Source: Phorcus lineatus
Taxonomy: Eukaryota; Mollusca; Gastropoda; Trochida; Trochidae
Direction: 5' to 3'
Assembly: GCA_921293015.1 (NCBI GenBank)
Contig: OV121087.1
Span: 8,010,501 to 8,074,500 of the forward strand
DNA length: 64,000 nt
Shown here piece by piece: positions 1 to 64,000 of this stretch (the first letter of the stretch is position 1; each line of letters starts with the position of its first letter). The position numbers and the translations under genes were made by a program. Below the pieces are notes generated by a model. That model was not told where the DNA came from, searched no databases, and saw nothing but the letters and a program-made list of their open reading frames with translations.

Positions 1-246
1 AAATAATGTTTTATGCATAAACAGTAAATTGCAGTTCTGTAAGAAACAATTATAGTTCATAATTTATGATGACAACCATCGACTAGATATGTTACCAATA
101 GAACACACTGTACATTTCATACTTATCTAGGTAGTACAAAGGTAAAAGATGTCTTTGCTACCAGAACATTGGTGCAACACAATTTTTGAGTGAAATCATT
201 TTGTGCAAGTGTTTTTATGAAAATATATGAATATATCTAATTTCAG

Positions 247-434
247 AGGCCAAAAAGGTTCCGTCACCCACGACGGTGCAACAGGACATGGCCCGGTCAC
301 TGCCAGCGTACGTGCCAGTCACACCGGGCCGCAGGGAACAGGGGCCACGTACACCCCGCAACAGGAAGGACCCCAAACAGGCACCTCGCTTCTATCCAGT
401 TGTCAAAGACTCGTCCCGACCCCCAGATCCACAG
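247..434 (+). CDS. LARP1: LARP1 exon: linker before DM15
   Basis: Enters with a split codon (last two bases AG) after the acceptor tttcag and ends on CAG before gtaact. It encodes a basic, Pro-rich linker with [16 protein letters not shown] and RFYPVVKD, both matching vertebrate LARP1 upstream of DM15. The first acceptor base could also be 249. Confidence 0.88.
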
Positions 435-3400
435 GTAACTTAAAAATGTTATTCTGTGGTTTTTGATTACCAGTACAATTATGTAAAGTTACCTTTTGCT
501 GTCTGGCTAATTTAATTAAATGTTAATTATAATTCATTCAATTGAGGTCATTAGTTAGAGCATTACTTTAAAATCAAGGTGATATTATGATATAAATAGT
601 GATAATAAGGATACCCATATTATGCTGGTGTAAGACACACATAACTCCTGTTTTCCTTCTTGACTCATTTTAAAGAGGTTATGGGAGAAATGGATTATCA
701 CTACGGTTAAAGAATGTAAAGCATTATTTACAATGATTTGTAAATAATTTGATAAGAAACCATGACTAGCAAGATTTTTGTTGCTTCAGACCCCGAGGAA
801 GAAGAAGACACGCCACAGCAGCAACCCGCCAGTAGAGGGTCACGTGGGCTGGGTCATGGACTCCAAGGAGCACAAGGCGCGCTCCCGCAACAACTCGACC
901 TCCATGAGCATGAGGTCAGTGGTGCTGAAGTTGTTAGGGGCAGAAAAAGACTTCATTTTGTGTGAACATGTGATTAATTGACTAACACTTTAACTGATTT
1001 GCCACATTGGTTATAACCATCTGGAGATCATTCACACACTGGTGGAACTTTCTTGAACTTTAATACTTTGCATTATGTTTTTTACATATTGTTTCATCTC
1101 GTCTTCCTAGGGTCAAGTTCTTTTCTTCTCTATTATCAGATTATTACATTATTTTTTTCTTAAGAATTTTACAACTTAATGTTTATATCGTTCTAGATTC
1201 AAAGATTTCTGTAAGTGAATGTGACTTTCATGCCAATACAACAAAATGGTAGAGAGTGATTGTCGTAACTAGAAATAAGATAATCCTGTGACAAGTCCTG
1301 TTTTTTCAAAGCAAAATAATTGGAGAGTAATCTAAGTAAAATATTTGAGAATAATCGCTGTATCTACTGAAAAGATTATTCCATGAGAAAATAACTTCAA
1401 AAGTCTTGTTTCTGTCCGCAGCCCGTCTGACAGCCAGCTGTCTGCAAGTTACGGCAGCACCCCACAAGCATTCCCACAGTTCGAGCACCCGTCCCATCAA
1501 CTCCTGAAGGAGAACGGCTTTGTCTGGACTGTCTACCACAAGTACCATGCCAAGTGTCTCAAAGGTTGGAACTTATCCTTGTTAGGAGCTTGTTAAGTCG
1601 CACTCAATGTAAAAGGTACTCTTGGGAAAAAAAATGGGGTTTTGCAGGTGTTTCCTTCGCAACATCCTTTGAAATATTTGAAATATGTATTATAAAACTT
1701 ATATTGGTTTTTGTTAAGGCCTTTTCCTTGTTTTAAGGTTATATAATTTATTTTTGTATTCTGAAATTCATTATCAGCTTTTTCTTTCTGCGCAAGAAGA
1801 AAATCTCAGAGTACATGTTTAAGTTATGCAGTTATGTTTCTTTGGTCATGGTATAAATATTTTCTACGTTATTAAAGCGAAGACTGAAACGCTTTGAATG
1901 TTTAGACGTTTTCTGTATATCATTCAACCTTCTCCTCTGACACAAATGTGTGTAGAGACTGGACAGTCAGAGGAGAGGAAAGTAATGCATGTTTTTATAA
2001 ACTTTCCTAATATCTCCTTGTCTACATATAGAATGGAAGAGATTGGGTATTAGAAAATATAAGGAGGAACATAAAAAGGTTCATTAAATCTTTATTTATT
2101 TAAATGTGTTTCCTCTGTAGAACGAAAACGGCTGGGTATCGGACAGTCCCAGGAGATGAACACCCTTTTCCGATTCTGGTCCTTCTTCCTGCGCCAACAC
2201 TACAACAAGAAGATGTACCAGGAGTTCCGCAACCTCGCCGTCGAGGACGCCCGGGCAGGTTACAGGTGAGCAAGTTGTGCAGAAGATATATTCTTCCATT
2301 GACCCGCAAGGCCCCTTCAATGAAAGCAGTTCTCTCGACCTTGAACAGCTCATCAGTGTGAATCGGCAATCTAGAACTTAACGCTGCTCTTTTCAGTTCT
2401 TGCTGTTAGTCTGTGTTAACCAGCAATTCTGGTGCAAAAGCCTGCCAAATAGCTGCACACAAACTTCGGAGCAGTTCACCACTTGTGAAACAAACTTCAA
2501 AACTCTAATAAAAACTCCTGTTCCTCCCCCCCCCCCCCCCCCTTTCAGAGTTTGTTAATGTAATGTTAAAATTGGTTGTTAACCCTCAAGTTGCTGAATA
2601 TTATTTTGACCAGTTTTGCCCCAGTGGCTGAATTTTCAAGCACTCGCCTCGCTACCGTTAATGCGTAATTAGCACCAGTGGCTGAATTTTCCAGTGCCGC
2701 GAGTCGCGACCGTTTTGCCAATATATGGTTTGTTTACGTGGCGAAATACGGATGTAAATATCGTTGTCTACAAAACTAGTCGGCGAATACCGTATTAAAA
2801 ATGGATGATACTTACCTGGCACTTTGAATGAAATTTATATCACCCCTAGAACGGTTTCTATAACCGAAGTAAACTTGTTTTTAATTCGAGCGCCGTTACT
2901 CTAAAATTGTGAGAGCGCATGCGCGAAATCAAAACGAAACTAAAGGCGAAAAGTTCCTCTTGACATCGATATAAAAATTATTACAAAAATATGTCTAGAA
3001 CGAATTTTACGATTATTCAAAAATTGTCTATATTTCAAACTCTATTAAATCATTTAATCACTGAGTGCACATAGACAAATTATATACGGAAATGAAGCTA
3101 ATTTATTGCTCTATATTTTACGATAAATTTCATTACGATACGCCATCCTAAACGAAAGATATAAATAACGAAAGCAGGGTAGTGATAAACCCCGATAACG
3201 TTCTGACCCCCACAGTAATATTACTAAGCTAGTAGCCCCGGGCAAACGCACGCGCTCAGCGCGTGCAGGCGGGGTATCCCCGCTGAAAAATACACTCAAA
3301 TTGTCTTTATTTCCAATTTTATAATTCAAGTTATTCGCTTTGTATACATGCAAATTATATATGGAATTGAAGGCAATTTGTTCTTCTTTACGGATAAATA

Positions 3401-6300
3401 AATCATAATAATCTTTTGCTGTGTATTTAGAAGTTATTACCAACGAAACGTGGGTAAAGCTAGTGACTAAAGTCTTTGATAATCGCCTTACCGCGACATT
3501 TGTCGCATAATTTCCACACGTTTTATTTTGATGCAAATATGGGCAAATTACACATGAAAATGAAGGTATTTATTTCCTCTTTACGTTGATATGAAAATGA
3601 TAAATATGTACCGCTTGGTTTGGAATATATATAGTTTGCAAAGATTGTCCCCTCAGGTATTTGAGAACAGATTTTGATAATTGCGACATCACTTACCGCT
3701 CCTTTATTGTTTCATTGTAATTTGCAAATTTTATATAGAATTGAAGACGATCCTTTTCTCTTTATTGTGATATAAAAATGTTGATAATGCACTCTGCCGT
3801 TAAATAGATAGGAAGTGTAAAAAGCAGTTGAAAAAATCGCTTCTCGGTTACCAAGATATGAATAGAGAAATTGCCTGTTTGCGCGATGCTCGTCGGGTCT
3901 TTACTGATTTTCGTTTACATACAAATTTTATGTGGAAATATAGATCATCCTTTTCTCTATATTTTGATATATGAAATTTCAAAATGTCCCGAGAAGTTTA
4001 TGTGATATAAAGTGCGAGAAAATGGTAAATACACAGAGAATAAAGAAAAGTCGCAATTTTGCGGCACTTGCTGTATCTTTATTTTATATACTGCATATAA
4101 CTTTTTTACATCAAATCGAAGACAATTATTTCTTCTTTATCATGAGGTAATCAATTTCAAAATACGCCTAGCTGTTGAGAAGATATGAACGAAATAAAGG
4201 CACATGTCAAAATCGCCGTTCAGTTTACATGATTTGAATAGAGAAATTAGCTTTTTGTGCGGCGCTTGCTGTGTCTTTATTTATTTTTGCGCATGTACAA
4301 ATTTTACATGGAATGAAAGACAATCTTTCTCTCTATCTTATAATATAAAAATTGTCAAAATAAGTTGAGCACATCATGTGAAAATTGGTGTGACAAAATG
4401 GTGTAAAACTAAAAATATGTAAAAATCACCTCATTTACGGCACATGCTGTATATTCAGTTCAGGTAGCGCATATTCGTAATTTATATCGAATTAAAGACA
4501 ATTTTCTCCTCTTTCAAATGATCCCACCTGTATTGAAATCTGCCCAAGGGTTTAGATCATACGGCGTGCGAAAGCAAGGTGTGCTTTTGTTGTGAGTGCG
4601 CACGCCTGAGCAAACAATAACGTGCGCAGCTCGATAAGCTCGTGCGCGAGGGGAGCAATAAGCCCCAGGGCTATAGCAAGCCCGGCGGGTAGTGGGGAAA
4701 AATTGAGCGTTTGTAATGCATATTTTCGGTACGATAAATATGACCAATATCTATAAAACTTTCGGAAAATATGCCCCCATTCTTTAGAACAACAACGGGG
4801 GAAAAATCGGCAGCTTAGCGAAAGCCGGAACGAAAATACACGCGTTCAACCGACACGACTGCCCTGCAATTTTTTTCCGGGATCCGCTACATGGTACAAT
4901 TGCGTTAATTAGTAAATGCGTCAGATTATAAGTCCGGCTTCCGGGGTTCGCTAAGGCTAACTGCGGCGTAGTTTAATTTCATCCCGGACCATTCCGTAAA
5001 CCGCGGCTTGAGGGTTAAAGTATAATTTAGTTAAGGTTAAGACAGATGCTTCATTGTTTGATTAAAAACTGCAAGATAATCTTACACATGTATGTATTAT
5101 TTATCTTATAGCTGCTACATTTCTGCCATCTTGTTTAAGGTACGGGTTGGAGTGTCTCTTCCGATTCTTCAGCTACGGTTTAGAGCGAAGATTCCGCAGT
5201 GAAATATTCAGGGACTTCCAGGAAGAAACAATCAAGGACTATGTGAATGGTAAGAGATGAGACGTTAAACACTGTGATTGAGTTGAAGCCCCGCACCAGC
5301 AGTCTACACAAAGTGTCTTATTTGTAGAAACTGTTTTATGCTACTTGTCCTCTTCTTAACCTTTTTACTTTATGGATTCAAAATATTCGAGTAACATAAT
5401 GTTAGCACATGGCCTTTCCAGGAATATTTCCCTTGTCAATTGCTATTTACTGAAAAAAAAAGACCACTCTTATTTAGTACAAAGTTTGGTACGGCAGTAA
5501 GGACAATATTGTTTATTTGTTTCTGATGCCCAGTTAAGCTTTTCTAATGTTATCTCATGTTATCAGGGAAACGTATTTCCAGTATTCTGTAGTCCTTCAT
5601 TCTTTAAAGAAAACTTCCTACTAAATGTTGCTCGAGTGCATGGGGAATACTATGATTTTAGAATTGGATGCTTACTTTACAGGGCAGTGTTTCCAGGCAA
5701 GTCTGTTTGACATTTATATGTACCCCATTTTACCATAATCATTTGGGGTACAAGAAACAATAAATTTGTGAACAGTAGTTAGTAAATGGTGATTACACTT
5801 GATAGGTCAGCTCTACGGGTTGGAAAAATTCTGGGCATTCCTGAAGTATTCACGGCGGGCAGTGGATATTGACCCTATGCTAAAGGAGAAACTCTCACAC
5901 TTCAAGCGGCTCGAGGACTTCAGAGTTGATGTGAGTGTTTGTACTTCTCTTGTTTTTTAACCAAATATTGATGAGATATCTGTATAAATCTGTTCGTTTG
6001 GTTGCGTTATATCTCATTTTAATTCTCATCGATAATATTTGAAATACTTGCATTTTATTTGCGGAAATCAAAATAAATGGTTAACTGAATATTTTGCTAT
6101 GGCTTATATCCCTTCAAATCAAACATTTTATATTTCAACACATTTTCTCCCTTAAGTTCGAGGACCAACCAGGTGGCCCATCTCCGGATGTGAAACTATT
6201 GACTCCCCAGGACAGTAGCCAATCGAAGGCAGCCTCTCAGAAGACTGGACCAGCCAGCCAATCAAAACCTTCGACAGAAAAACCTGAGAAGAGCTCATAG
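247..6300 (+). CDS. LARP1: La-related protein 1, C-terminal half (partial, 7 exons)
   Basis: Exons read at 247-434, 790-914, 1422-1564, 2121-2265, 5140-5249, 5806-5930 and 6157-6300 (TAG stop); all junctions are AG/GT and the phases join into 325 residues. LARP1 binds the m7G cap and first nucleotides of TOP mRNAs and controls ribosomal-protein mRNA translation and stability downstream of mTORC1, in the cytoplasm. The joined exons match the family's DM15 region closely: [47 protein letters not shown], then [16 protein letters not shown] and [16 protein letters not shown]. The aromatic/basic residues typical of the cap pocket are present. The La module and RRM-like domain lie upstream of this window. 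After DM15 the tail is short (about 48 residues) and Ser/Lys/Gln-rich, shorter than in vertebrates. The intron between exons 4 and 5 holds a 2.4-kb TTAA element. LARP1 versus a LARP1B-type paralogue cannot be separated from this half, but LARP1 is much the likeliest name. Confidence 0.95.
790..914 (+). CDS. LARP1: LARP1 exon: basic linker
   Basis: Starts ACC after ttgcttcag and ends AG before gtcagt. It encodes [19 protein letters not shown] then GWVMDSKEH, a block conserved in LARP1, followed by a Ser/Asn stretch. Confidence 0.9.
1422..1564 (+). CDS. LARP1: LARP1 exon: start of DM15
   Basis: Follows tctgtccgcag and ends G before gttgga. It encodes [17 protein letters not shown] and [11 protein letters not shown], the first DM15 helical repeat. 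Confidence 0.93.
2121..2265 (+). CDS. LARP1: LARP1 exon: DM15 repeat A/B
   Basis: Follows cctctgtag and ends AG before gtgagc. It encodes [20 protein letters not shown] and [16 protein letters not shown], nearly identical to the human DM15 core that contacts the cap. Confidence 0.95.
2526..2542. repeat. Poly-C run, 17 bases
   Basis: An uninterrupted C17 sits 36 bp upstream of the left TTAA of the 2.4-kb element in the LARP1 intron. No function is inferred. Confidence 0.95.
2583..5014 (+). mobile_element. piggyBac-like non-autonomous element, copy 1
   Basis: The element is flanked by TTAA at 2579-2582 and 5015-5018. The left end begins CCCTCAAGTTGCTG and the right end, on the other strand, CCCTCAAGCCGCGG, giving an 8-bp perfect terminal inverted repeat. 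TTAA target duplication plus a CCC-initial repeat is the piggyBac hallmark. The motif CCAGTGGCTGAATTTTC is repeated near the left end (2621, 2672). The interior holds about eight degenerate units of ~190 bp, each marked by an AAATT(T/A)TAT.TGGAA(T)TGAAG-like core at about 3073, 3350, 3541, 3724, 3921, 4098, 4289 and 4474, plus GC-rich hairpin blocks near 3230-3290 and 4590-4700. There is no transposase ORF. It lies in the LARP1 intron 2266-5139 and matches 31158-33562 in reverse. Confidence 0.8.
5140..5249 (+). CDS. LARP1: LARP1 exon: DM15 repeat B/C
   Basis: Follows ttgtttaag and ends AAT G before gtaaga. It encodes [18 protein letters not shown] and [12 protein letters not shown], including the Tyr/Arg residues of the cap pocket. 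Confidence 0.95.
5806..5930 (+). CDS. LARP1: LARP1 exon: DM15 repeat C
   Basis: Follows cttgatag and ends GAT before gtgagt. It encodes [18 protein letters not shown] and [11 protein letters not shown], the end of DM15. Confidence 0.95.
6157..6300 (+). CDS. LARP1: LARP1 terminal exon
   Basis: Follows tcccttaag and runs to TAG at 6298-6300. It encodes a low-complexity Ser/Gln/Lys/Pro tail of 47 residues with no domain. Confidence 0.88.
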   Translation, partial: FEDQPGGPSPDVKLLTPQDSSQSKAASQKTGPASQSKPSTEKPEKSS

Positions 6301-9300
6301 GTGGAGGCCTGTACAAAAATGGCGTGGTTGTTGGGAGAAGGATGGGGAAGATTAGAGTTTTCAGTGTACATATTCAGTTTAAAACGACTGCATATTTAAC
6401 AAAATTCATGTCATTGTGAACCTGGATAAACACTGCACACTCCCTGTTCTCTGGATAAGTTGTCTCAAGAATAATGCAACAAATTCATGATAGGAAACAG
6501 TATTAAAGCTATGTGTCAACTGGGGAAATAAAATGTAAGGTGTTTCTTACTGCCCATGTTATGGAAATGTTACTTGATATCACTTTAAAGAAATTATTTT
6601 CAAACTTTCACATGCAAAACTGTGATTTATTAATCTGATCGCAATGAAATTCAGATGTTTCGCTTTTGATGGAAATTAGAATTTCTTTGTTGTTAATTAT
6701 ACTCAACTCGGTGATTACTTATTCTCTATTGTCAATCTCTGCTGTCGTGATTCCTTCATCATGGTATTTGTCTCCCCTTGAAGAAATGGTTGTCTCTCCT
6801 TATCAGTGATTGTTTTGTCCCCAATTAGTGCAAGTTTTTGGAAGAAATTTTGATAAGATTTGCCAAATGTTTTACTAGTCTTTAGTAAGAGCAATTATTA
6901 GGTTTTAATCATAGTTAAGTGACTTAATAATTTTACAAAGAATAATTTGAAAATGGCTTTTGGAAAGTTATACAACATTCCATGCACACCACATGGTAGA
7001 TAGTTAAAACAATAAATATGGGGAGCTTTAACATAGTTAAAACAATAAATATGGGGAGCTTTAACATGTTTTGCTGAATAAGCCATAATTTCTAAGGTGC
7101 AGTATAATAGTTTACTGCTGTGATATCAAGGAATACGTTGAAAATTTTTTTTCAATATTATCTTAAGTGTACATACCAAATTCCACTTCCAGGTGTTGTT
7201 CCCATTTTAAAAGTCTTGGTGGTGGTCAACCTTGATTTTTAAAGTTAATTTTCAAGTTTTCATTTATCATTTCCACAATTTTGTATATTTGGCAGGTTTC
7301 AGTTCATAATTAGATCAAACAAGCCATGTTTTTACAGCAAGGACCTTATTTCATTTGAAATTAGATGGGTAAAATTCATTTTATGCTGTTCAGATTGATA
7401 TGTATCTTGCAACTTTTTTTGGAAAGTAAAGCATCTTGCCCAAATTTGCCCTCATTTAGAATAAGCCATTAGTGTACAGACTTGTATATTTACTAGCCTT
7501 TAATTTTGTTTTTTAATTTACAAGTGAAAATTTGATTTTTTGAAATAAGAAATCAATGAAATTTTATCAGATATACAATATTAGGATATTGTGTGCATGT
7601 TTGTGTGCTGTGTGGAAGCGTGGACAACATTTAGTAGATATTTCTTTTTCAAGTAAAATCATGTTTTGTTAAAACTGGCCTCTAATTAGGCAAAGAGAGA
7701 GACATGTTTTTGTTAGTAAATTAATTAGTTGTGTTGAGAATTTGTCGTGACATTGTACGTAGCATATTTCGTTTTCATTTCTTCAGGACCATCTTCTAAT
7801 TGGTTTTATTTTTATTTTCAATGAAACAAAAAAATACATATCAAGTTCTCAACATTTTCCTTTGAAGTTTTCGTCATGAATTGCAAAAGAACATTCAATA
7901 TTACTTGACCACTAAGTGAAAAACAGACTACTATCTTGAATAGTCAGCCAAGCTATCACTTTCAGTGTGTTTTCAGTCCTAAATTTGTGAATGAGTTCTT
8001 TGAATTGAGATAACGCAATTTAATTTAGTTATTTACAGTCCCAAGTTATCTGTTTAAGTAAACAGTACCCCTTGTAAAGATTGCAGGTTGATGGTTTTCT
8101 TGTGTTGTCAATATCATGTTACGTGCCTGTATATAGACATCTTTGGCAACATTCGTCTGTACGTACCACAGTCAACATGTACTCCATTCTTCTAGTAAAC
8201 TAACTGTGTATTGGACATTTACCCCAATTGAAGTGCTGAATTTAGCTTGTATTTCTGTATTGTCTGGCATTTATCACGTTATGGTGTCGGTTTATAATTG
8301 TGTAGATATAACTTCCTAGTCCAGTATAAGGGGTTGGGTTGCAATTTTACATATATATTAAATGTATTTGTCCAAGGGCACCTGCCTCTGTAAAACCATT
8401 GTTTTGTCTACAGTGCTTTTGTCATTACTAAGAAGAGCAAGTCTTTCGTCACGCAAATTATTCTCTGCAAACAAACTTCTTGAAGAAATAATACTACGAT
8501 TTACTTTTCAAAGATTTGTAAAGCATAATTCAGTGCTATAAACATAAGCTTTTTGTAAAGCCATGACAAAAAAAAATCCACTCTTTTGTCCTAAGTCAAG
8601 GTTGTAAATTCATGTTCTTTACTTTATGCCAACATCATTTTATGAAATAAGGCTTGCCCGACAGCCTAGATTCACTTCTTCGCTGGAAATTTTTTTTTTT
8701 TCTTTAATTTTTTCACCAAAATTGACAAATTCATGTATATAAGCTGGTAACTTTTCAGGCCGATTTCAAACACTGTAACATTTTCATACATGTTGAGTTA
8801 CATTTTTATTCTTAAAAAATTGTTTTTTGTGTAACATTGAAATTGATAAAACCTCATCATTTGTTGTCAGGCAAGTAAAAGCGAATTTGTCCATCGATTC
8901 CATTAAGTGGGCTAACTGCTCTAGTGGTTTATTTTCACTATTTTAGTAATTTCTTTACAGTCTACTATGCACCGATGTATGCAAAACATGCACACGACGT
9001 TGCTACAGCCCCTGCTGATGAGGACTCTAACCGTGTGTTGTGTAAGCACAGCTATTTGTGAACTTGTTGTGAGCTAGATATGATATACAAAACCTTACAA
9101 ATATTGGCTTTTCAGTGCTATTTTTCTACATCTCAGTAAATCCAGATCAAGCTAATGATGATCACTTACGAAGGCTATGTTAGTGTTAAATTCCATGTGC
9201 TACTGTTACTCAGCTGTTTTAAACCATCGATATCTTGAAATCATGTTTTAGTATATTTCTACTTTTGTATAATACTGAAAACAAGTTTGTATCCGATGCC

Positions 9301-10900
9301 ATGAACTTTGTGTATAGTAGATATTTTGAAAAATGTTGGAGTACGTTGAAACTATTAAAATAATTTTGGAATGAATTGGCTTTGTAAAGGAGAAAAGTGT
9401 TGAATGCCGTTAAATCGAAAAAAGCAGCAAAGTTTAAATTTGCAGGCAAAAAGTATTACCAACTGATTAATTGCTTAGAAGGGAAGAGGTACATGAATTT
9501 CATTAAACTGTTTTGTGTTTTGTCAATTTTTTAAATCTGATACTATAGAAAATCATGTATTTGGTATGTCAAGAAAATAATGAAAAGTATATTAGAACCA
9601 TTTGTAAATATATGATTGTAATTTCATTTAAAAGGAAAGTTTATGAACGGAAATTTGATGTATCAAGTATTTTAGGAAAAGAGGTAGAGAATGTGTAACA
9701 AGTCTGAAAATTAAAGGGGCTCAGAAAATAAAACTTTACATGAAGGCATAATAGTTTATCAGCCACTTAACACAAATGTCTTCTGAGCAAGATACGATAA
9801 AGGAGGTTGCTGGGAAATGATCTTTAATTTGCAGGAGGTCAAACTTTCCAAAGCGACATTCTTGAATTGTTTGAAAGGCCTGCGTTTATAAGCTTTAATG
9901 AAATCGCCTGCTAGACACAAAGCAAGAGACAAGGATAAATGAATTAGCTTTGACAAGATGGCCAATTCAGTGCTTTGTTTGTTATTGTTGTTGAGTTTAA
10001 GATATTTTTAAAAAATGAAAATGTATATGTTTCCTATTTTCTTCGATCTCCATACTTTATTAAATTGGTAAATGTTTTAGAATGTGTTGAGGGTACCTCA
10101 TATTTATTTCATCAGTGAGACATGTTTTTAGCAAAATGAATTCTAGATTGTGAAGAAGTACAATAATATATGATGCCATAATTTGTGTTTCTTGCTAGAG
10201 GCAGCTTTGATTTCTTATTCAGTATGACTTGTTCTATGATTTCGTTTCGATTTCCCCAACCTGTGTTCTAGAACTTAAAAAATACATGAAGGAAGTGCTC
10301 ATAAAATCACTGCTTCTTTATACTTGTGTTTGGTGACAGTGCCTTTCACCCATGTTTAGTTTTCAATCAAAACTAGTGTCTCAATTTGGATTATTGGCAA
10401 TATGTGTTATGTATAGATACTGAAAAAAAATCTTGTACATAGGACTTTTCACTTATAAGGTGTGGAATCGTGTATATATTGTTTTCTGGGAAGCAGGAAT
10501 TTGCAAACTTTCTCATAGAAATAATGTAAATATCATTTATCAAATAATGGTATGTCGTACAATTTTATCATGATTGTTTGGTTTATCTTGAATGATGATA
10601 AAAAGTGATTTTGCTAGTAAAAATTTTTGTTTCCAATGTTTATTTGATTCATTAAATTTCTTTCAAGGTAGATCATGTAATTTTGATTAGTAATTAGTGT
10701 AAATAGCATCATAATTGCCTAATTGGGTGTGATGAGATTGTGTTTGAATTTTACATCCTTATATGGCATTGTATACAAAAAAAATTATAATAGTTATACA
10801 AAAAAAAAAAAGAAAAAAAGTATCAATCTGCGTAATAACTGCTCAATGAAAGGATTATTTATGTCTTATATTCGATTTCAATGAAAGTTTTTTTCTTTTC
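6301..10900 (+). other. LARP1: Probable long 3'UTR of LARP1
   Basis: There is no ORF of note and the strand is T-rich, with almost no recognisable repeat apart from a 33-bp duplication. The first AATAAA is at 6527-6532, so a short 3'UTR is possible. Six plus-strand TGTANATA motifs (8128, 8734, 9603, 10471, 10525, 10698), the Pumilio-binding form, suggest a much longer transcribed 3'UTR. The right boundary is a guess set by the A-rich tract near 10,800. Confidence 0.45.
7002..7067. repeat. Tandem duplication, 33 bp x 2
   Basis: Two exact copies of a 33-bp unit beginning AGTTAAAACAATAAATATGG (7002-7034, 7035-7067), each carrying an AATAAA hexamer, lie in the likely LARP1 3'UTR. Confidence 0.95.
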
Positions 10901-11677
10901 TTTATAAATTTGTTGGAAAATGGGGAGCTTGGTACACTACAACTGCAAGATCAGAAATCTTTTCTTTTCATGTTTTCATTCTCAATCATGGTGTTTTCTG
11001 TGTATGGGAAGTACTCATCTCTTTAATTAATCACATAGATAAAATTCTTTTACTTTATATTAGACAGAATGATGTAGTTGGTACTAGCTGCACAGGAAAA
11101 AAATGAAAGAAAAAAATATCAAAAACAATACAAGTGTTTGTTGTTATTGTGAATGAGTCAAGTCTTACAGTGGGGGAGAGGGGTCAACAGGAAGCAGAGA
11201 TGGTCTGCGCCACCAGATATGTTCATTCATAACATGTTATGGCTCCCATTAAGGCTTCATCATAGCCATCATGCCAGTGAGCTGAAATGTGTTTCTTGTA
11301 GACGACAAATTTTATGGGTTTTTTTTTACATTGCTGACATTCAGTGTTATTCGACACCAAAAAAAAAAAGTTTATAACAGATGGCGTTAGCCAGAGGTAT
11401 TAAAACTTAAATTTGCTGCTGTTGAATAACAATTAATCCAAGAATCGACATTTCATTGACATTGTATCATGGCTGTTGGTGGTTAGCAGTTTATGAGCAA
11501 ACTCTGTGTTAGCATATGAACTCTGTGACTGTTCCATTTTTGTAAGAGGTATAGGTAGGAAGGTCAAAACATGGATTAATAAACTTTCGGAATAACGTAC
11601 ATGCAATATCGAACAGGTCAACCATAACACAATTTAACCCCCATGAGAACTTGTTTGAATTGCAAGACCAATCACAG

Positions 11678-11934
11678 CCTGCTAAATCAGCATATTTGAA
11701 TCCACTAGGCTCCTTCAAGAGCTTCATGATCTCCTTCAAGCCAAAATCCTCCTATCGCTAGCTATCTAACCAGCCAGCCAATGAGACGACTCGAATCGAG
11801 CAACAGCGGCAAAAGCCGGATGGAAAAATCTGTAACGACATTTCATTGGCTGAAAAAGCCAGGAAAATCGAGCCGCACGAGGCATTTGGTATTGGGAAGG
11901 AGCTAAGGAGATTCAAATATGCTGTTTTAGCAGG
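11678..11934. mobile_element. Foldback / MITE-like inverted repeat
   Basis: The outer arms pair CCTGCTAAATCAGCATATTT (11678) with the reverse complement at 11911-11934, and pairing continues inward over a GGCTCCTTC-type segment. A second nested pair is CAGCCAATGA (11775-11784) with TCATTGGCTG (11843-11852). The element is non-coding. No clear target duplication was found, so the transposon superfamily is unassigned. Confidence 0.6.
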
Positions 11935-14090
11935 ATGAACCAATCGTTGAAAAAAAATTTGCCACAACAAAAGATAACAAATTCACATCATTGTAATTGT
12001 TTTAATATGCCATTGACGGCTTTTGAAAAAAAGCAAACAATAAACTAAAATGTTCATAAGGGATGAGTGATAAAGTTGTGATTGTTTTTTTTAAACCCGT
12101 GGAGTTGAAAACTAACACAATGAAATTGGGAATGAATATGCTGACTTCATTCAAATTTAGACACTCTGTAGTTTGCTTTTAACAATGATTATATTGATAA
12201 TACTCAAACATCTATGAAACATGTTTATAGGATTAACATAGTTCAGCTTACTTAGATAAAAAAAAAACATGGTTAAACAGAATAAATATCTTATAGATTT
12301 GATTATTTATCCTCGTGGAAAATATGATACATAATAGTCAACTTATCCCACTTACCAAATAACAGATTCTACTTTTGATTAAGAGTTTGGTCAACTTAAT
12401 CTTAAATCATAAATGTCCAATCCAAAATGAGCCTGGATGATCAACCGTTACGTCGCTAGAGAACATAGAAGTAAAATCAAAACATGCTTCGAAACTTTAA
12501 ATATTGTAATGAATCCATTGTACCATATTCGTAGCAATATGACTTGGAATCCAGTATAAACATTAACTTGGAGGAAATTCAACCTTGAAATACGATTCAA
12601 ATGAGGGCAACCACAATTCTCTTCAGTTAAAAGTAATTAAGTTCTTGGATGTCTGAAAGATTGACAATCTGTTCAGAAATGAAAATCTTTGACATGTAGA
12701 TGATTTGGCACAGTGATTTCGAAACCAGTTTCTAAAGAAGACATGAATGATGTTGATGTCAAATATGGTAAATGCGACTTACAGGTGAAGCACATCTAGG
12801 TGAAATCACTCAATCCAGGTATGGCTAATATGTACAGGTGAAATCTAACCAGAGGTAGACAGGTGGTGTGGAAACAATGAGTTCATCAATACACTAATAC
12901 TGCTGGCTAAGAGAAATATCATCAAAATATGTGAAAATAAATAATCGATTCAAGCCTTGCATATAGCAAGTCAGTTCTGGAGGGAGTTGTTTATGAAAAT
13001 CAACCTTTGACCTCAGCCCTGCTAACGCCTTATTAAAAAAACATTGATTTAGAAGATTGGTCAAGATATTATTTGAAAAAGTTAGCTTTTTGACTCCTCA
13101 AACAGATTTAACTTGTCAAAGGAGTAAACAGATAGTATAAACACTTTGAGGTGTCCAGTCAAGACATTCTTGCCTTTTGTTTTCAGTAACATTCACCAAT
13201 TCCAAAATCCTTAACTTATAAAATTTTACTGACTGATTTCAATTGAGCCATACAATATAATCAAATTCAATTTCAAGACTGTTTCCTTAACGTGGCTTAG
13301 TTGACTATCCCTGCATCATAGAAACTGACAGCAAGATTCTGTCTGGTTACTTTACCCTTGCTGCAGCTAGCAAATGTTGCTTAACAGTACAACTTCAGAT
13401 ATATACATCAGACAAGACTTAATTGCAGCTGCTACTGGTCACAGGAATCTTGTTCAACTTTGTGAGTAAACCTAACATAAGTGCTATTGTAATTCTTTCA
13501 AGGGATCACACTGTATACAAACAGCACAAATGCGTTGGAAAAAAGTTGTTTTCCCTTAAATATATCTTGATGTTGAAGTAAATGTGATGACAATATTTAA
13601 GTGGTTATATGACTTAACCCTTGTGGGAACACACTCCCCTGACCAATGGGAGTTATTGTCCCTTTTTTGCTGAACAAGTCTGTGGTAAGGTACTGCAGCA
13701 TACAGGGGGTTAACACTAGAAGTGTGAGAATTTTATTGATGGTTGGACAGGCGAATGGACGGATGGAAAGGGGTTCGGGGAGGGGAGGAGGGCATGGAGT
13801 AAATCACTCTAGGACCTGGCAGGTTGTGATTGTCCTCCACATATTCTGTATCATTCACACATAGTCAACCAGTTTCTCACAGGACTCCAAATATTTCTTA
13901 AAACTATAACATATATCGTCAGAATTACAATATGAATCTTCAGTTCTTAAAATATATATTGCTTATAATTACTTACAATATCATTTCTTAATGAAAACAA
14001 AACATATTCCATTCAATGGTTCGTTACTTATTATTCAACATATTTCTAATGCTTTAAAAACCTTGATTTTTATCATGCACAATTGATATG

Positions 14091-14151
14091 TATACATACA
14101 TACATACATACATCATATATATATATATATATTTATTTATTTATTTATTTA
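14091..14151. repeat. Compound microsatellite (CATA)n-(TA)n-(TTTA)n
   Basis: Direct reading shows CATA repeats, then an uninterrupted TA run, then TTTA repeats. It may lie in or beyond the CDKL5 3'UTR. Confidence 0.95.
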
Positions 14152-15008
14152 CAGGCGTACATCAGGAAATATTGTTTTAATTTTGTCAATATTATGGTGG
14201 GAACCAACACTTTTGCAATTGAAACTGAAAAGATCATTATTCAAAAGTGAAAAGTGATGACACAGCAAAATCCTGATTTTGTTTGTGATTTGAACCCCAC
14301 AGTTGGCAGCAGTTCAATGAATATATCACAGTGACTATTTTGAAAGAATTGTCAATGCTACATAGAATGACCATTTGAATATTCTCTATCAACATGTAAC
14401 AATAACATACACAATAACTTACAAATCAAGAAAGTTATACATCTGTGGTTTATGAAAAATATTGAACATATGAACCATTATCCAATCTTTGGCAATATAA
14501 TCATGTTATTAACTGCAGTTGAATGTAACAATATATGTTATATTGCTTAACTACTTAATTATTGAAAAACATTTTATCTTTTTAAATATCTCTTATTTTT
14601 TAAATTAAAAATATTGTGAATCAAACGAAAAAACCAAGTTTTCAAATTAATACAATTGTAAATAGAATGGTATCAATGTTAAGAGGTTATCATACTCATA
14701 TTCAAAAGGATTCAATTATATTTCTTAATCATCATTTATATGACCATGTTTTTATTCAAAATACTCATTCCATTCTTTTATTTAACAAAAATCCTTTAGG
14801 AAACATGTTCAAAATTACTTTCACAATCACAATTGATAGTTTGCCTACCATCCAACTGAGTATTAAGTTTACACATAAACATATAAATTCAAGTGAATAT
14901 CAACAATAATTTTAAGATAATTGATTGGTTACATTTATAATATTTAAACCTCTTAAATGTCACTTTCTTTCATTTCCTTTACAATTCAACGAACACAGCA
15001 AAACGGTT

Positions 15009-15290
15009 TCACATGTAAGAATCTTGATAGGTGCGGTACTCCATTTTGATTTGCTTGTTTCCTTTGACTGGACGAAGTTCAGAGTTCCTCGGTGAGATCA
15101 CCCCGCCCTCTGGTGGCTCGTCGGCCATAACAGAGGAGGGACGGGATCGGGCTCCAGTACGTAACTCTGTCCCCGACATGGACGAGAGAATCTTACTCTC
15201 CTGATCTGTCCGTGAATATGTTTTACTTGGTGCAGAGTTCTCTGGTGAATTCTGATGATATGATTTTTGTATTGGCTGCAACCTAACTCC
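15009..15290 (-). CDS. CDKL5: CDKL5 terminal exon
   Basis: Acceptor ctttttcag precedes GGA at 15290; TGA is at 15009-15011. It encodes a polar tail ending [15 protein letters not shown]. Confidence 0.88.
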   Translation of the reverse strand, partial: GVRLQPIQKSYHQNSPENSAPSKTYSRTDQESKILSSMSGTELRTGARSRPSSVMADEPPEGGVISPRNSELRPVKGNKQIKMEYRTYQDSYM

Positions 15291-18200
15291 CTGAAAAAGA
15301 AAGCAAAAATGGTTTCTTGGTCTGATAAAAAATACCTCTTTCTAATCACGTCTAGATTTGGGATGAACAATAAGAAATTTCACTCTCCCTTCTGAAGCTG
15401 CTTTGTTATATTTTATAAAATAATTGTGATGTTAGGATTTCTCTTTTCAGAGACTATTTAAGGGTTACACACGCTCAACACTGAGCATCCAGTTTGATAC
15501 AAATGATATTCTGGCTAAAATTAGACGTGTAAACAACAAAGGTTATTCCCTGTGTAAATACTCCTGAGAGTCAACTAAGCATTTGTCGGGTCATATCAAA
15601 GAAAACAGTTAGATAACTTGATTTTTAATTTACAGAACTGTGTTATTTGACTACACTAACATTAAATATTTTTTTTATTGATAGAGTGAGTGACAACAAC
15701 TGTAAAGTACAATCAAGAAGTGTTCAATTGATGTTGACCAGTTTTTGACCACTCAGAACACTTGCTAGAGAAAGGTTATATTTTACCATAACTTGAACAT
15801 CAGCTACTCAATATTAAATTCATCATGAATCAGCATTCTGCTGAAGGTGTTATTAGCTCATTTACATCTATTTAAACACAAACATTCGGTCATTCCCCAC
15901 TAACCCTTGCGTCAGAAGTTGCATCCATAAGAAAAACAAAGTTTCCAGAGAGCAACTTCTTAATTGTGAAAATACATAATGTTTTGAAGTATATACTTCT
16001 TCATAAGGTAAAATTTAGGGAATAGAAAATGGGATATAATTCTGATCAACCTGTCCTTATAAGGTGATCTTATTACTATATATATTTCTTGTGACAATAC
16101 ATGATGTTTCAGAGTATATGCTTATTCCTTCATCAAGTGAAATGCAGGAGAGAACAAAATTGAATTTATACTGATAAAGCTGTCCTTATATGGTAATTTT
16201 ATTACTGTCTATCTTAATCGTGAAAATACAAGATTTTCAGAGCACTTTTACTACTTCATCAGATTGTTCAGAGCACTTTTACTACTTCATCAGATTGTTC
16301 AGAGCACTTTTACTACTTCATCAGATTGTTCAGAGCACTTTTACTACTTCATCAGGTAAAGTATAGGGAGTAACAAAATGGGAAATTCACTTATCAAGCT
16401 GCCGATATAATTTGATATTTTCCCCTCCTTACCCTATCTACAGGTGTCTGTGTGAGTTTGCGGAGCTGCACTGCCTGCTTGTACTGCTTGCGGTCTCTAC
16501 TCGTAACGTCCCGGTATCCACTATCCTTCTGAGAAGGTTCTCGTGGCGTGTAGGGATCTGCAGTTACCTCCCCTTCTTCCTTCCACTCGTACTCATGCCG
16601 TGACATGCGAGATGGATTTCGTGTGGGGACGGATGGGGAGAGTCGGCCATCATCAAGGTCAGGTGGACTTATCTGCTGAAAGGAGGATTGGTTTCAACAG
16701 TTAACACTATAATCTCTGATCACTAATACAAATGGTAGGGGTGTAAATTAGAGAAAAAGGAAAACTAGGGAAACATTACTGAAACTGGTTTTTATCAAGC
16801 CTGTCTCAACTAGGGTTAAAAAATTGATAATGTACACGGTAAAGGGTTAATTTCATCACCTTTGTTAGTACTTGTGTGACTTTTAACTTTCAACATTACA
16901 TATAAAGCAAAATTATGACTTGTATGGTTTGTTGCATTTTCAAATGGATCTTTGAACTAACTTGAAGCTGAGACTGGACAACTGAAAGTATTCTGACAAA
17001 TGATTTTGATGGATTAAAAAAGAGAGAGGCCGATTACTGCTTTCTTAATTGCGTCTAGATATTTACCTGAAGAAACTTTTGTTTCTTCTTCTTTTTAGCA
17101 AGACCGTACATGGATGTACCATTGTATCTTTCTGTAGCACCTGGAGTTTCCATGTTGCCTCGCCTGTAACACAACACAACACGATATGGGACTCTGAGCA
17201 AGACAGAAGACTATTCCAGTTGTTGACCCACAAGATCTCTCTGGCAGGCTTTAGAATAACAATATTTCATCAAATCAAATCAAGGTTAACACAACCCAGG
17301 CCTGAAAAGGAGGGTACTTAGAGAATTGTAACACAAACCTGAACCTGAAACCTGAACCAGTATCAATTTGAACCTAGTTGGAAAGAGGGTGCCAAAGCAA
17401 ATGAAACCCAAAGAGAAATATTGCAATTCAAGTCAGACTTGCAGTTATAAAATTCTCCTGCTGAGTTAAGAAGTAGCAATGCAAATATGTTTTTATTTAG
17501 TGACTTGTTTCAGCTACATAAATAACACCATGGTGTATTACTGTTATTTTCTACTGCTCTGGGATGTTTATTCTGAAGACCAGTTCTGATACTAATAATT
17601 GGGGACGTAACTACTGACTATACGGTGGTTAATTGTGACTCACCATGGAGTATACTGATTGTGAGCGGGTGACTCTGACCTCAAGTGGTAGGGTTGGTGA
17701 CCTGCATACTTTGCATATGACCTTGACTGTAGGCTCACATGCCGATTGTCCCGGTTGAGGTCACGTGAATACATGAAATCTGGAGGAAGAAATGCCAGAG
17801 TGAAGAAAAGAATGAGTGAAAAATACGGTCCTAGGCTAGAGGAATGTGAGGTACTGACAATTAAAATTAAAACTAATTTACGGCATGGAAATATTATTCA
17901 GTTTTTTATGATATATCTATTTGACTCAAACCAATTTAATAATTCTTATTCTTTATGTTGAACAAACCAATTCTGATTTTTCTAGTGTAATAAAATGGCT
18001 AACTGAATGTACCATGAATCCATCCCTTACTTTAGACATCAACTATCAAAGAACATTTACCTAAAAGCAAGTCTGTATAAGTAACAAAAAAACTAAAATA
18101 AAGTTTGGAACACAAAACTTGTCAATTTTAAAACACAAGCATCAACTCAAATCAATATAAGTTTGATTAATGTTTAAAAATGAAATTTAAATGCTAGAAG

Positions 18201-21200
18201 CATCTTTGTAGGTCAGTTACTTTTTCCAAATACTATTTTTGCTTCAACTATTTCAAATCAGCTAAAGCTAAAAGCTATAAAAATGTAATAAAGAACAATA
18301 AAATAGCAATTATCAAATACATTAAAAAGGAAATTTAAATCTTAAGATAATAAATAACAATAATTAAAACATCAAAACAACTGAACTCAAAAAACATCTT
18401 GTGAAAAATCCTGTAAAATATCAACATGACAATTTTGTGAACATGTTAGTAGGTTCATTCATTTGCACATATTAGCAACTAACAAATCTGACTCACTAAC
18501 AGTGCAATGTGTAAAGTAAACAAGAAACAAGTGAATAAACAAACAGTTCAACTTGGTTCAACACTGTGCAGGGCAGCTGCAACTGAATACATCTCCATAC
18601 AGGGTTGTATCGGCTACTCACAATTGTATCACATCTATATGGTTCTCAGCTAGAATTTTACTTTACTAAGTTTGACTTTGACTCAATATCTCTTTTGATT
18701 AGAACTATAATTCAAATTGTTATCAATTAAGGCTTTACATTTTTCAAACATTTGTATTGATGTATCTTCATCTAAATAATGCAGTGTTAAAATAGCTCTC
18801 ATATTGTTATCTGATACCATAATCTTTTAATTTTGATACAGAGTAGCCCTGCTTGAGCAATATTTCCGCAAATAGCAGCACAAGTCAATACATAGCACTT
18901 ACATATTTGGGAAACACTGTGTACAATACGATTGAGAAGGCCATTTGAGTTTAGTTTCTTAAGGCTCTAATTCAATACACATTCCAGTATATTTTTCCTA
19001 AAGCCAATCAGTCTTAATACAGACCCCTTAATTGTTTAGGAAACTCTTAACCAGAACTTTCCAGGACCTATGTATTATGTACACCGTGGTGTACAGAAAA
19101 GAAGTTAAGACTCGGAGAGAGCACCTGTATGGAGATGTATGAACTATGGGAGCAGGTGAGTGAAGCAGCTGCTCTCTCTACCTAGTGTTTACACCTGTCA
19201 GTCTACTGTACCTGGGGAGGCGCTCTGCTCGTACATCTCCAGGCCTGGATCTGATACACACATACATACTTACATACATACTTACTCTTACTTACTTACT
19301 TACATAGAGCTATCTTTATAGTAATCATGTGACTGTAAAATACAGGTGAGAATGTTCACCTAAAGCGAGACTACATCCACAATAGAGATGAAACTCATCG
19401 TTATGGATCCGGGCTACATCACCTTCCTGCTAACGAGACATGCTACTGTAACTAATTAGCCCGGGTCAATAACAATGAGCCTCATTTCTATTATGGACAG
19501 AGTCTCGCTTTAAGCTTTGTGTGGTTGGTTTGGAGTTGGACCTGCTGTTTTCTACAGCTACTTTGTCGGTTAGTTATGGAACCAAGAATTTGAATTGATA
19601 TCACGACAGACCTCAATTAACTCAAAAATAGTAGATATAAATATTCACTTTGGCGACGCTTTGCAAGATTTTGAATTTCAGTGGTTGTTACTCATTAAGT
19701 TGTGAACCATTTCACCCTGACTGTACAATATTATCAGAAACCAACCAAACTTTTGAATGCAATATTGATTAGATTTGTTCTCAGTCTTCTATCAATCATT
19801 ATAAATATAGCCATTGGTTTGCAACTCCACTTGGCTCCATGGTGTGAAACCTGTCTATTGCAGAAGGTAGAGGGCATATCAAAGAATATGGTAATACAAG
19901 AAAAATGTTTCTATGACATAATATAGATATTGAAATTTTGATTCATTCTAAGAAAATGGAATATTCACTGGCAGCAGTTCTGAGCTTTTAGAAAATTTGT
20001 ATTTGTGTTAAAAGTTTGCAAGGATAACATAGCAGATCCCTTATCAAAGTGGCAAGTGTTTTCCACAATCCAATGCAAAATTCATCTTGAATTAGTATAC
20101 CTCAGCTTAAACTTCTAATGTCAATGACCCATGACATGTATTTTTACACAAATTAAAGGATATAATATGAATGATATGTAGGTATGATATATTCTATCTC
20201 TGAGACACAGAGAAATGAATCTTGCTTCATAGAATGAATCCAGTATTGTAGTGAGAAAAGGAAACGTTAAACAACGTCCTACAGATGAGCTACTGTGATC
20301 TAGAGCATGCATATAAAGGGAGAGTATGATATAAGATGAAGGAATAGACTGAAAAGGTGAGAAACACTTACCATAGTACTGGTTACGAGAGCGGCGAGAA
20401 GCTCCGTAGCCATGGCTGTCCTTGAACTTGGTGTTGGAAGTGGTGGACAGGTCCATACCCTGTTGCAGCTGAAAGAGTAGATGTTAAATTGAATAGAGTA
20501 TTATGACACCAAAAATCATTATTAAAGAATTTTTTTTGCACTTGTTTTTTATTGGCACATGCTACCTTAAAGGTTTCTAACAAATTGTTTTGGGTAAATA
20601 AGGTGTTCTTACAAAAATGAAAATAAACTTTACTATTTGCAAGAAAAGGGAAATTAATCAAAAGTAGCAGTTCTAAAATGAAAGTATCATGTCCAGTTAA
20701 GATATGCGAATCCATTTCTCTACCATAAACAATAAAAAATGTGATCACACTGAAATGGCCATCAGTGGTTTTTGCTTGATTTTTGATAATTTCTGAGTAT
20801 TAAGATGTTTTACCCTCTGAAGATCATACATTTAGTATGAAATAATGTTTATTAGGGGAAAATGTGCTACTTCCCCTTTAATCTAATGAACTTTCCATAA
20901 AATCCTCTTAAAGATTCCTTCTTTAGTATCAGAGTTGTCAAGGCATATTTCAATGAAATGGAGACAAATCTATGCATATAACTTGATCATAAAGTAAAGC
21001 CTCGTTACGAGGCTGATTCTCATAAGCCCCTTAATTCTACGATGCCATATCTCTCATATGTACTTAACAAGAGTTGAGAGCAGAATTAGAATTAATTTGG
21101 CTTGGAGGTGATGTGAGATGAGTTGGAATATAATGCCGCTTTCAAGAGTATTTCACTTATATCACGGCTGCTAGTATTATTGCAGGGGGAAAGCCAATAA

Positions 21201-24200
21201 CATCATTATGGTAATGCATTGCGGTGAAACCTTCAAGCAGGAACTAGCAAACCATGGGAGGTTGAGCACTGAAATTCAGTGTAGCATTGTACCCAACTCT
21301 CTACTGCAGACAAAGTTGCAGAGCCTCTGGCAGGATTCAAATCCTGATGCTTGATCTTAAACAAAACGCTCCAACTACTTCGCTACCCTGCCACTACTTG
21401 GTTTGAATAAATAAACAAAATATGTACAAATTCTTGCCATACAAAAAAGTTTTTAGTCAGAAGTGATAAAAGAAATGGGACCTTTCAGGCACCATGAACA
21501 TTAACAAGCTAAACTAAGCATATTTCTTTGAAGAAAAGCATTTGGCTAATTAAGCATTTGAAATAACAAAATAAAATGTGAACCATCTCATATTCTTTAA
21601 CTGATTATTTGGGTGAATTTGAGTTCAAAGAAAAATGCCATACACTTGGTAAAATTTGCTCTTGGATGATTCGTGTGAGCCTGGAATTAGGTGTTCCACT
21701 GATCAGTACTTCAACTCAAGCAATACCTTAGCATCAGAGAGCTTCTCGGTGAGTGTGTGTATGGGCGGGCCTCCGTCCCGGACCTTCTTCTTGCCGAGGG
21801 TACTGTTCTTGATTCGCTGTAGCTCCTCTTGGGTTGCCTGGTCCAAGAACTGTACACACAAACACAGTAAAGAACTGTATGAACATGAATGGGGTGGGGT
21901 CAACCAATAACATATTGTGATTTCATTTATACAGGTAAGACTGACTGATTTAAACAAACTTTACAGTTGGAACATTGGTATAACTCAGTAATATATTCAC
22001 AACTTTATACACTATATGGTGTATAATTATCAATAGCAATTTATGGAAGAATCTATCAACACTTTAATATAATTCATCACATGAGGCTCCTTGTTCATGT
22101 CATTAAAAACTAAAAAGCAACTATTTCACTTATATAAAGTAATTAATCAGCACTGTAAGTTTGATAGTTACTGCCTAAGTGTAATCATTATGTTAACATC
22201 ATGCAATTATTACATACATTTAATGAAGAGTTAATGGTTTAAAGAATTTTCTTTAGGTAATGAAAGTTTTTCCAATAAGATATTTTTTGTGTGTTCCAAA
22301 ATGTTATATTATGTTTGACAATGCACATCCACAAACATCTATGAGGTTAAATTCATAATTCAGAGGAGAATAAGGTGAAAGAATATCATGCTATGGAAAA
22401 AACAGCTAGTTCTGAAGACGAATAAATGAGGGTTAGAGAAAAAGAGATAGATAATAGGTTATTGATTACCATTCCCTCCAACATTAAAAGTTTCTAAAAC
22501 TCAAAGTGATATTAGATGGCAAGGTGCTGGTATATGTCTGTACATTGTATCGACTACTTTACTATCATATGTATTTATCAATCAAAACTGTGTTGCACAG
22601 GAGATATCGCTTGGAGGAGATCAAGCAATATCTCCTGGGAGATATTGTTTTGGCAGTATATTTTAAACAATGCCCTGCCAGCATCAAGTTCATTACATCA
22701 CAATTGTTTTACATCATCAATTAATTTCATCATACTGCTATGACGCCATAGATATGACGATGTCACAATGCTATGACATCACCGCACTGGGAGTTTCAGG
22801 GTAGTGCAGTGTTCAGAAATGTACATTTATCATTGAAAAGTGATAAAAAATGGTTTTGGATGATAAATAGAATGCCACCCTCGTGTCTTCTGATATAAAA
22901 AATATCAACGCTCCTCGAAAATAGTATAAATAATTCATACAATATCTAAACTTTTATCAACTCGTGTTGATATATTTGATATGACGATAAATGTCTTTAA
23001 ACTTTTATCAGCTTGTGTTGATATATTTGATATCAGAAGACACGAGGGTGAGGTATATCACACGCAGGAAATACACAGATATAACCACTTTGTGCATAAA
23101 AATAAATCTAAGGAAATTACTACCACCTCTAAGGATGCAGTGTTTAGTTAGACTGGCTAGGGATACAGATATACACTAAATAGTGCATGTTGATACAAGG
23201 CATATACACATCTGAAGATATCGATATTACTAAAACCATAAACTGCACTGATAGAATACTTAACAAATAGCAATTTAGTTGGTAATCATCAATCTATGAC
23301 GAACAGAAACCTCATCTTTTGATGCTGGCTAAAATTAGGCATTTTTGCCTGGCAAAAATCGTCTAAGCATTTCATTGGCTGTGACATCATATAACAATTA
23401 TTCATAACAGAATGTAGCAGGGAAGCTGGCTGTTTTCAGGATTTTTTAATGAGATTCAAAAAGAAGAATATTGTTTGTCTGTCTGTCAAGCAGGTGTCGT
23501 TGATTTTGTCATGGTTCAGGACTTAACTTATTCCTAAATACCCAAACCTTTGACTGCACAGAGAAAACACTTACATGACTTATGCTTAAGATGTGTATAT
23601 AACCTGGGTAAATCATAACTAACTACAGAGATACATGAGTATATACATCTACACATCTAGACCTCCCCCACTGCTAGGAGTGCAGTAGCCGGCTGGCCGT
23701 ACCCGCTCTCTGCTTTGTAATACCTGTGAAGTGCCTCGTGCTCTGCCCCGCCTCACCTTCTTCCTGTCCATGCGAGGACTACCCCCAGTGTTGGTGCTAC
23801 GTCCTCCTGACACACCAACTCCCCCTGGTGCCTGCAGGCTGATAGTGAATGTATTGCTCTTGCCCCGCGGTGAGGAAGAGTCCAAATCCTCTTCCTCTCC
23901 CATACCGAGGTTGTGACGATTCAGTTCCACAACACTTTCCTTCTTTTTCATAAATTTGGAGTCACTGTTTGTCCATTCCATTCGGTCATCATTCGATGAC
24001 TGCTGCATAGCACTAGATTCACCCTTGTTTTTAGAGTTGAAATCTAACAAATTTCCATTACGGAAATCAGAGAATGTACTGTGATGCCTGTTATCCACAG
24101 AAGCAGACTTCCGTGCATCAGGTATCTTGTTGCCAAACTTCAAATCAACCTCCATCTGAGTATCCTCAGTCTTACTGTTGAGTTTGCTAGGTCTGTCCAC

Positions 24201-27200
24201 GTTGTCACAGCTCTCGTCCTGCTGCCTGACCTGACTGAGGACGACACTTCCTTGTTTAGCAGAGTTGGCAGTGGATTGGTTGCGGGCCTGTTTGAGGAAC
24301 TTGCTGTGCCCGGTTGAGGAAGTGGATCCCTGGATGAGGTAACTCTTCTCTTCCTTCTCCTTCTCCCCTTCCTCAGTGTCCATCTTCTCAATGTTCTCTC
24401 CCTGCTCGCTTCGGTCCTGACCTGTGTTTGGCCGGCTGGTGTGGTTAGCATTCTTAAGGTTCTCACTGAAACAAGACACATTATGTCAATTTTGTATGAA
24501 TATGAGGATAAACTTATCTATAACTTCATGTTTTTCCATGCTGTTTATGGCGTAAATCTTTTATTACTTTTGCATCTTACTTTCTGAGTTATTCACCATG
24601 CAAAAAATTAAAAAGGTCATTGTATTCTGTACCAACCAAAATTATTCTCCAGGATCCCTGGAACATCAACTTCAAGACTATTGTGCTCTTGATATACAAG
24701 ACTTAGTGTTATACATCAACTCAATAGTCACAAACTTTCTTGTTTCAAATATAAAAAGCTGGGCATTTCCTAACAAAAATGAACCAATATTAAGAACCAA
24801 CACTCCCAAAAACCAGGAATATTGTATGGTCTACTTGAAGAATGAACAATATGAACATTGAAGCATGTACAAACCTGTCCTCAATGAAGTCAGTTTTACG
24901 CTTCTTGTTGGAGGTGTGCGAGTTGACCTGTTTGACGGGGACCCTGTTGTTACGATGCAGCAGCTTCTCTGTTGTAAAGGCGTCGTGAGATAGACATTCT
25001 TCCACAGATATTCGATCTAACGGTTCAAGCTGCAGAGTTTTCTGTCACAACACAAATATTTCAATATAAATTTCCCCCCCAATTCTTATGAAAGGCATAA
25101 CTTTAATTAGTTTTTAACACTGGTTTATTAAAAGTTAGTCTATTCAGTCTAGTACACCTGCAATAAATACTCTCTTAGCGGTTACTACAAATTTCTGATG
25201 AGGGGGTTGAACTACAACCATTTAACTTGAGTGTAATGAGGCAGAGCTTAAAATAGCCAGTGATGCAGTCTCGCACAGTCTTACGAGGAGGAGTTGACTA
25301 AATCCAGAATCCTTGAGTAATTTCAGAAGAGGAACAAAATAATAGACATCTGTTATTAGATAGAGATGATGAAGAGATATTAGAGATGGTGGTATTATCA
25401 AATACTCATGTATTAGAGACATACCTTCATGAAGTCAATGAGAATACTGTTGAGGATGCCTTGATAGCGTTTAGCCAGCGTCTGAGGATTTGTAACTGCT
25501 GGGAACTGAAACAAGTTTATCAAACATAATATAGGGGAATAATTTGTGGATATTTCATCTAGTCACACTCATAAAAGATCTCGTCTGGTCTACACTAAAC
25601 CATAAGAGACAACAGAGTGATCAATCAAATAAAAAATTTCAATCATGACCCATGATTGTATATTTAGTGTAACCGATTCAATCGATATCCAGAAAACCAC
25701 TAAAATTCAAATTGTTTTGTCTTTCTCTTAATAGAATTAGTCATGAATCCAGTTGTAAAATCTTCAACTTTCTTTTTTCTACCAGCAGGAATAACATGAC
25801 ACTGCCTCTCTTCACACTACAGCAAGTTACACCAGTTCCAAATGGCTTACCTTGAGCCCTGAGAACCTTGGATTCTTATAAAACATGTTCATCTGGTCCG
25901 GTGGGAGGGGCCCGATGACCTTCTGTATGACAAACAGCTGGTCAATCTCACTCTCCCCGGGGAAGAGCGGTTGTCCGTCACTCAGCTCCCCCAGAATGCA
26001 CCCGATAGCCCAGATGTCCACCGCCTTCCCATATGCAGCACTGCACCACACAAAAAATTCCATTATGACATAAGTAAGATATTTGCACTGTATGAAATAA
26101 CTTATGGATGACAACTTCTTTATTCTGAGATTTGCGTCGTTGCGATACAGATTCTTATATCGTTGTCAAGCGTAGATGACAATGATGCAAGAATCTGTTT
26201 TGAAATGTCACAAATCTAAAAACAAAGAAGTTGTCATCCATAAATATTTGTACTGAGTTGTTTCCAAATCCTCAAATGCCACTCAAAGAAGGTAATTTCA
26301 TATATGTATATGTATACATGAATGTTATATAGAATGATAAGACTAATATAAATCATTTAATACATATGCAGTAGTGTACTTTTTGACACCAAGTGCTAAA
26401 TCTGTATCACTCCTTTTGTTACTGCGTTTATTCTATTAATTCATGATATGAATGTTTTGACACTTAGGGAAATAGCAATTAAGTTCCAAAAGTTGATATC
26501 TCAATGATGTCTTGAATATATAAATAATTTGATAACATTTACTAAAAATAAGTATTTCTGCTACTCACCCCAGCAGGAGTTCAGGAGAGCGGTACCACCG
26601 TGTAGCGACATAGTCTGTGTACAAGCCATTGCTGCCGGCAGATATACTCCTCGCAAACCCTGCATATACAAAACATTAGTTCAGATTACAACAGAGTACA
26701 ATGTCACAACATTATAATATTCTTATCAACTTCTTAATACTTGAAAGGGTCTGTGAACAAAATTGTGATATCAAAATCATTGATATTGATTTGTGTCCGC
26801 TCTGAAATCTACACGCAAGTATCAATTTTTCAGAGCCCTTTTCTGATTTAAAAGTTTGTTTAAGGGCGTAGAACTTTATCAGTAGGAATCATGGGGTCAT
26901 AAAACTGACTTAACAGGTGTCATAATATAGGATTTGAACAAAAGATTATGCCACCCAAGGTTTTCAGTTCCATCAGATGTCAAAAATACGATTAAGGGGT
27001 GTGAACTCGATGGCCTAAGATGAGTGTCCAAGATAAACTCACCAAAGTCACAGAGCTTCAGAACATCATTTTTGCCTATAAGAAGATTCTCTGGTTTTAT
27101 ATCTGAAATACAAACATGAAGAAAATAATCATCAACCAAATTAAAATTTAAAAAAAATTTTTTTGCTTTTCAGAACCTATCATTCGAACAACGAAAAATT

Positions 27201-30200
27201 TAATTTGAGTGATCTCCTTCATTGTTATTAAGCTATGCTGATGATGATAACTTCTTGTACACACAAAAAAGATGATGATCGTAGATAACAAATTTACTAT
27301 TTGATGGCTGTTCTTGCTTTAAGAAGAATTTATCAGCAAATCATTTGAAACACTTTCAAAATGAAACGTTATAGAGGATACATAAAATATTTCACAAAAA
27401 AGTTAATAATATCAGTTGAGGACCCCCTACCGAGGACCCCACAAGAGAGAGTAGGGAATTTATATACAAGATACTTAATACCTGTAATTCAATCAGATTT
27501 CAAGGAGCTACTAAAAAGCATGTGTTTTAAGCTAGGAACTAAAGACCTGTCTTGCTCATAACATATGATATACAACCTATATTTACAAAGAGGGGAGCAA
27601 TAATGACATAATGTCATTCTGCTATTCAATATAATGTCACTCAGAGTTCTTCAAAGTTTTTCTCTGCTTATCCAAATATGACCCTGTATAACATGAAAGG
27701 AAGAACAACACAATAGTCAACCCATGACATACATGTAGGTGTAATCAAATAATTTGTTGACAATTAGTCAAGCGTTCAAGAACATTATTACAACATAAAA
27801 CATAACTTGTGACAGCGAGCAAACAGAGCTAAGGTAGAAGCAAGCGTGTCTGACTGCATGTGGTAAGAATCACTCCACTTTCTGTTCCTTCACTATAGGT
27901 TTTTAATAGCCTTCACATACCCAAACCAACAGCCTCTGTAAAGATTGCTTTCAGCCCAGCACAAAGGCAACGTCACTGATTAATGAGCTAACCCCTCTAA
28001 AGTTCAAAGTACACTAAAGTCAATGGCTTTTCACGTCTAGGCACATTCTATGTAGACCACAAGAGATTACATGCCTTATTAAACTCACTGCTTTTAAATC
28101 TATATCTATTGATATCCTTTAATCGGATATTTATGAGCACTTATCAGATTGTTGTCGGTTACCTAACCCAAATATTGGACGCAGTTGAGAGGTAAAGCAT
28201 GCAGTATAAAATGATTAAAACAAACAGGGAGAGGAGGTTATGGAATTGTCTTAATTTTGCACTACATGTAACTATTTATGAATGAAAGATTTAACAGAGC
28301 TTTAAATATTAAGAGAAAATCTCACCATCCTATCTCTGTCTTTATAGCAAAAATTATGTTTTTATGGGCAGATGAGAGAAAGAGAGAAAAAAGCTTATAT
28401 CTCTAATGAAGAATGTCGAAATACTTTGTTGTCATGTTTTCTTATATTTGAATAAATAAATTCTTCGTTTTCTCACAAAAAGGATTTCCATTTTTGTATG
28501 CATTACATGAAATGCTGCACTCATAATAGTTTTACAACTAAGAAATGATAAAATTTATGTCTTTACAGATATGTCCCCTCAAACTTTCTAACAAAAAACC
28601 CCCAACCCCGATCAAAGTAATGTCCAATGTACCCACCCCTGTGAATGATCTCGTTGGAGTGACACCATTGGATGGCATTACAGAGCTGGAAGATGTAGCT
28701 GCGGACCTTCTCCAGCGGGACGCCATTGGGCATCTCCTCCAGGAGCTCAAGCATGTTCTGAAACAGGAAAGGTAGAAACACACAATTCTATGGGTTGTGA
28801 CATCTTGCAGCATGACTATTGACTAAAATAGTGGGGTCATGATCTAATAGTAGAAGATTATCTACCATGTACACACCCCTGTATTCTGGAGCATGTTCTG
28901 CAACACACAGTGAGGCAGGTGAGCGATAATCATTTATAAAAATTATCAATTAAGTTGGGTTGCACGTTCTTGCATCCTACTCTACGAGGCTCCTGTGATA
29001 CCCTGTTTCTATATAAAATTTGCCTTATGCCGCAAATAATAACTTGACAATGAAATGATTTGGTATAGGGAAATATTTGCAGTGACTTGAAGAGTATTAA
29101 TATGCCATAAACTGCTCTGAGTGACCAGCATCACAAGGCAATCTGTTGAAGTGATTAGGAAATTATAGGAGCCTTGCTGATAACAAATCCTCAATGCGAA
29201 AGATTAATTTCTGGAACATGAATTAAAATCAATGCATATACCAGTACATCTAAGCTTGCCAGAAGAAAAATGAGAAATAAAATATTATAATAAAACACCA
29301 GTATGTGCTCACCTAAATCAGTAACACTAAATATGTAAAAAAGACTTTACAACTTTTATCAAAAGTATTCCGAAGTTTAAGAATGACCTTTTTATATCTT
29401 TGAGAACAGTGGCTCTGTAGCTCATCATACTTTGCATCATCTAAAAATTTGAAGACCATGTAGTTTCTAGTATAGTTTGAGCAGTAATAAATGTTTTTAC
29501 TGATTAGCCAAGGCATTTCTACACAAATTTGAGCAGGACAGACATTTTAAGATGTTAAATATTTCTAAACAAATCTGCTGATAAACATGTTATGTGACAT
29601 ATCATTTCAACATAGAATTGTCAGAGCATTCACTATTATAGCTAGACAAGTTAATTAATATCTTAAAACATTGACAATAAAAGTGAACCATGATTATTTT
29701 TCTTCATAAGATAGACTCCTGACAAAGACACATTCCAGTGCACACAGATAAGATACATATCTAAATACAGTCTGTTAGGTCTGTAATTTCATCTTAATTT
29801 ATATGCCTTTTTATAAATGTTAAGCATAGATATTCTTAGACTATTGACTCAGTCAATCATTTCCTGATACAGGCAGTGAGACACTGCTAGATTCCACAAT
29901 TAAAATCTAGCTAAATAGGTTTTTTTCAGTTTTCAATTTTATCCTAATATGCAATGAGTTGTTTTTGTTTAGCGTCACCTGGGTAATACTTTAGCCATTG
30001 GTGGCTTGAATATGCATTGATTTTAACTGTCTACCACACTATCTTTCATATGAGCTATCGACTAAGAGTCAATCACTTCCTTATACAGGCACCAAGTGAG
30101 ACACATTCCCAAGAGCACAGTACAGATATCTCCAGATTACATATAAGCCTGGCACAAGTTGAAGCCTATCTCTCAACTGTCATCAATACTAAGGGAGTAC

Positions 30201-33200
30201 CTTCCAGTCTAATCTGCTCACACCTGTGTGCACACCTACAATAGACAGGTATATTGAACTCCTTGTACAATCACTAGTCCAGGTATGGGACAGTTCTCAA
30301 TGAAAGACTACACTAGCCGGGAGTAGACAATCTGCTCAACCTTTCCTGCTCTGTTGTTCTCTGTATACAGCTAGTGTTGAAGACATGTACAAACTTCAAC
30401 ACGGTAATTCAAGCTATGTGAGTTGCTATTCCACTCTCATGAAAAAATTTAGAGGATTTGATGATCTTCTGGGTTGGAAATACAGGCCTCAACGTCTTCC
30501 TTCTAATTTGGTTTGGAAGTTTGGAAAAAATGACGAGTAAATGAGGTTTATTCCCATCACAGAGAAAATGGTTGTTAGTATATTTGCAATTGCTATTAGC
30601 ATTCAAATCTGAATTTCTTATTTCTTTGTTATTATTGATTTAAAGAGCCTGGCTCTTGGCATCTGGTCACCCCATTTAGTTTCGGAGAATTACATAAAAA
30701 AGGATATGTACTTTTAATAATTTTACAACTTTATAAAGATAATCTATATGTATGGATAGAATGTTCACACCTTTACAAATGATTTTTGATAAGACAAATC
30801 AACAATCCTTCTTAATGCCATGACAAGGCTTTTCACACTCGTAGCACATTTAAAAGCTTCCCTTCTAGTTATTCTTGTTTTATTTTACCAAGAATGTTCT
30901 CCCATTAATCTAGTTGTCAATTCTAAATCATACAAAATTTTATCCTCAGTCATATGTTTCAACTGGGTTATGTTATTACTGTATGCTGATAACATACTGG
31001 TATAAACTGGAATGTCCCCTTGAAATTTTGTTTTGACAAAAAATACCCCTTTCCTCTTAAAAAGTACAATGAAAAGTTGATAAGAGAGTCATGAATAAAT
31101 TAGACCATTCAGTCACTTATAGTGACATAAATAAACCAGGTAATATCCAATCTTTAACCCTTAAGATGCGGGTCCCGGAATATTCCGGGATGAAATTAGC
31201 TTTGCCCGCAAGTCCCCTTAGCGGGATGCGAGTAGCATACTATTTTTCTCACGCTAACTAATTATGACCGCGGGTCTCGGTAGCGGAGCCCGGAAATTTA
31301 TTGCCTAGCAGTAGTCTCAGTTCAACGCTTGTATTTTCGTTCCGGCTCTTGCTAAGCAACCGTGTTTTGTTTCGTTGGTGTTCTAAATAATGCGCGAACA
31401 TGCTCCGAAAGTTATGAGAGTATTGATAATGTTTATCGTACCGAAAATAAGCATTAAAATCACTCAATTTTCCCCCACTCCCCGCCGCACGTGCTAATAG
31501 CCTGTGGGCACTTTCTCCCCGCTCGCACAAGCTTACTGTCCCGCGCGTGCTATCGTTTGCTTACAAGCCTGCACTCACACCAAACGTACAACCTTATATC
31601 GCACGCCCTATGCTCTGAACATTTGGGCGGATTTCAATACCGGTTGGATCATTTGAAAGAGCAGAAAATTGTCTTCAATTCAATATAAAATACATAAGTA
31701 CACTACCTGAATTGAAGATACAGCATGTGCCGCAAAAAAGGTGATTTTTACATATTTTTAGTTTTACACCATTTTGTCACACCAATTTTTAACGTATTTT
31801 GACAATTTATATATCATAAGACAGAGAGAAAGATTGTCTTTCTTTCCATGTAAAATGTGTACATGCGCAAAAATAAATAAAGACACAGCAAGCGCCGCAC
31901 AAAAAGCTAATTTCTCGATTCACATCATGTAAACTGAATGGCGATTTTGACATGTGCCTTTCTTTCGCTCATATCTTCTCAACAGCTAGGCGTATTTTGA
32001 AATTGATTACCTCGTGATAAAGAAGGAATAATTGTCTTCGATTTGATATAAAAAAATCATATACACCATATAGAATAAAGATACAGCAAGTTCCGCAAAA
32101 TTGTGACTTTTGTTTATTCTTTATGTTTTTACCATTTTCTCGCACTTTATATCACATAAACTTCTCAGTAAATTTTGCAATTTCATATATCAAAATATAG
32201 AGAAAAGGATGATCTTCATTGCAATATAAAATTGGTATGTACAAGAAAATCAGAAAGGACCCGACGCGCATCGCACAAACAGGCAATTTCTCTATTCATA
32301 TTTTGTTGACCGAGAAGCGATTTATTTTCAACTGCTTTTTACACTTCCTATTCATTTAACGGCAGAGCGCATTATCAACATTTTTATATCACAATAAAGA
32401 GGAAAGGATCATCTTCAATTCTATATAAAATTTGCAAATTACAATTAGACAATAAAGGAGCGGTTAGTGATGTCGCAATTATCAAAATCTGTTCTAAAAT
32501 ACCCGAGGGTACCATCTTTGCAAACTTTATATATTCCAAACCAAGTGGTACATATTTATTATTTTCATATCATCGTAAAGCAGAAATAAATACCTTCATT
32601 TTCATGTGTAAGTTGCCTATATTTGAATCAAAATAAAACGTGTGGAAACGATGCGACATATGTTGCGGTAAGGCGATTATCAAAGACTTTATTAATAGCT
32701 ATACCCACGTTTCGTTGGTAATAACTTCTAATTACAGTGCAAAAGATTGTTATGATTTATTTCTTCGTAAAGAAGAATAAATTGCCTTCAATTCCATATA
32801 TAATTTGCATGTATACAAAGGAAATAAAGACAATTTATATTGTGTGTGAGTGTATGTTTCAACGGGGATACCCCGCCTGCACGCGCTGAGCGCGTGCGTT
32901 TGCCCGGGGCTATTAGCTTAGTAATATTACTGTGGGGGTCAGAACGTTATCGGGATGTATCACTACCCTGTTTTTGTAATTTATATCTTTCGTTTAGGAT
33001 GGCGTATCGTAATAAAATTTATCGTGAAATATAGAGCAAGAAATTAGCTTCAATTCCGTATATAATTTGCATGTGTGCACTCAGTGATTAAATGATTTTA
33101 TAATGTTTGAAATAAAGACAATTTTTTAAATTTTGTCAAATTCGTTCTAGACATATTATAAAAATAATTTTTATATCGATGTGAGGAGGAACTATTCATC

Positions 33201-36200
33201 TTTAGTTTCGTTTTGATTTCGCGCATGCGCTCTTGAAATTTATTGAGTTATGGCGCCCGAATTGAAAACATGTTTACTTCAGTTGTAGAAACCGTTCCAG
33301 GGGTGATAGAAATTTCATTCAAAGTGTCAAGTAAGTATCATCCATTTGTAACACGGGATTCGCCGACTAGCGTTGTATAAAACGACGATAATGTCCGCAT
33401 TTCGCTATGTAAACAGGCCATATGTTGTTAAAACGGTCGCATCTGGCGGTGCTGGAAAATTCGGCCACAGGGGCTAATTGCGCTATAACGGTAGCGAGGC
33501 GAGTGCTGGAAAATTCAGCCACGGGGCAAAACTGGTCAAAATAATATTCAGCAACGTAAGGGTTAATATTGAGATAAAACCAAACAGGTTGAAAAGTATA
33601 CTAAAGCCTTGTTTCCAAATGAAATAACGGATAACAAACAGGATTTCTTATCTTGAGAAGCAATACATCTAACCTCTGAAGCTGATAAAAGGGGAGGGGG
33701 GAATTACTTTCAAAAATTACAAATACCATTTCAATTACTATTTTATCACTATCTGTATGATCCAGTTTATAAAATGGCAAATCCTAAAAGTTATTACGAT
33801 AAGAACAAAACATTAAGTAAATCATTAAAGCCTGTCCTACTCACCCGTTCCACATATTCAAAGACGAGGTAGAGTTTGCCCTTGCGTCGAAAGGCTTCCC
33901 GTAATTCCACAATGTTTTCTTGTTTCAGTGCGCGGAGCATTTTCAGCTCCCGCAGTGTTGTGCGTTTCACATCTTCGTTTTCTGGAATGGAAAAAGTTTA
34001 TATGAAATTCTGGAAAATTTACCTAAAATTGAAAAAGTAACAAGAATGAGATATACATTTTAAAAAGTCATGCATTAAATTTCGGTCAGTAAAAAAACAA
34101 CTCCTACACTTTAAAATTTGTTCAAATTGTTGCATTTATCCATACTTATTGGGATTCTTGATTGTTCAACATTCATATTCTAATTCTAAACTAGATGAAT
34201 GTTTGCAGGACACTGCAAAAGCAGAGCGGAGGGGTTCCGCCTTCCCCTGTTCTGCCTTCTTTGCAGCCACCACAAAATGGGCATCTCGTGACCTTGACCT
34301 TTGATTTGAGGTCATACAATCTACGATCACTTTTCATTGATCATAACAATCATAATGATTAAAAGTATTTTAAAAAGGTTTTTTTCAAAAACCAAATATA
34401 GTGACCACGCTGTGACCTTGACCTTGGACCGATTATAGAAATAATCTTTTGCATTTTGGTACTTCTCCATTGACAATATTTACCAAATAAAAGTCTAATA
34501 GTACCCGAATTTTTAAAATTGATTTCTTAACCCATGACCTTGTTCTTTTTACTTTCAATGTGAGTATGTCTTAACATGTTCCCCCCTTTTGGATATTAAT
34601 AAAAAATTATTTTTATGAGTTTGCAAACTTAGCTAAATAAAATGTGCAGTGGTGGATATGACGGTGGAAACTGGACAAAAACTGATAGTAGTGCTGACTT
34701 AGGCAGGGCTGTTTATTACGGCACTGTTTTAGTCAGAACGACATCTATTTCGCTTAAAGTTGCCTACCTTGCAATATTGATTGACCTTAAAAATGCCTTA
34801 GGCTGCGTTTCCACCAAGTTTCACGTGACACGTCACGTGTCGCGTGACAAGAAATAGAAACATATGATTTTGCTAGGAACCGTTTCCATCAATGTCACTT
34901 TTCACGTATCACGTTTCACGCGTGAAATGACACGTTTTCAAAGAATGAACATGTTCATTCTTTTTACCCGTGTCATGTCACGTTTCTGTCCGATCTGGGG
35001 TTTCCCCTGGGTTTTCCACAGTTTACTCCATAACACCTCACCCTTTATTCCACAGGACGAATGACGAATGACATATGACATGTTCGATGTGAAATCCAGT
35101 GGAAACCCTATATGTCACGTATCACGTGTCATGCGTGACACATGACACGTGATACGTGACACGTGAAACTTGGTGGAAACGCAGCCTAAGAGTCAAATTC
35201 ATGATAATAACTATTACTAGTCTCAAATAGTTAAATATTTTAACTGTCAATGGATTACATGTAAACTGTTGTATTCTTCATTCTAGGTTACAGTTGGCAT
35301 GATGAAATGATTTTCTTGAAAGAAAAAACTTTAAAATCGAGCAACCACAATAGAGTAAAAAACCCTTACAAGAAGGTATTATTCAATAAGTTATTGATTT
35401 TGTTTGAATAAGATTCGCTCCAGTGTGTTCCAGGTGCATAACAATCATATGCAGTGAGCTGGAATATCAGTACTACTTTCCTAAACACAATCTAACAAAG
35501 ATTTAATGTACTGGGTTACCTATCTCTCCCACTGAACACAGAGCTAATAATGACCTAACAACAGTACATCAAAAGTGTCTATTCCATTTCAGGGATTATT
35601 ATTCTCCAGGTATGAACATGTACTGTAACTATTTTTCCATGTTCACAAAGCATCCAATCATCACTGACCGTGGCTACTCTAGCTGATCCCTTTACGAGGC
35701 TTTGTCATGACAGAGTATCACGTTACCACCAATTATTGATACAAATATAAAGCTTGTCACAAAACACCACCAGCCTTATTGATTTCTCTTCAATTCCGCT
35801 GGCCATGGCCTCTGGTCAAAAAGTTACAAAAGGCAATCGGAACTAACACTGTGAAAAATTGGTTCACATCATCTCAGCTTTAGCAGCAAAATTGTGATTG
35901 CTGACAGAAGTGATGAAATGGGGAATCAATGAATCGTGACTTGTCAACCATCATGCCGAGTGGTCGATCGAGTGCCATGACAGAAACCATCCCATTCGTC
36001 ACAGGATTACTCTCTATTCAATTTTGAAAAACTTGTTTTATTTAAGCAGAAAATTTGTCAAATCTTATATCAAATAATAATGTTGCAATAACTTATTGTT
36101 TGTTACTGATTGTTACGTGTCGTGGGTTGTGATTGGTTAAAGTATCATGTCATTGGTTAATGTATAAAGTTTTGGGTTGTGATTGGTTTTGTATATTATG

Positions 36201-39200
36201 CCTTTTGCTGCAATTGGTTAATATTTAACAGCTTTGGCTGGGATTGTTTAATGCATAACGTCTTTGGTTGTCATTGGTTGATGCACAACATTTGAAGGGT
36301 TGTATCGTTTTTGGTTGCGATTTGTTAATGTTTAAGGTCTAAAGTTGTGATTAGTCAATGTTTAATACCTTTGGTTGTGATTGGTTATTATTACTTACGT
36401 GGCACTTCCTAAAGGGGTTTCATAACAATATGCTATGAGACATATGTGTTTTGACACCTTCAAGTGATTTGATTGGCTAACAATGAACTTGGACATGGAC
36501 TTTCATATTTATTCATAAAACAAACATCTTTTCATTCACAGATTTCGAACAACACCCCATTAATTGTTCAAATTAACTTTATTTTATAAATCTTACTTAC
36601 TGCTAGGGGTGACTACTGACTTAATTTTACTATTGTGATAGCGATAGTCTATTGCAAACTACTATTGCAATTGCAATAGACTATTGTGACCCACTATTGC
36701 AATTGCTATTGCGATAGTTTTGGACCTAAATAAGAACGTATTTCAACTGTGGTTCCAACAGATTTTATAAGGAACATCTGAATGATTAGACTGTTTTCAG
36801 TCATTTAACACCATTGCAACTATTTAGTACTATTGCAAAGATCACTATTGCGATGCACCGATAGTTCAATATATTGTTGTTTATCATGACTGGTCAAAAA
36901 AGTTTCATCATTCAACACATCACAAATAGACATGTAATTGACTTTAAAAGTATGAATATTTGATGTCGTAATATCATTTACTCTTAGGCTGCGATGCAGT
37001 TGAATATTTGTCCATCATTCTGTTTCTTAATAGGCATGACTAAAAGTTGTTTCAAGAGACAATGAATCGTAAAATAGTAATGAATAGGATACATTACTTG
37101 TTCCCCTTTCATATCAAATTATGTCCCTTGTGAAATAAATTTTTTTGTCCCCCAACAAGGCTCAGGATAAAAATTATTTCTGTCAGGACATAAACTTGAC
37201 AATAAAGGGGAAGTTTCTTAGATCCTACAAATGAATACGGTCTCGAGTCGTGATTGGTGAATGTTTAAGGTCTTGGGTCTGGTTAATGTATGATGCCTTG
37301 GGATGTGACATTGCAAAATATCTTTGGTTGTGATTGGGTAATGTTGTACGTGTTTGTTTGTGATTGGTTATTTCTAAGGTCTAACATTACTTATTTGTTG
37401 TATTGTTTTGTGATTATGAACAACACCATTGAATTGGTGATCATTACAGGATTAATTTAATTTGAACTATATGGTTCCCAAAACAAAAATGTTTTGGAAT
37501 TGTTTTCCTTATCAAATAAGAAATACAGATGATATCCTATCCACTGCAGACACTACACAAATTGGAACACAACACTGTGATTGGTCAGGGTCTAGTGGTT
37601 TCATGTTATATAACAATTTAATCACCATAAAAATGCGATGTTATTGTAACAGGCAGTTATAAATCATCATTATTCTGCTTGGTTTTATCTGTCCATTTCA
37701 ATGGGTGTGGTTTGGTGCGAGTTCTCAACTCGGAACAATCTTGTGTTTGTTTACATGGCAACAGGTAATTACTGACTGCAACTTGGACTAATCTGGGATC
37801 AATACCTTTCATATCGTGCATGAAAAAATGTAAATCACATCCATCAAAAATTTAAGTCCTTGTAGACACAATGCAAGTGTATAATTAGAGGCTTAAGGCA
37901 AACAGAACTCAAATTGCATGTCCTGCTTGTGTCACATGTTGCCACAAGGTACGTGATTAGGAGCTTTTTGGTCGTGGTGTATTGTTTACAAGTTGAAACA
38001 ATGCGAAGTATAACATTGATAGGCATTGAAATATATGAGTTCTTATATTTGTACAAAGCAAGTCCATAAACCTGAAATCCCCTAACCTATGACATTTGAG
38101 AAAAAAAACTAAAAAACAGATGAAGTCAGCAAGTCAATATATGCATTACCATTAATCTTTCTGAAAATATCTCCAATATGCTCAATATGTTTACAAAATT
38201 TTGTTTACGTTACTTTCTACCAGTTTGTAGTCATAGCCCAAAAGTATTACCTAAAATTTAAATTGATTAAATATTCAACAAAGTTTAACAAACGACAAAA
38301 GACATAAATTCCTTATCAGAAGACACTGAATCACATGTCTCATAAACATATTAAATTTCATTTGATATCTCCAACCATTTTGAAGTTAATTCGGGGAAAA
38401 AATGTCATGGACAAATATACATTACGAAAAACTGAAAGGCACTCCTAAATTCCCTTTTTCATTGGTAAGCAGATTATAATTGTCACCTTGAGTTTCAGAA
38501 CAAGAAAAAGGTTCCTGATATCAATGACACATAAATGAATGTTAATTCTTTATATTTCATCATTTGTGCTACAAAGAATAGAAAGTTTGACAAAGAATAT
38601 TTGGTAAAGAAAGTAATCATGGCAACCTTACAAGTATGATAGCTCTTAACTACATTGTAAGTGCTCATATCAAATTCACTCAACTAAAAGATCATAGGTC
38701 ACTAAGCTCTGACAACTGTCCCACCAGAGTCTCTTGACAAGTGCAGTTTGAGAGTCAAGTTTAAGGGACTGTGTATGCATGCATACTTCACTTTGTGCTA
38801 TTCTAACATCAACATTGCACTGCACATGAGTGACATGTTACAAAATTACAACTGATTACTTAAGATATCTACTTATTGGTACGTTTGGGCTGTCTGTGTA
38901 TACATGTAACAACAGATTACGTGCCAAGGGTTGTCATCATTTCAATCTTTAAATGCAACTCACCTTCGCTGTCTTTGAATTTCTTAATAGCCACCATTTC
39001 CCCATTTTCCTGAAAACATTAAACACAATAAGTAAATTCTAAGTTCAGCTTAAAAAAGAAAATGAGACTTTAAAAAAAAAAATCTTTCTAAAAAATAAAT
39101 ACAAATTACACTCAAATATGACAAAGAAGTAATCTTTTTTCAGAACACTTCATATTAATGATAATTTTTTCCTTTGAAATTCAATATCAAACTTCTTAGC

Positions 39201-42200
39201 ACAAAACAGAAGAGGGGTTTGATGCATTATGTTAAAATAATCGTCATCATTTGAATAAATCTACAGAAGTTTCGTTCATATATGTGTGCCACTATTCGAT
39301 ATGAGGAAACCTTTCTAACTGTATTGACAGATAACTTCCTGTCTTAGAAAAAAATCATGACTGTTGATTCAGTCAATATCCACAAAGAACAAATATCATT
39401 TCCATCATATCACAATATTTGATTAAATAAAAAGTCAAAAAATGAAGATTAAGAGGTAAGCTTTTAGAGTGAATTTGTGATCATGATGTAGGTAGTGCTT
39501 TGACTTTGAGTATGTATTAGTAAATGGAAAAGGTACCATATAAATGATTAAATTATATTTTTTAATTATATATTAGATACATTTTAAATTATAGTAAGAA
39601 ACTTTCTTAATGAATAATATTTCTCTCATTATTGTTGATAGATCTAATAGATTGTTACACAAGAACTTCAGATACAATGTGTGTTCAATACCATGATAGG
39701 CTCCTCTCTTAATTCCATTTAAGATAATTTTTTATATATCTATAGATACAGATAATTAACACCCTATTGCAAAAAGGTTCTCAAGTAAGATCTTTGATTA
39801 GTGAAGGAACAATATTCATCAATCGCTTAACAGTTCCTAAACCTTGTAATGCAATGCCTCTCAATATCTCTACAAAATACAAAAGATGTCACGACAAAAG
39901 AAGTGAATGTAACGTAGTCCCAGATCAACTGTCTTATAAAATATTCATTGCTGCCATAAGGTAACATATGACGAGTGCCGCAAGCAATAAAAACCTACAA
40001 GGAGGGCAATGAACCATGATATTAATGCATCAGCAATCGGCAGGCGTGACAATCTCACTTGCAAATATTGGCAAGTCAAAAAGGATTAACTGTAATTCTC
40101 TCTTCTATGCTGAAGGGTTACAAAAGACACTGCCATATATAACCTGTCAAATAAACAATGTGACAGACACTTGCTGAGCTGATGGGATATACGTGTATAG
40201 CGTGACCGTATATGTCGTGGGGGGCACTATTTACTCTCGATCTGACATATATATTCTGATAAGCTGCTCTACTTCACACTGTTTTTACAACTTATTAATG
40301 TTCACTACTTGAGTTTTTCAGCGCTCTAAAAAATTTATATCTGAAACTTGCATATCTGGAAGTATTAGTTATAGATCTTGACTATATGTTAGTCTTGATA
40401 ACTTTTATAAATTGATATATATATTCTACTGGTTCTTGGTTCAGGCATGTCTAGGCAATGTCACATACCAAACATATCTGTGAATAGATTTATATTACAA
40501 CAGTACAGGCAGATAGCAGTGCTTGAGTTCAGCCACAATAGGGTGTACTGCAGGGGCGTTGTTTCAGTCCAACATGTTTAATACAGCAGGCTGACATTCC
40601 CTTGTCGCTTTGTTTACCTACATAAATGACAGCTACCTGTCAACTCTTGTTTTATCTGGGATCCAATACAGTCTATCTTCCAACTGGTGTTATAAACCAG
40701 CACCAATATAAGGATTATGTTCCTTTGCTTTAGTCTTATTACAAGACTACTTCAAAAGATATTTTTTATAATTATGAATTATTGCGCATGACAAATATTT
40801 AGAACATGATACAACTAAGCATTGAGTGTGTAACTTCCAATGCACAGGAACATTCCCTAAAGTTCCATTATGAAATGACTTATATATCTTGTAAAATTTT
40901 GCTCTTGCTTTAGCATATGGTTAAACCAAAATTATTTCTCAACTTTAGTAACCTGTCAACCAGTCAAAATTAAACCTGTGCAGAAAAGAAAAAAATCACT
41001 ATATTGATTACTAACAGTTCATTTAAACAGACATTAAACATAAACTCATACAAAGGCAGGAGTTTCCCCTTGGTCATCCCATGTAAATTGTTTAACTAAG
41101 TTTTCAAATGATTGGTCAAATTTAAAAATATAAAAAGACATCTAAAAGAAAAAATTCTGATAAGATCGTTTACAATAAAGAAAATTGGTAAATGTCTAAC
41201 CACCAGCAAGATTTGAAACTGTTAAACTTTACAAATGACCACATCAAAGAGTGAAGACTCCAGATTTGTATGCATGAGTAGCAAGCAAGACTTAATTATT
41301 GGCTGGAGGTGTAATAAGAAAGTGTTACATTATTAAGTGTTGTGGAGTACTTATTGGCTAGGGAGCCAGTAAGTAAGGGCTGTAGCTCCTGCCTCTTCGC
41401 AATATCTTCCTACATGCTAATCCCTGGGGCTGATCAACACTTCTAGACTGAAGATTGATTACCTGACAATCTGCACTCACAACAAACTTTCACCTACATA
41501 AACAACATTACACCTGTCCAGACATATGTCCATGATGCAAATGTGTCAAATATTAGTCCAATCCGACAACTTTTGTCCATAATACTCAAACCTTAATTTA
41601 ACCTTGCAGAAAAAATAACATCTTGCAAAAAGGTTTAGATTTTGGATGACAACTTGAACTTCCCATTTCTCAAAGTCCTTTTTCAATTATGTAACTAAAT
41701 AATCATTTTTATGAATTTATTTTTCAAAGATTTTTTAGATAGTCTAGTACTTTATTTGAAGCTCCTGATAGCCAGAAACCATTGACACCAGGAATTGGGT
41801 GGCGTATCTCTCAAAGTTTGACTTTATCAAGTCCTTTATTATGATTGTCAATAATTTCTTTTATAGACTTTTATTTAGTAAAGATTTGTTTATAAATTCA
41901 TGATGCTGTGTAGCTGTATTGTTATGTTTGTTAGACATATGAAAATACACAATGAAAGATGTGTCCATGTAACGCATATTTAAATGCCTATGAATGTATA
42001 TGGAAATGTACTGTAAAAAAATGGATTAAAAAAAAAAAAAAAATTTCTTTTATAGACTTTTTTTAGTAATGTTTCTAACTCTGAACGTTGACACTATCAA
42101 AATTTATTTTTTACATCCAAATTTTAGAAAAAATATATATATTTTCTTACCTTATGTCGGCATTTCAGCACAACACCGTAGGCACCTGTTGATGGGAAGA

Positions 42201-42720
42201 AAGTAAATGCTTCAAATTTTTTACAAGATTTTAAATTTTATCCTAAATTCTAAGCTTGAAATTACATGTTGAGCCCTTGGGTCATGTATCCACATGTTCA
42301 AATTTAATTAGTTTATATGACCTTTCTTTCAATTACCAAGTTCATAATAGATAGCAAATATTACTCTCAGTTGAATAAACCTGTCTGTCCACAGTAGGGA
42401 GATGTTGTTAATGTCATTGATTATAAAAAAATCACCTTTTTTTATTACCACAAGGATAAAATGCAAAAGTTTGATATCATAAAACAATGGCAATTTTCTC
42501 ATAATGTCACATTTTTAATTTTCCAGCAGCTTTTCAACATGAATTTATATCAGATAATGATTGACATTATTAATAACATAAGTCATAATATAATTAAAAT
42601 ACACTCAAAACATATCATTGATAGTCTATTTCATACAAATAACCAAATATACGTACCTTCACCTACTACCCCCAATATTTCGTATTTGTTCATCACATAG
42701 CACTTTTTTTCAGTTTTCAT
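15009..42720 (-). CDS. CDKL5: Cyclin-dependent kinase-like 5 (complete, 18 coding exons)
   Basis: Joined exons (descending): 42720-42657, 42185-42151, 39009-38964, 33981-33845, 28757-28637, 27102-27043, 26659-26569, 26040-25851, 25505-25425, 25041-24875, 24465-23724, 21849-21727, 20468-20372, 19250-19212, 17779-17644, 17163-17067, 16675-16442, 15290-15009. They total 2742 nt, 913 residues, with every phase consistent. It is a CMGC Ser/Thr kinase; the family acts on microtubule regulators and in cilia and neurons. Visible motifs: Gly loop GVVGEGAYGVV, VAIKKF with K42, HRDIKPENL with D135, DFG at D153, activation motif TDY at 169-171, [10 protein letters not shown], and [20 protein letters not shown]. 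The catalytic residues carry human CDKL5 numbers. After about residue 300 comes a long disordered tail with a KKRK patch (321-324) and KKKKK (733-737), like the vertebrate C-terminus. The start [16 protein letters not shown] was chosen because an in-frame stop precedes it and human CDKL5 also has nine residues before MNKFEIL. D at 170 replaces the vertebrate E. Confidence 0.95.
15966..16355. repeat. Nested tandem repeat in the last CDKL5 intron
   Basis: A diverged ~127-bp unit begins at 15966, 16091 and 16220 (GTGAAAATACATAATG-like). Inside the third unit, a 31-bp segment starting TTCAGAGCACTTTTACTACT is repeated exactly three times plus a partial copy (16236, 16267, 16298, 16329). Confidence 0.9.
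16442..16675 (-). CDS. CDKL5: CDKL5 exon 17
   Basis: 234 nt, phase 0. Encodes [20 protein letters not shown] and a charged tail with [17 protein letters not shown]. The donor gtagat is non-optimal. Confidence 0.85.
17067..17163 (-). CDS. CDKL5: CDKL5 exon 16: poly-lysine segment
   Basis: Encodes [18 protein letters not shown] then [14 protein letters not shown]. The KKKKK run matches the MKKKKKK region of vertebrate CDKL5 C-termini. Confidence 0.88.
17644..17779 (-). CDS. CDKL5: CDKL5 exon 15
   Basis: Encodes a Ser/Arg/Tyr-rich segment with [19 protein letters not shown] and ends CCA TG before gtgag. The acceptor cctccag is weak in pyrimidines but keeps the phase. Confidence 0.78.
19212..19250 (-). 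CDS. CDKL5: CDKL5 exon 14 (39 nt, cassette-like)
   Basis: Encodes [13 protein letters not shown]. It is 39 nt long, so skipping keeps the frame. Upstream on the coding strand there is a GTAAGT-rich microsatellite instead of a normal pyrimidine tract. Confidence 0.72.
19256..19305. repeat. ACTTAC/CATA microsatellite at exon 14 acceptor
   Basis: Mixed CATA and CTTA repeats begin about 5 bp beyond the exon 14 acceptor. On the CDKL5 strand it reads as five GTAAGT motifs. Confidence 0.9.
19363..19510. mobile_element. TA-flanked MITE, 148 bp
   Basis: The arms AAGCGAGACTACATCCACAA and, on the other strand, AAGCGAGACTCTGTCCATAA pair over about 60 bp, reaching a GGGCT..AGCCC centre. TA lies on both sides (19361-19362, 19511-19512), as in Tc1/mariner-type insertions. 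It is non-coding and lies in the CDKL5 intron between exons 13 and 14. Confidence 0.75.
20372..20468 (-). CDS. CDKL5: CDKL5 exon 13
   Basis: Encodes [18 protein letters not shown] then [10 protein letters not shown]. Acceptor ctttcag, donor gtaag. Confidence 0.82.
21115..21392 (-). mobile_element. tRNA-derived SINE
   Basis: On the minus strand a tRNA-like head carries box A TAGCGAAGTAGTTGG (21385-21371) and box B GGATTTGAATCC (21344-21333). The 3' part holds the core CTTTCCCCCTGCAATAATAC and GTGATATAAGTGAAATACTC, which recurs at 60362-60440. Such a core fits the conserved SINE domains described in molluscs; the exact family needs a repeat library. The ends are approximate. Confidence 0.78.
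21727..21849 (-). CDS. CDKL5: CDKL5 exon 12
   Basis: 123 nt, phase 0. Encodes [29 protein letters not shown] and an Ala/Lys end. Intact flanking splice sites; the frame fits exon 11. Confidence 0.85.
22876..23050. mobile_element. MITE-like element with 21-bp perfect terminal inverted repeats
   Basis: CACCCTCGTGTCTTCTGATA (22876 on) pairs with its exact complement ending at 23050. The interior contains a direct repeat of AAACTTTTATCA.CT.GTGT at 22948 and 22999. Target duplication unclear. Located in the CDKL5 intron between exons 11 and 12. Confidence 0.72.
23724..24465 (-). CDS. CDKL5: CDKL5 exon 11: long disordered-tail exon
   Basis: A 742-nt exon encoding a Ser/Lys/Glu/Asn-rich, low-complexity segment (residues 331-578) with no domain. 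The frame stays open past the donor (CAG before gtatta) to a stop at 23649-23651, so intron retention would give a short alternative C-terminus. Confidence 0.88.
24875..25041 (-). CDS. CDKL5: CDKL5 exon 10: end of kinase domain
   Basis: Encodes [18 protein letters not shown], closing the kinase fold, then a basic NKKRKTDF patch that could be a nuclear localisation signal. Confidence 0.92.
25425..25505 (-). CDS. CDKL5: CDKL5 exon 9
   Basis: 81 nt, phase 0 at both ends, encoding [20 protein letters not shown] and ILIDFMK. It aligns with human [20 protein letters not shown]. Confidence 0.93.
25851..26040 (-). CDS. CDKL5: CDKL5 exon 8
   Basis: Encodes [40 protein letters not shown] and PRFSGLK: the C-lobe helices. 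Confidence 0.95.
26105..26240. mobile_element. TA-flanked MITE, 136 bp
   Basis: TGGATGACAACTTCTTT at the left pairs with AAAGAAGTTGTCATCCA at the right, and pairing continues imperfectly for about 30 bp. TA flanks both sides. It lies about 65 bp upstream (coding sense) of CDKL5 exon 8. Confidence 0.75.
26569..26659 (-). CDS. CDKL5: CDKL5 exon 7: activation loop
   Basis: Encodes [20 protein letters not shown] and [11 protein letters not shown]. The T-x-Y motif (26610-26618) reads TDY, where vertebrate CDKL5 has TEY. Confidence 0.95.
27043..27102 (-). CDS. CDKL5: CDKL5 exon 6
   Basis: Encodes [20 protein letters not shown] and the first base of G155: catalytic loop and DFG start. Confidence 0.95.
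27103..28636 (-). other. CDKL5: CDKL5 intron 5
   Basis: AT-rich intron with no further coding or repeat signal that I could support. Confidence 0.8.
28637..28757 (-). CDS. CDKL5: CDKL5 exon 5
   Basis: Encodes [20 protein letters not shown] to IIHR. It ends CAC AGG G before gtgggt, so D135 of HRD is split across the junction. Confidence 0.95.
28758..33844 (-). other. CDKL5: CDKL5 intron 4
   Basis: A 5.1-kb intron, nearly half occupied by the inverted 2.4-kb TTAA element (31158-33562). The remaining sequence (28758-31150) shows no gene. Confidence 0.85.
31158..33562 (-). mobile_element. piggyBac-like non-autonomous element, copy 2 (inverted)
   Basis: This is the reverse-oriented counterpart of 2583-5014, flanked by TTAA at 31154-31157 and 33563-33566. 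Its ends begin CCCTTAAGATGCGG and, on the other strand, CCCTTACGTTGCTG. The block order of copy 1 is kept in reverse: the CAGTGGC-type end near 33,450-33,540, the GC hairpin near 32,865-32,915, the ~190-bp repeats, and the second GC-rich block near 31,480-31,560. A perfect 16-bp palindrome, CCCGGAATATTCCGGG, lies at 31174-31189. It sits in CDKL5 intron 4. The copies differ by scattered substitutions and small indels, so neither is a fresh duplicate. Confidence 0.8.
33845..33981 (-). CDS. CDKL5: CDKL5 exon 4
   Basis: Encodes the C-helix and hinge: [20 protein letters not shown] and [12 protein letters not shown]. The next intron contains the inverted 2.4-kb TTAA element. Confidence 0.95.
34205..34430. 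repeat. Hairpin and TGACCTTGACCT repeat segment
   Basis: An imperfect hairpin spans about 34,210-34,268 (CTGCAAAAGCAGAG against CTTCTTTGCAG). TGACCTTGACCTT occurs at 34289 and 34413, with a TGACCTTG half-site near 34,535. It looks like part of a dispersed repeat. Confidence 0.45.
34801..35186. mobile_element. E-box-rich TA-flanked MITE, 386 bp
   Basis: GGCTGCGTTTCCACCAAGTT at the left pairs exactly with its complement at the right, with TA at 34799-34800 and 35187-35188. The arms continue as reiterated TCACGTGACACGTG-type sequence with at least five CACGTG hexamers. The centre holds further TCACGTATCACG motifs. Non-coding, in CDKL5 intron 3. Confidence 0.82.
36120..36400. repeat. ~30-bp minisatellite with GATTGGTT core, block 1
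   Basis: About nine degenerate units with anchors GATTGGTT or close variants near 36131, 36151, 36181, 36212, 36242, 36272, 36319, 36350 and 36378, mostly 29-31 bp apart. The consensus is near TTGGTTGTGATTGGTTAATG. Confidence 0.8.
36610..36860. repeat. ATTGCAAT palindrome cluster
   Basis: Reiterated CTATTGCAATTGC, with a perfect 16-bp palindrome TATTGCAATTGCAATA at 36663-36678 and further half-units to about 36,860. It lies between the two minisatellite blocks. Confidence 0.7.
37230..37385. repeat. ~30-bp minisatellite, block 2
   Basis: Further units of the block 1 repeat (GTGATTGGTGAATGTTTAAG and variants) separated from block 1 by about 830 bp. Confidence 0.7.
38964..39009 (-). CDS. CDKL5: CDKL5 exon 3 (46 nt)
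   Basis: Encodes [15 protein letters not shown], with the catalytic beta-3 lysine at residue 42. Confidence 0.93.
42151..42185 (-). CDS. CDKL5: CDKL5 exon 2 (35 nt)
   Basis: A micro-exon encoding [12 protein letters not shown], the rest of the glycine-rich ATP loop, with phases fitting both neighbours. Confidence 0.93.
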
Positions 42721-42750
42721 CCACTTACTATATGATACACTTTAAGTAAC
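42657..42750 (-). CDS. CDKL5: CDKL5 coding exon 1
   Basis: Acceptor ttattttcag ends at 42751; translation starts at 42720, after an in-frame TAA in the same exon. It encodes [20 protein letters not shown] and ends GAA G before gtacgt. The second ATG (42693) is a possible alternative start. Confidence 0.92.
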
Positions 42751-45700
42751 CTGAAAATAAAAAGGATAGTTAACACATTCACATTCCTTCACATGTAACA
42801 TGTACAATAAACATGTTTTTTTTCTAAAGATTGAAACTCATTTATGTTCATTCCAAAAAAAACAGTAGTATTATTGGTGTACAATTTGACATCGGAGTAA
42901 AAAGATATTCCAATACAATATGAAAATAAATAATGTAAACAAAATAAATGGATCATTGAGTTATTTGAACATATCTATACACCTCCTCGATTAAGGATAT
43001 GTTTGTTTCACATTTCATCAAAAACCCTTAACAGTATTGCTCATGGTGAATTACCTACTTTAGTATCAAAAGTCTTATAACCTAACAAACCATTCTAATC
43101 TCTCTATGTTATGAATCCTATTAATGCACTTGATCTGGATTTATAATGGATATGACTTGGTTGAACTCAGGCTGTAAACATTATAGTGTTGTACTTTGGT
43201 CAGTGTGTGGGTATATTTCTTGCAAAAATAAAATATGATTGCAAAATCAAACACTATCTTAATCTGCTACATCATTTACAATACCTTGAACTTCAACAAT
43301 GATTTTCTGTTCTATTTGTCAAACTTTTAGATAAACTCATTGTTCTATTATGAAAGTTTATTTACCACGAAAACATGCCAAAATACCAGTTTTGCTGATA
43401 AGATTTAACAAAATATAACTTATTTTCCCCATTTAAATATAGAATAGTTTTCAATGCTATTCAATGAATAAGTGCAGAAATTAAAATGACATGTCCAATT
43501 TACATGAATACTAGTAATATCATAACCTATTAGATTTTATACTACTCAAGTTAACACTAATAAAACCGTTATTCAAACATGGATAAAATTTTCAAATCAT
43601 TCCCTGTTGACTTTTAATAAGTTCTTCTAATTATAATTAATATCTTTCAATATAATGATTATATATGAAACGCAATATAAGATCAACATGGTTTCCGCCG
43701 AATGCTTGACCTATTATCTGACCTCAGCCAAGTCAACACAAGCAATGCAGACTTTCATGTACAATCACATCAACACAAGATCAAAGTCACAGACCTCGTA
43801 CAAGCACACAGCATATACAACAATATCAGGATAATCCAAACATGCCAACAGCTTAAGCTCCATGTACAGCCACAAGCTGTCCAACCCTCTTAATCTCCAA
43901 CTGCCCCTTTTCTGGACTCTTTATACCCATCATCCTCCATTATTTCTAACCCATTCTACACCCCTAACTTTCCAATTTTCTCTTTCCTCAGAGTCGCCAT
44001 CCCAATATTATTCTTTTCTTCATTATATTCTCCTATTATAATAATTCATATTTCCTTTCTAGATTTAATCTGGCAGTCTGTAGGTGTGATGATACAGATA
44101 ATTCACGATAAAATACACATCCATGATTTCTAATTACGATAAAATTCGATACAGTCACTATACACTTTTTTCAGGAAATTAAAAAAAAAAAATTATCACC
44201 TTGATTTTTAGGCAAAATAAAGTCAATGATACCCATCAAGATACAGAGTCCTCACCACAATACATATATCGTCAAATTAAGAATCACAATACTCAATATT
44301 ACAATATATTGTCAGCTCTAACAGTCTGTGCACCTTTTCCTTTTCAATAGAACATTACGTTTTTCATCCCAATTCTCCCTTTTCGTTATCCAATCTCTGC
44401 CTTTTATATCTTTAATCCTGACTCCCTACCCTCCCCCAAGCAATGAGGTACAAGATTTGAGTGGTTTATAATACAGGAGGGCTTGAGCCAATCACACAGG
44501 TCAGTGGCTACTCAATGTACATGGATCAGGTGGACTACATGAAATAGCACTTAAAGGATATTTACACAACTACACAACAGAAACCAGATTCACACACCAC
44601 AAAGTCAAACTTTGTGATAACAAATCTCAGGAATTTCTTTCTACTGTAACTAGACAGGAAATTCGAGGTTTGTCTTTTGAACTGGATTTTTGTTCATGAA
44701 ACTTTTAGATCTACAAGCAAAAAATTCATTACCATATATTCCATGAAAATATTTCAAAGAATTTACTTTTCGTCTTTTGATGTCATTGTCATTTTACACA
44801 TTTAAAGCAAAACAACTACGAAAAAGCTACAAGACTAAGAAAATAAATAGGTCTTGACCATTGAAAGCACATTTAACTCATTGTCAATAATTTGTTCTGC
44901 TGTGAGCAATCAGCCTCTAAGAATCCTAAAATGCCCATAAAGCCCAACGGAGAGAAAGAGCAAGCAACAGTTGCTAGGATAATATGGGCCTTACGGGGGC
45001 AATCTGGAGTCAGTCCGCGGGTCATCTCACATCAATATCCCACTAAATTATTCATCAGGTTTGCAGATCTAGTTGAGCTCTTGGATGATGAAGACATTAA
45101 AGTCTTGTACTGGAAGCCAATTATCAACAGAAGGTGGGCAAACTAAAGCATCTGTTACGTCAGTCTTCATTCCACATGTTACCATCGGCAGTGTGTAAGG
45201 TGCTATGTATTCTGTATACAATTAGATACATAACAGATTTTCCCTGTTGCTATTTGTCTTCAGTCACCAGATCAGTACGAAACTATTTCCAACAATCCTT
45301 AATTTGGGATCAAGCAAATAAATCACTTAATGACTACAATGAAAAAATGTATTTCCAAAAGTTATAAAACCTGTTCTGAAAAGTCTACTAATTGTCAAAA
45401 ACAACCTGTCAATTCTCCTATTACCTCATTTTTCCACATCTAGACTATGTTCATCGGGAAAAAAACCATCTTCATGTTTCCAAACTTAACTATAAGTCTA
45501 AATTCAATATTAACATTTAATTTTATTTTCTGTTTGTTTTAATAATCAAATAAATAAAAAATTCTATTATCTTAAAAAAGAATTTATGCTGGATTAGGAA
45601 TCTCAATTTCACATTTCACAAGAGGTACAAAAATACTTAGTTTCAACAACAAGAAAGCTGTACACTATGTCACGAGTCTTAGATTAAAATCAAGCATGTT

Positions 45701-47392
45701 ACAACGAGACACTGTATACTGCAAATAAATTTGCCCGGTGAACAGTATCAACCTAATCAAATACAAGTAAAGTATGACCCTGTCAAACAAAAAGATATTG
45801 CTTTTTCGCAGAGCACTTTCACAGTTCATTTATATTAATCAGATTAGACTTAGATGTGTGTTATAAACCGCATGAATGTAAGGTTTCATAATTATTCAGG
45901 TTTAGTAACTTTATAAACATTTATATTTCAAGATTGTTGCTTGAAATTTTAGTGGCATAAATTAGGAAGTTAAACACCAAACAACAATAATGTTACTCTA
46001 AAAACTGAAATATGAAAATCATCTTGTGTTGTAAAAGAGGATGAATGGAATTTTAGATTTGAGGCTAACACAAAAAAACACAACCACTTTCAATGCATCA
46101 TTCATCAAAAGTTTATATTTTTGTTTACACAAATGCCCAATGACCTAGAAAATATATACATGTTGTCACTATAGTCCCTATTAGCTTTTAACAAATATTA
46201 CAATAAAAAAAGAATTTTTTCGGTCAGAAGATTTTTAAAATGATTATTTTAATCACATCACTAAGTTCAGTGTTTCCAATATTTTTCCCAGCATAAAATG
46301 ACTTTCTTTTAGATGTAACCAAAGGAAAAGCTTTAACTCTTTACTTTACAAACATAGTATATAGTATAGTCAATAGATGTTATATTTGTGAGCAGTAAAT
46401 TGCCTTCTTCAAATCAAAGTGATGGCTATTTCACAAAAGCAATATTTCAGTAGACCCATATGTTTCCACGCAAAATAATACATTCAGGTACTTGTTGAAT
46501 AAATTTTTTTTCATAATTGTCTTACTTCTTGCTATATTATCGATGAAAAAACTGGGCTCACAACTGAATTTTTATAACAGTTCAAAAGGAAGTCTCTCCT
46601 CTGTTACTGTATTACTGCCATTTGTAAATGAGATTGGTTACAAGGAATAGAAAATTGGTTCATGTTATCGCACAAATAAAGCAGCTGATCTAACAAGAAC
46701 CAAAGTTACTTAAAGAGTTGTACAGTGCTGTTGGGTTAAGCTTCGCATCCAAGAGATACATGTTCATTCTTCTGTATAAGTATATGGGATAAAAACCATG
46801 TCGTTGTTAAAGTTTAGAGCTTCACTGATAATATTAATGTAAAATCTATATGTTGAAATGTGTTTGTCAGTGACACTATAAGTTTTCAAATGACTACCCC
46901 CTATTCCTGATTGATGAGGCCATGTTGGCTAGGAATTTTGTAAGTTTTTACCAATTTGTCAATCTTTTGTGCGACTAATCAATACTTAAGTCCTTTAGAC
47001 CTTTTAAAAAATCATGATATCTTACAAATTGCCTTACGATGCAAGGACATCAATCTATTACAAGCTGACACAGTTTTGTGCGAGTGGATATATCTTTACC
47101 CGACACGGCTGTCTGTCTGCAGTTGCTAAATTTCTCAAAATTTAACTGTATGCAACTCCAATGATGATAGCAGGGACTTAATTAGTATTAATTTGCATTA
47201 TGAGTCTTTGCTAAAAATCTTCTCCACAAATAAACAGCATAATAACATCTACTTAAAAAAAAGGTTACTATGTATTTGATAGGATATGGATCTAATCATT
47301 TGATAATGTTAAAACAAGGTGCCATGATTTATAGCATTTATATATTCAGTCCAAATACAAAATAAATAACATGTTAAGAGAAAAATGCTTAC
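42751..47392 (-). other. CDKL5: Presumed CDKL5 5'UTR intron
   Basis: Lies between the exon with the start codon and the upstream non-coding exon. AT-rich. Two short overlapping ORFs near 44.9-45.4 kb resemble nothing I know. No repeats of note. Confidence 0.55.
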
Positions 47393-47740
47393 CTGTGTCA
47401 ACTTCACTTTTTCTGGCATTTTCCAACAAGTAACACAATAACAGAGTTTCATTCAAAACAAAATACGCTCATTCAATCACCACTAGTCCTACATGCCATC
47501 AACATGTTTTTATCAACAACAATCACTGGAATGTTGGCATGTGTCTCACTTTAGATACATGAATTTCACTGATTACTTCAGGAAAACACAATGAAAGGTT
47601 TATAACTTTTTAAGAAAATGTGCACATCTCACAAAGTAGTTTTTGAAATGCAAATACATCAGTAATCATGACAATACAGAGGGGCTTAACGCCATTTGCT
47701 CTGGGAAACATGACACTTTGGCGTACACGGCCGCCATAAT
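47393..47740 (-). other. CDKL5: Probable CDKL5 non-coding first exon
   Basis: A strong donor, CACAG before gtaagc, ends the exon at 47393. Splicing to 42750 places only a 5'UTR, because the frame entering exon 1 stops at TAA. Short upstream ORFs begin at 47737 (MAAVYAKVSCFPEQMALSPS onward) and 47419 (MPEKVKLTQ-VT). The 5' end is inferred from promoter motifs. Confidence 0.5.
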
Positions 47741-47792
47741 ATTTTCCTTGCCAACCTGCCCATAATGCACAGCGCTCATAGCGTACTTCCGG
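47729..47792 (-). promoter_or_regulatory. CDKL5: Probable CDKL5 promoter: ETS and YY1 motifs
   Basis: On the minus strand CCGGAAGT (47792-47785), an ETS/GABP-type site, lies about 50 bp upstream of ATTATGGCGGCC (47740-47729), a YY1-type site typical of TATA-less starts. The block is more GC- and CpG-rich than its surroundings. Confidence 0.5.
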
Positions 47793-47928
47793 TAAATCAT
47801 CGAAAAGCGTGACCTTCCTAATTAGGAAACGGATCATTTATTCATTTCTTCGTTACTTTTTAATCATATTGATTCTTATGAAATAAACGTACTTATTTAT
47901 TTCATTTTTTAAAAATTTGTATTTATAT

Positions 47929-47930
47929 TT

Positions 47931-48005
<75 letters not shown>

Positions 48006-48060
48006 CCTATCCATCTACCTTTTTATTAATTTATTTATTTATTTGATTTTTCTGTCTGCT
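47929..48060. repeat. (TTTA)n microsatellite
   Basis: About 19 uninterrupted TTTA units to 48004, then degenerate units. A degenerate ATTC/ATCC tract follows at about 48,095-48,180. The apparent ORF here is only the repeat translated. Confidence 0.97.
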
Positions 48061-48539
48061 TTTTGTACATCTATTTTCTTTCCTTCCATCATGAATGCAT
48101 TCATTCATCCATCAATCGATACTCTCTCTATATATCTATTTATCTATCTTTCCATCCATTCATTCATTCATTCATTTATTTATTTACAAATACTATATCT
48201 TTTTTTATAACAAAATAAATTTCCAAACAATTCAAATTCATTTTTAAAAAATTTCTACGTGTCTCATTATTGTGTCTACGAATGACCTGTTCTATGTTTT
48301 GACCACAACGGGAAAGCCTTGTGTATACACTAATGTAGGTTTGCCATTACTTGAAACTACTGAACGGTGTCTGCACATTATTGGAGACAATGCAGAGGCA
48401 AAAACTAACTAATGATTAGACAATTTTGGTTTAAGGTTGCAAGGGGTTTCCATTTGCTGGCTCTATGACACACAGGGATCCTGAACACTCCCCGTCTGTA
48501 AAACAGTAAGCACCAACAACACAAATCTATCATTGTTTG

Positions 48540-48578
48540 ATGTGAAAAAAACACACACAAAAAAACAAAAAAAAAACG

Positions 48579-48609
<31 letters not shown>

Positions 48610-48660
48610 TCATAACATAATACAAAACATTATAATACAATACAAAACAAAACAAAAAAC
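48540..48660. repeat. A-rich (AAAAC)n low-complexity tract
   Basis: Runs of AAAAC and ATACAAAAC units; ORFs on both strands here are low-complexity artefacts. Confidence 0.9.
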
Positions 48661-51600
48661 AACAATTATCATTACCCAATATAAAAAAACGAATTTGGAA
48701 TCTATCTTTATGAAACACATTTTGAATATCACTATAAGAATTTTTCAAGGTTTTGGGAACTTTGTGACAGTACATAAAACAAGACCTGGGCGGATGTTTT
48801 TTTGTCGAGATCGCCGGACCCATCATAATCAAATCTAGTTAAAACTAGCTATAACGGGGCGTATAATATATTACAGCTAGTTTAATCAAAGACGCATAAA
48901 GTATAATATACGTCTTTGTTTTAACTATATTGATGAAAATCTGGCTGTTAACTTGTAACCAGCTAGTCCAAACTGGTCAGTCTGTTTATATGCGTGCAGT
49001 TTATGATGATTGTTGACATTTTTGTTGAATTTCCATTTAAAATATTTACTTTGGCTCACAAACTTTCATCAAATGTATTCATTTGACAGACAGACAGGCA
49101 CACAGACAGACACATTTAATCCGTAACGAGGCCATAGGCCCACAATACAAATACAATAACATGCATGCATTGGTTTAAGATTCTGTAGATTTATTGGGCA
49201 TTTATAGAAGACCTCAGAGTTTGCCTAAGTCTTAGTCATGATTTCTGAAAATTGATGTTTGTATTGTTGATAGTCCTTTTTAATTTCGAAAGGTCTTTAG
49301 ATCAAAAGAGGAACCAAACAAACTTAACCCGCTCCGTAGATTCGAAACTGTTAATCATAAAATACGAATCAACTAATAATCGACTCAAGCCGCGTCAATC
49401 GATCTGCAGCTGTTTCACTTTTACGATTTTTGACTAAAAATACCAGTCGTGTATGTCAGGGAGTTCATTAACGTCTGTATGCCACTGAAGTCGACTGGCG
49501 ACTTTAGTTAAAGTGTTAAAGTCTTGTTATAACGACTTGCGTAACTGTTGTGACTGCAAAATAGATTTCCATAATGTATGAATGATTTAAAACATGACGC
49601 AGCCTTATCTTTTTACTATGTAGACACGATGTTATGTCGCTCCAGTCACTTTGACAAACAATATAATAATGTTAATGTAATAAGAAAAACATGTAAAGTT
49701 CTTACCTTAGAAACTTTTCTCTTTAAACCAATGCAATCCAGAGTAAATGTATGCCACACAAGTCCAACAATAAGGTAATATTTTACGTGCGTTTCACTGG
49801 ATCTTCGGCGAGAGTGAAAGCATATTCAAACACTTTCATCAATACGTGTGCAACTGTGCATTGCAGACACAAATCTACCGAGAAAATTAGAACCCGCATT
49901 TAATTGCATGTACTTCGTAATTTGTCACCAGTGATTTCCTACCGAATCGTAATTACGTATTATAAATCACGAGGTCCGAGTCAAGAACCGAAAAAAACCT
50001 TCTGTTTCCGTAGAGCTGAAAATACTCTATGCATAGGCATGGACAAATTAAATCTGATTCAAAATAAACGTATAATGTTTAAGTGCATACATGAGTGCTT
50101 AACAATTTAGTATTCCACCGCAGATGTCAATACCGGATCAAGACTTGGAACCAATCAGCAATCAGTAAAGTTTTAGCGCTGGTACCACGTTGGACAATAA
50201 AGAGAGACTGGACCAATGAGATTGATTTTTCTGTCATGCCGGAAAGAGTTTAGTTGATACGGTAGAATTAAGGACACAATATTGGTATTATCTCTCCCCA
50301 CAGCTGTGTATTAATTTACGACTTGTAACATCCAGTGTTGAGGTCTGCACTAATATGGCATTAATGTTTGTCAGTGATTGTGTTTTATTCAATATTTGAC
50401 AAAATAACACATAATGAAAACCATATAATCCAGTTATGTTGTTTTGCTATTTCCTATATTATAGTTTTGAGTGTAATAAAACAGTCAGCTCTAATCTGTA
50501 GCGCAGAGAGAACAAGTGCATTTCATCCGTTATGGAGGATTTATTATATATTCTTTGAACGTTGATTGCATTTATGCGTTAGAGTACAAACACAAACGTG
50601 TTAAAATCATCTCGTTGAATCTGTTTTTCTATCCGATGTATTTGTCAAGGTTACTTAGAGTTTGATCAAATCTATAATATGAAACTCTTCTTAGAACTGA
50701 TAACTTTAAACCTTAAAAAGAATTCATTCATTTAATTCATTTTAGGGATGAACAGCTTGTACAAATGCAAGCGAAGACAAACAAATTCTCTATGAATTTT
50801 AAAAAAATGAATAGATTACTGTTCATTCATCCACGTTGTTGCCTTTCTTTAACCCTTTTATTTCATTTATGCGCAGTCAAATCAAGATTCGCTGAATGAA
50901 AACCTACTGTGTATAAAATACATGTAGTCCTGCTTCATGACTGTGCATAAAATAGGATCCTTTAATACAGTCCAAGTCCTCATTCAGAAAGTCTAGATTT
51001 GACTGCATGCACATACGTGAAATTAAGAGCCCGAAGAAAATAAAATAATCGATGAAGGAGCGTAATTATTGAAATATTTCATAGACTAAATTTTATAAAA
51101 GTTCCTATGTTAATGAAAGCCAAGAAACGGATCTCATGCAGGCTGTACACTTCATTAACAGGTTTTGCTGATTTCAAGAATTAGTTCAGTTTGAGATACA
51201 ACATCGAAAATTAATATTCTTAAGCGAAAGCCGCAACACTGTATTTTAAACTAACTTGCTGGTGTAGGATACTGCATGGGCTGAAACATCAAGTCCAAAT
51301 TGATTTACTTGGTTATAATATTGTATTGATGTGGATCTTCTGTTGTCTTGTAAATCAATCCTTGTATTCCTGGGTGTAATTGATTCCGCCTTTATTTTAA
51401 GTCTTATTAATTGGCAGTCTCCTGGCTGCTTCAACAGAATTCCTTGAATGAAAACATCTTAATTTACCAAATACGCCATTTACGTTTATCAAATAGTTGT
51501 TTTCATTATTTCCTTCTACAGAAGATAAACTAAAAACCAAGTATTACCCATTTTCAAACAAATTTTAAAGTAATTCCTAAACACCTAATCATACTGCATA

Positions 51601-53526
51601 AATGAGGCTTTTATTGATAAATCCTGCCTAATCTACAAGGAATACTATCTAAGGGAAGTAATTCAGTGGGAGATTTTAAAGACGCTTCCTTATAGTGTTT
51701 TATTTTTCATTCGACATTGACTCATTTGTTGAACATCAGCTTGTTGATACTATATTTGACCGCAAGTAACGACTCGGCATGATATTTTAACTTATCCAAT
51801 GCCTTCCTTATGATTTATTTATTCAAAATGTTATTTCTTACGTATGGGGCATGGTTTAAATATATTAAAGGAAACAAACATATTCAGTTTTATTGGTCAT
51901 ATCATAATTCGGGTAGGAGTATAAATATATTATCTTTATTCATTAGTGGAACTAGGTTTCTATCTTATTTTCTATCCATGTTCAATAATCTCAATGTATC
52001 TCTTCGCAAATTGTCAAATGTAAAATTCCAATATCTTGAATATCAGTCATATGACAGTAATGTCAAACCAAAATGCCAACTTGTTGTAGAGGTTAAGTGC
52101 TAGCTGTCATCTAGTACAACTATGATATTATTCATGATTATGTGACCATGTGACACACTTTAGATTTTCAAATGTATATATTCATCCGGATACACATGCG
52201 AAAGCAACACCTTTTAAAATGTCATAAACATTTATTCATTTATAAAGCATTTCATAAGAATATAAAACTAAATCCTTTATACAAAACGAGGAATTATAAT
52301 ATTCATGATGATTAATAAATACAGTTCAGTGGAAATCTACATAAACAAATACATAGTTTGACATTCAGTTCTAGCAAGATTGTCACAGATCCACATTTTC
52401 AATTTAAACGAAACGTTGAATATAGTTAAAGAACCAATGTCAACAACGGAGTCGGTATCCTTTTTTCCAGAAGATATAATTTTGTATAAATATTCAAAGA
52501 TCAAATGACGAAATATCGCAACATGATGATAAGTATCGATGACTTCCGTTACATGATCTCCGCGGCAATTTATGGAAACGGGTTGAGTCAAAAACTTGGA
52601 TCGATTTCCCTCTTTGACGTCGCTCCACACATACCTTGCGACATATAACGTGAATATTCTTTAAAAAATGTCTTATCTGTCACTGCCAACTTCTTGAATG
52701 CCTCTCAAATTTGTATAAAAAAACAGCTTTGGAAGCTTTGATCTTAATATATACAATACAAAAATACTTCACAATAAGGTACTTCTTATGCATCACCTTG
52801 CTTCTCTCGATATCAATAACCCTTGGACTGATGTTAAAATGAGGATCTTGTGGTCACTTACAGTTTGATTACAATGAATTTAAACATTTTTGGTTCGCAA
52901 ATAGTTCTCGATGTAAATACACCTTTCATAATTGCTTTTGCCCAAAACTGTAACAACTTCACAACACGTGAATTAAAGCCATTTTATTCGAACCTAGAAT
53001 TACTTTGAGTTTCGGTTTTAACCCTCCATGTTCTTTTAGAGAACTAAGTAGCAAGTATATATAGACATAAAATAATTACATGAATCTCGATGAAAGACTT
53101 TGTACGTATGACTGTCGATGATTTCTATCTATGATGAAGATATGGTTGTTAAGGTATTGCCCTTCCCGAACTAAATCATTACTATTACAAGAACTACTGT
53201 GACCAGTTAGTGAATTCTTTTTAAATTGCAGTCTCTTTTATCAGTTTTTAATAACCTTTTTCTAGATTAGAAAAGCTAAAATATATAATATAAGCAACAT
53301 ATAAGTGTCCCTCGTCACCACAGCTTGTCAGCCATTGAGCATACAGAAGACAATTTACTAGATCCAAAGACGTATATAGTATACTAATTAAGTTTAGCTT
53401 AGTATTTATATATGTCTTTGCTAGATATGAAGACGCCGCCGGAAGGTAGAATGGTACAAACATGGCTTGGTATACGAAATATCATCACAGATAGTTGTCA
53501 GAAGCAGCGAGTCACCGAGTTCTTGT

Positions 53527-54244
53527 TTATGTGCCAGTATTGCCATCTGCATCTTTCGTCTGACTGCCTTTGTTGAGTTTCTCTGACTCCACCTCCACGT
53601 GCTGCTCCTGCCACGTGACACTCTTGCAGTATCCAGTGACCCGGATGACCATCGTGCGTCCGCCATCTTCAAATGTCACCATTTCGCAATCTTCGGGCAG
53701 ACGACCACGGAAAGGCGCCTCTAGATTCATGACGGCTCCCGTTGAGATGATTTTGTCATGTTTGTCTTTAATCACAAATGGCAACCGCCTTCTATTGACT
53801 TCCTTTTGTTTGTCGTAACTCATTTTGTTAACAACGACAAAATCAGAGGTTGTCTTCTTCTCCAAGACTTTTACCCGCGCTTTTGTCTTCTCACCCATAT
53901 CCACGGAAATTTCAGAGTTTACGTTCCATGACATTTTCGACTCGAAGCTTTTGCTGTTAGTATTTTCGGTTGCCACTTCTCCGCTAACCCCAGCACTGAG
54001 CTTCAACACGTCGGGAATCCCGATCTCGATGCTACTCTCGGCGCCATAGGTGTAGCTCTCTGTGAACTCAAAGGTTGCAGACGATACGGTTTCCCTCTCG
54101 GCGGTGAAGCTGAAGTTCTGGGGCCGGCCCGATTTGTTGACGTAGTCGGCGTAGTGCATGACAACTGGCTCTTCCGGTTCCGTATCGACTTCCCAGGATC
54201 GCGGCTTCCACTCAGTTTCGGCGGTCTTCTCCAGGTATTCCCAT
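53527..54244 (-). CDS. Pore-forming-protein gene, second coding exon
   Basis: Acceptor ttgctgcag precedes A TGG GAA TAC. 718 nt, open to the stop. Carries the whole beta-rich region. Its GC content is visibly above that of the neighbouring DNA, as expected for a conserved exon. Confidence 0.72.
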
Positions 54245-55002
54245 CTGCAGCAAGAGCAGAAACACATTAGTAAAGAAGCGCACATAAATTCACACATCAC
54301 ACTATAAATCATAACCTCTGCAGAGACCAAAAAAACCCAAGTTCATATTTAGTGGTTATCAGAGGTAAAAGGCTCAGCATGTCAACTCTCATCCCAATGC
54401 TCAACGGTGAAACAATAATGTTGTACACCAATATCTAAAAGAGAGATACCAACTAAGAAAACGTTCATCAAATATCGCAACTTATTGTAGTAGTAACAAG
54501 CAACAGGTAATTTCAAAGACAAAAAATCAAGAAACTTGGATTATCAAATTGTTACTAAAACTGATCAACTTGACAACCGATGATGATATAAATAGTTTTC
54601 TGTAGCGTTTCATTTAGAATTATATTGACATAATAATATGCAGCGTACCCAATAACACCTGCAAAATTTCAAATGTATCCGAATGTGTCAGAGCTGGCGT
54701 TGACGCGTGCAGAGTCCTTTAGCTCAATCGACAAAGCGTCTGACCTTAAGTTTTGGTCAAGGTAGGGTTTGAATCTCGCTGGTGAACCTATTTCTTTTCC
54801 ACTACAAAGATTAACACAGGTAGTAAACAAAACAAAATTGTCACCTGATCTCGACGGTACAGTTTTTCCTGCGAGTGAGAAGCGCCTTGAGCTGACCGAC
54901 ATCTTCAGGGTAGAGCTTGTTCCAGATGTAATCCTCGAACACTGCGTTCAGATCCAGTCGGGTCAGGTCGATCTTCCGGGTCTTGCTGCCACACACTCCC
55001 AT
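53527..55002 (-). CDS. Aerolysin / ETX-MTX2-like pore-forming protein (2 coding exons)
   Basis: Exons 55002-54845 and 54244-53527 join in phase to 291 residues with a TGA stop. Residues 1-52 are a compact N-terminal part; from about residue 70 there is the long alternating Ser/Thr/aliphatic pattern of an aerolysin-type beta-pore module (FSFTAERETVSSATFEFTES, IPDVLKLSAGVSGEV, SMSW-type turn, TKARVKVLEKK). The C-terminal part is beta-rich with RLPFVIKDKHDKIISTGAVM. Proteins of this fold are water-soluble, oligomerise and insert a beta-barrel; animal members occur in molluscs and others, probably in defence or digestion. The family call rests on pattern, not on a profile match. No signal peptide is seen from the chosen ATG. 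The frame is open back to the acceptor at 55018, so an upstream coding exon is possible. The predicted start MGVCGSK resembles an N-myristoylation signal. Both exons look intact. Confidence 0.62.
54714..54786 (+). other. tRNA-like sequence (decayed tRNA or SINE head)
   Basis: Box A-like TAGCTCAATCGACAAAGCG (54720 on), an anticodon-arm-like TGACC..GGTCA, and box B-like GGTTTGAATC (54767 on) have tRNA spacing. The acceptor stem does not pair well, so a functional tRNA is unlikely. It lies in the intron of the pore-forming-protein gene, on the opposite strand. Confidence 0.5.
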
Positions 55003-55018
55003 CCTGCACGGTGACTTT
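54845..55018 (-). CDS. Pore-forming-protein gene, first coding exon
   Basis: Acceptor gttgttgcag ends at 55019; ATG at 55002 in the context CAGGATGGG; donor ATCAG before gtgaca. Encodes MGVCGSKTRKIDLTRLDLNA, VFEDYIWNKLYPEDVGQLKA and RRKNCTVEI. Confidence 0.62.
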
Positions 55019-58000
55019 CTGCAACAACGGCAGGGGACATGTTAAATTAGGATCAATACAATATCGTGGATAGTTCTGTTCAAAGACCTTGTATTGAATA
55101 AGAGTTTTGAACACAGTTTAAAAATTCATTCAGCAGATATATGATGTGAAGACCACGATATGAACATTGAGAAAAGCGATTAAAATGAATTAAAAAAATG
55201 GAAGTCTTAACAAAATGATCACACAATAATGAAAATAATTACTTAAAACTCTTGTTATGTTAAATGAGCACTCTGTAGCGTGTCTTGAAATGTGCACACC
55301 TGATGGGAAAAACGGGTTTGAATAATTCAAATAAAAGTAATGTTTATAAAACGAGAGAGTTTAACCTGAAAAAAACCCCTTAGAAAATAAATACATGGCA
55401 ACTAAACTGTTATTCAACGGTAATAAAAGCAGCAGGGATTCGATACAAAAAGATGCGGCAGTAAAATTATCAAAAACTCGAAAGTGCCAACTTTATTAAT
55501 TGTTGTTTGTAATATTACAAAAAAGGTACATCAATCTTAGTCAAAACTTTTTCTCGTTTCACATTCATAACTTTATACCGTGTTACTTGATTTTATAGAA
55601 ACTTCAATGTTTAAAATGTTGTTAACATTACCATCAACAATTTAACTACATAAAACAAACAAGCACATTTTATTCCCCTGTTACCTCAATGAAGATCAGT
55701 TATTATGACATGAACAAAATATAAGAGTAAAATCGCCAAAAGTTGGTTTAAAAACATACGGTAAAAAATCCACACATTACACATACAATATAGTGTTACC
55801 TTTCCTGCTACTATGGAATTGCTAGATATAGCAGATGGGATTCAAGATTTGTGACTCACCATTCGGTGTCTTAGTTTTAAATACTGTCCACCTGAAGATT
55901 ACTCAGTTCCCATCGTGTAGCATAGCAATGTTCTACATATCAGTACTCAATGAAACTGATTGGCACTCAGTAAATATTAACAATTAAAATAGGCTTATAA
56001 ACAATCACGAGTAGTAATTTTATTTCTTTTGAAGTCATACGTTTCTCACAAAGTTTACATATTTGCCGTGGTTAGCATTATTGAATACGAAACTAGTGAT
56101 TGAAGCGTACTTAAAATATCAACCATGTTCTTTCATTGAGAAGTTGGCGGTCGTACAAACAGCTAACAGAACACGCAAAAATCACAAGTTTGGTTCTAAG
56201 GCCGACCGACTTATACATTTTTCAGTTCTTTTTCCACAGAATAACAATTTATTTCAATTCATTCAAATTATCTAATTCCCACTATACTTTACATTTTGAA
56301 ACCTTTATAGTAAAGGGATATTAAGAATGAAAGAAATTTTTTGAATTAATTCATTTGATTTAAATGAATTTTAGAATTTTGTATAAGTTCTATTTTGTTC
56401 AAATTTAATAATGTTTTAGAAATGTGAGTTACTTAATTCAAAATAGACCTGCAGACAAATTAACCAAAGGATTACTCAGTTTAGTCTTGGCAGTTGTGAC
56501 GAGTGCATGAGCCTATGTACCCACTGTCTGCCCCTATTGTTTAGTAGACTATCAAGTTGTAAAACTTCAGTGGGTATATCAACACAAAAGACTGGCACTC
56601 AACAATCCTTTATCACTCAGTTCTTATTGACACAACGTGTCCAAATCGAACGAAAGTAAACATTTCACAGTGTATTGTGAGCAGTGAGTATGTATCCGAA
56701 AGGACCGAAGACACTTCTCACAACGCCTTTATTCCGAATATTCAATACATACAATACAATAAATCAAACTTTATCGTGTTGACATTTTGGACCAAAAATT
56801 GTGTTTCACCCAAAACTTGATGTTGATGTAACATTTATCATGTTTGGTGAATCTTGTGTGGCCATGTGTACGTTCATTTATTATTACACGTACAAAACTA
56901 CGGGAGAAAAAAAGTCCAAAACGCCACAAATATGTTACCAGTCATCGCAAAACGTTAATATGAGTGAAAAGTCAGTACACTGCTTTGTATAGCTATCGAT
57001 ATGGGTACACATACCGCGTCCTTGTTAAACACGGACAAGGTTTTAATAATTCATGGTGCGGCCCGTGACAATTGGTACAGGACTGTGTATGAATAATTAA
57101 GAGGTTGAGATGGCCATTTACCGTTAGAAAAATCTGCGTGACAATTCTTCTCTTTCTTTGTAATGTTAGCAATCTCTCCGAACAAAACGCTCTAAGGGTG
57201 GTTAATATTCATCAAAGAGAGGGGGACATTAGTCAGTAGAATTCTACACAATCTAAAAGCCGGTTTATTTCTTTGGATGCAAATGATTTAAACGCATGCT
57301 CTTCAGTATATGTTAACCTTAAAGAACTGTTTTCGGGGTATTTTAGTGGGAACAAAAATAAAACAAAACAAAACAGCAATGTGCAGTGAACATTTTGGCA
57401 AGCTTTGCCACGACATGACAGGTGTTGTTGATTATATGTAAAATTGAAGATATTCTATCAAAGCAATAATTTAATTGTAACCAAGTTACAAACAGTATTC
57501 TAATAATCAATAATCACTAAAAGCTGACAGAACGGAAACCTTTTTCATTATAATGTTTTTGATTATCAATTATAAAGATTTTACTTCTATTATTTTTCTA
57601 CCTTGCTCATAGTAGAAAATCAGTTACCATACTTGCTGATCTTGTTATATGAAGAGTGTAAAGAAATATAGCCTTTTGTGACCAGCGATTGGAGTTTGGT
57701 TTCTACTGTCGAAACTGTGCAATGTTCGATTGCGTGGGGCCTCTAACAACGGTCTCTCTAACATCTGTTCACAATATACATGGGTGATATATTACTTCTT
57801 TCCAAAGGTGAAATAAATCCTTTTAAATTGAACAAACCGTCTTTCATTGATATCTAACTTTCAATAAATGAATTATACAATGCATACCACAGACTTTTTA
57901 TGTGAAAAGAAGCTTTTCTTATTTTTGTATACGCGAAAGCCACCGTAAATTGTTCATGGATGAACTAAGAAAAAAATCTGATAAATATCTATCACAGCAT

Positions 58001-59690
58001 AAACGTTCTCCACCCAAAAATATATTTGTATGAATTCATTGATGTATATAACGTTCGTTCCCCCTCATGACTAGTTGACAATTGACTAATGAAAATCGAA
58101 TCGTCACGATGAAAAGAAGATTCCGTACACTCGCCACCCATGAAAGACAGTTTTTCATAAATATTTCGCTGTATAACCCAAATCTCCAACCTGACCGGAT
58201 GACAATTCTCCACCCCAGGTTTGACCAAGTATGATCACGTGACCGCCCCATCTGCCACAGGTAAACTATCCGATCTGTACCTGTATCGATCAGACAGGTA
58301 AGCACGTGCTGTCAGGCGGCAGGTGTGTGTCTCGTGTCCATGATATCTCATACAATGCACGCGCAGTGTGATAGAATACCCCTCGGGCTAGGTTCGATAT
58401 TCATACAATGATGCTATATTGATTAGCTTTCAAGTTATAAATGTATCTAAAGTCCTTTTGTGCGGAGAGTTAATTCCAAGTCGGGACGTTTGGTCTGTTT
58501 GTTTATTTTCTAAATTTAGATATAGATTCTGAAGAACTAATTCAGTGTGACCTTTGAACTTGCAGCGGTTTTATACCATGAAATCTAAGAGAATCACATT
58601 TGTGGTGTGTTCAACTTTTTTGTGTTCAGCTCAGTCAAAGTGTCCCCTATTATCCTCAAACAATCGACAATTGAGAGACATGACTTGCGTGTATATAATT
58701 GTAATATAAGCATGTTACAAACACCGTTTACTCTATTCATTATGATTCGCTAATCAAACACAGCTGTGATTGTTTATCAAGCTGATTTATAACAAGGAAC
58801 ACGATCTTTACCGTTCTTTCATCGTCATGACAATCATGCTTATGAACTTCATACTCCGTCAAAATATCCAAAGGCTACTAAATATTCTGCCTGATTCAAA
58901 CGATTAGAATCCAATTGAGCATGTTTGTACGTACGTTTCATGACCACCAGTGCAAGCTACTGCATATCGCTGGTACGATGTTTTCAAAAGTAACAATGTC
59001 AACTGTGTCAGTCACCGTCATTTTCAAGATAACTTTTGTATCTTGTACTTCAAAACCATTTCAACTTCTAGAATGCCACTTAAAGGTCAATCTCAATTGA
59101 ACAGTAGACGATATCATTGTCAGAGAAGTTTTCCTATCTACAGAATACAATGAACCATAAAATTCCCTAAGCTAAACTGAACTATGACTCTAATTGAAAG
59201 TCAGAATATCTGACTTGTATGGATGTATATAGATGATAAACAAAATGCAAGATGATTTATTAGATCTAGATTAGATTACTAGGGTGAAACTTTCCGAGAC
59301 AAGCACACAAAGAAACTCTCCCAGATGGAAAACTATTGCGTCTACATTTGTAAGGTTTAAACATCTCAAGATATTTACAATGCCAGAGGGAAGGGTTTAT
59401 ACAAAGATGTGACCACCTATTTGCGACTATAAACTAGTTGCGGTCTTCTGTCCATTAACGACTTTGTAGAACGGTGTATGGGGTTTAAACAGTCTGACTA
59501 GTGGAGAGGATAGCCTAGGCAGAAAGAGTTCGAATCGCGATAGATTCAATATTTTGAAACTTTTATTCCTCGGAACACGGACGATTTTAATCAGACTGGG
59601 GTTTAAACAAATTTTGTTGAATATGCTGGTCTGATATCCTCTTTGAAATCATGTATAAAACAGAACTCGACCAATATCAGTAAGCAGACA
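55019..59690. other. Gene-poor region upstream of the pore-forming-protein gene
   Basis: A minus-strand donor-like site, AATG before gtgagt, ends at 55860 and could close a 5' exon, with TATTTAAA just upstream (55883-55876). A plus-strand donor-like CAGACAG/gtaagc is near 58,298. Neither is tied to a gene. The rest shows nothing recognisable. Confidence 0.4.
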
Positions 59691-59691
59691 G

Positions 59692-60198
59692 ATGCCTTTC
59701 ATGCCACCTAATTTAGAAATACTATTTAAGGCTGAGAAAGGATGTAACATATTTAACAACCTTTTACATAGCGATATTTCAAATAAAAAACTACATTATC
59801 AAAGTAAGTGGGAAAAGGAATTGAATACAGATTTTAGTTTGAATCTATGGAAAACATTCAATTTGATACCTATTCGAGCATGTTATAGTGCAAAACATAG
59901 ATGGTTCCAGTATCGAATTCTCCATAGAATCCTCACAACAAATAAAGATTTACATAGATATAACCTCATAGAATCACCACTATGTACATTCTGCAATGTT
60001 GAAGCAGAATCAATTATCCATCTTTTTTATGAATGTAAATTTGTAAAAAGTCTGTGGCAAGATCTACTAAAATGGATCGAAAATGAAACAGACACCCATT
60101 TCAACCTAAAGGCAGAGACAATTCTTCTTGGATTCAGTGAAAGAAGAAATGATGTTCTAAATTTCCTTTTTATCCTAACTAAGGAAACTAAAAGATAA
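59692..60198 (+). mobile_element. 5'-truncated LINE fragment (zf-RVT region)
   Basis: A 168-codon ORF matches the C-terminal end of a non-LTR retrotransposon polyprotein: KWEKELN and RACYSAKHRWFQYRILHRIL, then a zinc-binding CTFC-x8-H-x4-C motif (CTFCNVEAESIIHLFYEC) and SLWQDLLKWIE. The endonuclease and the reverse-transcriptase palm are absent, as after 5' truncation. An L1/Tx1-like clade is suggested by the zf-RVT arrangement but not proven. A stop after ETKR ends the frame. Confidence 0.85.
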
Positions 60199-60361
60199 GT
60201 TTGTCTCATTTTGGTCGTCTTGCCACAACTTGTTTATTTGAAATGAATAGATATGCTTTAACTTGTTTACCTGAATTGTTTTATAGTTTACATTGATGTT
60301 ATGAAAAAGCTGTACCCCACTCAAAAAGAAATAAAGTGATAAAAAGACCCAAACTAGTTGC

Positions 60362-60440
60362 CGGCTTTCTCCCTGCAATAATACTAGCTGCCGTGATATA
60401 AGTGAATTACTCTTGAAATCGGCGTTAAACCCGAAATCAC
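60362..60440 (+). mobile_element. SINE core fragment
   Basis: CTTTCTCCCTGCAATAATAC, GCTGCCGTGATATAAGTGAA and CTCTTGAAATCGGCGTTAAA match the 3' core of the SINE at 21115-21392, without a tRNA head. It starts about 20 bp after the AATAAAGTGATAAAAAG tract ending the LINE fragment. Confidence 0.72.
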
Positions 60441-63400
60441 ACCCCCTCACGATAAACTGAAAAAAATGCTGGAAATATCAAACACCCTTGTGGAATATTA
60501 GCAGATTGATTGAGAATGTAAGTGTTATACCAAGGCATAAAATATGTTTAGTGAATGACATAGAGATACCATAAAAATAGTGCCAAGTACAGAAGTTCGT
60601 TTATTGTTTTCAATGAGGTCCGGAGTCAGAACACGCATGTTTAACATGAAGCCCATCACTCTGCTGGAGATTCGAATCCAGACAGACAAACAGACAGACA
60701 AGTCCACAGATGGGATCTATTTGTTTACACAGATTTGTTGCTAGTTCGCTCTATTACCCCCCTCATCAACCCAGACCCCTCTTTAACACGCCATGAGGAA
60801 TTCTCATTGGTTTATGTGGTAGCTCTACTGGTTGGAGATGGTCTCGTATATAATTACAGCAATGTCACGTATGTCTGCCAGGTGCTTGCAGGTCAGCGCG
60901 TGACCCTTCCAGTCACGTGATCATTGTTGATTCATCATGTAACTTATATGCAGGAACAGATACATGTGTTGAAATTCTTTTCAGATTAAGGTTGCATTTT
61001 TTATGGCAGATATACTGAACCTGTGAATATCGGTTTCTCAGTTTATCACTTATATCAAAATATTAAAAAAATTACAGATTTTGCCCAGAAATGTTTAATA
61101 ATGATATGTGACGTGTGAAAGAGTGCACCCGATAAAGGAGTAAACACATACTAAGAAACGTCATGTCAGTTCACAATGAAGTAGTTTATCGAAAAACCTT
61201 GCATTTCTTATTATCAAATTTCAAATCTCCTGAGCGGCATTATATGAACATAGATACCGACCCCCTTCCCTGTTATTAGTGCATATGATAAACATACCAG
61301 GTACTGCAGTGATAGTAACCCAGGGAACAGCAGTTAAATCCAACCAATCATCTCATCCCTACCTACATGCTGCTCATACAAAGTATTTCATCCTTGTCGT
61401 TTCTGAACTTTTGGACCATTTTAGTATCACGTCGTGATTGCGATGAACTCCCAGAGCTTTTAAAAATATAACCTGCTTTTCAAATTCGAAAATTCATTGT
61501 CTCCGTTGATCCAAACCTTCATACCATTTTACTAAGTTAAGAAAATTAGAAAGAAATCTTACTCCCAAATATCAATGATACTTTCAGCAGAGATGTAGGT
61601 TTTGATCCTTTAAACTTATCATAACATTTCACTTAAATTCTTGTTTACGACAATCTTAAATGAGATTTAAGTCACTTATGTTATGTGAAGTTTTACAAAA
61701 CGGAAGTTAACATTAACCTTTGAAAGGTTGCTTTGCGAAAAGTGAAATACACACCTGTCAATCATAACAGGAGCCCACGGTCTCTATAAACTGTCAATGA
61801 TATTGAACATGGTTGTTATATAACTTGACAAATGACAACGTCGTGATATGATAACCTCAACCATTCAGATGGAGACAGGAATATGTACTTGATTTGTAAC
61901 TGGGCATACTTCTTCTTGTATCCGGTTGTATTCTGTCAGTGGCGAATGCCGGATATCCTCTCAGAAACATTCTTACACTCAACCGTAACATATTCATTTG
62001 TAGATAAGTTTCGTTTGCATATTTTAGTTTACTTAGAGTTACATCATTTGTGCAATTGACGGAAGAAGACTGTCACATTCTTTATGATATCATAATTGAG
62101 AAGAGAAGAAAAATTAATTTATTACAAAAGTGACATGGAAACAAAATAAAAAATAATCTTTTTTATATCAACCTAATATATTGTATAAACAACTCACGTT
62201 TTCTTATCTCCGTCTTTTGTATAAATTTACAAAATCTATTTAATACCCCAAATGTATAATTTACAATGACACTTGGTTACAACGATATTAGAATCTAACG
62301 CTTATACAGCAGTCAGAAGTTGATAATCCACAAAAGTGTAATATTTCTTCCTAATAATGAAACAGTTAACAAATAAATAGCATTAGATAAGTCAACCTTG
62401 ATATTGAACAACTATTATGCATAAACTATCATACAATCTCAGAAAGAACCCCTTGCACACACCATGTCATAACAATAAACACCAAATGATTAAATACTCT
62501 ACATATCTATAGGTTAACACAGGTGACTTAATATAAAAAAATACAAAAATGAATACTTTAAAAATGTTTGATTTTAGAAAAATCTCTTCAGACTAACGCA
62601 AGTTATCTCAATAATATGATATACATATATGTAGCCAAAGCAGTTACCATTTTCCAATAGCTAGTTATAGAAAAGAGAAAAGAATCAGTTTCATGTCGTT
62701 GAGCGTATAGTACAAGTAAGTAGGATACATGTTAAAGAAAGACAAATGAATACAGATGTTTGATTTTCGGGAAATCTGATCAGACTGACTCTACTGTTCC
62801 ATGTACATGTGTAATATGATATCAGTAGCTAAAGCATTAACCATCTTCCCATAGCTGTTTAAAGAATAGAGGAAGGAATGTCTTTGAGGGTACAGAACCC
62901 ACACATACCCATTGTTACCCTGGTAACAGTTTAGTGTTAACTCCTCTTACAGAAACTCTCTCATATACACCTGTGTACCACCGCCCTGAACAAATACAGT
63001 CAGACTCAATAAGGCTGTATTGTTAATTTGGCAGACATTTGGGGAATGTTTTGTCTAAATGGTAACCGCATTTGTTAAAAAAACGATTTAACATACTTTC
63101 AGTAGAAAAACGAAACTAATTAGAATGGTATTGTAAAGAATTAAACAAATTTGACCTGCGTTGATGGAGCAAGTTTCACGAAATCTTACAGATACACCCA
63201 TAGGAAGAATGGTAACATTGTGAATGATCCTTACACCAATCAATAAATTTCAGTGGTTGCTGTAAATCTGAATGCATGTCTATAAGCAGAAAAGATGCAA
63301 ATGCATATAACAGCAAGTGATCATGTAGTCAAACCAAAGCAAAAATCTATAATGGAAATAAATAGTTAACCAGTTCACTGTTTGAACACTGAAACGATTC

Positions 63401-64000
63401 ATTATTATGATTCATAAGTTAGTTCATTCATGATTATAGTTCAATTAGGTCGAAAACAACTACTTAAATTCTAATTTATCGATTCTTAATTCAATGCTAT
63501 TGACCTATATAGAAACATATCATGAGGAATGCCATTTGTCCTCATGTAGTAAACAAAGATATCTTACCAACTCCCTGGGATTAGTAAAGGACCACTTTTG
63601 TATCAATAATGTACCATGGATAAATCTTTGTTATGCAGGATTGTGGTGTTAATTGCATGCACTATCATGATTAATCTATACAATTTACATGAATTTGATA
63701 CTTTAATTTTAAAACAGATGAACATGAATGCAGAAACCTCTCCATTGACAAAGCTATATTAGAAAATATGTTCGTGTTTCAGTACATATAAGGTACATAT
63801 AACTACAAAATGTATCGTACTATCGTATCAATATCGTACTTGCTTGCAGTTGAGGCTGACAATACGATATCATTAACATCTTTAATTCAGTCCTCAGATA
63901 GGTTCTCATTACCAGCAAAAGGTTCACTGTATATGTATTTATCTAGACCGATGATATGTTCATTAAATAGCGGCATTTCTTTGAATATCAAGTCTAACAG
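60441..64000. other. Gene-poor right end
   Basis: AT-rich sequence with no exon, RNA gene or defined repeat that I can support. Short ORFs (for example 60735-60920) lack family resemblance. Confidence 0.6.

Follow-up and report, generated by a model that had tools for sequence, protein, structure and literature searches.

A gene-less piggyBac element of Phorcus lineatus looks like two repeat-bearing arms of a larger transposon joined without the gene

Introduction

How does a transposon without a transposase gene come to be filled with satellite-like repeats, and do these repeats play a part in its history? The question is raised by a window of 64,000 nucleotides from Phorcus lineatus (contig OV121087.1, positions 8,010,501 to 8,074,500), which is the whole stretch of DNA analysed here. 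An initial annotation, made from the letters of this window, described a TTAA-flanked element packed with a ~190-bp satellite-like array, which a piggyBac-type transposon could seed across the genome. That transposons can carry arrays is well established, as excerpts of three reports illustrate (PMC12628747, PMC7492417, PMC2872659). Is the array foreign cargo, or does it belong to the transposon itself?

Results

The body of the element spans positions 2583-5014 of the window and is assigned to the minus strand, the transposase orientation of its autonomous relatives. It was correctly delimited in the initial annotation: TTAAs lie at 2579-2582 and 5015-5018, and a perfect 12-nt inverted repeat, TTAACCCTCAAG / CTTGAGGGTTAA, closes the element. 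Both ends carry the terminal inverted repeat CCCTCAAG, which fits the start CC[C/T]T given for piggyBac terminal inverted repeats in the passages available from PMC2872659. Together with its TTAA, this repeat occupies 2579-2590 on the plus strand, the counterpart of the autonomous right end, and 5007-5018 on the minus strand, the counterpart of the autonomous left end. A 26-nt subterminal direct repeat (2615-2694, plus strand) is present in two copies, 2615-2640 and 2669-2694, which are 54 bp apart and 88% alike; a third member of this repeat family, at 65%, is probably due to chance.

The interior contains eight unit cores of 27 nt each (3076-4502, plus strand), starting at about 3076, 3351, 3544, 3725, 3922, 4100, 4298 and 4476 when the core positions of the family consensus are converted to window coordinates. 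In the consensus, the eight cores lie at 498, 784, 977, 1158, 1355, 1533, 1731 and 1909, with spacings of 286, 193, 181, 197, 178, 198 and 178. The longest gap measures 275 in the window copy rather than 286, because this copy is without 11 bp of the consensus. The eight degenerate ~190-bp units described earlier, with cores 178-198 bp apart and this one long gap, are therefore real, and so is their periodicity: self-similarity at lags of 175-205 was found in 151 windows, whereas 200 dinucleotide shuffles gave 0.16 on average and never more than 8. Tandem Repeats Finder returned no row within 2583-5014. Cut as fixed 210-bp pieces, nine units are mutually 38-67% alike, the ninth being weaker and doubtful, and the core is the best-conserved part of the unit (mean column agreement 0.80 vs 0.43-0.73 elsewhere). 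Visual inspection showed a TTGAGGGT motif in some of the right-arm units, which carries no weight in our argument.

As had been supposed, the interior is not a decayed transposase: tblastn and a frame scan found no transposase remnant in the element (best E 0.30; longest stop-to-stop frame 97 codons). The window yielded no Rfam family or RNA gene and no tRNA gene. It holds, by eye, a 267-aa open frame at 53527-54330 (minus strand) for a putative aerolysin-type pore protein and a 168-aa open frame at 59692-60198 (plus strand) that is putatively the end of a LINE-type reverse transcriptase, and short minisatellites at 16231-16355 (31-bp units, 4.1 copies at 98%) and 36148-36382 (~30-bp units at 66-72%).

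A search of the same genome (957.8 Mb) for copies of the element gave 3,122 candidates, 40 of which were scored. All but one of these, the window copy among them, are near full length at 96-100% identity; the remaining copy begins at query base 229. TTAAs flank 28 of 30 fetched copies on both sides, and one side is altered in L009 and L019. The flanks of the 30 copies showed no mutual similarity at E 1e-5, so that the insertions look independent of each other; no empty-site match spanning the junction was found among the loci of these copies. The copies look like independent TTAA-flanked insertions. They fall into two groups: the distance from a joint consensus, which is biased toward the larger group, is 0.33-0.78% for L001-L019 and 1.55-1.84% for L020-L030. 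The window copy sits in the first. The gene-less family is young and recently amplified.

The ends of the element, expected to recur in other copies, do so both in this near-full-length family and in hundreds of matches across the genome. With up to 2 mismatches, the right 24-bp end common to gene-less and autonomous elements has 759 genome matches, the left 24-bp end of the gene-less family 286, and a second type of left end 1,209, with 0 matches for the reversed-pattern control in each case. On C1, C2, C5, C7 and C9, we looked for partners of 66 left ends (among 100 listed) in a set of 99 right ends (likewise among 100 listed); 58 of these left ends pair with a right end and 8 do not. Among these listed ends, 37 of the 58 paired lengths fall at 2.3-2.5 kb, 10 at 6.5-6.9 kb and 7 between, and 4 are shorter, spanning 955-2,246 bp. 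Other gene-less derivatives range from 955 to 3,152 bp in paired length. Growth of the array is therefore not visible, since 37 of the 58 paired elements belong to a single size class. At least 6 of the 10 elements of 6.5-6.9 kb contain a transposase match. For the second type of left end, 16 ends were hand-picked among 100 listed; 6 of them pair, and 4 of these pairs are 5,553 bp long with a transposase match.

Which transposase belongs to these ends? A genome search with PF13843 gave 1,060 candidates, 116 of which were scored. A stop inside the match occurs in 0 of the 116, most of which lie in open frames of 654-665 aa; this is apparently a large and recent expansion. The transposase of the end-sharing relative scores 317.5 and 316.4 bits against PF13843 and matches two solved structures, piggyBat and piggyBac; its closest protein match reaches 74% identity (best 120 of 262), and the named matches among the first 30 listed are from molluscs, at 43-46%. 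Two of 30 fetched loci, L031 and L032, with frames of 568 and 572 aa and ~30-33% protein identity to the main one, are a different piggyBac family. Within 1.5 kb of the transposase, the first 30 loci had neither TTAACCC nor GGGTTAA termini, since their arms extend further than this.

Elements of the 654-665-aa kind are L061, C25:40840506-40846635 and C7:5116132-5122920, the last a 6,789-bp element carrying an intact transposase. L061 as a whole measures 5,431 bp, with a 665-aa frame at 1669-3663 (within a 9-kb stretch), and ends in TTAACCCTTAAG and CTTGAGGGTTAA. It bears units both left and right of the gene, four and six in number (one of them placed by eye), and every match of the gene-less family to it lies on one strand. 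In a 663-aa copy of 6,130 bp the left units number six (one of these placed by eye), so that unit number differs among copies. In this one copy (L063), the right terminal repeat is changed, reading CTTAAGAGTTAA for CTTGAGGGTTAA. The autonomous relative with the same termini that was to be looked for thus exists in the same genome, with an intact transposase. Its piggyBac transposase, together with TTAA insertion and the CC[C/T]T terminal repeat, makes the window element piggyBac-type, as first proposed; the Kolobok superfamily, which also uses TTAA, was rejected since the transposase of the end-sharing relative is of piggyBac type.

The autonomous elements share with the gene-less element the ends and the unit class in both arms. 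In the transposase orientation, the family consensus aligns with L061 end to end over the first 160 bp, at 77.5% between consensus 150-962 and L061 150-965, and at 72.5% between consensus 1914-2451 and L061 4895-5431; 59 of its 60 terminal bp equal the right end of L061. Units M1 and M2 of the gene-less element are 81% and 86% alike to the left-arm units AL1 and AL2, M8 and M9 are 63% and 60% alike to the right-arm units AR5 and AR6, and M5 and M6 are closest to AR1-AR3 (52-57%); no one autonomous unit stands out as the partner of M3, M4 or M7. When the consensus was scored in 47 sliding windows of 150 bp against the autonomous arms, 25 (starts 1-1201) favoured the left arm and 22 (starts 1251-2301) the right, with a narrow margin of 79 vs 77 at start 1201 and with starts 1701 and 1751 staying within the shuffled maximum of 39. 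The side switches from left arm to right arm once in the 47 windows, inside the array.

In window coordinates, corrected for the 11-bp deletion, these scores place the switch at 3619-3818 (minus strand), a stretch that includes the unit core at 3725. The right-arm-like part lies at 2579-3618 and the left-arm-like part at 3819-5018, both on the minus strand, the inner boundary of the latter being placed only to within 3619-3818. Because the side switches once and no transposase remnant was found, the gene-less element looks like the left arm and the right arm joined within the array, minus the gene. The autonomous elements differ from it in their open transposase frame and in their inner arrays: the right-hand half of the gene-less inner array is 65-67% identical to the copies read in alignments of at least 200 bp. 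No close parent of the inner array is found among those copies, and the direct parent is therefore unseen or extinct.

Less expected is the modular build of these elements. Over its outer left 546 bp, the 6,789-bp element on C7 shares 98.5% identity with subfamily A and 98.9% with subfamily B, in comparison with 75.8% for the 665-/663-aa copies that were read and 80.3% for a second element of the window. Bases 749-998 of the 6,789-bp element, compared in phase with the gene-less family, reach 68.5%. The step in identity thus lies in the interval 546-749, which belongs to the first two units, and is based on one 6,789-bp copy with 800 bp read. The second window element, an older relative at 31154-33566 (plus strand, TTAAs included), has the same body with a different left arm. 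It is 85.5% identical to the gene-less family over 2,459 columns, but only 65-77% in the first 500 columns and then 82-96% per 100-column bin, and at its left end it carries the other type, that of the 665/663-aa autonomous elements.

Further signals of exchange come from the copies themselves. Subfamilies A and B are separated by 23 fixed differences, 20 of which fall in columns 210-433, near one end (0 of 10,000 permutations were as clustered). At the A/B sites of columns 180-450, the element at 31154-33566 agrees with B at 14 sites and with A at 8, while 1 site matches neither, and from these mixed letters the cluster may reflect local divergence instead of a swapped tract. In a four-gamete test, 239 of 1,711 pairs of informative sites fail, which corresponds to at least nine intervals; 188 of the 239 conflicts pair columns above 1780 with the rest, and the sites richest in conflicts fall in the outer left arm. 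Some of these conflicts may stem from recurrent mutation; the copies of the young family look recombinant. The autonomous copies look mosaic as well, L058 and L061 being 98.0% identical over 350 bp upstream of the gene vs 86.2% over the gene-bearing stretch.

Discussion

Based on the two arms that meet inside the array, we consider it likely that the element is a non-autonomous piggyBac made of the left and right arm of a larger piggyBac whose gene is flanked by ~190-200-bp direct repeats; that it is a deletion derivative of this piggyBac family seems to us nearly certain. On this reading, the starting point was a larger autonomous piggyBac in which such direct repeats flanked the transposase gene, and a deletion reaching from a repeat of the left arm to one of the right arm would have removed the gene, whether by single-strand annealing, by slippage or in the faulty repair of a gap left by excision. 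For the repeats having served as the substrate of this deletion, we see the balance as even. The gene-less element would then have been moved in trans by intact 654-665-aa transposases, and we regard mobilisation by these proteins as very probable. Finally, recombination in the arrays would have swapped its outer left arm with that of the 654-aa type. The mosaic structure of the arms is an observation; the part played by the repeats is our inference. It is a tentative proposal, which we hold at somewhat below an even chance, that the arrays act as recombination handles, with easier gene loss and later exchange of ends with autonomous lineages inside the arrays; the suggestion that arrays may favour arm exchange is put forward equally tentatively.

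Could the transposon instead be a piggyBac MITE that captured a host satellite, spreads it and seeds satellites genome-wide? The ~190-bp units are indeed periodic and satellite-like, and host-repeat capture is described, in the excerpts available, for Pokey (PMC3849761) and for a Xenopus MITE (PMC12628747). The same units, in matching order, flank the gene of intact autonomous elements, and for this reason foreign satellite cargo was rejected as the source of the array in this element. The element size is also nearly constant, and one right-arm unit variant is no commoner than the element ends: its 1,132 genome matches, with up to 3 mismatches allowed, are outnumbered by the 1,209 + 286 left ends. 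Among 100 listed exact places of this variant there is one pair of cores 199 bp apart (G000:C2:27325800-27326028). A genome-wide search with this one variant, with positions listed for exact matches only, gave no sign of free satellite arrays. We regard satellite capture as very improbable. The reading as a separate satellite packed into the transposon is not supported, as the units belong to the autonomous element's own arms, and the repeats look inherited from the parent, not acquired from outside. Equally remote is an array-only element as the ancestor, with the transposase gene inserted later, even if the units to the left and right of the gene all point the same way: piggyBac ends and transposase belong together, and the left and right units are distinct, each matching its own arm.

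A more serious alternative leaves the repeats passive: abortive gap repair of the ordinary kind would have removed the gene, and ordinary gene conversion between copies would have made the arms mosaic. Internal deletion is the usual origin of non-autonomous elements. mPok, too, is termed a deletion derivative in the passages available from PMC3849761, and some of the exchange signals here lie outside the units, namely the A/B differences in columns 210-433 and the top sites of four-gamete conflict in the outer left arm. Against this, the side switch and the identity step at 546-749 both lie within repeats; passive repeats are a real possibility, to which we give roughly a third of our belief. 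The array might also be retained for a putative role in cis, such as binding of the transposase or a host factor, or chromatin spacing. Array-bearing copies predominate in the gene-less size classes (among the matches listed), the core is the best-conserved part of the unit, and mPok offers a contrast in having lost the Pokey repeats (PMC3849761, in excerpt). Units only 38-67% alike speak against such a role, as does the existence of the four paired elements of 955-2,246 bp, which does not imply that these have moved, and we consider it unlikely.

How does the proposed derivation from a repeat-bearing autonomous parent compare with known systems? In the passages available from PMC3849761, Pokey of Daphnia is an autonomous piggyBac of ~5 kb with ~200-bp non-coding repeats in variable number, and its smaller gene-less relatives, mPok, are called deletion derivatives, in both of which it resembles the elements described here. 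The same passages place the Pokey repeats upstream of the gene only and derive them from the rDNA spacer, whereas here repeats lie on both sides, and they describe mPok as ~750 bp long and without Pokey repeats, whereas the gene-less element here keeps its repeats. By analogy, and as far as these passages go, Pokey is the nearest known system.

Xstir of Xenopus was reportedly described by Hikosaka and Kawahara in 2004. As related in excerpts of PMC2872659 and PMC12628747, it is a MITE with tandem repeats from its own internal sequence, as here, but its tandem arrays also occur outside the MITE, and none were seen here with the one variant searched. The CMITEs of Acropora corals are likewise TTAA MITEs linked to piggyBac-like transposons, but in the passages available they are ~100 bp long and form arrays of whole elements, whereas the units here are internal (PMC2872659). 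The Cg_HINE Helentrons of the Pacific oyster are similar in being non-autonomous and dispersed, with satellite-like repeats at their centre and flanking modules that are reused; they belong, according to the excerpts of PMC7492417, to the Helentron superfamily, in contrast to the cut-and-paste piggyBac with TTAA sites found here. In the titles, abstract openings and selected passages of the literature covered, no piggyBac appeared whose gene lies between two arrays and which has an array-keeping gene-less derivative.

The element therefore offers an example of a satellite-like array in a transposon that is apparently inherited from an autonomous parent and is not cargo. It bears on how elements without a transposase stay mobile while transposases and ends evolve. 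Autonomous copies with open frames are numerous in this one genome, which also contains a young gene-less family and an older sister bearing the other end, and the exchange of ends is therefore testable there. If the arrays do act as recombination handles, an old gene-less body could follow whichever transposase lineage is currently active.
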